DNA from: an uncultured Anderseniella sp.
Lineage (GTDB): Bacteria > Pseudomonadota > Alphaproteobacteria > Rhizobiales > Aestuariivirgaceae
Length of the DNA stretch: 40,448 bases
Assembly: GCA_938039915.1 (NCBI GenBank)
Contig: CALHUA010000112.1
Coordinates: 1-40,448, forward strand
Reading direction: 5' to 3'
Below, one piece after another: positions 1 to 40,448 of the stretch. The notes under the pieces are model-generated. The model did no database searches and had not been told where the DNA came from. It was given only the letters and a program-made list of their open reading frames with translations. Position 1 is the stretch's first letter. The number at the start of each line of letters is the position of its first letter. Position numbers and translations under genes: made by a program.

Positions 1-1115
1 ATATCGGCCAGAGCTTCATCGACACCGGTTTCCATGCCTTTCAACCCGCAAATGTAGATGTGGGTCTCGTCCTGCTGCAACATCTCCAGCAATTCAGCAG
101 CACGCAACCGCATCCGGTCCTGCACATACTCCTTGGCTTGCCCCTCAACCCGCGAGTAGCAGAATTCGGTATGCATCAGGGTTTCCGGCACCTTTTTCAA
201 TGGCCCGAAATAGGGAAGCTCTTCCGGCCGGCGGGCACCGAAATAGAGCTTCAACTTGTTTTTCAGTTCCGGCATTGTCCTGCGGCGGCGTTCGGTGAAC
301 CCGCGGAACGGGGCTGAACCTGTGCCGGTACAAATCATGATCAGGTTGGCTTGTGGATCATTGGGCAGCAGGAAGGTCGCGCCGAACGGTCCCGTGATGT
401 CAATCTCGGCTCCCTTGTCCAGGTCGCACAAATAGTTCGAGGCAATGCCCTTGTCTTCACGCTTGACCGTCAGCGCAATATTGTTGGTGTTCGGTTTTTC
501 ACCGTCGCGCGCACTGGCAACAGAATACAGGCGCGGTTCATGCGGCCGGCCCTCGGCATCGGAGCCCGGCACGACCACCCCGATGCTCTGCCCTTCCAGC
601 ACCGGGAACACTTGGTCTCCCAGGTTCAGTATGATGTGGCGTACATCGTTTTCGGCATCTGCATCAGTCAGCCTGAAATTGCCCTGCACGATCGCCCTGG
701 CGGGCTTGGCCCGGTTGAACAGGTTGATCGACGGTTTTGAAGCCGATGCAGGTGCGACCGGTTTGCCGCCGGTGCCTTCATGCGCCTTGGCCAACAGGGC
801 CTCGATTTCGTCTTCCAGTGCTTCAAGCGATCCGCCGCCGTCACTGGGTTCTTCAAGCCCTTCTTCCTGCTCCGGCAGCTCCAGCATTTCAAACTGCTGT
901 TCCAGCGTGTAGGGCTCAGCCACCACCCGCCAGTTATCTATGGATCCGGTCGGACACGGACTGATGCAATCCATGCAGAAATTGCACTTGCTGACGTCCA
1001 CGACGACGTTGTTGTCGTCATGGGTGATAGCATCGATCGGACAGTGCTCTTCACAGGTATAGCACCGGATGCAGATTTCCGGATCGATCAGGTGCTGCTT
1101 GATAAGCGCGGTCAT
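1..1115 (-). CDS. boxA: Benzoyl-CoA 2,3-epoxidase reductase subunit BoxA (3' end outside window)
   Basis: BoxA passes electrons from NADPH through FAD and two [4Fe-4S] clusters to the oxygenase BoxB, which epoxidises benzoyl-CoA in the cytosol. Read on the minus strand from the ATG at 1115, the protein starts MTALIKQHLIDPE and has two ferredoxin motifs, CIRCYTCEEHCP (residues 15-26) and CNFCMDCISPCP (44-55). An acidic linker follows, then an FNR-type module with RLYSVAS (FAD binding) and MICTGTGSAPFRGF (NADPH binding). About 371 codons are present and the C-terminus runs off the left edge. The start overlaps the boxB stop as ATGA, so translation is probably coupled. The order boxC-boxB-boxA fits the box pathway. 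The benzoate-CoA ligase and the semialdehyde dehydrogenase are not in the window. Confidence 0.95.
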   Translation of the reverse strand, partial: MTALIKQHLIDPEICIRCYTCEEHCPIDAITHDDNNVVVDVSKCNFCMDCISPCPTGSIDNWRVVAEPYTLEQQFEMLELPEQEEGLEEPSDGGGSLEALEDEIEALLAKAHEGTGGKPVAPASASKPSINLFNRAKPARAIVQGNFRLTDADAENDVRHIILNLGDQVFPVLEGQSIGVVVPGSDAEGRPHEPRLYSVASARDGEKPNTNNIALTVKREDKGIASNYLCDLDKGAEIDITGPFGATFLLPNDPQANLIMICTGTGSAPFRGFTERRRRTMPELKNKLKLYFGARRPEELPYFGPLKKVPETLMHTEFCYSRVEGQAKEYVQDRMRLRAAELLEMLQQDETHIYICGLKGMETGVDEALAD

Positions 1116-2575
1116 GCGTTTTGCGCGACACCGGAGACTTTGACGTATTCGAAGTCACCGGGCTTGTTGTCGATGCCGACGCGTGGTGGCGATATCCAGC
1201 CTGCATACTTTCCAGGCTCCCATAGCGGCTTCATCAGGCTGTCGATGAAATCACCGTCGGCCTTTGACGGAATCCACTCATCCTTGCGTTTTTCCCATTC
1301 TTCCACTGACAGCAGATTGCCTTCCGGGTCCGCATGAATGGCTGAAAACTCGCCCTGGTGACGATGGAAAGCCACATGCGGCAGCGTAATCTGGAACTCT
1401 ACACCCTCTTTCTTGAGGATGTTGTTCCACCGGTTGACGCCGCCCGTGGCGTCTTTCACATAGTCATCGCGCAGACGCATATTGATGGCCGACAATGCCG
1501 GTTCGTCTGAAATGACCACCTTGCCGTCGATCAGCCTGAGAACCGGATAGGTGTCACGTTCGAGCTTGTGATCATCCTCGATCTTGGCTTCCCGGTAGCG
1601 GCCCTTGATGCCTGAGTTGAACGCGTTGGCGGCATTGGTGGAGATTTCCGAACCGAACAGGTCCAGCGACAGCGAGTAATGCATGTTGGCTTTTTTCTGG
1701 ATCGTCGGCAGGTCGATGACACCCAGAGCGCGCACCGCGTCGATATCATAGGGGTCGGTGATCCCGGCTTCCTTCATCGCCTCACACGTGCGCTGGATGG
1801 TTCGGCCCACGCCGGTCTCACCGACGAACATGTGATGGGCTTCCTCGGTCAGCATGAAGCGGCAGGTTCGCGACAGCGGATCGAAGCCGGACTGTGCCAG
1901 TGCCTCAAGCTGCATCTTGCCGTCGCGGTCGGTGAAGTAGGTGAACATGAAGAACGACAGCCAGTCCGGCGTCGCCTCATTGAAGGCACCGAGCATACGC
2001 GGATGATCTTCGGAGCCCGACTGGCGCTCCAGCAACATGTCTGCTTCCTCACGACCATCGGCGCCGAAATACTTCTGCAGCAGATAGACCATTGCCCACA
2101 GGTGCCGGCCTTCTTCCACGTTCACCTGGAACAGGTTGCGCATGTCGTAAAGTGACGGCGCGGTTTGCCCGAGATGGCGTTGCTGCTCGACGGAGGCCGG
2201 CTCGGTGTCACCCTGGATCACGATCAGGCGGCGCAGCATGGAGCGGTATTCACCGGGAACTTCCTGCCATGCAGGCTTGCCGGCGTGCTCGCCGCACGGA
2301 ATGGTGCGGCCTTCTTCTTCCGGTGCCAGCAGGATACCCCAGCGGTATTCCGGCATCTTCACATAACCGAACTTGGCCCAGCCCTTGGGGTCCACCGAAA
2401 CGGCGGTACGCAGATACACCAGTGATTCCTGGAAGCCTTCCGGGCCCATATTGTTCCACCAGTTCAGGTAACCCGGGTGCCATTTTTCCAGCGCCTTCAG
2501 CACGCGCCGATCGTCCGACAGGTTCACATTGTTCGGGATCGACGTATTGTAATCGACATTGACGAGGTCAGCCAT
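1112..2575 (-). CDS. boxB: Benzoyl-CoA 2,3-epoxidase oxygenase subunit BoxB
   Basis: BoxB is the di-iron oxygenase that converts benzoyl-CoA and O2 to 2,3-epoxybenzoyl-CoA. At 487 residues it has close to the usual family length. Two EExxH motifs are visible, EEGRH (154-158) and EEAHH (244-248), along with Glu125 and Asp216. These positions match, with a constant shift of about five, the iron ligands I recall for Azoarcus BoxB; that comparison is from memory. The N-terminus (MADLVNVDYNTSIPNNVNLS) is typical of the family. An AAGGA ribosome site lies about nine bases before the ATG. The gene lies 12 bases after boxC and overlaps boxA by four bases, so the three are one transcription unit. Confidence 0.96.
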   Translation of the reverse strand: MADLVNVDYNTSIPNNVNLSDDRRVLKALEKWHPGYLNWWNNMGPEGFQESLVYLRTAVSVDPKGWAKFGYVKMPEYRWGILLAPEEEGRTIPCGEHAGKPAWQEVPGEYRSMLRRLIVIQGDTEPASVEQQRHLGQTAPSLYDMRNLFQVNVEEGRHLWAMVYLLQKYFGADGREEADMLLERQSGSEDHPRMLGAFNEATPDWLSFFMFTYFTDRDGKMQLEALAQSGFDPLSRTCRFMLTEEAHHMFVGETGVGRTIQRTCEAMKEAGITDPYDIDAVRALGVIDLPTIQKKANMHYSLSLDLFGSEISTNAANAFNSGIKGRYREAKIEDDHKLERDTYPVLRLIDGKVVISDEPALSAINMRLRDDYVKDATGGVNRWNNILKKEGVEFQITLPHVAFHRHQGEFSAIHADPEGNLLSVEEWEKRKDEWIPSKADGDFIDSLMKPLWEPGKYAGWISPPRVGIDNKPGDFEYVKVSGVAQNA

Positions 2576-2587
2576 ATTGCTTGGTCC

Positions 2588-4291
2588 TTATACACGTTCC
2601 ATGTTGAAGTCAGCGCGCTTGCCCGAACCATATCGTTGCAAAGCGCCATCAGCACCCACCGCATTGGGGCGCTGGAAAATCCAGTTCTGCCAGGCCGTCA
2701 ACCGGCCGAATATGCGCGTTTCCATGGTCTCTGGTCCTGCAAACCGCAGGTTCGCCTCCATGCCGGTCAGCGCATCCGGCGAGAAGCTGGCACGTTCCTC
2801 AAGGAAAATCCGCACCTCGTCTTCCCAGTCGATATCGTCAAATGCAAAGGTGACCAGGCCAAGCTCATCGGCTGCCGACGCGTCCAGCGCCTCGCCCTGT
2901 TTCGCCTTTGCGGCCTCAACCGCCTCAGGCTCACCGAGAAACCGTGTCTCAAGCCGGGTGATGCCGTTGCTCATTGGATAGGCGCCAAAATTCAACGGCC
3001 CGAGCGCAATGGTTGCCTCCGGCCGGTTGTCACCTTCAAACTGGCCGTCGGCCATGTAGGAGCGGTCTGCCGCGAACAATAGTTCCGCCAGCGTTCCCGC
3101 GAAACATGAGCCCGGTTCCGCCATCACCGCAAGCGTGCGGGATGTCAGGTCCACGCGCTTCAGCACGCGGCGCCAGTACAGCAGCAGTTCACGCATCAGC
3201 CAGTGCTTGTCATTACTGGCCATGAATTCGTCATAGGCCAACACCATGTCCGGATCACCGGCAGACTTGAACTGCACTACCGCGACTTCCAGCTCATTGA
3301 AACGGATTTCCAGCAATGCATCGTCCAGTTCGCGGGCCAGGCGCAAGGGCCAGAACTGGTCACCAAGCCCCTCGGCTGCAGCGACATCGGCAGGCGGGGC
3401 CGTGTCCGGACCGGTGATGTTGATCGTTGCCACTCTGGCACTGCGATCAAGTTCAACGGAAACGGTGGAATAGGCGATGGCGCTTTCCGTAATGGTCTTG
3501 TTCAACGGCGTAAGCGTCACACCCGCACCGGCAGACGGCCGGTCGGATCTTGCCGCCAGTTCAAGCGCGCGTGCGCTGACCGCATCGGCAAACTTCGACG
3601 CCGGTGCGACTTCATCAACCAGGCGCCAGTCGACAGCTTTCCTGCCGCGGATGCCCTCTTCTAATGAGCAGAAGACATCAGCGCGGTCACGCCTCACCTT
3701 GCGCTTGTCCGTGACCCGCGTCAGACCTCCGGTACCGGGCAACACGGCCAGCAAAGGCACTTCCGGCAATGACACCGTGGAAGAACCGTCGTCGGTCAAA
3801 ATGATATGGTCGCATGCCAGGGCCAGTTCGTAACCGCCACCGGCACACGCACCGGACACGGCGCACAAATAGGTCTGTCCGCTTTCTGCCGACGCTTCCT
3901 CCATGGAGTTGCGGGTCTCGTTGGTGAACTTGCAGAAATTCACCTTGTGCGAATGGGCAGATCCGCCAAGCATGCGGATATTGGCACCGGCGCAGAACAC
4001 CTTGTCCTTGCCCGACGCCAGCACAACCGTCTTTACCTGTGGATATTCGAATCGCAAACGCTGAATGGCGTCCGCCAGTTCAATGTCCACACCCAGATCA
4101 TAGGAGTTGAGTTTCAGTTCATAGCCATCGAACAGTCCTGCCGTTTCATCTACGTCCATCACCAGACGAGCGACTTCGCCGTCGGGTTCAATGCGCCAGT
4201 GTTTGTAGGCGTCGGGCGATGTCTGAAAGTCGATACGGCTCATGTCAGGCTGGTCCAGTGTTTTGAATCCAGTCTGCACCATCATATGCAT
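2588..4291 (-). CDS. boxC: 2,3-epoxybenzoyl-CoA dihydrolase (benzoyl-CoA-dihydrodiol lyase) BoxC
   Basis: BoxC opens the ring of 2,3-epoxybenzoyl-CoA by hydrolysis, giving 3,4-dehydroadipyl-CoA semialdehyde and formate. The 567-residue product is a long crotonase-fold protein: residues about 75-200 hold the enoyl-CoA-hydratase-like core (SGKDKVFCAGANIRML, then GACAGGGYELALACD). A second crotonase-like half and a family-specific C-terminus ending near FQRPNAVGADGALQRYGSGK follow. Length and neighbours identify it as BoxC rather than a generic enoyl-CoA hydratase. The start is uncertain: ATGs occur at 4291, 4285 and 4282, and no convincing ribosome site precedes any of them. TGCA-rich DNA lies just upstream, a possible regulator target. 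Confidence 0.93.
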   Translation of the reverse strand: MHMMVQTGFKTLDQPDMSRIDFQTSPDAYKHWRIEPDGEVARLVMDVDETAGLFDGYELKLNSYDLGVDIELADAIQRLRFEYPQVKTVVLASGKDKVFCAGANIRMLGGSAHSHKVNFCKFTNETRNSMEEASAESGQTYLCAVSGACAGGGYELALACDHIILTDDGSSTVSLPEVPLLAVLPGTGGLTRVTDKRKVRRDRADVFCSLEEGIRGRKAVDWRLVDEVAPASKFADAVSARALELAARSDRPSAGAGVTLTPLNKTITESAIAYSTVSVELDRSARVATINITGPDTAPPADVAAAEGLGDQFWPLRLARELDDALLEIRFNELEVAVVQFKSAGDPDMVLAYDEFMASNDKHWLMRELLLYWRRVLKRVDLTSRTLAVMAEPGSCFAGTLAELLFAADRSYMADGQFEGDNRPEATIALGPLNFGAYPMSNGITRLETRFLGEPEAVEAAKAKQGEALDASAADELGLVTFAFDDIDWEDEVRIFLEERASFSPDALTGMEANLRFAGPETMETRIFGRLTAWQNWIFQRPNAVGADGALQRYGSGKRADFNMERV

Positions 4292-4360
4292 GGTCAGAGG
4301 TGGTCAAGGAATTTCGCACATAAAATGCATGAATTAAAAGCATTCACGCATTATAATGCA
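4286..4360. promoter_or_regulatory. TGCA-rich palindromic region upstream of boxC
   Basis: ATGCAT occurs at 4286-4291 and 4325-4330, and a perfect 12-base palindrome GCATTATAATGC lies at 4348-4359. Read on the minus strand, the palindrome contains TATAAT (4355 to 4350), so it could be a -10 element for boxC, although no good -35 is seen 17 bases upstream. Known regulators of benzoyl-CoA genes (BzdR/BoxR family) bind TGCA repeats. The right half of the region codes for the end of the DUF309 gene. No boxR gene is in the window, so the assignment is inference. Confidence 0.4.
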
Positions 4361-4781
4361 AATATCTGTTGCCAACATTGACCCCCATATACGTGTCAAT
4401 CCGTCCACCCAGCCTGGCCACCAGATCAATCCGCAACTCCTCGACCTGGGTATGCAGCCGTGCCGCTGCGTTCTCGCGCTGCATGGCAGATTTCAATCGT
4501 GCATTGGCATTCTGGATGAGCGCCTGCAGCAACAGCCGCTCCGGGCCGTTGGCCGGCGTGGCCAGCCAAACGGCCTCCCACACCTCGTGAGCTTCCCAGT
4601 AGTAACCGGCGCGCAGCAGGTCATGGCCATAAAGATAAGGTACATTTTCCGACCACTCAGCAGCACGTGTTACTGCCGGGGTGAAGTCCTTTGCACGCTC
4701 AAGCGGCCCAAGGTCCGGCACGCTGCCTGACCCCGGCACATGGGCGTGTGCCGGCAGCCTGATATCCGGCATCAGTCTCAC
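4344..4781 (-). CDS. DUF309 domain protein
   Basis: A 145-residue protein of unknown function. Residues about 48-115 carry the DUF309 pattern YLYGHDLLRAGYYWEAHEVWE followed by an LLLQALIQNANARLK helix; these small helical proteins are widespread but uncharacterised. The ATG overlaps the stop of the upstream MttB-like gene as ATGA, so the two are co-translated, and boxC starts 52 bases after its stop. It could therefore be carried on the same transcript as the box genes. The last codons (HYNA, stop) contain the palindrome described upstream of boxC. Nothing visible suggests a catalytic site. Confidence 0.85.
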   Translation of the reverse strand: MRLMPDIRLPAHAHVPGSGSVPDLGPLERAKDFTPAVTRAAEWSENVPYLYGHDLLRAGYYWEAHEVWEAVWLATPANGPERLLLQALIQNANARLKSAMQRENAAARLHTQVEELRIDLVARLGGRIDTYMGVNVGNRYLHYNA

Positions 4782-6313
4782 GATTCCGGCAATGCACCAC
4801 CTGCAGCAATGCGGCGTTCAATGTAGTCGTCCAGTTCGGACCGGATGGCGGCATCCAGGGCCGGCGGCTCAAAATCAGCGACCACCTTCTTCCAGATGGT
4901 ATTGGCTCTCTGCGTCGCGGTCAGGGATCCGTTCTCGGTCCACTGGCCGAAATTGCTCCAGTCCGATACCAGGGGTTTGTAAAACGCAGTTGAGTACCGC
5001 TCCATGGTGTGGGCGCATCCGAAATAGTGACCGCCCGGGCCCACTTCGCGAATGGCATCGAGGGCAAATTCTTCCTCATCGATTTTTGCCGGCTGGCACA
5101 GCTCGGCAATCATCTGCAGGACCTCAATATCGAGAATGAACTTCTCAAAAGATGCGGTCAGCCCGCCTTCCAGCCAGCCTGCGGTGTGAGCAATGAAATT
5201 GGATCCACCCTGAATAGCCCCCCACAGAGAAAGCTGTGTCTCGTAGGCACCTTGCGCATCCGGTGCGTTCGACGCGGTAGGTGCCGACGACCGCCATGGC
5301 AACCCCAGTTTTCTGGCCAACTGGCCTGAGCCCCACGCTGCCTTGACGTATTCCGGCGTGCCAAAAGCCGGTGATCCGGACTTCATGTCTACATTGGAGG
5401 TGAATGCGCCGTACACCACCGGCGCGCCCGGCCGCACAAGTTGATTGATAACCAGTGCCGCCAGGAACTCAGCATGCTGCTGCACCAGCGCACCGGAGAT
5501 GGTAACCGGCGCCATGGCACCCGACAGGGTGAACGGCGTGATGACAACGATCTGGTTATATTCGGCAAAGTCCATCAGACCATTGAGCATCGGAATATCA
5601 AGCTGCAGCGGCGAATTGGTGTTGATCACCGTATAAGTGTGATGGGCGGCTTTGAACTCGTCCCGGGACACGCCGCGTGCAATGCGGATCATTTCGAACC
5701 CGTCCATCGTCTGCGGCGTACCCCGCGCCCAGGTAAACACCGCCTTGCTGGTCAGTGTCAGATGATCCAGCTTGATCCACAGATGACGCTCGTTGAGCGC
5801 CAGGTCCTGCGCCTCGACACACGGACCCGCCACGTGCATGACATCGAAGTGCTGGCACAGTTTCATGAAGTTGCGCGCAGCAGCGCGGGTTCCGGTCTGC
5901 TTGCCGCCTTCAAGATCCGAAAATCCCGGAGGACCACCCACCGGCATGAAATTCAGCGCCTTGCCGCCCAGCCTAATGTTGTTTTCCGGATCGCTGGCCT
6001 GCAGCACAAAATTACCTGGCGCGGACGCAATTGCCGCTTCGATGATGTCATCACCGATACGCACCATCATGGTCTCGTCATCAACGATACAGCCGGCCGC
6101 CCGATAGGTGTCGCGAGCCCGCGGCAGCAAGGCACGAATACCGATTTCGGCCAGGACCTGCTTGGCCAGTTGATGGATGCGGTCCAACTGATCGTCGGAA
6201 TAAAGCGGCTGTGGCGCAAACGGATTGTTCAGGTTGCGATAGTTGACACCCCTGTCCGGCGTGTCTGCTCCCGCTTGCCGTCTTCCACCCCGTCGCGTCC
6301 TCTGTAAATTCAT
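4778..6313 (-). CDS. Non-pyrrolysine trimethylamine methyltransferase (MttB) family protein
   Basis: A 511-residue member of the MttB/MtgB superfamily, which moves methyl groups from quaternary amines or betaines to a corrinoid protein. Family features include YRNLNNPFAPQPLYSDDQLDRIH near the N-terminus (here split from a basic RTRRGGRRQ leader), LNFMPVGGPPGFSDLEGG, and a glycine-rich TIM-barrel half (GGSNFIAHTAGWLEGG, then EVGPGGHYFGCAHTMERY). There is no in-frame amber codon, so this is the non-pyrrolysine type, as in glycine-betaine or other betaine demethylases. The start at 6313 is chosen because CGGAGG lies eight bases upstream; an ATG at 6337 lacks such a site. No corrinoid protein or reductive activase gene is nearby. 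The substrate is unknown. Confidence 0.85.
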   Translation of the reverse strand: MNLQRTRRGGRRQAGADTPDRGVNYRNLNNPFAPQPLYSDDQLDRIHQLAKQVLAEIGIRALLPRARDTYRAAGCIVDDETMMVRIGDDIIEAAIASAPGNFVLQASDPENNIRLGGKALNFMPVGGPPGFSDLEGGKQTGTRAAARNFMKLCQHFDVMHVAGPCVEAQDLALNERHLWIKLDHLTLTSKAVFTWARGTPQTMDGFEMIRIARGVSRDEFKAAHHTYTVINTNSPLQLDIPMLNGLMDFAEYNQIVVITPFTLSGAMAPVTISGALVQQHAEFLAALVINQLVRPGAPVVYGAFTSNVDMKSGSPAFGTPEYVKAAWGSGQLARKLGLPWRSSAPTASNAPDAQGAYETQLSLWGAIQGGSNFIAHTAGWLEGGLTASFEKFILDIEVLQMIAELCQPAKIDEEEFALDAIREVGPGGHYFGCAHTMERYSTAFYKPLVSDWSNFGQWTENGSLTATQRANTIWKKVVADFEPPALDAAIRSELDDYIERRIAAGGALPES

Positions 6314-6439
6314 CGCCTGCACCTCCGGGATCAACATGGGTTCGCTTGAACCCCTAAAGTTGATCCGATATTCAAGACGCGACCAGGTTCATGATTTCTG
6401 ATTGAAACAACCAGCAATCATCCTGATCGTGTGCAGACG

Positions 6440-8428
6440 CTATTCCTTTTCCAGCACCAGCGAAACCAGTAAATCACCGTCACTTACCTGGTCGCCGTCT
6501 GCCACATAAACTTCAGCAACCGTGCCGTCACGGGCAGCGGTAAGCGTGTGCTCCATCTTCATGGCTTCCAGTACAGCAAGTGGGTCGCCCTTGGACACCT
6601 TATCGCCGGCCTTCACTCTGACCTGCTTGACGAGGCCAGGCATGGGTGCGCGCACCTCATCACCAGAACCGCTGTCACCGGCATCCGTGACGCCATCGGG
6701 AACATCAAAGACATATGTATCGCCGTCCAGGAAAACCGTGACCTGGGCAATCCGGCCGGATACCTCCGATACGGAAAAGCGCAACGGGCGTGCATGACCG
6801 TCTACAACCATCCTGCGCGGAGACCGCTTCACCAGCGACACATTGATCGCTTCAGTCTGTGACGAGACCTTGAAGTCACGGGAGTTGCGCAGCGACACGC
6901 GCAGGTCAAACACCGCACTGCCCTGCACCAGTTTTACGAAATGTTGTGCTGCACCCCAGACCCGCCAACCGGACAGCGAACTCCACGGATCGTCATTGTC
7001 ACTGGTACCGGCCAACCCCAGCACGGCAATCGCCGCCACCGCTTGAGCAAGGACCGGGGCTGCATCTTCACCCACAAGCTGTTCCAGGTCCCGCTCAATC
7101 AGACCAGTGTCAACTTCGCCTTTGGAAAAGCCGTCATGCCTGCACAAGGCAGTCAGGAACGCCTTGTTGGTGATCGTGCCGGCGATCTGGGTATCGGCCA
7201 GTGCCGCACGCATTTTCGCCAGCGCCTCGTCCCTGGAGCGGCCATGCACAATGACCTTGGCAATCATCGGATCATAATACGGCGTTATCTCATCACCTTC
7301 GCGAACACCGGTGTCGTTACGCGCGGCAGATGAAAATTGCAGGTGATCCAGCATGCCAATAGCCGGCAGGAATCCTCTGGGTACGTCTTCGGCATACAGC
7401 CGCGCCTCGAAGGCGTGGCCGTTAATGGCAAGGCCGGATTGCGTAAATGGCAACGGTTCACCCGAAGCTACACGCAGTTGCAATTCGACAAGGTCAAGCC
7501 CGGTTATGGCTTCCGTGACAGGATGTTCGACCTGGAGGCGCGTGTTCATTTCCATGAACCAGAACCGATCAGGCCGCAACCCGTCTGATCCGTCGACAAT
7601 GAACTCAACAGTACCGGCGCCTGCATATCCGATGGCCTTGGCCGCCTTGACCGCGGCATCGCCCATCGCGGTACGCATTTCGTCGGTCATGCCGGGAGCA
7701 GGTGCTTCCTCGATAACTTTCTGATGCCGGCGCTGCAGCGAGCAGTCGCGCTCAAACAGATGCACTGCATTCCCGTGACTGTCTCCAAACACCTGTATCT
7801 CGATATGGCGCGGCGAGGTCACGTATTTCTCAATCAGAACCCGGTCGTCTGCAAAGCTTGCCTTGCCTTCACGCTGTGCACCGGCGAGCGCGTCGGCAAA
7901 CTGGTCTGGCGCATCGACCTTGCGCATGCCCTTGCCGCCACCGCCGGCGCGCGCCTTGATCAGGACCGGATAGCCGATATTATCCGCCTGCTCCTTCAGG
8001 AACTCCGGCTCCTGCCGCTCACCATGATAACCCGGCACAACCGGTACATTTGCCGTCTCCATCAAGGCCTTGGCGGCGTCCTTCAGACCCATGGCACGGA
8101 TGGCGTCGGCAGATGGACCGATAAATGTCAGCCCGGCTTTCCTGACCTGTTCGACGAAATCAGGATTTTCAGACAGGAACCCGTAGCCGGGATGAATGGC
8201 TTCGGCGCCTGTGGTCTTCGCCGCCGCAATAATGGCCTCGGCCTGCAGGTAACTGTCAGCCACCGGTGCCGGGCCGTTACGCACGGCCTCATCGGATTCC
8301 GCAACATGCATGGAACCGGCATCCGCATCGGAATAGATGGCAACCGTGGCGACGCCAAGTCGTTTTGCCGTGCGCATGATGCGCACGGCAATCTCGCCCC
8401 GGTTGGCTATGAGAATTTTACTGAACAA
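6440..8428 (-). CDS. mccA: Methylcrotonyl-CoA carboxylase, biotin-containing alpha subunit
   Basis: Carries out the ATP-dependent biotin carboxylation half of 3-methylcrotonyl-CoA carboxylase in leucine breakdown. The 662 residues contain a biotin carboxylase N-domain (MFSKILIANRGEIAVR), an ATP-grasp region with the glycine-rich loop KARAGGGGKGMR and MNTRLQVEHPVTE, and a C-terminal biotinyl domain with EAMKMEH, whose lysine (about 624) is the biotin site. The start codon is TTG (8428) with GAGGG seven bases upstream; mccB ends ten bases before it. The length and the partner gene favour MCC alpha over propionyl- or acetyl-CoA carboxylase. It is the last gene of the TetR-ivd-mccB-mccA unit. Confidence 0.92.
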   Translation of the reverse strand: MFSKILIANRGEIAVRIMRTAKRLGVATVAIYSDADAGSMHVAESDEAVRNGPAPVADSYLQAEAIIAAAKTTGAEAIHPGYGFLSENPDFVEQVRKAGLTFIGPSADAIRAMGLKDAAKALMETANVPVVPGYHGERQEPEFLKEQADNIGYPVLIKARAGGGGKGMRKVDAPDQFADALAGAQREGKASFADDRVLIEKYVTSPRHIEIQVFGDSHGNAVHLFERDCSLQRRHQKVIEEAPAPGMTDEMRTAMGDAAVKAAKAIGYAGAGTVEFIVDGSDGLRPDRFWFMEMNTRLQVEHPVTEAITGLDLVELQLRVASGEPLPFTQSGLAINGHAFEARLYAEDVPRGFLPAIGMLDHLQFSSAARNDTGVREGDEITPYYDPMIAKVIVHGRSRDEALAKMRAALADTQIAGTITNKAFLTALCRHDGFSKGEVDTGLIERDLEQLVGEDAAPVLAQAVAAIAVLGLAGTSDNDDPWSSLSGWRVWGAAQHFVKLVQGSAVFDLRVSLRNSRDFKVSSQTEAINVSLVKRSPRRMVVDGHARPLRFSVSEVSGRIAQVTVFLDGDTYVFDVPDGVTDAGDSGSGDEVRAPMPGLVKQVRVKAGDKVSKGDPLAVLEAMKMEHTLTAARDGTVAEVYVADGDQVSDGDLLVSLVLEKE

Positions 8429-8438
8429 GTGCGCGCCC

Positions 8439-10046
8439 TCACATCCTGAACACGCCGAAGCGCGTTTCTGCTATCGGAGCATTGAGGGCGGCAGACAGCG
8501 AAAGCCCCAGGATATCGCGTGTCCGGCGCGGATCGATGACGCCATCGTCCCACAGCCGCGCTGAAGCGTAAAGCGGATGCCCCTGATGTTCGAACTGGTC
8601 CGCTATCGGCTTGCGGAACGCGGCTTCCTCATCGTCCGACCATTGGCCTCCCTTGCGCTCGATACCATCGCGCTTGACGGTAGCCATAACACCGGCAGCC
8701 TGCTCACCGCCCATCACCGAAATGCGGCTGTTTGGCCAGGACCAAACGAAACGCGGATCGAACGCACGGCCCGACATGCCGTAATTCCCGGCCCCGAACG
8801 ACCCGCCGACCATCATCGTCACTTTCGGCACAGATGTTGTCGACACGGCCGTTACCAGCTTGGCGCCGTCCTTGGCGATACCGCCTGCTTCATACGACTT
8901 GCCCACCATGAAGCCGGTAATATTCTGCAGGAATACCAGTGGAATCCGCCGCTGTGAGCACAGTTCGACAAAATGGGCGCCCTTGGTCGCACTTTCCGAA
9001 AACAGCACGCCGTTATTGGCTATGATGCCACACGGGATGCCGTGGATATGGGCAAACCCGGTCACCAGCGTCGGGCCGTAGCGTGCCTTGAACTCGTCGA
9101 ACCGCGATCCGTCCACGATCCGGGCCAGCACTTCTCGGATATCATAAGGTGTTTTCAGATCACCCGGCACAACGCCCATCAGTTCATCAGCATCATAAAG
9201 CGGGTCTTCCGGCGTCTGCAGCGTCACCGATACCTGTTTGTGCCAATTGAGATTGGCGATGGCACGGCGTGCCAGTTCCAGTGCATGGGCATCGTCCATT
9301 GCCATGTGATCGGCCACGCCGGACAACCGCGTATGCACGTCGGCGCCGCCGAGGTCTTCCGCCGTGACGATTTCCCCCGTGGCCGCCTTCACCAGTGGCG
9401 GGCCTGCCAGGAAAATCGTGCCCTGCTCCTTGACGATGATTGACTCGTCCGACATTGCCGGCACATAGGCCCCGCCTGCGGTGCACGACCCCATCACCAC
9501 CGCGATCTGGGCAATGCCGCAAGCCGACATGTTGGCCTGATTGAAAAAGATGCGTCCGAAATGGTCGCGATCCGGGAACACTTCGTCCTGATTGGGCAGA
9601 TTGGCGCCGCCGGAATCCACCAGGTAGATGCAGGGCAGATGGCTGGCCTGAGCGATCTCCTGTGCACGCAAATGCTTTTTCACGGTAAGTGGATAATAGG
9701 TCCCGCCCTTCACCGTTGCATCATTCGCAATGATCATCACTTCGCGGTTCCGGACCCGGCCGACACCGGCAATCATGCCGGCACATGGCGCTGCCCCATC
9801 ATACATGGCATGAGCCGCCGTCGCGCCGATTTCAAGGAAAGGTGAACCGGGATCAAGTAACCTGGCCACGCGCTCCCGCGGCAATATCTTGCCCCGCGAC
9901 ATATGCCTTTCGCGCGCGACTTTGCCGCCACCGTCAAGCGCCACTTTGACTGCATCCTCAACCACGGACAACGCATCGAGCATCGCCTTGCGGTTGCCGT
10001 CATAAGTCTCCCCGCGCGTAGGTGCCGACGGCTTCAGAATAGTCAT
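8439..10046 (-). CDS. mccB: Methylcrotonyl-CoA carboxylase, carboxyltransferase beta subunit
   Basis: Transfers CO2 from carboxybiotin to 3-methylcrotonyl-CoA, giving 3-methylglutaconyl-CoA. The 535-residue product has the two crotonase-like carboxyltransferase halves. Diagnostic stretches are [19 protein letters not shown] and [19 protein letters not shown] in the N-half, and [20 protein letters not shown] and [11 protein letters not shown] in the C-half. These are characteristic of MCC beta rather than PCC beta. The gene starts at a TAATG junction, sharing one base with the ivd stop, and is followed by mccA after ten bases, so subunit synthesis is coupled. Confidence 0.94.
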
Positions 10047-11209
10047 TATGCCGTTTCCACAAACATCTCACGCCCGATGAGCATGCGCCGTATCTCAGAT
10101 GTCCCGGCGCCGATCTCATAAAGTTTGGCATCACGCAACAATCGACCGGTGGGATATTCATTGATGTAGCCGTTACCGCCAAGTGCCTGTATGGCTTCCA
10201 GTGCACACCACGTGGCTTTTTCGGCGGCATAGAGAATACAGCCCGCAGAATCCTTGCGCGTCGTCTCTCCCCGGTCACATGCCGCGGCCACCGAATAAAC
10301 ATAGGCCCGGCAGGCATTCATGGTGGTGTACATGTCGGCCAGCTTGCCCTGCATCAGCTGAAACTCGCCAATCGACTTGCCGAACTGCTTGCGCTCATGG
10401 CTGTAGGGCACCACCACGTCCATGCAGGCCGCCATGATTCCCAGCGGACCACCGGCGAGCACAACGCGCTCATAATCCAGGCCCGACATGAGTATTTTCG
10501 CACCCTGGCCTTCCTCACCGAGTACGTTTTCATAGGGAACTTCACAATCTTCAAACACCAGTTCGCAAGTATTGGAACCGCGCATGCCAAGCTTGTCCAG
10601 CTTCTGTGCCGTGGAGAACCCCGTCATGGACTTTTCGATCAGGAATGCCGTGATTCCGCGTGAGCCTGCGTCCGGATCGGTCTTGGCGTAGACCACCAGT
10701 GTTTCAGCATCCGGTCCGTTGGTGATCCACATCTTGTTGCCATTGAGAATGAACCGGTCATTGCGCTTTTCGGCCTTCAGTTTCATGGACACCACATCTG
10801 ACCCCGATCCGGGTTCAGACATGGCCAGGGCACCGAAATGCTCCCCGGAGCACAATTTGGGCAGGTATTTCGTCTTCTGCTCGGAGTTTCCCCAGCGATT
10901 GATCTGGTTCACGCACAGGTTCGAGTGTGCGCCATAGCTCAATCCGACAGATGCCGATGCGCGGCTGATTTCTTCGGTGGCAACGACATGGGCCAGATAC
11001 CCCATGCCGGTCCCGCCGAAATCAGGGTCAGCCGTTATCCCCAGCAGCCCCAATTCACCCATCTGTGGCCACAGATCTTTTGGCGCTTCATTAGTCTCAT
11101 CGATCTGTGCGGCACGCGGTGCCAGGTTGTCGCCGGCCCAGCGTTGCACCATGTCGCGAAGCGCATCTATTTCCTCACCAAGACCAAAATTCATTCCGCT
11201 GCCAAACAT
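10046..11209 (-). CDS. ivd: Isovaleryl-CoA dehydrogenase
   Basis: FAD enzyme that oxidises isovaleryl-CoA to 3-methylcrotonyl-CoA and passes electrons to ETF. The 387 residues show the acyl-CoA dehydrogenase domains in order: helical N-domain, the beta domain with [19 protein letters not shown], and the C-domain with [23 protein letters not shown]. The segment [13 protein letters not shown] contains the glutamate used as catalytic base in isovaleryl-CoA dehydrogenases, which sits on a different helix from that in most other family members. The C-terminus has [27 protein letters not shown] lies six bases before the ATG and falls inside the last codons of the TetR gene, which overlaps by 19 bases. 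Confidence 0.94.
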
Positions 11210-11814
11210 GATGCCTCCTTCAGTTGCGCACCGGCGCTGCGCAATACCATCTTCGTGTAAATGCCTTCAATTTCAGCAAGTGATAAGCGCCCGCGCGACC
11301 TGTACCAGGTATTGACCCCGGTCAGCATGGCAATGATGGCCATGGCAGTGATGCGGCTATCGGCCAGGTCAAATTCTCCACTGGCATGGCCGTCTTCAAG
11401 AATATCGACGACAAATGCCTCGTAGGTTTTTCTCAAGCTTTCAACCCGCCGGAAATTCTCAGGCTCCAGATTGCGAAGTTCCATATACGAGATGAACACC
11501 GCGTCTGACCGGTCTATGTGATAACGAATGTGAAACCGGGCAAACCGGTCCAGCGCCTCGCCTGCCGTGTCTTGCGCATCTGCCTCGGCCTTCCATGCGG
11601 CAATCAGGCTTTCCATGTGGGAAACCAGCAAATCTTCCAGCAGGGACTGCTTGTTGGAAAAATGATTGTACAGCGCAGCTGCCTGCACCCCGACAGCACC
11701 GGCAATTTCGCGCATCGACACTGCCGCAAAGCCACGCGCTGCAAACAGTTTTTCGGCCTCGGAGCGAATGCGCTCCGCAGTTTCAATGCCGATACTGCCC
11801 GTGGTACGTGCCAA
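11191..11814 (-). CDS. TetR-family regulator of the leucine-degradation genes
   Basis: A 207-residue TetR-type repressor, probably controlling itself and the downstream ivd-mccB-mccA genes in response to an acyl-CoA. The DNA-binding helices are in residues about 10-55 ([27 protein letters not shown] then [21 protein letters not shown]); the rest is the ligand-binding domain (TetR_C_33-like, not verified). I chose the TTG at 11814 because GAGG lies five bases before it and it gives a normal family length; the longer open frame to 12012 would add about 66 residues unlike TetR proteins and run through the promoter. Its end overlaps ivd by 19 bases. Functionally it resembles the TetR-type leucine regulators (LiuQ) described in other proteobacteria. 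Confidence 0.85.
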
Positions 11815-11828
11815 AGCAACCTCATTAA

Positions 11829-11859
11829 TTAAATGAACGTACGTTAAATTAAATGTCAA
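11829..11859 (-). promoter_or_regulatory. Candidate TetR operator and -35 box for the leucine operon
   Basis: An imperfect 24-base palindrome at 11829-11852, with a perfect core AACGTACGTT (11836-11845) and 10 of 12 base pairs matching, lies 14 bases before the TTG of the TetR gene. On the minus strand TTGACA (11859 to 11854) sits right beside it, so a repressor bound here would cover the promoter. The -10 is poor. This layout suggests autoregulation of the whole unit. Confidence 0.6.
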
Positions 11860-11941
11860 CCGATCGCCAAAGTCAAGTGTGCCGTAGCCTCTGGTCAGCA
11901 CATCCGGGTGCCGGACCCGACAAAGATCAGCCTCAAAACGG

Positions 11942-12283
11942 TTACGCGGTCTCCAGCGGGTCCGGACCGTATTCATTGGCACCGATGGTGCCCGGCAGAA
12001 TACCCAGGTCAATAACCGCCCATATAAACCCCACGAATGGAATGATCAGCAGCAGGCACCACCAGCCTGACTTATCCCGGTCATGGCAGCGCTTGATATG
12101 CAGCATGATGCCTCCAAGCCAGATCAGAATGCCGATGATGAAAGGTATCAGGCCATCCTGACCAAGCAACAGTGCGCTCAGCAGCCAGATGACCACCAGG
12201 ATACCAATGCCGATCCACCACTGCTGTCTGTTGATGCGTCCATCTGCCGATGTAAACAGGTAGGTCATATCGACATTGCCCAT
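11942..12283 (-). CDS. DUF805 membrane protein
   Basis: A 113-residue inner membrane protein of the DUF805 (YhaH-like) family, function unknown. The N-terminus shows the family pattern LFTSADGRINRQQWWIG, followed by three or four hydrophobic segments at about residues 23-43, 45-60 and 72-92. The motif IKRCHDRDKSGWW between the last two is typical of the family. GGGAG lies about seven bases before the ATG. It is divergent from the deacetylase gene at 12375 and is separated from the TetR gene by the regulator's promoter region, so it is probably transcribed alone. Confidence 0.88.
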   Translation of the reverse strand: MGNVDMTYLFTSADGRINRQQWWIGIGILVVIWLLSALLLGQDGLIPFIIGILIWLGGIMLHIKRCHDRDKSGWWCLLLIIPFVGFIWAVIDLGILPGTIGANEYGPDPLETA

Positions 12284-12374
12284 GGTAACTCTCCCGAGAT
12301 TCGCGATTTGACAATCCAGGCAGTCATGCTGTCATGATCAGCGCTGGCAAACAATACAGGCTTCCACACAGCAC

Positions 12375-13538
12375 ATGGCGCATCAACAGCTTCAACACAC
12401 TGTCGATTTATTGGAAAAACTCATTGCCTTTCCGACAATTTCGTCAGACAGCAATCTCGAGCTTATCGATTTTGCCGCGGAAAAACTTGACGCGCTGGGC
12501 GCAACTGTTCGCGTGTCACCGGATGATACCGGCCACAAGGCCAACCTGTTTGCAACACTAGGTCCTGAAACAGATGGCGGCATCGTTCTGTCCGGTCATT
12601 CAGACGTGGTGCCGGTTGCAGGCCAGGACTGGACTTCCGATCCGTTTTGCATGCGCGAGGCTGAAGGCAAATTGTTTGGCCGCGGTGCCTGCGACATGAA
12701 AGGCTTTATTGCAGCCAGCCTGGCCATGGCCGGACACTATGCCGCCCTCCCCCTGACCAGGCCGGTGCATTTCGCCTTCACCCATGATGAGGAAACCGGG
12801 TGCCTGGGTGCGCAGACCCTGGTTGAGGAACTGCGCAACATCGGCATGAAACCGTCAGCCTGCATAATCGGCGAGCCAACCTTGATGCGCATCATAGAGG
12901 GCCATAAGGGCTGTTATGAATATACCGTCGAGTTTTCAGGCCTGGCCGGTCACGGATCGGTACCGGATGCCGGCGTCAGTGCCGTTGAATACGCAGTGCG
13001 CTATATCAGCCATCTGTTGTCCCTGCGGCCGGAACTCGTTGCAAGGTGTCCGCCCGGTTCACCGTTCGATCCGCCTCATAGCACGCTGCAGGTGGGACGC
13101 GTGGCAGGCGGCATTGCCCACAATGTCATTGCCGACAAGTGCACAGTCGACTGGGAAATGCGGCCGGTCCAGAACAGTGACGCCGACTTCATCAAGACCC
13201 GTATGGACGAGCACGTGGAAAACGAGCTGCTGCCCGCCATGCAGTCTGTACATCCCGACGCCGGCATTGTGACCCACACCATTGGCGAAATCGCCGGCCT
13301 GGAAGCCATGCCGGACAGCGAGGCGGTAAAATTGGTTTATGAACTCACCGGTGCAAACACCACGGATTTCGTGTGCTTCGGCACCGAAGCCGGCCTGTTC
13401 CAGCAGATCGGCATCCCGGCAGTGGTGTGTGGACCCGGCTCCATAGAACAGGCCCACAAACCCGATGAATTTGTAGAACTGGACCAACTGGACCAGTGTC
13501 TTGCCATGCTGGACCGGCTCAGCGACAAACTGATCTAG
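12375..13538 (+). CDS. argE: Acetylornithine deacetylase (M20 family)
   Basis: Zinc-dependent hydrolase that releases ornithine from N-acetylornithine in arginine biosynthesis, or a close M20 relative. The 387 residues show all the M20 metal and catalytic positions: GHSDVVPV (His), GACDMKG (bridging Asp), DEETGCLGA (catalytic Glu), IIGEPT (Glu) and a C-terminal EQAHKPDEF (His). Residues about 180-295 form the inserted dimerisation domain. Closest in style to the proteobacterial ArgE sub-group. A TTGACA lies at 12308-12313 but the matching -10 is poor. The gene is convergent with the gentisate dioxygenase gene, and the two stop codons share CTAG. Confidence 0.85.
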   Translation: MAHQQLQHTVDLLEKLIAFPTISSDSNLELIDFAAEKLDALGATVRVSPDDTGHKANLFATLGPETDGGIVLSGHSDVVPVAGQDWTSDPFCMREAEGKLFGRGACDMKGFIAASLAMAGHYAALPLTRPVHFAFTHDEETGCLGAQTLVEELRNIGMKPSACIIGEPTLMRIIEGHKGCYEYTVEFSGLAGHGSVPDAGVSAVEYAVRYISHLLSLRPELVARCPPGSPFDPPHSTLQVGRVAGGIAHNVIADKCTVDWEMRPVQNSDADFIKTRMDEHVENELLPAMQSVHPDAGIVTHTIGEIAGLEAMPDSEAVKLVYELTGANTTDFVCFGTEAGLFQQIGIPAVVCGPGSIEQAHKPDEFVELDQLDQCLAMLDRLSDKLI

Positions 13539-14581
13539 CCGTTGCCGCGGCGTTCGCGCCACAGGCCGCACTTCTCCTGTACCGGGCGGTCTGAATAACT
13601 GAACATCACCGCGTCCTCCGACGTCTCATGCACGACCTCGTGCCAGGACGGGACGACAATTACATCGCGCGGTGACCAGCTGAAAATTTCACCATTCACG
13701 ATAATCCGGCCTTTACCCTCAACACCGACAAAAACCGTTGCATCGGTCGAACGATAGGCTTGCGACGTGAAACCCTTCGGCAGCAATTGCAGACACGTAC
13801 CGATTGTCGGCATGGCCCAGCCACCATCGACCGGGTTGACATAACGCATTTTAAGGCCGTGACAGGGATCCCATTCTTCCTGCTGTTTCATCTGTTCCAG
13901 CGCCTCTCGCGAGCGCTCATAAGGGTAGTTGAAAATCGGCGATGTCGGCGTCGCCTTCTCATATCCCAGCGGCAGCATGTTTGCACCGTAGCGCGCAATC
14001 GAGTCTCCCTGCTGCCTGTTGATCGGCTGCTGGTCCTCGCCGAACCCTTCGGCGAATGACGCATCGAGAAACTGCACCAGCGGAATATCCAGGCCGTCCA
14101 GCCAGAACACCGGATCTGCACTGTCATTGCCGTGATCGTGCCACTCCCAGTTGGGCGTGATGACGAAATCACCATAGTGCATTTCAGTCTTTTCACCGCC
14201 GACCGCTGTATGGCCACCCGATGCCTCCAGCACGAACCGCAGAGCAGACTGGGTGTGCCTGTGGGCAGGCGCCACCTCGCCCGGCATGACAAGCTGCACT
14301 CCGCAATACAGCGATGTCGTGCATTTTGACGTCCCCTTCAATCCCGGGTTTTCCAGAATCAGCACCCGGCGTTCGGCTTCCTTGGCACTGATCAGGTCGC
14401 CTGCTTCCAGCAACCGGGAGCGAACCTTGTCATACTGCCACATGAACGGCACACAGTCGCTTTTGGGTTCCGGGGTGATGATTGCCCCCATGACAGACCA
14501 CAACGCGGTCATGCTTTCAGGTTCAATCGCCTTGTAGAACGCCTCGCGCTGCGCGCTGTTGGAAGCTGATGCCTGTGCCAT
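13535..14581 (-). CDS. Gentisate 1,2-dioxygenase-like bicupin
   Basis: Predicted Fe(II) dioxygenase cleaving gentisate (2,5-dihydroxybenzoate) to maleylpyruvate. The product has two cupin domains; the first contains the metal ligands PAHRHTQSALRFVLE and HYGDFVITPNWEWHDHG, while the second (RSTDATVFVGVEGKGRI) lacks the histidine set, as is usual for gentisate dioxygenases. A start at the ATG 14581 gives 348 residues. A TTG at 14620 would overlap the upstream monooxygenase by four bases and add 13 residues, but has no clear ribosome site. 1-Hydroxy-2-naphthoate or salicylate 1,2-dioxygenases are close relatives, so the exact substrate is uncertain. No maleylpyruvate isomerase or fumarylpyruvate hydrolase is present nearby. 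Confidence 0.82.
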   Translation of the reverse strand: MAQASASNSAQREAFYKAIEPESMTALWSVMGAIITPEPKSDCVPFMWQYDKVRSRLLEAGDLISAKEAERRVLILENPGLKGTSKCTTSLYCGVQLVMPGEVAPAHRHTQSALRFVLEASGGHTAVGGEKTEMHYGDFVITPNWEWHDHGNDSADPVFWLDGLDIPLVQFLDASFAEGFGEDQQPINRQQGDSIARYGANMLPLGYEKATPTSPIFNYPYERSREALEQMKQQEEWDPCHGLKMRYVNPVDGGWAMPTIGTCLQLLPKGFTSQAYRSTDATVFVGVEGKGRIIVNGEIFSWSPRDVIVVPSWHEVVHETSEDAVMFSYSDRPVQEKCGLWRERRGNG

Positions 14582-14616
14582 AACCAATCCCGTTTCGATG
14601 AATGATGTAACTGCAA

Positions 14617-15756
14617 TCAAATAGACAGTGAAACGCCGTGCGCTTCAAGTTGCCCGGTAAACGCCGGTGCGAAACGGCGCAGCTTGTCCGCGTCCAGCCG
14701 GCCAGCACGTCGAATGTAACCCAGCGCAAATGGCCATGGCTCAAGTGCCATATGCCGGTCAAACGCTTCATACCAATGAGCCGATCTTGTCGCGGCATTG
14801 ACTATTTTCTGCAGCATCGGATGACGGGCATCCTGGAACGCCGCCAGCGCTCCGGGAACGTTCCAGTTGTTTGATTTGAGCGCTTCGACCAGCGCTATCA
14901 CATCTTCGAGTGCCAGCCTGGTGCCGGAACCTATTGAAAAGTGGGCCGTGTGCAGTGCGTCCCCGACGAGGACCTTGTTGCCCGAGTAATACCGCTCGCA
15001 GGTCAGGTTTGGAAACTGCCGCCAGGCAGACTTGTTGTCGACCAGCCGCGCATCGCCCAGAACATCGGCAAACAGCTCTTCGCACACGGTGCGGGTTGTT
15101 TCGGTATCGAGATCCGCAAACCCGGCCTGGCGCCAGATCGCATCGGTGGTCTCAATGATGAACGTGCTGCGCCCGGCCTGGTAGCGGTAATGGTGGGCGT
15201 TGAACTTTCCCAGCCGGGTTTCGACGAAACTTTGCGTGAGAGCATCAAACTCGCAGTCCGCGCCGTACCATATGAAGCGGTTGGACAGGGTATCCATGCG
15301 CTCACCGAATTCGTCCGGCGCCGAGGCCCTGACAACAGAATTAAGGCCGTCCGCCCCGATGATCAGGTCTGCCGGCCCGAGAGCATCCACCGTTGCAATG
15401 CGGGTGTCGTAGACCGGATGCACACCAAGCTGTGCTGCCCGGCGCTGCAACTGTTTCAGCAGGTCCAGCCGTCCGACGGCCGAAAACCCGACGCCGTCAA
15501 TAGCAATGCGCCTGTTCTTGTGTACGACGGCGATATCGGACCAGCGCTGCATGTGCGGTTCGATCAAAGCCGCCGTTTCAGGATCATCCTCGCGCAGGAA
15601 CCCCAGCGCCTGGTCGGAAAACACCACGCCGAACCCGAACGTTGCATCGCTGGGATTCTGCTCGACTATCGAGATATCGATGTCCGGACGCGCGCGGCGG
15701 ATCAGGATGGCCGCATAGAGCCCAGCCGGCCCCGCTCCTGCAATCGACACACGCAT
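14617..15756 (-). CDS. FAD monooxygenase resembling the hydroxylase domain of salicyloyl-CoA 5-hydroxylase
   Basis: A 379-residue flavoprotein monooxygenase. The N-terminus has the Rossmann GAGPAGLYAAILIRR. The segment FGFGVVFSDQAL resembles, from memory, the corresponding part of salicyloyl-CoA 5-hydroxylase and 2-aminobenzoyl-CoA monooxygenase. GDALHTAHFSIGSGTRLALED is the second FAD motif, with the unusual HTAHFSIGSG wording of that group instead of HxxxPxxGQG. Some relatives carry an extra C-terminal reductase domain of similar size; it is absent here. With the dioxygenase gene 35 bases downstream, a likely route is salicyloyl-CoA to gentisyl-CoA to gentisate; no CoA ligase or thioesterase is close. 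The gene starts nine bases after the cyclic-nucleotide-binding gene. Confidence 0.8.
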   Translation of the reverse strand: MRVSIAGAGPAGLYAAILIRRARPDIDISIVEQNPSDATFGFGVVFSDQALGFLREDDPETAALIEPHMQRWSDIAVVHKNRRIAIDGVGFSAVGRLDLLKQLQRRAAQLGVHPVYDTRIATVDALGPADLIIGADGLNSVVRASAPDEFGERMDTLSNRFIWYGADCEFDALTQSFVETRLGKFNAHHYRYQAGRSTFIIETTDAIWRQAGFADLDTETTRTVCEELFADVLGDARLVDNKSAWRQFPNLTCERYYSGNKVLVGDALHTAHFSIGSGTRLALEDVIALVEALKSNNWNVPGALAAFQDARHPMLQKIVNAATRSAHWYEAFDRHMALEPWPFALGYIRRAGRLDADKLRRFAPAFTGQLEAHGVSLSI

Positions 15757-15765
15757 TTTGGCGGA

Positions 15766-16233
15766 TTAACCCTTCGACAGCTTGTTCAGCTCGGCCCGTG
15801 CCTCAGACAAATCCTGTGTCGTCGCAGCCAGACGTTCTGCCAGCACTTTCATCAGATCAATTGCCATGGACGGAAATTCCTGCAGCAACTTCAGCAATTG
15901 CTCTTTCTCGATGCACAGCGTTTCAAGTCGGGTTGCCGCCCGCACACTTGCCGTGCGCGGTACATCACACAGAATGGCGATTTCTCCGATAATTGAATTT
16001 TCGCCGAGAGTTGCAACCACCACATCGCTGCCATTGATTTTGACGATCACTTCAGCCTTGCCGCACAGCACAACATAGGCTGCATCACCGGAATCATTCT
16101 GGTTGAACAGCATGTCGCCTTCGGTAAAAGTCAGGTGTTGTGACGTAAAGGCCAGCAACTTCAGCTGACTGGGTTGCAGCCCGGCAAACAAAGATACATT
16201 ACCAAGCATCTCGACTTCATCATTAAGCGCCAT
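15766..16233 (-). CDS. Stand-alone cyclic-nucleotide-binding domain protein
   Basis: A 155-residue protein consisting of one cNMP-binding domain (residues about 8-125) and a short C-terminal helix (130-155). The phosphate-binding cassette reads IIGEIAILCDVPRTASVRA, with Glu84 and Arg93 in the positions that hold the cyclic nucleotide ribose and phosphate, so binding is probably intact. There is no helix-turn-helix, so it is not a CRP-type transcription factor; it may instead control a partner protein. GGGAG precedes the ATG. It follows the ABC-like gene by 32 bases and precedes the FAD monooxygenase by nine, so it is probably co-transcribed with both. Confidence 0.88.
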   Translation of the reverse strand: MALNDEVEMLGNVSLFAGLQPSQLKLLAFTSQHLTFTEGDMLFNQNDSGDAAYVVLCGKAEVIVKINGSDVVVATLGENSIIGEIAILCDVPRTASVRAATRLETLCIEKEQLLKLLQEFPSMAIDLMKVLAERLAATTQDLSEARAELNKLSKG

Positions 16234-16265
16234 AATTTTCTCCCGTTTGGCGCAGATCGCTGCTG

Positions 16266-19010
16266 CTACTCTGCCAGCACTTTCGAATAGGCACCGCCAC
16301 TTTTCAACAGCGTTTCTCGCTTGCCCGTTTCCAGTACCTTACCACCTGCCATTACACATATTTCGTCAAAATCCGATGCAAGCTCAGCATCCGATACAAC
16401 CCACACAATGGCAGGTTTCTTCGGCTGCCGCGCCACATATTTCATTACGTCGCGCAAGATTGCGGCCTGTTGACGACCATCAAGTGCGCTGAGCGGACGA
16501 TTCAGAACCAGAAGGTCCGGCTGTTTGATCAGCGCGCGCGCAAGGCCCAATTTCTGCCGTTGCACGGAACTCAGCCGCTTGCCGGCAGACCCGATGTCGA
16601 ATTCCAGGCCCAGGTCGAGGATCTCGTCGCGCAACTGCATCTCCTTGAGCGTTGCCGACATCACCTCAAAAACTCTCTGCGGGCCCCGTGCGATGCCGTG
16701 CGCGACACGTCCCATCAACAGATTATCCTGAACCGAAGCGGCTGCGTTGTAGGTCTCCGGATCATAGAAGCTGATGCTGCCGGCAAGATTGTCCGGCAAT
16801 CCGTTCTTGAACCGGTTACGGCCATCCAGGATCCGGTCCTGCAGATCATCATCCACAAGGCCCATACGATGGCGCGGCTCCACATAAGAGAAGGTCAGTT
16901 CAATCAGCATGTAGCGTTCGTCAACCGTCAGGGCGCTCTCGGTTGTCTGCTTGGCGCGTTTCAAGAGGGCCGCATACTCTGGCAGGCGTTCAGCATCCAT
17001 GAACGTGATCTGGTTGAAGAATTCATGATCCGGCGGCAGGTCCTGGAACAGGCCAATGGTCGTCTCGGCAAGCTCTATGCCTTTTGCAACCAGCACATCC
17101 TCGAGGCCGGCATCCTGCAGAACGGTTCGAACATATTCGTTCTGTGCCAGTTTCTGCGGCGAAAATTCATCACCGACCGGCGTACCGAACAGCAGGTTTT
17201 CGCCAATTGTCGCCTGCACCGCATATTGCTGCGGATCAAACAGCTCAACCAGCTCTGACAGCTTCTGCTCTTCAATGCGCGACTTCAGGGCCTTTCGGGC
17301 TGCCAGAATGTTGTCGGCAAATTGTGGATTACTTTCCGGATCAACTTCACCACGCAATCCAAGATTGAACACATCATCTTCCAGGCCAGCGGCACACAAA
17401 ACCTCTACGAGGCGCTGATGGATAACCATGCCTTCGCCGCTGGCGGCAAGATCGTTGTCGATGCTCAGCCAGTCCGCATCGATATCCAGCTTGCTGTTGG
17501 CCGTGATGTCGGCCTCGTTCACAAAGCGCTGCCGGGTCATGGCATCAGGACCTTCGTAGGTCCGCTCCTGGACAGGTTGATGCTTGAGCGCATACAGCAG
17601 CCCGTCACGCAGGCTGCCCTGTGGCAGGAATATGTCGCTGGCAGCGTAACCGACCCGACGCCCGATGCAGCTCTCGCCGATATCGAACAGGTCCGTGCCA
17701 CCGAAACTGACCGAACCGGTATCCGGCACATAAAGCCTGACGATCGCATCAGCGAGTACATCAGCGCCGGAGTTTGAGGCACCGACTACAGCCAGACTGG
17801 TGCCCGCGGTAATTTTCAGCCGCGCCCGGTTCAACAAGGTCGTCCCGGTATCATCAGTAACTGTCAGATTGTTGATTTCAATCGGGAACGCCAGCGGCGG
17901 AACCGCTTCGTCCGGCAACGCCTGCAGCTTTTCGTCCAGCATGTCCTCGATATCGAACTGCTCCACAACCTGCGTGTACTTGACCTCCACATCAAGGCGT
18001 TGCTGATCCCAGTCGATCAGTTCCTTGATCGGCGACGGCAGGTCCTTGTAGGCGGCGATCACCGCAACCAGTTGGCCGACATCGATCTTGCCCTGCAGAG
18101 CAAAGTAGCCACCCACCACATAAAACAGGAACGGCGTGATTTGCGCCAAAAGGTTATTCAGGAACTTGGTGAAAAACTTGCGCTGGAACAGTTCGTAGCG
18201 AATGTAGAAAATCTTGGCCAGCCGGCTGGATATATCAGCGCGCTCATAATGTGACGTATCATTGACATGCACATGCGTAATGCCATCAACAATCTCGCCA
18301 ACCCGGCCGGCCAGCTTGCGCGCGGTGATCTGGCGTTCCTTGCCGAGGCGGATCAAGTGACGGCGCATTCTGGGAATGATGATGAACTGGATGCCGATCA
18401 TGAACATGGCAATCAGGCCCAGATAGACATTCTGCACCATGATAAAGGTCATGGCCGTAATGGCCTGGCCACCCAGCAACAAGGGTTGCACGAAGGCATC
18501 CCCCATGAAGCCGCCGATGGGCTCGACCTCGTCCTTGACCATGCTGGCCATCTCGGAGGATTTGATGCGCCGGAACGCCCGTACCGGGAACCGCAATAGC
18601 CGGTCCACCAGCGAATAGCGAATGCGCCGCAACATGCGCTCGCCAAGCCGGCCCTTGTAGGTATTGATATAAAATTTGAACAGGCCGTTGATGATAATCA
18701 ATGTCAGGAAAGTGCCGGACAGGGCGAACAGCATGTTCAGTCGTTCAAGCTGAAAACCTGAAAACAGCACCCATTCTTCACCGGAGAAAGTCCAGCTGAG
18801 TTTCATGAATGTCTGTTCGGCACCGGCGGTTTCAAATCCCTGCCCCAGGATCGGCCCATTGACGATCTGCTTGGGCAAATCCAGTGACATGAAATAAGTC
18901 GGCATGGACAACAGAACGATGAACAGAATGAATATCTGGGCTGGTCGCGAATGGGTCCAGGTGAATTTCAGGATATTCCGTTCAAGCATGGGCAGCCGTG
19001 TTCTGTGCAT
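16266..19010 (-). CDS. ABC exporter-like protein with degenerate, expanded ATPase domain
   Basis: A 914-residue type-I ABC exporter half-molecule. Residues about 20-335 are the membrane domain; the nucleotide-binding part runs from 376 to 905, more than twice the usual length. Walker A is GASNSGADV (410-418), lacking the P-loop lysine. The signature is LSSVQ (813-817). Walker B is LLVLNRPLSALD (833-844), with Asn-Arg in place of Asp-Glu. The switch histidine is replaced in VVSDAEL. Between Walker A and the signature the Q-loop/helical segment appears three times (about 453-557, 588-652, 746-812), each containing a SLRDGLL/TIGENLL/SVQDNLL motif. ATP hydrolysis is doubtful. The start at 19010 has AGG four bases upstream; an ATG at 18989 is possible. 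It overlaps the upstream methyltransferase-like gene. Confidence 0.85.
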   Translation of the reverse strand: MHRTRLPMLERNILKFTWTHSRPAQIFILFIVLLSMPTYFMSLDLPKQIVNGPILGQGFETAGAEQTFMKLSWTFSGEEWVLFSGFQLERLNMLFALSGTFLTLIIINGLFKFYINTYKGRLGERMLRRIRYSLVDRLLRFPVRAFRRIKSSEMASMVKDEVEPIGGFMGDAFVQPLLLGGQAITAMTFIMVQNVYLGLIAMFMIGIQFIIIPRMRRHLIRLGKERQITARKLAGRVGEIVDGITHVHVNDTSHYERADISSRLAKIFYIRYELFQRKFFTKFLNNLLAQITPFLFYVVGGYFALQGKIDVGQLVAVIAAYKDLPSPIKELIDWDQQRLDVEVKYTQVVEQFDIEDMLDEKLQALPDEAVPPLAFPIEINNLTVTDDTGTTLLNRARLKITAGTSLAVVGASNSGADVLADAIVRLYVPDTGSVSFGGTDLFDIGESCIGRRVGYAASDIFLPQGSLRDGLLYALKHQPVQERTYEGPDAMTRQRFVNEADITANSKLDIDADWLSIDNDLAASGEGMVIHQRLVEVLCAAGLEDDVFNLGLRGEVDPESNPQFADNILAARKALKSRIEEQKLSELVELFDPQQYAVQATIGENLLFGTPVGDEFSPQKLAQNEYVRTVLQDAGLEDVLVAKGIELAETTIGLFQDLPPDHEFFNQITFMDAERLPEYAALLKRAKQTTESALTVDERYMLIELTFSYVEPRHRMGLVDDDLQDRILDGRNRFKNGLPDNLAGSISFYDPETYNAAASVQDNLLMGRVAHGIARGPQRVFEVMSATLKEMQLRDEILDLGLEFDIGSAGKRLSSVQRQKLGLARALIKQPDLLVLNRPLSALDGRQQAAILRDVMKYVARQPKKPAIVWVVSDAELASDFDEICVMAGGKVLETGKRETLLKSGGAYSKVLAE

Positions 19011-19602
19011 CGGACCTGCTGCTTGCGGGACGCAGCACTACCAGCCGGCGGGCCCCGTACTCAGTCGTTTCAAATGCACCGTCTTCGATCGAAAAATCCA
19101 ATGAGCACACAGTCTCCATCTCGGGGCGGTTCAGCAAACTTTGCATCTGCTCGCTGGCTCGCTCAAGGTTGGGTGAAAACTCAACAATCGTAATGGCCGA
19201 ATTGTCGATCAGCGAGAACAGCTTCTGCCCGACCGCGTCCTGACTGCCAAAGGCCTTCAAAGAATACCCCACAAACACCAGGCCGTAACTGCCGGGTTGA
19301 AGGTCAAGATCGACATCCTGAAACTTGCGCGCAATATGGCGCACCCGGCACGGTTCCCCGTTCAGCATATCTGATTCGAACGGTTCGGATTTGGGATCAA
19401 CGCAAACAAAACTTTCAGGCACGCGACGCAGGAAGCCCGACACTGGCCGAAGGTGTCCGCCGATCTCTACAATGGTCGGCAACCCGTCGACGAAATGCGC
19501 CGCCATCGCCTGGCGCAGGTCGGCCGCCGGACCTGCCAGATGCGGCATCCCCGCCGGGCCGGCAGGCAGATCACCTGAGAATTTGGTGGCTGATTGCTGC
19601 AT
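18982..19602 (-). CDS. Methyltransferase-like protein of unknown function
   Basis: A 206-residue protein that I do not recognise as a named family. Its pattern suggests a class I SAM-methyltransferase fold: a strand-loop LPTIVEIGGHLRP (about 42-54) where motif I is expected, an acidic strand end SFVCVDPKSEP, then YGLVFVGYSLKAFG and AITIVEFSPNLERA. The glycine-rich loop is short, so catalytic activity is uncertain. ATG 19602 is preferred over the TTG one codon earlier. The 3' end overlaps the ABC-like gene by 29 bases (or eight if that gene starts at 18989), so the two are coupled. It is divergent from a second methyltransferase-like gene at 19708. Confidence 0.65.
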   Translation of the reverse strand: MQQSATKFSGDLPAGPAGMPHLAGPAADLRQAMAAHFVDGLPTIVEIGGHLRPVSGFLRRVPESFVCVDPKSEPFESDMLNGEPCRVRHIARKFQDVDLDLQPGSYGLVFVGYSLKAFGSQDAVGQKLFSLIDNSAITIVEFSPNLERASEQMQSLLNRPEMETVCSLDFSIEDGAFETTEYGARRLVVLRPASSRSDAQNTAAHA

Positions 19603-19707
19603 CAAATCTTCGTGGGAATGAGGTTACCGTCATGTTTTTGCTAGCATAGCGGCGGTTCATTGCTCATACCACTGCAAATCGCAACCAGTACCGCAAAGGT
19701 GAACACA

Positions 19708-20370
19708 GTGACTGAGCGCACTTTCAACAAGGATTATGTTTTCGACCTGTTGCGCGGCGCTGCCCGGTTTACAGGATCCGATCTGCTGTCAGCGCTTGCA
19801 GCGACCGTTGCAGAGTTTCCCGAAGCGCCCATAGACAACGCGTTCAACCACAAGCAGGTCGCCTCCAAGCAATGGGCCCGCGACATGCTGGCCACCCACA
19901 CACGGGGCACCTTTGATCACGTCTGGATCATGGGTGGATGGATCGGCATTCTGCCGGCCATGTTGTTTGACGATGCACGGTTCCGGATTGCAGCCGTCAG
20001 CAGTTTCGACATCGATCCCGCTGTCGCGCCGATTGCCGAAAAGCTGAACAGCAAACTGGCTGGCGAGGCAAGATTCAAAGCCCACACCGCAGACATGTAT
20101 GCGCTCGATTACAGTGGTCCCGACGCGCCCGACCTGGTGATCAACACAAGCTGCGAGCACATCGAAGACCTGCCGAAATGGTTATCCCTGCTGCCGCGCG
20201 GTTGCCGGGTCATGCTGCAGTCGAACAACTACACATCCGAACCTACCCACGTAAACTGCGTAGAGAGCGTCGATGAACTGGCCCAGCAGGCAGCATTGAG
20301 CGAGTTGAGTTACGCCGGTGCATTCAGGTTGCCGAAATACACCCGCTTCATGCTTATCGGTCGCGTATGA
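19708..20370 (+). CDS. Predicted class I SAM-dependent methyltransferase
   Basis: A 220-residue protein with a recognisable SAM-binding outline: FDHVWIMGGWIGILPAML as motif I, VSSFDIDPAV as the acidic ribose-binding loop, an ADMYALDY stretch for motif III, and LVINTSCEHIEDLPKW as motif IV. The GTG at 19708 is chosen because AAAGGTG lies about eight bases upstream; a longer reading from TTG at 19660 lacks a ribosome site. Substrate is unknown; being next to glycosyltransferase genes suggests a glycan or lipid target. Its last 17 bases overlap, tail to tail, the end of the glycosyltransferase gene at 20354. Confidence 0.72.
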   Translation: MTERTFNKDYVFDLLRGAARFTGSDLLSALAATVAEFPEAPIDNAFNHKQVASKQWARDMLATHTRGTFDHVWIMGGWIGILPAMLFDDARFRIAAVSSFDIDPAVAPIAEKLNSKLAGEARFKAHTADMYALDYSGPDAPDLVINTSCEHIEDLPKWLSLLPRGCRVMLQSNNYTSEPTHVNCVESVDELAQQAALSELSYAGAFRLPKYTRFMLIGRV

Positions 20371-21505
20371 ACGCCTCGTGGCGCTCCTGCAGAATGCCGG
20401 CGGTGGCCGCAGCGCCATCAAGCAGCAGGTTTGCCGTATAATCGCGCTCCTGCCTGCAGGCCTCATCAATTGCACATGCCATGCTTGCAGGCGACAGATC
20501 GTGTGCCGGAATGCAAACCGCCAGACCGGCAGCTTCAAGACGGGTGGCCCTGATTGTCTGTTCCTGCTCACCATGAGCGGCAAACGGCACCAGGACACTC
20601 GCGCACTGCGCCCGCAGAACGTCTGCCACGGTGTTGTAGCCGGCCTGCGACACCGACACCTGGGCCTGCCTCAGCAACGCTGCAAGGTCTGGCCGGAAGC
20701 GGAGGATCTCGACATTGTCCGAAGCCTCCGACCGCAGGCGCGAAACCGCTTCTTCTGGCAGGTTGGGCCCGGTGACGATCAGCCAACGTGCTGTGTTCAA
20801 TGATGTGAGCTCCCGTGCCGCCAGGCTCGCCCGCAACAGGTCCTCGCCCACCGCCCCACCACCTGCAGAGACGATCACATCGTACCTGTCGGCAACGGCC
20901 GGCTCAGAGTCATCCGGCGCGACCATGCCCGTATAGGCGGTTTTGTCCGAAATCAGCTTGGCAGCAGAAAAGGTTTCATCAAGCGTTGCAAAGCGTTTGT
21001 CACCGTGCACCAGCACCAGGTCAAAATAGTCCTGCACCAGTCGGGCAGTGGCCAGGTCACGCTTTTCCGACTTGGGCTGCAGGATATCGCGTATGGAGCT
21101 GACAACCATCGGCCGGCTGCCCGGCGGCATCGCTTTCACATGATCAAGCAAAGGCAACAGTTCAAACCGCATCTGGCGGCGGGCAAACGGGAATGCCTCG
21201 ACTATCAGGCAGTCGGGCTTGATGTTATCAAAAGCATCGATCAGGGCATCTTTTCTGGCCGCCAGGTAATCGTCGCCAGCCTCACGGCCGTGTTCGTCGG
21301 CGAGCCCGGAAAAACTGTGATCGGCACTGCACAGGGCCGGCAACCGGACATTGGCAATCTGCGCGGGCGGAAACCCGTCCACCGCCATGCCGCCGGTCAC
21401 CATCGTTACGCCATGCCTGTCGCACACCATTGCGCCGGCAACGCGGCTGGCGCGGACCAGATGCCCGATGCCGAGCAGGTGCTGCACATAGAACATCACC
21501 TTCAT
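20354..21505 (-). CDS. Predicted glycosyltransferase (COG4671 / GT28-like)
   Basis: A 383-residue GT-B-fold enzyme probably adding a sugar to a surface glycan. It starts MKVMFYVQHLLGIGHLVRASR, the glycine/histidine-rich opening of the COG4671 group. The C-terminal donor-binding half has VIVSAGGGAVGEDLL and VSVSQAGYNTVADVLRAQC, equivalent to the MurG/GT28 nucleotide-sugar site. It begins at a TGATG junction with the stop of the GT4 gene, so the three glycosyltransferases 23977-20354 form one unit. Acceptor and donor cannot be told from sequence. Confidence 0.82.
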   Translation of the reverse strand: MKVMFYVQHLLGIGHLVRASRVAGAMVCDRHGVTMVTGGMAVDGFPPAQIANVRLPALCSADHSFSGLADEHGREAGDDYLAARKDALIDAFDNIKPDCLIVEAFPFARRQMRFELLPLLDHVKAMPPGSRPMVVSSIRDILQPKSEKRDLATARLVQDYFDLVLVHGDKRFATLDETFSAAKLISDKTAYTGMVAPDDSEPAVADRYDVIVSAGGGAVGEDLLRASLAARELTSLNTARWLIVTGPNLPEEAVSRLRSEASDNVEILRFRPDLAALLRQAQVSVSQAGYNTVADVLRAQCASVLVPFAAHGEQEQTIRATRLEAAGLAVCIPAHDLSPASMACAIDEACRQERDYTANLLLDGAAATAGILQERHEAFIRDR

Positions 21506-22746
21506 CAGCCAACCCCTGCGCCGATTTTGGAAAACAGGTCCATCAACTGTTGTACGGACACCTGATGATCAAAGTGTCCGCGCACCTTGTTTTCCGCAGC
21601 AGTGCTCAACCGGGTACGCAAGGCAGGGTCGCGGGCCGCCCTTGTCAAGGCTGCGGCAAGCGACTTCGGATCATCGGCCTTGACCAGCAGCCCGTGGGTT
21701 CCATCGTCAATCAGCTCCGGCACTCCCGATACATCTGTCGACACACAGGCCAGCGCCTGAGATGCCGCTTCAACCAGAACGTTCGGCAATCCGTCGCGGT
21801 CCCCATCCGGCGCAATCCGGCAGGGCAACACAAATATATCTGCCGCACGATACAGCTTCAGCACATCTTCCTGGGCCATCGCTCCGTGCCAGGTGATCCG
21901 GTCGGCGACCCCCACCCTGTCCGCCTGTTGCCTCAGATCAGCCAGCAAATCGCCTCCGCCTGCGTGATCAAACCGCCAGTGAACATCCTCAGGCAACGCT
22001 GCCAGGGCGTCCAGCAACGTATCATAACCCTTCTTGGTGACGGCACGCCCGACACTCACAAACCGGACGGGTGCAGCCGCATCACGGCCGTCACGGCTGT
22101 GTACCCGGTTATCGAAAGCTGAAAACCGGGATAGGTCCAGCCCGTGATAGGAAAGATGCACTCGTGAGGGGTCGCTGGCCAATGACCGCAGTGCGTCACA
22201 TCCGTGACGTGTGCATGTCACCGCCCACGCCGCTTCGGCCAGCTTGTCGGCGAGATCCCAGTCCGGGCTGGTCCAGATATCCTTTGCGTGCGCCGAACAG
22301 GTCCAGTCAAGCTGCAGCATCATGGCCGCATACCGCACCACGGATGCCGGTGTATGAATGAAATGGGCATGCAGGGATGACACCGCATCTCCGCGCTCAG
22401 ACGCCAGAACCATTGCCTGCACGAAGCGGCGTACCCGATTGTGCGTTCTGTCACGCGCCCAGTCGCGCCGGAAAGTCCTGAAAGCAGCCCGATAACCTGC
22501 CAGCCTGCGCACTTTCAGCCACGCCCTGATACAGCGCGATGGTTCATCCTTGACGTATTCCGGCAGGTACATGACCGGGGCTCTTATTTCGTCATGCACC
22601 GGATGGCGCTTGGCATCGGTCGGCGTTCGCAGCGAAATGATTTCAAGCGGCAATCCCGCACGCTCCAGTCCGAGAATCTCCTGGGCGATGAATGTCTCCG
22701 ACAGGCGTGGGTAACCTTTCAGGACGAATGCAACCGGCTTTGTCAT
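21505..22746 (-). CDS. GT4-family glycosyltransferase
   Basis: A 413-residue GT-B enzyme. The N-domain contains VAFVLKGYPRLSETFIAQEI, a pattern shared with colanic-acid and exopolysaccharide glycosyltransferases (WcaL/AmsK-like). The C-domain has VRFVSVGRAVTKKGYDTLLDAL and the donor site DGLPNVLVEAASQALACVSTDVSG, the E-x7-E-like region of GT4 enzymes. I start the gene at ATG 22746, which has GGAAAG about five bases upstream and matches the family N-terminus; the open frame extends 30 codons further to 22836, but that part is unlike the family. It lies 19 bases after the previous glycosyltransferase gene. Confidence 0.86.
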   Translation of the reverse strand: MTKPVAFVLKGYPRLSETFIAQEILGLERAGLPLEIISLRTPTDAKRHPVHDEIRAPVMYLPEYVKDEPSRCIRAWLKVRRLAGYRAAFRTFRRDWARDRTHNRVRRFVQAMVLASERGDAVSSLHAHFIHTPASVVRYAAMMLQLDWTCSAHAKDIWTSPDWDLADKLAEAAWAVTCTRHGCDALRSLASDPSRVHLSYHGLDLSRFSAFDNRVHSRDGRDAAAPVRFVSVGRAVTKKGYDTLLDALAALPEDVHWRFDHAGGGDLLADLRQQADRVGVADRITWHGAMAQEDVLKLYRAADIFVLPCRIAPDGDRDGLPNVLVEAASQALACVSTDVSGVPELIDDGTHGLLVKADDPKSLAAALTRAARDPALRTRLSTAAENKVRGHFDHQVSVQQLMDLFSKIGAGVG

Positions 22747-22765
22747 GGTACTTTCCAGCAGCGGC

Positions 22766-23977
22766 TCAGCTTGTACCGGCAATGGCATAAAGGTCTGCAG
22801 CCGGTCGGCTGGCTGCCCATTTGCCAACAAAGGCATTTATCGTTTCAAGCCCATTAAGCATCTGCGTGCCTCCGGCGCCATCTGGCCGTGCCCGATCCGG
22901 CAATCTGGCCAGCGCTGCCGACAGCACAGCTGCATCGTCAGCATCGCCTGGCAGCATCATGTCGACAAGGTTCAATTCCTGCGCCCGGCGCGCCCGAATG
23001 AACTGTTCTTCGCGTGGATTGGTACGTGGAACGATCAGGGCCGGTTTGTTGAATGACAACACTTCGCAAAACGTATTGTAGCCGCACATGCCGACAATAG
23101 CCGATGCGCCCTCAATGAGATCTTCCATATTGTTGTCGAACTCAATGACATCAACATTGGCCATCACCTCACACTGCCGGAATATCTCGGCCCGCTTGTC
23201 GGCAGGCATCAGGGGACCCAGCACCAGCAAGGCGCGAGGCAGTTCATTCGCGCCGCACGCGTAAGCCGCCAGCACCTGGCGCATCAAACCCGCCCCATCT
23301 CCGCCGCCGCCGCCGGTGATCAGCAGATAAGGCTCGTTGGGCCGGTTCATGGTCACCGGCGAAGAAGATCGCGACCTGCGCAAAAACCCCAAATACAGCA
23401 TTTTTCGGCGCACCGCCTGAGACGCATCAAGCCCGCTCAGCGGGTCCCAGAAATCTTGCGGCCCATACACCCAGATATCATCATAAAGCTTTTCGACATG
23501 TTGCAGTGCGTCTGTCTTGGCCCATTCCTGTTTCAGCTTGTCAGCCGAGTCCATCACGTCCCGCAGGCCCAGAACCAGGCGACATCCCTGCTCCTTCAGA
23601 TACTGCAATGTCGGCAGCATTTCACCGCGCAGGCCCAGAGGCTCCTTGTCGACGATCATGATATCGGGTTGAAAGGATTCCGCGGTGTGCTGAATGATCG
23701 ACTGGCGCATCTGCAGCGTGTCGGTCAGATCGATGTGCTTGTCGATGGAGGTGTATTCGCCATTGTACAGCTTGATGACGGAAGGGATTTTGACAAAGTC
23801 CACGCGCGCAGAAAAGTTGAACGCACCGGCAATCTGCGATCCTGTAATGATAAGAATGCTGACGCCCTTGTAGTTTTCCACAAGTGAGTGGGCAATTGCG
23901 CGACAGCGGCGCAGGTGACCAAGCCCGAACGTATCGTGGCTGTACATCAGAATATGAACATTTCCGAGACGTTTCAT
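22766..23977 (-). CDS. Predicted glycosyltransferase (COG4671 / GT28-like), first gene of the unit
   Basis: A 403-residue paralogue-like partner of the enzyme at 20354. It begins VHILMYSHDTFGLGHLRRCR, and has LLITGGGGGDGAGLM and AIVGMCGYNTFCEVLSFNKPA in the nucleotide-sugar-binding half. The middle segment IMIVDKEPLGLRGEMLPTL, with the VLGLRDVMD that follows, is typical of the COG4671 group. The gene is first in a three-gene glycosyltransferase operon and has a 132-base leader region with three TCACA direct repeats. The product is probably cytoplasmic and membrane-associated. The sugar used is unknown. Confidence 0.82.
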   Translation of the reverse strand: MKRLGNVHILMYSHDTFGLGHLRRCRAIAHSLVENYKGVSILIITGSQIAGAFNFSARVDFVKIPSVIKLYNGEYTSIDKHIDLTDTLQMRQSIIQHTAESFQPDIMIVDKEPLGLRGEMLPTLQYLKEQGCRLVLGLRDVMDSADKLKQEWAKTDALQHVEKLYDDIWVYGPQDFWDPLSGLDASQAVRRKMLYLGFLRRSRSSSPVTMNRPNEPYLLITGGGGGDGAGLMRQVLAAYACGANELPRALLVLGPLMPADKRAEIFRQCEVMANVDVIEFDNNMEDLIEGASAIVGMCGYNTFCEVLSFNKPALIVPRTNPREEQFIRARRAQELNLVDMMLPGDADDAAVLSAALARLPDRARPDGAGGTQMLNGLETINAFVGKWAASRPAADLYAIAGTS

Positions 23978-24028
23978 GCACTCTCACTCAGCACCGGCGT
24001 GACATCAATCATGCTCATCGACCTAACA

Positions 24029-24064
24029 TCACACGTGGGTATTTTCACAGCACAATACCTCACA
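24029..24064. repeat. Three TCACA direct repeats upstream of the glycosyltransferase unit
   Basis: TCACA occurs at 24029-24033, 24045-24049 and 24060-24064, spaced 16 and 15 bases. On the minus strand they read TGTGA, the half-site of CRP-like regulators, and lie 52-87 bases before the first glycosyltransferase start. No full inverted TGTGA-N6-TCACA site is present, so this is only suggestive. The rest of the 132-base gap (23978-24109) shows no gene; a weak GCGG/CCGC hairpin follows the permease stop. Confidence 0.3.
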
Positions 24065-24109
24065 AGCAGGTGTGTCGTCCGTGACGTCAGCGTGAATGCG
24101 GAAAGCCCG

Positions 24110-25291
24110 CTACTTGTATGGATCGGCTGCATCACGAAGTCCATCGCCGAGGAAGTTGAATGCCAGTATAACCAGAACCACAGGCACCACCGGCAGCATC
24201 AGCCATGGATACAGCGCAACCACATTGATGTTCTGTGCTTCAATAAGCAGCACACCCCACGACGTTATCGGCGGGCGCAGGCCCAGGCCCAGAAAGCTCA
24301 GTGCTGTTTCGCCCAGAATCATGGTTGGAATGGCAATCGTTGCTGTCGCAATCAGGTGAGACATGAAACCCGGCACAAGGTGCAGGGATATGATGCGGGA
24401 CGGCTTGGCACCCATCAGTTGCGCCGCCATCACATAGTCTTCCTCGCGCAGTGAAAACAGTTTTGAGCGCACCGCCCTGGCCAGGCCGGTCCAGTCCAGC
24501 AGGCCAAGAATGACGGTGATGCCGAAGTACACCACCAGCGGACTCCAGGTCACCGGCATGATGGCCGCCAGCGCCAGCCACAATGGTATGGAAGGCAGGG
24601 ATTGCAGCACCTCGATTATTCGCTGAACCACCATGTCGACCCAGCCGCCATAGTACCCGGCCACACCACCAATAACGATGCCCAGCACGAAGCTGACCAT
24701 GACCCCAAGCAGGCCGATGGTCAGTGATATGCGGGCACCACCCATTATGCGCGAAAACATGTCCCGGCCCAGCCGGTCGGTTCCAAGCAGAAACAACTCG
24801 CCGTCGTGGGCTGGGCAGAACAGATGGGTTTCCATCTCCACCAGGCCCCACCAATGATATTTATCACCGGTGCAGAAAAAGCGGATCTTGTCCACTTTAC
24901 TGGTGTCTTTGGTGTATTCGCGCTTCAGCGTTTCCATGTTCAGCTTGTAGTTTTGCCGATACACAAACGGCCCGACAAACTCGCCTTCGTGGAACAGGTG
25001 CACCCGTTGCGGCGGCGAATAGATGTTGTCCACATTGCGCGTCTGGATATTGTATGGTGCCAGGAATTCGCTGATGAAAATGGTGGCATACAGGATGGCA
25101 AGGAAAACACCGCACCACACCGCAATCCGGTGTTGTCTGAACTTCCACCACATCAGTTTCCATTGCGGTGCGAGGTAGATTTTCTCCTGCTCGGGCGATA
25201 TTTTTTCGATCGACATGACATCGAACGGAGCTTCAGACACATAGTGCCCCATCTCTTTGCCGGGTGGCGGCAATGGCGACGTCATCTTCAT
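24110..25291 (-). CDS. Yej-type ABC importer, permease 2 (YejE/DppC-like)
   Basis: A 393-residue inner membrane permease for peptides or oligosaccharides. After a cytoplasmic N-terminus, one membrane helix lies at about residues 58-77. A long periplasmic loop of about 100 residues follows (rich in aromatic and charged residues, with CTGDKYHWW and HLFCPAHDGE); such loops are seen in YejE-type permeases and are longer than in DppC. The core five-helix BPD_transp_1 domain starts after FLLGTDRLGRDMFSRIMGGAR and contains the EAA loop YVMAAQLMGAKPSRIISLHLVP. Translation is coupled to the upstream permease by an ATGA overlap. It is the last gene of the four-gene importer. Confidence 0.87.
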   Translation of the reverse strand: MKMTSPLPPPGKEMGHYVSEAPFDVMSIEKISPEQEKIYLAPQWKLMWWKFRQHRIAVWCGVFLAILYATIFISEFLAPYNIQTRNVDNIYSPPQRVHLFHEGEFVGPFVYRQNYKLNMETLKREYTKDTSKVDKIRFFCTGDKYHWWGLVEMETHLFCPAHDGELFLLGTDRLGRDMFSRIMGGARISLTIGLLGVMVSFVLGIVIGGVAGYYGGWVDMVVQRIIEVLQSLPSIPLWLALAAIMPVTWSPLVVYFGITVILGLLDWTGLARAVRSKLFSLREEDYVMAAQLMGAKPSRIISLHLVPGFMSHLIATATIAIPTMILGETALSFLGLGLRPPITSWGVLLIEAQNINVVALYPWLMLPVVPVVLVILAFNFLGDGLRDAADPYK

Positions 25292-26286
25292 TTCGTATGT
25301 GCCCCCTGCAACCGAATGCGCGGGTCAAGCAGGGCCAGTGCAAAGTCCGAAATCAACACGCCGATGACCGACAGGCCTGCCAGGAACATCAGGAACGAGC
25401 CCGCCAGGTACATGTCCTGCGCCTGCAGGGCCCGTATCAGCAGCGGCCCGGTGGTTTCCAGCGACAGCACAATCGCGGTTATTTCCGCGCCTGAAATGAT
25501 TGCCGGCAGAATCGAGCCGATATCCGAAATGAAAAAGTTCATCGACATGCGCAGCGGGTACTTCATCAGCGCCTTGAACGGATGCAATCCCTTGGCGCGC
25601 GCCGTTATCACGTACTGTTTCTGCAATTCGTCAAGAAGGTTAGCGCGTATGCGCCGGATCATCCCGGCGGTGCCTGCGGTTCCGATAATGATCACCGGAA
25701 TAATCAGATGCTCCAGGATCGACTTGGCCTTGGCCCAGCTCATCGGCTGGTTGAAGTACTGTGCATCCATGAGGTGGCCGATTGAGGTTCCGAACCACAA
25801 ATTGGCCAGATACAGAAACACCAGCGCCAGCAGGAAGTTCGGTGTGGCCAGACCGAGCAGGCCGACAAAGGTCAACCCGTAGTCACCCCATGAATACTGA
25901 TGCGTCGCAGAGTAGATACCGATCGGGAAAGCAATGAGCCAGGTGAAGATAATGGTCACGAAGGACACCAGCATGGTGAGCCAGAGTCTGTCACCGACCA
26001 CATCCGTAACCGGCAATTCATACTCGAACGAATAGCCGAAATCGCCCTGCAGCATGCCCCACACCCAGTGGAAATACCGCTCTACCGGTGGCTTGTCGAA
26101 GCCGTATTGAACCTTCAGCGCCTCAATGGCTTTAAGGTCCACATTCTCGCCCTGGGCCTGGAGTTCGGCCACGTAGCTTTCAAAATAGTCACCCGGCGGC
26201 AGTTCGATGATAGCGAACACCAGCGCGGAGATCATCAACAGTGTGGGAACCATGACGGTGATACGCCATGCGATATATCTCAACAT
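25288..26286 (-). CDS. Yej-type ABC importer, permease 1 (YejB/DppB-like)
   Basis: A 332-residue permease with the DppB-type N-terminal helix (MLRYIAWRITVMVPTLLMIS), a periplasmic segment, and a BPD_transp_1 core with five further helices. The EAA-type loop reads YVITARAKGLHPFKALMKYPLR, which contacts the ATPase. The ATG follows the binding-protein stop by three bases and the stop overlaps the next permease by four, giving strict operon organisation. The order here (ATPase, binding protein, permease B, permease C) differs from E. coli yejABEF. The substrate is not evident. Confidence 0.88.
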   Translation of the reverse strand: MLRYIAWRITVMVPTLLMISALVFAIIELPPGDYFESYVAELQAQGENVDLKAIEALKVQYGFDKPPVERYFHWVWGMLQGDFGYSFEYELPVTDVVGDRLWLTMLVSFVTIIFTWLIAFPIGIYSATHQYSWGDYGLTFVGLLGLATPNFLLALVFLYLANLWFGTSIGHLMDAQYFNQPMSWAKAKSILEHLIIPVIIIGTAGTAGMIRRIRANLLDELQKQYVITARAKGLHPFKALMKYPLRMSMNFFISDIGSILPAIISGAEITAIVLSLETTGPLLIRALQAQDMYLAGSFLMFLAGLSVIGVLISDFALALLDPRIRLQGAHTK

Positions 26287-26289
26287 GGC

Positions 26290-28209
26290 CTAGTCGCTCC
26301 CCAATCCGTCTTGAAACCAGAATGTGTCGACCATGAACACGCCGAAATAACTGCCGGGCTGGAAGCTGTAGACTTCCTCCTTCGGCACGTTGTGCAGCCT
26401 TTTGCTGACCACGATCGGCTGCAATGTCGAATTGACGGTACCGATGGAAAACACCTCGCTGGTATACAGTTTCAGCATGTCGTTCCATATGCGTTCGCGG
26501 GTTTCGTCATCCCGCGACTGCTGCCATTCCTGCCACAGCGACAACAGGCGCTTGGCCGACGCCAGGTCCGGCTCGATGCCCGACTTGCCACCGGTCATGC
26601 CGTACAAACCCCATTGCGGCCACTGGGTCTGGGAATCATTGCTCGGCGCCAGTTCTTCCGGTGACATGGAGGGTTGCGGGATGGCGTTGTCCAGTCCGGA
26701 CCAGACGCTCATCATGGTATTGCCCGCCTTCAGCCGCGAGCGGAAGATATCGCGCTGCGTCGCCCGTGTAAAAACCTTGAGGCCGAGCGCCTGCCAGTGA
26801 TCGGTTATCAGTTGCAGCACATCGGTTTCGACCGTGCTTTCACCGGCGGTTTCAATAATCAGTTCTGCTCTTTTGCCGTCCGGCAGAAGACGGGTCCCGT
26901 CTTCGTCACGTTTTTCCAGGCCGACCTGATCCAGCAGTCGATTGGCCAGCACCGGGTCATGAGAAGCCCACGCACTGGCAAACTCAGGATTGAACAACGG
27001 GCTCTGCTTGAGCGGGGAATCCGCGACTTCCTTGCCCAGTCCGAAGAACGTCACCATGTTGATTTCGTGCCGGTTTATCCCCAATGACAGCGCCCGCCGG
27101 AACCGGGCGTCCTGCATGACGGCACGCCAGGTGTCGTCCTTGAAATTCAGATTGGGTCTGATGGCAACCTTGGATCCAACTGCCGACTTCCACAAAAGCA
27201 CGTTATAGCCCTGGCGTTTTTCGCTCTGCTTGAGAAACGTATAGTCTTCAAAACTGACATACCGGCCCTGCAGATCACTCTCGCCTGCCCCGGTCTTGGC
27301 AGGGATCAGGTTGGGCGACGAGATATTCATCTCCACTGTATCGATATAGGGAAGCTGGCGGCCATTTGCGTCTACCCGGTGGAAATAGGGATTACGCTTG
27401 AACACGAACTGTTCTGACGGCGGCGCGATCGTGTTGAACCACGGTTCCAATGTCGGCAAGTCCGGATTTTCCGGTCTGTTTTGCCGCCCCAGTCGAATGA
27501 ACATGGCGCGCCAATGCTTGTACTTGCGTTTTTTGGCCAGCGCCTCGGCCTGTTCCTCGCCAATATGGTCTGCATGAAACTGCTTCATGTAGGCGGAAGG
27601 ATAGGTCAGATACAAGGGAAGCGGCGCAGCCAGAGCAGGCAAGAACTTGGGGTTCGGATCGTCCCATTCATAGCGCACTGTTACTTCGTCTATCACGGTG
27701 AATTTTGGACCCTTGCCATTGACCAGCATGGAATTCGGCAGGCCGCCGCGCCGCAATTTCTTGTTCAGCATCACGTCTTCATAGGTGAAGCGAAAATCTT
27801 CCGTCGTGAACGGCGCGCCGTCGGACCAGCGGTGGCCGGGCCTCAGGTGCAGGGTAAAAATACGACCATCCTCAACATCGTAACTTGCCAGAATATCTGC
27901 CTGCAGCTTGTAGTTCGGATCATAACCGACAAGGCGCGAATAGCCGTAATAGACCATCATGCGAACGTCCTTCTTGGACCCCATCAGCATCCGCATTTTG
28001 CCGCCGTGCACGCCCGGCTTGCGCCCCAGTGCCGGCAGATCGATGACCCGTGGTTGCTGCGGCAGCCGCTTGGCCACTGGATCGATCTTGCCTGCCTTCA
28101 CCAGATCGTTGAAGTACGGGGTCTCCTCAAGCGTCATCGCAACTGCGTTGGCTTGCACCCCCAGCACCATCAGCATGGTCAGCAACGCTAGGCGTACACA
28201 GCTCATCAC
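26290..28209 (-). CDS. Extracellular solute-binding protein family 5 (YejA-like)
   Basis: A 639-residue periplasmic binding protein with a Sec signal peptide (hydrophobic residues about 6-24, cleavage predicted near ANAVA). The SBP_bac_5 domain covers the rest: DVEDGRIFTLHLRPGHRWSDGAPFTTEDF is the usual family signature, and LSLGINRHEINMVTFFGLG is the second conserved part. It is longer than DppA (about 535) and near the YejA class. The GTG at 28209 has AAGGAG eight bases upstream and overlaps the ATPase stop; ATG 28206 is the alternative. Likely ligands are peptides, but related proteins bind oligosaccharides or opine-like compounds. Confidence 0.88.
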   Translation of the reverse strand: MMSCVRLALLTMLMVLGVQANAVAMTLEETPYFNDLVKAGKIDPVAKRLPQQPRVIDLPALGRKPGVHGGKMRMLMGSKKDVRMMVYYGYSRLVGYDPNYKLQADILASYDVEDGRIFTLHLRPGHRWSDGAPFTTEDFRFTYEDVMLNKKLRRGGLPNSMLVNGKGPKFTVIDEVTVRYEWDDPNPKFLPALAAPLPLYLTYPSAYMKQFHADHIGEEQAEALAKKRKYKHWRAMFIRLGRQNRPENPDLPTLEPWFNTIAPPSEQFVFKRNPYFHRVDANGRQLPYIDTVEMNISSPNLIPAKTGAGESDLQGRYVSFEDYTFLKQSEKRQGYNVLLWKSAVGSKVAIRPNLNFKDDTWRAVMQDARFRRALSLGINRHEINMVTFFGLGKEVADSPLKQSPLFNPEFASAWASHDPVLANRLLDQVGLEKRDEDGTRLLPDGKRAELIIETAGESTVETDVLQLITDHWQALGLKVFTRATQRDIFRSRLKAGNTMMSVWSGLDNAIPQPSMSPEELAPSNDSQTQWPQWGLYGMTGGKSGIEPDLASAKRLLSLWQEWQQSRDDETRERIWNDMLKLYTSEVFSIGTVNSTLQPIVVSKRLHNVPKEEVYSFQPGSYFGVFMVDTFWFQDGLGSD

Positions 28210-30158
28210 GCGCGAAGCTCCTTCATGCTGGCTTGCGAATTGGCGAGCACCATGTGCCCGTCGCCTACATCAATGGAGGCCATCTCGCCGGTGTCGGTAG
28301 TCCGCTTGAAGACTTGCGGCCACAAGGTATCGTCAGATGCACCCGACAATGACAGTGTGTCATAGTCCAGAGGCCGGTCCAGGTCCGGAAACGGCACCGC
28401 GGCCAGCAGAGATCTTGTGTAGGGATGAACCGGGTTGCGGAAAATCTTTTCACGACTTGCCATCTCGACAATTCGCCCCTGGCACATCACCGCAATCCGG
28501 TCTGCCATATAGTCGATGACAGCCAGGTTGTGAGACACAAACAGATAGGTGAGATCAAGCTGGCTCTGCAGGTCCTTGAGCAGGTTCAGAACCTGTGCCT
28601 GCACCGACACGTCCAGTGCTGAAACAGGTTCATCGCAGATCAGCAGGCCGGGGTTGAGGGCAAGCGCCCGGGCAATGCCGATGCGCTGTCGCTGGCCACC
28701 GGAAAAGCTGTGCGGATACCGATTGAGAAATCGTGGATCAAGGCCGACTGCCTGCATCAGGCCGGCGGCATGCACGCGCCTGCTTTCAGCGCTGCCGATA
28801 CCGTGGATTTCCATGGGCTCGGTCAGAATATTGGAAACCGTCATGCGGGGATTGAGCGAGGAGAACGGGTCCTGGAACACCATCTGGACACGGGTGCGCA
28901 GTGTATTGAGTTCCGCGGCGTTTGCCCGGGCCATGTCGATTGGGGCGTGACCGCGGTCGGAATAGATGATCTCGCCGGCGTCGGGCGTAACGGCCCGCAT
29001 GATCAGTTTTGACACGGTCGTCTTGCCGCATCCGCTTTCCCCCACAAGGCCGAGACACTCGCCGCGCCTGATATCAAGACTGACACCGTCGACAGCCTTG
29101 ATGACATTTTCGTCCTTGCTGGAGAACCATCCGGATTTCTTGGTCACAAAGTGCTTCTGTAGGTTGTGGATGGACAGTAACGGTGTTTCGTCGGCGCCGG
29201 CCGTTTCATCCTCACCAGGTGCGACAACCGGTCGGTCCGTTTTTGCTTTGCCCTTCCCCGCCGCCGGGCCTTTCAGCAGTGTCGCAGCATCCACCTTGAC
29301 ATCGCGCAGCGACACCAGCCGCTCGCCGCGGCGCATGTCGAAGTGCGGAACCGCATTCAAAAGTGCCTTGAGATAGGGATGCTGCGGCGACCGGAAAATG
29401 TGGGACACCTGGCCTGCCTCAACAATCTGGCCGTGGTAAATCACCACCACGTCGTCCGCCATGTTGGCGACCACACCGAGGTCGTGGGTAATCAGCAGAA
29501 TGGCCATGTTGAAGCGTTCCTGCAGGTCTTTCAGCAATTGCAGGATTTGTGCCTGTATCGTCACATCAAGGGCTGTTGTCGGTTCGTCGGCAATCAGCAG
29601 CGCTGGCCGGCAGATCAGTGCCATGGCGATCATCGCCCGTTGGCGCAGGCCACCGGACAGTTCGAAGGAGTACATGTCATAGGCGCGTGAGGGATTGGGG
29701 AATCCGACGAGGTCCAGCATTTCTTCCGTCTTGGCCCGTGCCGCATTGCGATCCACGGGCTGGTGAAGTTGCAGCGCTTCTTCAATCTGGTTGCCGATGG
29801 TGTGCAGCGGCGACAGCGACGTCATCGGTTCCTGAAAAATCATGGCGATGCGCCCGCCGCGCAATTCACGCATTTCAGGTCCGCTGGGCAGCAGCTCTTC
29901 AATCTGGACCGGGCCGGACTTGGAGTTCGGATCATTGAAGGTAATCGATCCGCCGGCAATTGATCCCACTGTCGGCAGAATGCCCATGATCGACTGACCG
30001 ATCACGGACTTGCCGGAACCGGACTCGCCGACCAGCGCCGTCACCTTGCCTGGACGGATACGAAAGCTTGCTCCCTTCACCGCCTCAATAGTCGATGAAT
30101 GAACGCGAAAGCTTATCCGCAGGTCTTCAATCCGTAGAAGATCTTCAGAGGAACTCAT
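28206..30158 (-). CDS. Fused dipeptide-type ABC ATPase (YejF-like, two ATPase domains)
   Basis: A 650-residue protein with two complete ATPase domains in tandem, as in YejF (DppD and DppF fused). Domain 1: Walker A GESGSGKS (44-51), signature LSGG at 167-170, Walker B LLIADEP. Domain 2: Walker A GESGCGKT (373-380), signature FSGGQRQR, Walker B LLICDEP. An Ala/Lys/Pro-rich linker at about 295-325 separates them. All catalytic residues are kept, unlike the ABC-like protein at 16266. It is the first gene of the importer operon, read from a 271-base region shared with the divergent cyclase gene. Confidence 0.93.
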
Positions 30159-30429
30159 GACACCCGATTACGCCAAACGCCGTTAATTTCATCACGATAG
30201 CCGACATATCGTTGCCGGGATACAGCTTTTTAATAAACACCAATGAATGTGGAAAACCCCCTGTATTCGCCAATTCGATCACGGCCAAGTGTGATGCAGG
30301 CTCGCAACCGTGAGCGGTCGTGAACCGGATTGACTGTTTCTGCCCTGTTGATGACCCTAGTAAACGTGTAAATCATAATCAACCATACGTAACGGCAATC
30401 GGGCACAGGTCCCTGTCTGGAGGACATTT
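30159..30429. promoter_or_regulatory. Divergent promoter region between importer ATPase and nucleotidyl cyclase
   Basis: This 271-base gap holds no supported gene; a 65-codon minus-strand reading (30230-30427) is not convincing. A perfect inverted repeat ACGATA-N7-TATCGT lies at 30194-30212, 36 bases before the ATPase start, and may be an operator. TGGAGGACATTT just before 30430 is the ribosome site of the cyclase. I could not place confident -10 and -35 boxes on either strand. Confidence 0.4.
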
Positions 30430-31809
30430 ATGTCATCCCCCCAACAACTTACTGAAATGTCAAAGTCCGATATGACTTCGGCATGGCGCAAACTCGGGGG
30501 CCTGTTACCAGGTGCAACACCGGCACGCGCACTCTCGCCCAGGGTACTGGCTTCGATCGAACGTCATGACCAGTCGAGCGAAGTGCTGATCAAGATTATC
30601 CAGCTGGTGATCGTATCGACCTGGGCGATTCTGTATGCGCTTGCGCCAAAGACCAGTTTCGGGACCGCGTTTTCTCCGGTCACCTGGGCACTGGCAATTT
30701 ACTTCGGCCTCAACGTCATCGGCCTGATCTGGGCGCGGCGCACAGGCCTGCCGAACTGGGCGGTTTATGTTTCGATCATATTCGATATTGCCATCCTGAT
30801 GGTTCTGATCTGGAGTTTTCACATTCAGTATGATCAGCCGCCATCGTTCTACCTGAAGGCACCGACATTGCTGTATGTGTTCATCTTCATCGCTTTGCGC
30901 GCCTTGCGTTTTGAGGCCCGCTTTGTGGTGTTTTCCGGACTGGCTGCAGCAGTCGGATGGCTCATCTTGGTCGCTTATGCGATATATTCCGCACATGGCA
31001 TGAGCACGACCCGCAACTACATCGATTACCTGACAGGCAACGAGATTCTGCTCGGTGCCGAGTTCGACAAGACCATAACCATCGTCATGGTGGCGGGCAT
31101 CATCGCTGTGGCACTGAGCCGTGCCAACGATCTGCTGGTCAGGGCAACTGCTGACGCGCAAGCCGCCACCGAACTGTCGCGGTATTTTGACAGCGCCGTG
31201 GCTTCTGATATCCGCAACGCCGATGAAGCAAGCGTGCCGGGTCAGGGCAAACGCGTCGAAGCGGCCATCCTCAATGTCGATTTGCGCGGGTTCACCAAAT
31301 ATGCCTCGGGCAAGGACGCTGAAAACGTACTCGGCCTGCTCATTGCCTATCAGAAACGTATTGTCGGTATCATCCAGAGTCACGGAGGATCCATCGATAA
31401 ATTCATGGGCGATGGCATAATGGCAACGTTTGGCGCCGTACGGGCCAGCGACACCTATGCCGCAGATGCTGTGCGCGCAATTGATGCGATAATCGCGGAA
31501 ACCGACACCTGGGATGCAGATGAAACCCTGAAAACATTTGCCGGCGGCAAGGTCAATGCAGCCGTGGCAGCCGGTCCGATTGTGTTCGGCACGATAGGCG
31601 ATGACTCACGACTGGAATTTACGGTGATCGGTTCGGCCGCGAACATGTCAGCCAAGCTGGAGAAACACAACAAGACCACCAGAAGCCGTGCCCTGACCGA
31701 TGGCTATACGTATGACATCGCCCTCGAACAGGGGTACGAGCCTGCAAAAACTCACCGTCGGCGCAAGTCAGCACTGGCGGGTGCTGATCAACTGGTGGTT
31801 CTGGGTTGA
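30430..31809 (+). CDS. Membrane class III adenylate/guanylate cyclase
   Basis: A 459-residue nucleotidyl cyclase making cAMP (or cGMP). Six hydrophobic helices at about 52-72, 82-101, 111-130, 145-160, 164-187 and 214-232 form a membrane sensor domain, followed by a short linker and a class III catalytic domain (275-445). Metal-binding Asp284 lies in NVDLRGFT and Asp328 in KFMGDG; Lys324 is in the place that selects adenine. The transition-state motif reads NMSAK (405-409), with lysine where arginine is usual. GGAGG lies six bases before the ATG. The gene ends overlapping, tail to tail by 22 bases, the deacetylase-like gene. It could supply the ligand for the cNMP-binding protein at 15766. 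Confidence 0.9.
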   Translation: MSSPQQLTEMSKSDMTSAWRKLGGLLPGATPARALSPRVLASIERHDQSSEVLIKIIQLVIVSTWAILYALAPKTSFGTAFSPVTWALAIYFGLNVIGLIWARRTGLPNWAVYVSIIFDIAILMVLIWSFHIQYDQPPSFYLKAPTLLYVFIFIALRALRFEARFVVFSGLAAAVGWLILVAYAIYSAHGMSTTRNYIDYLTGNEILLGAEFDKTITIVMVAGIIAVALSRANDLLVRATADAQAATELSRYFDSAVASDIRNADEASVPGQGKRVEAAILNVDLRGFTKYASGKDAENVLGLLIAYQKRIVGIIQSHGGSIDKFMGDGIMATFGAVRASDTYAADAVRAIDAIIAETDTWDADETLKTFAGGKVNAAVAAGPIVFGTIGDDSRLEFTVIGSAANMSAKLEKHNKTTRSRALTDGYTYDIALEQGYEPAKTHRRRKSALAGADQLVVLG

Positions 31810-32537
31810 CTATCAAACGCGAGTTCAAACGACACCCATGCAAGGCCGGTATTCGCCACGATTGTCGAAAGTGAGGACCAGGCCATCTCGTCATGCACCA
31901 GATGGTGGGTCAGCAGGCCGACAGGATAATACCCGTTCAGACGTGAAACACCCAAGGCTGCGGCCAGTTCACTTTGCAGCCGGTCTGGCATTTTGCCGGC
32001 CGCACCTTCCGGTGCTTTCCAGTCCATCACATCCACATGGGTATTGACCTGGGTCTCCGGGAAAGTGCGCTTGTGCGTGAAGGTCGAAAACGCCTTTATG
32101 CCGATATCGCCGAGGCGTGGCGCAAGATCATCACGCATGCGGTTCCACGGCGGCACCAGGACCGGTACGAGGCGTGAACCGAACAACCCGGCAAGCCGTT
32201 GCCTGCCGCGCTCAATATCCGACAACACGACATCCAATGCCCGATGGGTGCCAAGCTCGCATTTCTTCTCAGGTGCAGATGCATGATTGGTGTGTGACCA
32301 GCCATGCACACAGGGTTGCAAATGGCCGTGTTGGCCGACAAATGCTGCCAGCGCCTGATCCGCATATGCCGGAATTACGGCAAGCAACACGTCGATGCCG
32401 GCCTCGCCTGTGAGCTGTGTCAGGCGTTCCAGTTCAGGCGTAAGTGAAATAGCGTCATCATCGCGCCACCAGACCTGCGGCTGTCTGCCGGCAACCCGCC
32501 AGGTCTGCAGTTCGGTTTCAAGCTCGAGCTGGCTCAT
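31788..32537 (-). CDS. Polysaccharide-deacetylase-like protein
   Basis: A 249-residue protein resembling NodB-fold carbohydrate esterases. The N-terminal WWRDDDAISLTPEL carries the paired aspartates of motif 1, and VHGWSHTNH fits the HxxxH zinc motif 2. VLVPPWNRM resembles motif 3 (R/P-P-x-G/N) of this group. There is no signal peptide, so it may act on a cytoplasmic or lipid-linked glycan. The ATG overlaps the stop of the upstream GT4 gene (ATGA), so it is made with that glycosyltransferase. Whether it removes acetyl groups is inference from the fold. Confidence 0.78.
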   Translation of the reverse strand: MSQLELETELQTWRVAGRQPQVWWRDDDAISLTPELERLTQLTGEAGIDVLLAVIPAYADQALAAFVGQHGHLQPCVHGWSHTNHASAPEKKCELGTHRALDVVLSDIERGRQRLAGLFGSRLVPVLVPPWNRMRDDLAPRLGDIGIKAFSTFTHKRTFPETQVNTHVDVMDWKAPEGAAGKMPDRLQSELAAALGVSRLNGYYPVGLLTHHLVHDEMAWSSLSTIVANTGLAWVSFELAFDSQPRTTS

Positions 32538-33619
32538 GGGTTCACCACTTTCCGCAGCAATTCATCCAGTCTTGCCGACGCCGGTGCAAGCCCGCGCTCT
32601 TCAAGAGCGAACGCCCGGGCCCGTTTTCCCATTCCTTCGCGCATATCAGCATTCTCAACCAGTCCATCGATTGCAGTCGCAAACTGGGATGCATCGCCCT
32701 CATCGACCAGCACGCCGGTTTCCCCATCCTTCACCACGGCCTCCACCCCACCCGATCGCATCGCGATTACAGGCAGCCCTGCCCCTTGTGCCTCAAGATA
32801 GGCAAGCCCGAACGCTTCGCGGTATCCGGGCCACACCAGCATATCGCTGTTTGCCAGATAACCGGCCAGCCCTGCTGTGTCCATCTGACCGGCAAACCGC
32901 ACCTGATCATGACCATTGAACATCGCCTCAACCTCATCACGTACAGGTCCGTCGCCAACAATCGTCAATTGCCAGTTTTGCGACTTCAATCGCTGGACGG
33001 CTTCAGCAAGCAATCTGAAACTCTCAAGCTTGTTGCCCTTCAGCATCATGGCGATCGCGAGCAGTTCGACCGGCCCGCCAGTGGGTTTCGGCCTGGGCTC
33101 GAATACAAGCTCTGAGAAATCGGTAAACGGGGGCAGAATTGCCAGCTTCGCAGGCTCCACCAACAGGCCAACGCCTTCTGCATCCCTGTCGGTAAAGCAT
33201 ATGTTCAGGTCAGCCTGTCTGATTGCAGCCGACGAGACCGCCTGTGCCGCGGCCCACTCATCACGATCCCGTTTGCCTGCATAAGACGCCTCGACGGTTA
33301 CGAACGGCAGGTCAAACCGGCTGGCCAGTTGCGATCCGACGAAGTCCGGTGACTTGTAGTAGACATGATATGTCATCATCAGGTCCGGCGTACCGTCCTG
33401 CTGCCAGCGCGCGGCGATCTCGTCCACCTCGCGTCTGGCATCAGCGCCGACACGCTCCAACGTGCCGGCAGTACGCAAACGGCATTTCAGGCTGGAAACC
33501 AGTTCGACCTCATGCCCGGCAAACTGCAGCGCCTTTATCAATTGCCGCGCCATTGTCCGGTCACCTGACGGCACCGGGTCATCTGGTGACTTCATGGTTG
33601 CGTAAAACCCAATTAGCAC
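32534..33619 (-). CDS. GT4-family glycosyltransferase
   Basis: A 361-residue GT-B enzyme with DPVPSGDRTMARQLIKALQFAGHEVELVS in the acceptor half (here interrupted for brevity) and, in the donor half, LTIVGDGPVRDEVEAM and the E-x7-E stretch EAFGLAYLEAQGAGLPVIA. The start is uncertain: GTG 33619 gives MLIGFYATMKSPDDPVP, which fits the family, but its ribosome site is poor. It is translationally coupled to the polysaccharide-deacetylase-like gene. Together they look like a sugar transfer and de-acetylation pair, as in exopolysaccharide or glycolipid pathways. Confidence 0.86.
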   Translation of the reverse strand: MLIGFYATMKSPDDPVPSGDRTMARQLIKALQFAGHEVELVSSLKCRLRTAGTLERVGADARREVDEIAARWQQDGTPDLMMTYHVYYKSPDFVGSQLASRFDLPFVTVEASYAGKRDRDEWAAAQAVSSAAIRQADLNICFTDRDAEGVGLLVEPAKLAILPPFTDFSELVFEPRPKPTGGPVELLAIAMMLKGNKLESFRLLAEAVQRLKSQNWQLTIVGDGPVRDEVEAMFNGHDQVRFAGQMDTAGLAGYLANSDMLVWPGYREAFGLAYLEAQGAGLPVIAMRSGGVEAVVKDGETGVLVDEGDASQFATAIDGLVENADMREGMGKRARAFALEERGLAPASARLDELLRKVVNP

Positions 33620-33719
33620 GTCGGTACCGTTTCATTCCGTTGGAGGTCAGGACTCCGCCTGTATAGAGTGCAAACTGATATCGCGCCATGACCGGAAATT
33701 CCGCAACAAGGAACACCAC

Positions 33720-34883
33720 GTGTCCGACACGAATAAATTCTACGGCAATCTCAGTCCGTCTGAGGACTTCGACACCATATCCGACGGGCTCGGCTTCATG
33801 CCCTTGCCGGACGACTGGACCATTTTGATTTCCGATGTCGTCAACTCCACCGGTGCCATCGATCGAGGTGAGTACAAGTCCGTCAACATGGTGGGGGCGG
33901 CCTCCATCGTGGCGGTACTGAACGGATGTGCCGGTGTCGATGTGCCGTTCATGTTTGGTGGTGACGGTGGTGTTGTTGCCGTTCCTCCCGGCTCGCTGAA
34001 GGCCGCGCGCACCCGACTCGGCGCTTTGCAGGATCAATGCGCAGCGTTGTTCGGCCTGACCTTGCGCGCTGCCGCCATTCCGGTTCGCGAGCTTCGCGAG
34101 GCAGGCAGCGATGTCCAGGTCAGGAAATTTCAACTGGCAGGAAACAACCACCTCGCCATGTTTGCAGGTGGTGGACTCGAACTGGCCGACAAATGGCTGA
34201 AAGATGAGGCGCAGAACAACTGGCACCTGGCAGCGGAAGACGCCGGCAGATCGCTCGATCTGGAAGGCCTGTCCTGCCGTTGGCAACCACTGCAAGCCCG
34301 CAATGGCGTCATGCTCACCATCATCCTGCAAACCGCCGGCAAGAAAGTCACCACAAGCCAGATCAACAAGAACCTGACACGCATTCTCGGCAGGCCGATC
34401 AATGAGTGTGCTCCGGTACAAAACAGCAATCTGAAACTGGCCGGCTTCACGTCGCCCAGTCTGTCTATGGAACGCAAAGCGCTGCGAGGCAGGTATGGAC
34501 GTTATGGCGCATTTGCATGGACAGCGCTGACCTACTTGCTGCAAAGCCTGGCCGAGCGTTACAACCGCAAATATATTGAATATAATGCGCCGAAGTATCG
34601 AGAAGAACTGAAAGCCAACACTGACTTCAGAAAATTCGACGGTGCCTTGAGGCTGGTGATCGACGTGACCGGGCAACAGGCAGATGAAATTGAGACGTTT
34701 CTCGAAAATGGCTTCAAGTCAGGTGACCTGAACTACGGCACCTGGCGCTCGGACGCAGCGCTGATGACGTGCCTGTTGTTCGATCTGGCCCAGTCACTGC
34801 ATGTGCATTTTATCGATGGTGCCGACGGCGGCTACACGCAGGCGGCCAAGGCGATGAAGGCCCGGGCTGCCTCGCTCCGGTGA
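33720..34883 (+). CDS. DUF3095 protein with cyclase-like metal-site motifs
   Basis: A 387-residue member of DUF3095, a family without assigned function. The N-terminal part reads PDDWTILISDVVNSTGAIDRG (Asp39) and VPFMFGGDGGVVAVPP (Asp82). The two aspartates are 43 residues apart, nearly the same as the two metal-binding aspartates of the cyclase at 30430 (44 apart), and the surrounding words DVxxST and GGDG resemble class III nucleotidyl cyclase motifs. I infer a cyclase-related fold. The rest of the protein (about 180-387) is helical and not recognised. The GTG start has AAGGA about seven bases upstream. It is transcribed divergently from the GT4 gene. Confidence 0.8.
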   Translation: MSDTNKFYGNLSPSEDFDTISDGLGFMPLPDDWTILISDVVNSTGAIDRGEYKSVNMVGAASIVAVLNGCAGVDVPFMFGGDGGVVAVPPGSLKAARTRLGALQDQCAALFGLTLRAAAIPVRELREAGSDVQVRKFQLAGNNHLAMFAGGGLELADKWLKDEAQNNWHLAAEDAGRSLDLEGLSCRWQPLQARNGVMLTIILQTAGKKVTTSQINKNLTRILGRPINECAPVQNSNLKLAGFTSPSLSMERKALRGRYGRYGAFAWTALTYLLQSLAERYNRKYIEYNAPKYREELKANTDFRKFDGALRLVIDVTGQQADEIETFLENGFKSGDLNYGTWRSDAALMTCLLFDLAQSLHVHFIDGADGGYTQAAKAMKARAASLR

Positions 34884-34933
34884 TCAGATATCTTTAACAG
34901 TGTGTCGAAAGTCTTTTGAAACCCGGTTTCATC

Positions 34934-34945
34934 CTAGTATGGTAC
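34934..34945. promoter_or_regulatory. Candidate GntR operator, copy 1
   Basis: The word CTAGTATGGTAC lies 25 bases before the GntR-type regulator start, where it would overlap the promoter. The identical 12 bases occur again at 40345-40356 upstream of the TRAP operon. Within it AGTA-TGG-TAC is a partial dyad. Sharing between the regulator gene and its presumed target suggests an operator with autoregulation. Confidence 0.55.
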
Positions 34946-34969
34946 CGGGTGAATGAACGAGGACTTCTT

Positions 34970-35653
34970 ATGTATGCACTTGGAAATGAATTTGGCCGCC
35001 GGACCACCGTTGACGAGGTTTTTGATCGCCTTCACGCGGATATTGTCACACTGAAGCTCGAACCCGGCACCCGTATGTCCGAGGTTGAAATCGCCGGTCA
35101 GTTCAATGTTTCTCGCCAACCGGTCAGAGAAGCCTTCATCCGGCTGAGCAACATGAAACTGCTGGAAATCCGCCCGCAGAGAGCAACCCTGGTCAGGAAG
35201 ATTTCACAAAGCCACATTATGAACTCGAGGTTCATTCGCACAGCCGTGGAGATTGAGGTCATTCGCCGTATCTGTGCATCGAAACCGGATGTGGACAGTG
35301 TGTCGTTTGATGAGAACCTCAAGCGCCAGAAGCAGTGCGTTGAAAGCATGAATATCGATGAGTTCCATGACCTCGACTATGCGTTTCATCATTTGATCTG
35401 CCGGGCTGGCGACGCCGAGTTTGCCTTTGATACAATCGCCGGCAACAAGGCACATCTTGACCGGTTGTGCATGATCCAGCTTTCATCACAGGCAGCACTC
35501 AGTGAAGTCCGCGAAGACCATACCGAAATTTACCACCTGCTCAAAAAGCATGATGAGGCCGGCACCATCAAACTGATACGTCATCATTTGGGCAGGCTCG
35601 ATCAGACGTTCAATGCCGCCAGAGAGTCTCACAGTGACTACTTCGAAGACTGA
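34970..35653 (+). CDS. GntR-family (FCD) transcriptional regulator
   Basis: A 227-residue regulator. The winged helix-turn-helix is in residues about 10-75 (VDEVFDRLHADIVTLKLEPGTRMSEVEIAG, then SRQPVREAFIRLSNMKLLEIRPQRATLV, both shortened by the reading frame shown). The FCD ligand domain follows (RFIRTAVEIEVIRRI; FHDLDYAFHHLICRAG, with the histidines that hold a metal in FCD proteins). ATG 34970 is chosen because GAGGA lies about nine bases upstream; the longer open frame from 34916 crosses the candidate operator. It overlaps the kinase gene by up to 41 bases. It probably responds to a sugar acid and controls the TRAP operon. Confidence 0.88.
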   Translation: MYALGNEFGRRTTVDEVFDRLHADIVTLKLEPGTRMSEVEIAGQFNVSRQPVREAFIRLSNMKLLEIRPQRATLVRKISQSHIMNSRFIRTAVEIEVIRRICASKPDVDSVSFDENLKRQKQCVESMNIDEFHDLDYAFHHLICRAGDAEFAFDTIAGNKAHLDRLCMIQLSSQAALSEVREDHTEIYHLLKKHDEAGTIKLIRHHLGRLDQTFNAARESHSDYFED

Positions 35654-36557
35654 TCCTTCGGTGCAGGCAAAAGCTTTTGTGGGCATAGGCGAATGCATGG
35701 TTGAACTGGCCCAGGCTGAAAACGGCCTGCTGCGGAAGTCCTTCGCAGGCGATGTGTTCAACACGCTGTGGTATGCGCGAACGCGGCTTGATGACAGCTG
35801 GACCACCCGCTTTATGTCGGCCGTTGGAACCGACACCGTTTCAGCAGAAATGCTCAGCTTCTTTGAAAGTGCCGGCATTGACTGCAGCGCAGTTCAACGG
35901 CTGCAAGACAGGCGGCCGGGCCTGTACATGATACATCTGGATGAGGGCGAACGCAGCTTCAGCTATTGGCGTGAAACCTCGGCTGCACGTCTGCTTGCTG
36001 CTGACAGGGACAAACTCAACGAAACAATTGAGGCGGCATCTGCAATATATTTTTCCGGCATCACACTGGCAATTCTGCCGGAAGATGACGGGCTGGCGCT
36101 GATTGACTGCCTCAAGCGTGCTCGCTCGCAGGGCAAGACAGTTGCCTTTGACTCAAACATCCGCCCTGCCCTGTGGCAGGACCGCGAACAAATGAAGTTG
36201 ATGATGCATCTGGCTGCCGGCGCCTCGACCATCTGCCTGCCCAGTTGCGACGATGAGCGCCATGCCTTTGGCGATGCTTCCGGCGAGGCTGTTCTTGCCC
36301 GCTATGTTGCAACCGGAGCAGGTACCGTCGTTCTGAAAGACGGCTCTGGCGATGTTGTGGTCCGGTCCGGCGAGGGTATTTCCCGGCACCGGACCGAATA
36401 TGTAACCAATCCGGTTGATACAACCGGAGCCGGCGATTCATTCAACGGCGCATTTCTGGCTGAATTCGTTCAGACCAGCGATATCGCCAAATCCGTAGCA
36501 GCCGGCCAGGCATGTGCAGCCAGGGTGATCCGGCATCACGGAGCACTGGTCTCTTAA
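35613..36557 (+). CDS. kdgK: PfkB-family sugar kinase, probably 2-keto-3-deoxygluconate kinase
   Basis: A 314-residue ribokinase-like enzyme predicted to phosphorylate 2-keto-3-deoxygluconate (KDG) to KDPG. It has FVGIGECMVELAQ at the N-terminus, the substrate-side GDVFNTLWYARTRL (typical of KdgK, which has GDTxNTA), and the C-terminal PfkB signature NPVDTTGAGDSFNGAFLAE with the catalytic aspartate. Starts at ATG 35613 or GTG 35634 are both possible; both overlap the regulator gene. The gene is convergent with the SDR gene and the stop codons overlap (36554-36557). KDPG aldolase is not in the window. Confidence 0.8.
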   Translation: MPPESLTVTTSKTDPSVQAKAFVGIGECMVELAQAENGLLRKSFAGDVFNTLWYARTRLDDSWTTRFMSAVGTDTVSAEMLSFFESAGIDCSAVQRLQDRRPGLYMIHLDEGERSFSYWRETSAARLLAADRDKLNETIEAASAIYFSGITLAILPEDDGLALIDCLKRARSQGKTVAFDSNIRPALWQDREQMKLMMHLAAGASTICLPSCDDERHAFGDASGEAVLARYVATGAGTVVLKDGSGDVVVRSGEGISRHRTEYVTNPVDTTGAGDSFNGAFLAEFVQTSDIAKSVAAGQACAARVIRHHGALVS

Positions 36558-37303
36558 GAGAACAACACGCCGCCATTGATATCCACAGACGTACCCGTCA
36601 TGAACGACGACTGATCGGTGATCAGGAACACGGCCAGGTTGGCAGTGTCTTCCGACGTGCCTTCGCGCTTCATCGGCGTGATGTTGGCCACATGGGTGCG
36701 AACTTCCGGCTTGGTGAAAATATTGTGGAAGTCGGTATCGATCATGCCCGGGCAGATCGCGTTTACCCGGATGCGCGGTCCGAGTTCTTTGGCAAACCCG
36801 CGCGTCATGGTCATGGCAGCGCCCTTTGAAGCAGCATACGCAACCGCCCCCGGCCCGCCACCGTCGCGGCCTGCCTGGGAGGCAAACCCGACGATGGAAC
36901 TGCCATCGGACATGTACGGCTCGACAGCCTTGATCATGCGGAAGTAACTGGTCGTGTTCAGGTCCATCACCCGGTTCCAGTGGGCTTCGTCCATTTCGTC
37001 GATCTTCTTGCGGGCAACAAGGCCGCCGGTGACGTGGACCAGCCCGTGTATGTCATCGCCGAACTCGGCCCGGGTCTTATCTACCAGGCTCGTCACATCC
37101 TCGGTCTTCGTCAGATCTCCGCCGAGCGCAAAGGCCTGACCGCCCGCCGCCTTGATTTCATCGACGGCTGATTGCGCGCCGTCGCCACTGGCATAATAGT
37201 TGATAGCAACCTTCGCCCCTTCTTCGGCCAGCCGCATGACGCAGGCCCGGCCAATGTCGCGTCCACCGCCGGTTACAATCACGGTCTTGTTCTTTAAAAG
37301 CAT
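36554..37303 (-). CDS. SDR-family oxidoreductase of the sugar-acid module
   Basis: A 249-residue short-chain dehydrogenase with cofactor motif TGGGRDIGRA (about 10-19), and the active-site set GFASQAG (Ser) and YAASK (Tyr-x3-Lys), ending ITDQSSFMTGTSVDINGG. ATG 37303 with AGGAGA six bases upstream is the start; the open frame extends upstream over the TRAP gene but this is not translated here. As the last gene of the TRAP operon, beside a KDG-type kinase, it may reduce or oxidise a uronate-derived intermediate, for example as KduD or the DEH reductase of alginate breakdown do. The substrate is inference. Confidence 0.85.
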   Translation of the reverse strand: MLLKNKTVIVTGGGRDIGRACVMRLAEEGAKVAINYYASGDGAQSAVDEIKAAGGQAFALGGDLTKTEDVTSLVDKTRAEFGDDIHGLVHVTGGLVARKKIDEMDEAHWNRVMDLNTTSYFRMIKAVEPYMSDGSSIVGFASQAGRDGGGPGAVAYAASKGAAMTMTRGFAKELGPRIRVNAICPGMIDTDFHNIFTKPEVRTHVANITPMKREGTSEDTANLAVFLITDQSSFMTGTSVDINGGVLFS

Positions 37304-37347
37304 GGTGTTCTCCTGTTGAAAGTCGGCATGAGGCGCCTGACGGCAGT

Positions 37348-38655
37348 TTACTTGAATCCGGGCATCAGTGTCCTGGGCAACCAGAGAGCGATCTCCGGAA
37401 ACAGGATGATGAGCAGCAATATGAGAAGCATCGGCATGAGGATGATAACCACGTCGCGCAGGACCTGGACCACGTTGAGCCCGGCTATGGACGCCGAGAT
37501 CAGCAGGCAAAGCCCGTATGGCGGGGTCACCAGGCCGAAGGCCAGCGAGACAATGCCGATAATCGCAAATACCACCGGGTGAATGTCGGCGGCCAGGGCA
37601 ACCGGGTACAGCACGGTGCCCAGAATGATGATCGCGGGAATGGCATCGATGAACAGGCCGAACAGCAGGAAAAACGCCGCGATGACCAGCGCAGTACCGA
37701 ACTGGCCAAACTCCAGACCGGTCATGACACCGACCATCAGGCGCGGCACATTGTAAAACGCCATCATCCAACCGAAGACCGATGCAGTTCCGATCGCGAA
37801 CAGCGAGATCGACGCGAATCGTCCCGTTTCATAAAGAATGCTGACAGTGTCGCTCAAGGTTATGGTGCGATACACGACAAAGCCCAGAAAGAAAGAATAA
37901 AACGCTGCAATAATTGCGCTTTCTGTTGGTGTGACGACGCCACCCACAATTCCGCCAATGACGAACACCGGCGTCAGCAACGCCAACCCGGCGCCTTTCA
38001 GTGCATTCCAGAATTCAGCCACAGTCGGTTTTCCGGCTGTGGGATAGTCATACACCTTGGCATAGCCATAGACGGTTGCCATCAGGGCGGCTGCGATCAT
38101 CAGACCCGGTACCGCACCGGCGAGAAACAGCGCGCCGACTGAAATCGACATCACACCGCCCCACACGATCATCAGGATGCTGGGCGGGATGATCACACCC
38201 ATAACGGAAGAGCACGCGGTTATGGCAACTGCGAAACGCGGGTCGAACCCCTGCTTGCTCATGGCCGGAATCAGGATCTTGCCGCAACCGGCGGCGTCTG
38301 CAGTCGATGACCCGGAAATACCGGCAAACAACATCGAGACCGCTACGTTCACATGACCGAGACCGCCAGGCAGCCAACCGGTCAGCACGCGGGCAAACTC
38401 GATCAGCTTGTCGGTTATCTTGCCGCCGTTCATCAGGTTTGCCGCCAGCAGAAAGAACGGGACAGCCAGCAGAATGAAGGAGTTATAGGAGTTGAACATC
38501 CGGTCCATGATCAGGAACGGCGTCAGCCTGATGTCCATCACCACCAGCGGAATTGTGGCTATACCGAGCGCAAAGGCGACCGGTACACGGGCCACAACCA
38601 GTGTGATGAAACCTGTCAGGAGAATGAGGCAGGCATACCCGGTTGAAATGATCAT
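37348..38655 (-). CDS. TRAP transporter large membrane subunit (DctM-type)
   Basis: A 435-residue secondary transporter with about 11-12 membrane helices that couples sodium flow to solute uptake. Family markers include LLAVPFFLLAANLMNGG, SMLFAGISGSSTADAAGCGKILIPAM and VVTPTESAIIAAFYSFFLG, and the C-terminal FGLVTPPYGLCLLISASIAG. ATG 38655 overlaps the DctQ stop as ATGA. The frame continues upstream to 38859 but that part lies within the small subunit. It belongs to the operon read from 40229 leftward. Confidence 0.93.
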   Translation of the reverse strand: MIISTGYACLILLTGFITLVVARVPVAFALGIATIPLVVMDIRLTPFLIMDRMFNSYNSFILLAVPFFLLAANLMNGGKITDKLIEFARVLTGWLPGGLGHVNVAVSMLFAGISGSSTADAAGCGKILIPAMSKQGFDPRFAVAITACSSVMGVIIPPSILMIVWGGVMSISVGALFLAGAVPGLMIAAALMATVYGYAKVYDYPTAGKPTVAEFWNALKGAGLALLTPVFVIGGIVGGVVTPTESAIIAAFYSFFLGFVVYRTITLSDTVSILYETGRFASISLFAIGTASVFGWMMAFYNVPRLMVGVMTGLEFGQFGTALVIAAFFLLFGLFIDAIPAIIILGTVLYPVALAADIHPVVFAIIGIVSLAFGLVTPPYGLCLLISASIAGLNVVQVLRDVVIILMPMLLILLLIILFPEIALWLPRTLMPGFK

Positions 38656-39149
38656 GCTGCATGCCTTCCGGGATCCTGGCGGTATTCCTGAACGGCCTGC
38701 CACAACCTGAACAAGGCGAATATCGCCCAGCAAAATCCTGCAAACGGCACCGTTATATAGATCACCAGCAGGTTGACCTGCATCATAACCGATGTCTGGA
38801 TAGAGCCGAATTTTGCATAGCCGATACCGTAATAGGCAAACAGCAGTGCAAACACGCACATGACCAGCAGCACAAAGCCCTTTTGCAGCAGCTTACCGAG
38901 CGGCGATGTGGCTTCACGCACCACGTGCACATCGAAATGGGTGCCTTCCCATACCGCAATGATCGAGCCCAGCATCACCATCCAGACAAACAGATAGGTC
39001 GCCAGTTCCTCGGTCCACAGATACACCGGGATGATGCCGGTATAGCGGGCCAGTACCTGCATGGTAACCGGCACAATGAGCGCCGCTACCAGGACACCCA
39101 CCATCACGCGCAGCAACTGACAGAAGCCTTCAAGAGCCTTCTCGATCAT
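38652..39149 (-). CDS. TRAP transporter small membrane subunit (DctQ-type)
   Basis: A 165-residue protein with four membrane helices at about residues 12-32, 46-66, 87-107 and 125-147. The second contains VYLWTEELATYLFVWMVMLGS, the family-typical W-T-E-E motif. HFDVHVVRE after helix 2 is also common in the family. It joins with the DctM-type protein whose start overlaps its stop. It is separated from the binding-protein gene by 78 bases that contain a strong hairpin, which may lower its expression relative to the binding protein. Confidence 0.92.
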   Translation of the reverse strand: MIEKALEGFCQLLRVMVGVLVAALIVPVTMQVLARYTGIIPVYLWTEELATYLFVWMVMLGSIIAVWEGTHFDVHVVREATSPLGKLLQKGFVLLVMCVFALLFAYYGIGYAKFGSIQTSVMMQVNLLVIYITVPFAGFCWAIFALFRLWQAVQEYRQDPGRHAA

Positions 39150-39178
39150 GGCGTCCCCTCCCCGAGTACCCGGCTAAG

Positions 39179-39212
39179 TTTCCCCCTGCGGTCAGTCTTA
39201 CCACAGGGGAAA
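39179..39212 (-). terminator. Intercistronic hairpin between TRAP binding protein and membrane genes
   Basis: TTTCCCCCTG (39179-39188) pairs with CAGGGGAAA (39204-39212) with one bulged base; a short GGT/ACC pair extends the stem into the loop. No T-run follows on the minus strand. Such hairpins after dctP-type genes often act as partial terminators or protect the 3' end of the binding-protein mRNA; which of the two applies here cannot be told from sequence. Confidence 0.6.
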
Positions 39213-39227
39213 TTCCCGGCTCCGCAT

Positions 39228-40229
39228 TTATTTCGAGCGAATAGCCTGCAGCAGGTCTTCAGCGCCCAGTTCCTTGGCATAGGCGTCCTGGACCGGTGTC
39301 ACCAGGTCAAGCAGTTTTTCACGGCCGGCAAAGGCGTGAACCTCGATCTGCTTGGCTTCTTTCATCTGGTCCAACTTCTTGGAATCTTCCGATGATTCAA
39401 GTGCACGGCCAAACTCGCCTGCTTCCTTGCCAGCCTTCAGAATGGCTTTCTGCAGATCTTCAGGCAGCTTGCGGAAGGCCTTGCCGCTGAAGATGATCGG
39501 GCGAACCGTGATCGAGTGCTGGGTCAGCGTGATATGCGGCGCAACTTCAAAGAACTTGTACTGCAGCAGGCTGGCGGACTCGTTTTCCAGCCCGTCCACA
39601 ACACCTGTCTGAATCGCGTTGTAAACTTCAGAATAGGCGATAGCTGACGGTGCCGCCTTGATGGCTTCAAACACGCGGGCCTGGATGGGAGCACCCATGA
39701 CGCGCATCTTGTGGCCGGTCAGTTCTTCGATGTTGGAAATCTTCTTGTTGGAGATCAGATTGCGGGTACCGCCACCAGCATAGCCGATGATCATCAGGTC
39801 CGCCTTCTTGAGCAGCTCTTCTTCCAGCGGCTTCAACACGTCGCTGGACAAAACCGCGTTCCAGTGGTCCAGATCGCGGAACACGAACGGCATATCCATC
39901 AGCGGCACCGACGGCGCGAAGCGGGCCAGATTGGACGGCGCGATAATAGCATAGTCGATAGCCACGCCCTGGGTCAGGAAGTTCACATAGTCAGGCTCGA
40001 TGCCAAGCTCGGAATTGCCGCGCAGATCAAAGGTGACCTTCTTGCCGTACTCCTTGTTGACCAGTTCTCCGAGCTTGATGAGTGTCTTGGAATAGGCGTG
40101 TTCATTGTCGAACAGGCTGGCGCCACGCAGGGTCATATCTTCCGCCTTGGCAGCGGTGACCGCAAGCACGGCCATGCCGGCAACAACAGCGCCGGACATG
40201 AGTTTTCTCATATTTTTAATCAGGTTCAT
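39228..40229 (-). CDS. TRAP transporter substrate-binding protein (DctP-type)
   Basis: A 333-residue periplasmic protein. Its signal peptide covers about residues 1-30 and ends at AKA. Family features are GGGTRNLISNKKISNIEEL and HKMRVMGAPIQ, whose arginine usually binds the ligand carboxylate, then YSEVYNAIQTGVVDGLENE. ATG 40229 has GGAGG six bases upstream; the open frame runs back to 40313 but crosses the promoter region. The ligand is probably a sugar acid, judged from the KDG-type kinase, the SDR gene and the GntR regulator nearby. It is first in its operon. Confidence 0.92.
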   Translation of the reverse strand: MNLIKNMRKLMSGAVVAGMAVLAVTAAKAEDMTLRGASLFDNEHAYSKTLIKLGELVNKEYGKKVTFDLRGNSELGIEPDYVNFLTQGVAIDYAIIAPSNLARFAPSVPLMDMPFVFRDLDHWNAVLSSDVLKPLEEELLKKADLMIIGYAGGGTRNLISNKKISNIEELTGHKMRVMGAPIQARVFEAIKAAPSAIAYSEVYNAIQTGVVDGLENESASLLQYKFFEVAPHITLTQHSITVRPIIFSGKAFRKLPEDLQKAILKAGKEAGEFGRALESSEDSKKLDQMKEAKQIEVHAFAGREKLLDLVTPVQDAYAKELGAEDLLQAIRSK

Positions 40230-40312
40230 TTTTTCCTCCACTAGCCCCGAAAAGCCACCAGACCATTCTGGAACAACCCTTCTGAAATGGGGTTCGACTG
40301 AGAAAGTAGTCA

Positions 40313-40356
40313 TGTCAAAATTGACGTGTCAATCATTATGTTTACTAGTATGGTAC
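40313..40356 (-). promoter_or_regulatory. TRAP operon control region with GntR-site copy 2 and TTGAC/GTCAA repeats
   Basis: CTAGTATGGTAC at 40345-40356 is identical to the word before the GntR gene. Beside it, GTCAA (40314-40318), TTGAC (40321-40325) and GTCAA (40328-40332) form two overlapping inverted repeats with two-base spacers. On the minus strand TTGACA (40332 to 40327) could be a -35, with TACTTT 18 bases further as a weak -10. This lies 84-127 bases before the binding-protein start. Confidence 0.5.
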
Positions 40357-40379
40357 TTTTTCAAACAGGATGAACATGC

Positions 40380-40400
40380 GCCTCCAACATCGTTGGAGGC
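40380..40400. terminator. Perfect 9-base-pair hairpin near right edge
   Basis: GCCTCCAAC (40380-40388) and GTTGGAGGC (40392-40400) form a perfect stem with a three-base loop. No T-run follows on either strand. It could be a terminator of a gene outside the window on the right or a regulatory site of the TRAP operon. No gene is seen between 40230 and the right edge. Confidence 0.4.
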
Positions 40401-40448
40401 ATTAACGTCCCTCGACTGATGAATGCCTGACGACAGTAACATATTGAT

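Follow-up and report, generated by a model that had tools for sequence, protein, structure and literature searches.

Gene content of the locus

The window, that is the whole 40,448-nucleotide stretch of DNA that was analysed, contains on its minus strand an open reading frame for a protein of 914 amino acids (16266..19010), referred to here as the pseudo-ABC exporter, which has a 97% identical relative in an Anderseniella MAG. Its membrane half (residues 85–370; 17901..18758, minus strand) matches Pfam ABC_membrane (PF00664) over residues 95–318 with an E-value of 2e-16 and 60.9 bits (cut-off 28), and the ATPase half that follows matches ABC_tran (PF00005) in two separate stretches (1.5e-10, 42.3 bits, cut-off 25). 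This succession of ABC_membrane and ABC_tran is that of the ABC exporter fold, in agreement with the initial annotation, in which the membrane half was described as normal.

Read from 30158 to 15766, the minus strand encodes an oligopeptide-type ABC importer (24110..30158), consisting of a double ATPase, a family-5 binding protein and two permeases, and then three glycosyltransferases. These are GT28-like (22766..23977; Pfam Glyco_tran_28_C, 2.1e-8), GT4-like (21505..22836; NCBIfam EpsE, 2.9e-42, below the cut-off of that model) and again GT28-like (20354..21505; Glyco_tran_28_C, 6.9e-16). They are followed by a 207-residue ORF without a Pfam match (18982..19605), which overlaps the start of the pseudo-ABC gene by 29 bases and has homologues in 4 of 28 loci, by the pseudo-ABC gene itself, and by a gene for a small cNMP-binding protein. 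Two genes lie on the plus strand: a 236-residue ORF (19660..20370) with no Pfam match of its own, whose counterpart in relatives is annotated as a class I SAM-dependent methyltransferase, and a protein with a class III nucleotidyl cyclase domain (30430..31809; Pfam Guanylate_cyc, 2.3e-6). The importer genes have the same order in Sinorhizobium meliloti and Rhizobium etli; the order of the entire cluster is shared with pSymB of S. meliloti R28 and, without the methyltransferase, with R. etli CIAT 652. In Azospirillum and Sulfitobacter a form fused to the cNMP-binding domain is accompanied by the importer and glycosyltransferases, and the Mesorhizobium locus additionally contains an MBL-fold hydrolase, a DUF3095 protein and further cyclases.

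Across the 28 loci, GT28-like genes were found in 17, GT4-like genes in 20, and the two groups of cyclases in 6 and 4, respectively. When the 44 members on loci of at least 14 kb are considered, relatives of the glycosyltransferases accompany 24, a cyclase 14 and the importer binding protein 10; the link to polysaccharide is therefore not universal at this flank size. Judged from gene neighbourhoods, the cNMP partner is near-constant, and the sugar genes are common without being universal.

Several other proteins recur at the family loci. A metallo-beta-lactamase-fold protein (L034:6703-7545 and relatives, identified by Pfam) stands beside the pair in 7 loci and is possibly a cyclic-nucleotide phosphodiesterase. 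A class III cyclase with a 2Fe-2S ferredoxin-like domain (L047:5648-7345) is encoded near the pair and belongs to a group present in 4 loci, which poses the question of whether it provides a redox-sensing input. DUF3095 proteins are likewise seen in 4 loci (e.g. L047:1581-2720).

The degenerate ATPase half and its repeated segment

The ATPase half is about 540 residues long, consistent with the more than 500 residues estimated initially, Walker A and the signature being about 300 residues further apart than in MsbA-type exporters. Its Walker A motif (residues 410–417; 17760..17783, minus strand) reads GASNSGAD, with Ala in the position of the Lys, and does not fit the pattern GxxGxGK[ST]. In the Walker B stretch LLVLNRP (residues 833–839; the motif itself, 833–838, at 16497..16514, minus strand) the Asp-Glu pair is replaced by Asn-Arg. 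The signature is LSSVQ in place of LSGGQ (residues 813–817; 16560..16574, minus strand), and the residue aligned with the switch His, 873, is Ser. All of the losses listed in the initial annotation can thus be read directly in the 914-residue ORF, and, as far as motifs can tell, the ATPase half lacks the residues required for ATP hydrolysis. As a control, seven other exporter sequences from the same genome were inspected; Walker A fits GxxGxGK[ST] in all seven and the signature pattern is present in four, one of the sequences being cut by a contig end.

The ATPase half contains three copies of the Q-loop/helical segment, which in canonical exporters is the part touching the membrane half. Copy 1 (residues 451–558; 17337..17660) contains GSLRDGLLYAL and AGLEDDV and has an internal insert, copy 2 (residues 559–650; 17061..17336) contains ATIGENLLFG and AGLEDVL, and copy 3 (residues 721–812; 16575..16850) contains ASVQDNLLMG and MQLRDEI and runs into the signature, all on the minus strand. 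Comparison by hhalign of family profiles built from 38 rows relates copies 2 and 3 with a probability of 99.0 (E 7e-18), copies 1 and 3 with 93.8 (E 1.7e-7) and copies 1 and 2 with 90.9 (E 1.1e-6); in 100 column shuffles the observed score was not attained for any of the three pairs. Of the 18 remaining segment pairs, 16 have probabilities of at most 5.5, and the other two, R1-WA (99.2) and R3-CT (66.3), score because the segments overlap in sequence. As cut, R1 and R2 also have 13 residues in common, but their alignment (457–553 with 592–646) falls outside these.

A profile of four canonical exporters from the same genome matches copy 1 (96.8) and copy 3 (91.9), and copy 2 only weakly (62.0); all three matches exceed 100 shuffles. 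The signature motif, common to both, explains why the profile also matches the C-terminal segment (92.5). Alignments with PDB exporters show this directly: their stretch from Walker A to the signature is paired with copy 1 next to Walker A and with copy 3 next to the signature. The three related segments proposed initially are therefore upheld by the self-comparison, the shuffles and the canonical profile, with the refinement that they are not uniform: an upstream “IL-AR” lead is common to copies 2 and 3 but not found in copy 1, and copy 1 has some 45 residues inserted into it, which makes its match a local one. Structure prediction, made from four near-identical proteins in each case, reached a pLDDT of only 34.9 for the pseudo-ABC exporter and 37.0 for the cNMP protein.

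Family conservation and the cNMP-binding partner

Of 387 genomes sampled across the Alphaproteobacteria, 148 contain the family, as do 39 of 100 genomes of relatives; the class was assigned on the strength of the 97% match to the Anderseniella MAG. A sample of 397 genomes from the phylum gave 38 with the family, all 38 from the class of the window, the number of genomes outside this class in the sample not being shown. A search of genome contigs yielded three loci only. Among 72,556 plasmid records the family is present in 260; those with a name belong to rhizobia, Ruegeria, Sulfitobacter, Azospirillum, Methylobacterium and their kin, and a viral collection gave 19 pattern matches, none of them a relative of the family.

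After deduplication 127 proteins remained, and 125 were aligned once two short fragments had been removed. The P-loop position is K in 37, R in 36, A in 31, G in 13 and another residue in 8; the next position, canonically Ser or Thr, is E in 64, D in 37, S in 4 and T in 4. The Walker B Asp position holds N in 80 and D in 19, and the catalytic Glu position holds E in 33, the complete Asp-Glu pair occurring in 4. The switch His is found in 15 members, the GG of the signature in 2 and a Walker A with both K and S/T in 2. No member possesses all six canonical features scored; three members have four and 63 have none. Close homologues with intact Walker A and B would have refuted the initial annotation; this check was made, and its outcome did not refute it. 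Loss of catalysis, as proposed there, is supported family-wide at the level of motifs, but it is graded: of the 80 rows outside the clade of the window, 37 have K and 36 have R at the P-loop position. That clade comprises 45 rows (support 95) in a tree of the membrane half, which was built by a quick method with SH-aLRT only and contains one extremely long branch (L101). Within it the Lys is absent and D or E occupies the next position in 45 of 45 rows, and at the Walker B pair 43 rows have N and 41 have R or K; these rows are not independent, several being from the same genus or near-identical.

The membrane half is the best-conserved part of the family (mean majority 0.63), and residues of the extra segments such as W514, R572, N605, R731, N763 and G767 are each conserved in 0.99–1.00 of the rows, above the Walker positions. 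Six pairs formed by the window protein and four same-genus orthologues give whole-gene dN/dS values of 0.030–0.065 at dS of 0.43–1.36, and the more distant L006 gives 0.152; for the C-terminal 67 residues a value of 0.371 was obtained in one pair. On this comparative evidence, motif loss and amplified segments are family-wide and under purifying selection.

Some members depart from the general pattern. L112 and L151, both fused, keep GKS and the Asp-Glu pair, have lost LSGGQ and the switch His, and are nearest to an ATP-binding form. L128 has 1340 residues. L042, L043 and L149 are broken or fragmentary, L043 being a second copy beside a full one in its genome. In the S. meliloti 1021 pSymB record (L065, NC_003078.1) one extra base early in the pseudo-ABC gene, relative to the 2011 and R28 records, splits the frame; it is either a true difference or a sequencing error.

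The 155-residue partner (15766..16233, minus strand) matches Pfam cNMP_binding (PF00027, 1.7e-20) and no other Pfam family, and no DNA-binding domain was found in it. Its relatives are annotated as transcription factors, but in the absence of a second Pfam domain such a role is unlikely. In 97 of the 122 members with enough downstream DNA (three more had too little flank), the next gene downstream, on the same strand, encodes the cNMP domain; another 18 carry it fused to their C-terminus, and 7 lack it at this place. Two of these 7, one being the broken L149, have a cNMP match elsewhere in the fetched stretch. Pfam confirmed the fusion in all four cases tried (L038, L041, L063 and L064). Of the seven other exporters of the genome, one of which sits at a contig end, none has a cNMP domain beside it. 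The connection with the neighbouring cNMP protein suspected at the outset is therefore borne out as a gene association.

The phosphate-binding cassette GE...R reads GEIAILCDVPRTA in the window partner. Of the 115 partner domains, 102 contain the pattern GE...R-T/S/N-A, and 95 read RTA; in eukaryotic channels and kinases a Thr at this position goes with the binding of cGMP. The pattern fails in 13 partners, of which 7 belong to the 18 fused forms and L115 is a further one; L107 and L108 have a near variant, and the others, among them most rhodobacteral fused forms, look divergent. From the residues present, the ATP site appears to have decayed and the cNMP site mostly to have stayed. PADLOC matches the signature region to mad3 and the cNMP protein to Pycsar/TIR effectors, yet the rest of the locus gives no hint of defence, and a defence-system reading was set aside; given the Pycsar matches and with no ligand data at hand, cyclic pyrimidine nucleotides are not excluded as the ligand.

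Proposed role and relation to known systems

The explanation that is favoured, with reservation, is that the pseudo-ABC exporter acts in the membrane as a cNMP-responsive regulator of, or gate in, an envelope-polysaccharide pathway, where ligand, binding and transport are all inferred. It rests on features read in the sequence: an exporter-type membrane half, a dead ATPase half, three Q-loop/helical copies and an adjoining or fused cNMP partner, as well as glycosyltransferases and a class III cyclase within the window's own cluster. Against it count the long loci without glycosyltransferase or cyclase genes, the 7 members that have no adjacent cNMP domain, the 13 partners in which the cassette pattern fails and the 2 of 125 members that retain K with S/T together with the Asp-Glu pair. 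The frequent placement of the family inside surface-sugar clusters suggests a cyclic-nucleotide switch for the making or export of coat polysaccharide. It is hypothesized that a cyclic nucleotide from the cyclases would bind the partner domain, which would dock on or beside the enlarged ATPase half; the coupling region would pass the change on, and the membrane half may then hold or release the machinery that makes or passes the glycan, the cNMP ligand taking over from ATP as the input. Whether the protein serves as a scaffold for glycosyltransferases or as a gate for glycan passage is not decided. The regulatory or scaffold role put forward initially thus gains support from the motif loss, the amplified segments and the cNMP pairing, but it is still an inference and gating of transport is not excluded.

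A bolder and speculative version, which has only a small chance of being correct, is that an ABC exporter has become a cyclic-nucleotide-gated machine, with ATP dropped, the membrane-contacting helical segment tripled as a docking platform and the membrane half driven or gated by the cNMP subunit or fused domain in the export of surface glycan. Similarly, the pair could form a passage through which the membrane half lets a glycan or a small ion pass, cNMP binding replacing ATP hydrolysis; the high conservation of the membrane half, the C-terminal fusion of the partner in 18 members and the fact that this is the sole exporter-type protein in the cluster would fit, but there is no evidence of a pore or of transport, uphill export without ATP needs another energy source, and this possibility is considered unlikely. 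Quite unlikely, too, is that nucleotide is still bound or turned over through an altered site, in which, for most members, the Mg-binding Ser/Thr of Walker A has become Asp/Glu and Asp of Walker B has become Asn, as though the acid had moved from one motif to the other. D or E at 417 in 101 of the 125 members and N at 837 in 80, with both in 76 rows, and the K or R kept at 416 in 73 speak for such a site. However, independent pairs on the tree show no covariation of the two changes (6 pairs, median p 1), for which reason the raw association is kept only as a rival, and the clade of the window has also lost the Lys and has Arg or Lys in place of the Walker B Glu.

Degenerate exporter halves of the TM287/288 type are well known, and the pseudo-ABC exporter might be such a half, powered by an intact one encoded elsewhere. 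TM_0288 is among its PDB matches and the genome has other exporters with an intact Walker A (all seven extracted), but no exporter ORF from outside the family was found in the family loci (71 loci of at least 9 kb; phmmer, E 1e-10), four extra matches being fragments of family members, although more divergent exporters would be missed. Degenerate halves usually retain part of the site, whereas here both Walker motifs, the signature and the switch are hit, and a heterodimer half would not need a dedicated cNMP subunit; the proposal is regarded as improbable. Local decay or a sequencing error, for which only the broken copies elsewhere in the family (L149, L042 and L043) could be cited, is contradicted by open full-length orthologues of 88–97% identity with the same motifs and by dN/dS far below 1, and can be practically dismissed.

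A phenotype may be connected to the pseudo-ABC exporter through S. meliloti, where nine genes between smb21252 and smb21271 make the uncharacterised phazolicin-protecting polysaccharide, PPP (PMC10128002). Insertions in this region lower fitness under phazolicin, smb21265 is described as a “glycosyltransferase family protein”, and the mutant data in the available passages concern smb21252 and smb21265 only; a mutant of the chromosomal cyclase cyaA was depleted in the phazolicin screen, with an MIC change of only about twofold (PMC10128002). Seven of the nine PPP genes are up-regulated under Myxococcus attack (PMC10315480), and SM_b21272 is a LacI regulator (PMC11387232). In R28 there are exactly eight genes from the first such glycosyltransferase to a LacI regulator, the pseudo-ABC gene being the fifth and the cNMP gene the sixth, and SMb21265 to SMb21272 likewise make eight tags. 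The pseudo-ABC exporter would accordingly be SMb21269 and the cNMP protein SMb21270, an assignment inferred from gene order, as the source passages do not name the gene. By the same reasoning, the genes and their order being as in the S. meliloti region, the part syntenic with the window locus would be the PPP surface-polysaccharide cluster. SMb20813, called an msbA homologue in PMC10945364, was considered as the orthologue and rejected, because nothing in the accessible text ties it to the locus. As to control by Clr, the passages available from PMC5498481 concern the nodP2-smb21248 region and contain no tag of the SMb2125x-2127x series; none of the tags sought for the locus was found in PMC7268258.

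The family, in over a third of the 387 genomes of the class, combines a lost ATP engine and a copied coupling segment with a second-messenger sensor that was kept, and it would offer a post-translational route from cAMP or cGMP to surface polysaccharide in rhizobia. Since mutants are already known for the region that contains the candidate rhizobial orthologue, the idea is testable by knock-outs and binding assays. No earlier description of the family was found among open-licence PMC papers.

The best NCBIfam match is to MsbA-type exporters (TIGR02203, E 4e-49), which have the same domain order, but the 167.6 bits are far from the equivalog cut-off of 602, and the pseudo-ABC exporter differs from this type by the absence of catalytic motifs and by the roughly 300 residues added between Walker A and the signature. 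Heterodimeric exporters such as TM287/288 and TAP, in which one site is degenerate, resemble it in the exporter fold and the non-canonical ATP site; unlike them, it has no linked intact half that could be found, carries extra modules and a cNMP partner, and is altered in both Walker motifs, the signature and the switch. HetC of Nostoc is not known to contain helical-segment copies. For HetC, an ABC exporter and a cyclic nucleotide-binding domain are discussed together in the available passages, but it is a peptidase-type exporter reported to drive export (PMC10986499). The PPP cluster of S. meliloti is related by context, with the orthologue inside smb21252-smb21271 by gene order, although the gene is not named in the PPP passages at hand (PMC10128002). 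ABC proteins that gave up transport are rare, and the textbook cases, SUR and CFTR, are eukaryotic. SUR1-type regulators and the CFTR channel likewise use the ABC-exporter fold as a regulator or a channel; unlike the pseudo-ABC exporter, they keep at least one working ATP site and have no such cNMP-binding partner domain.
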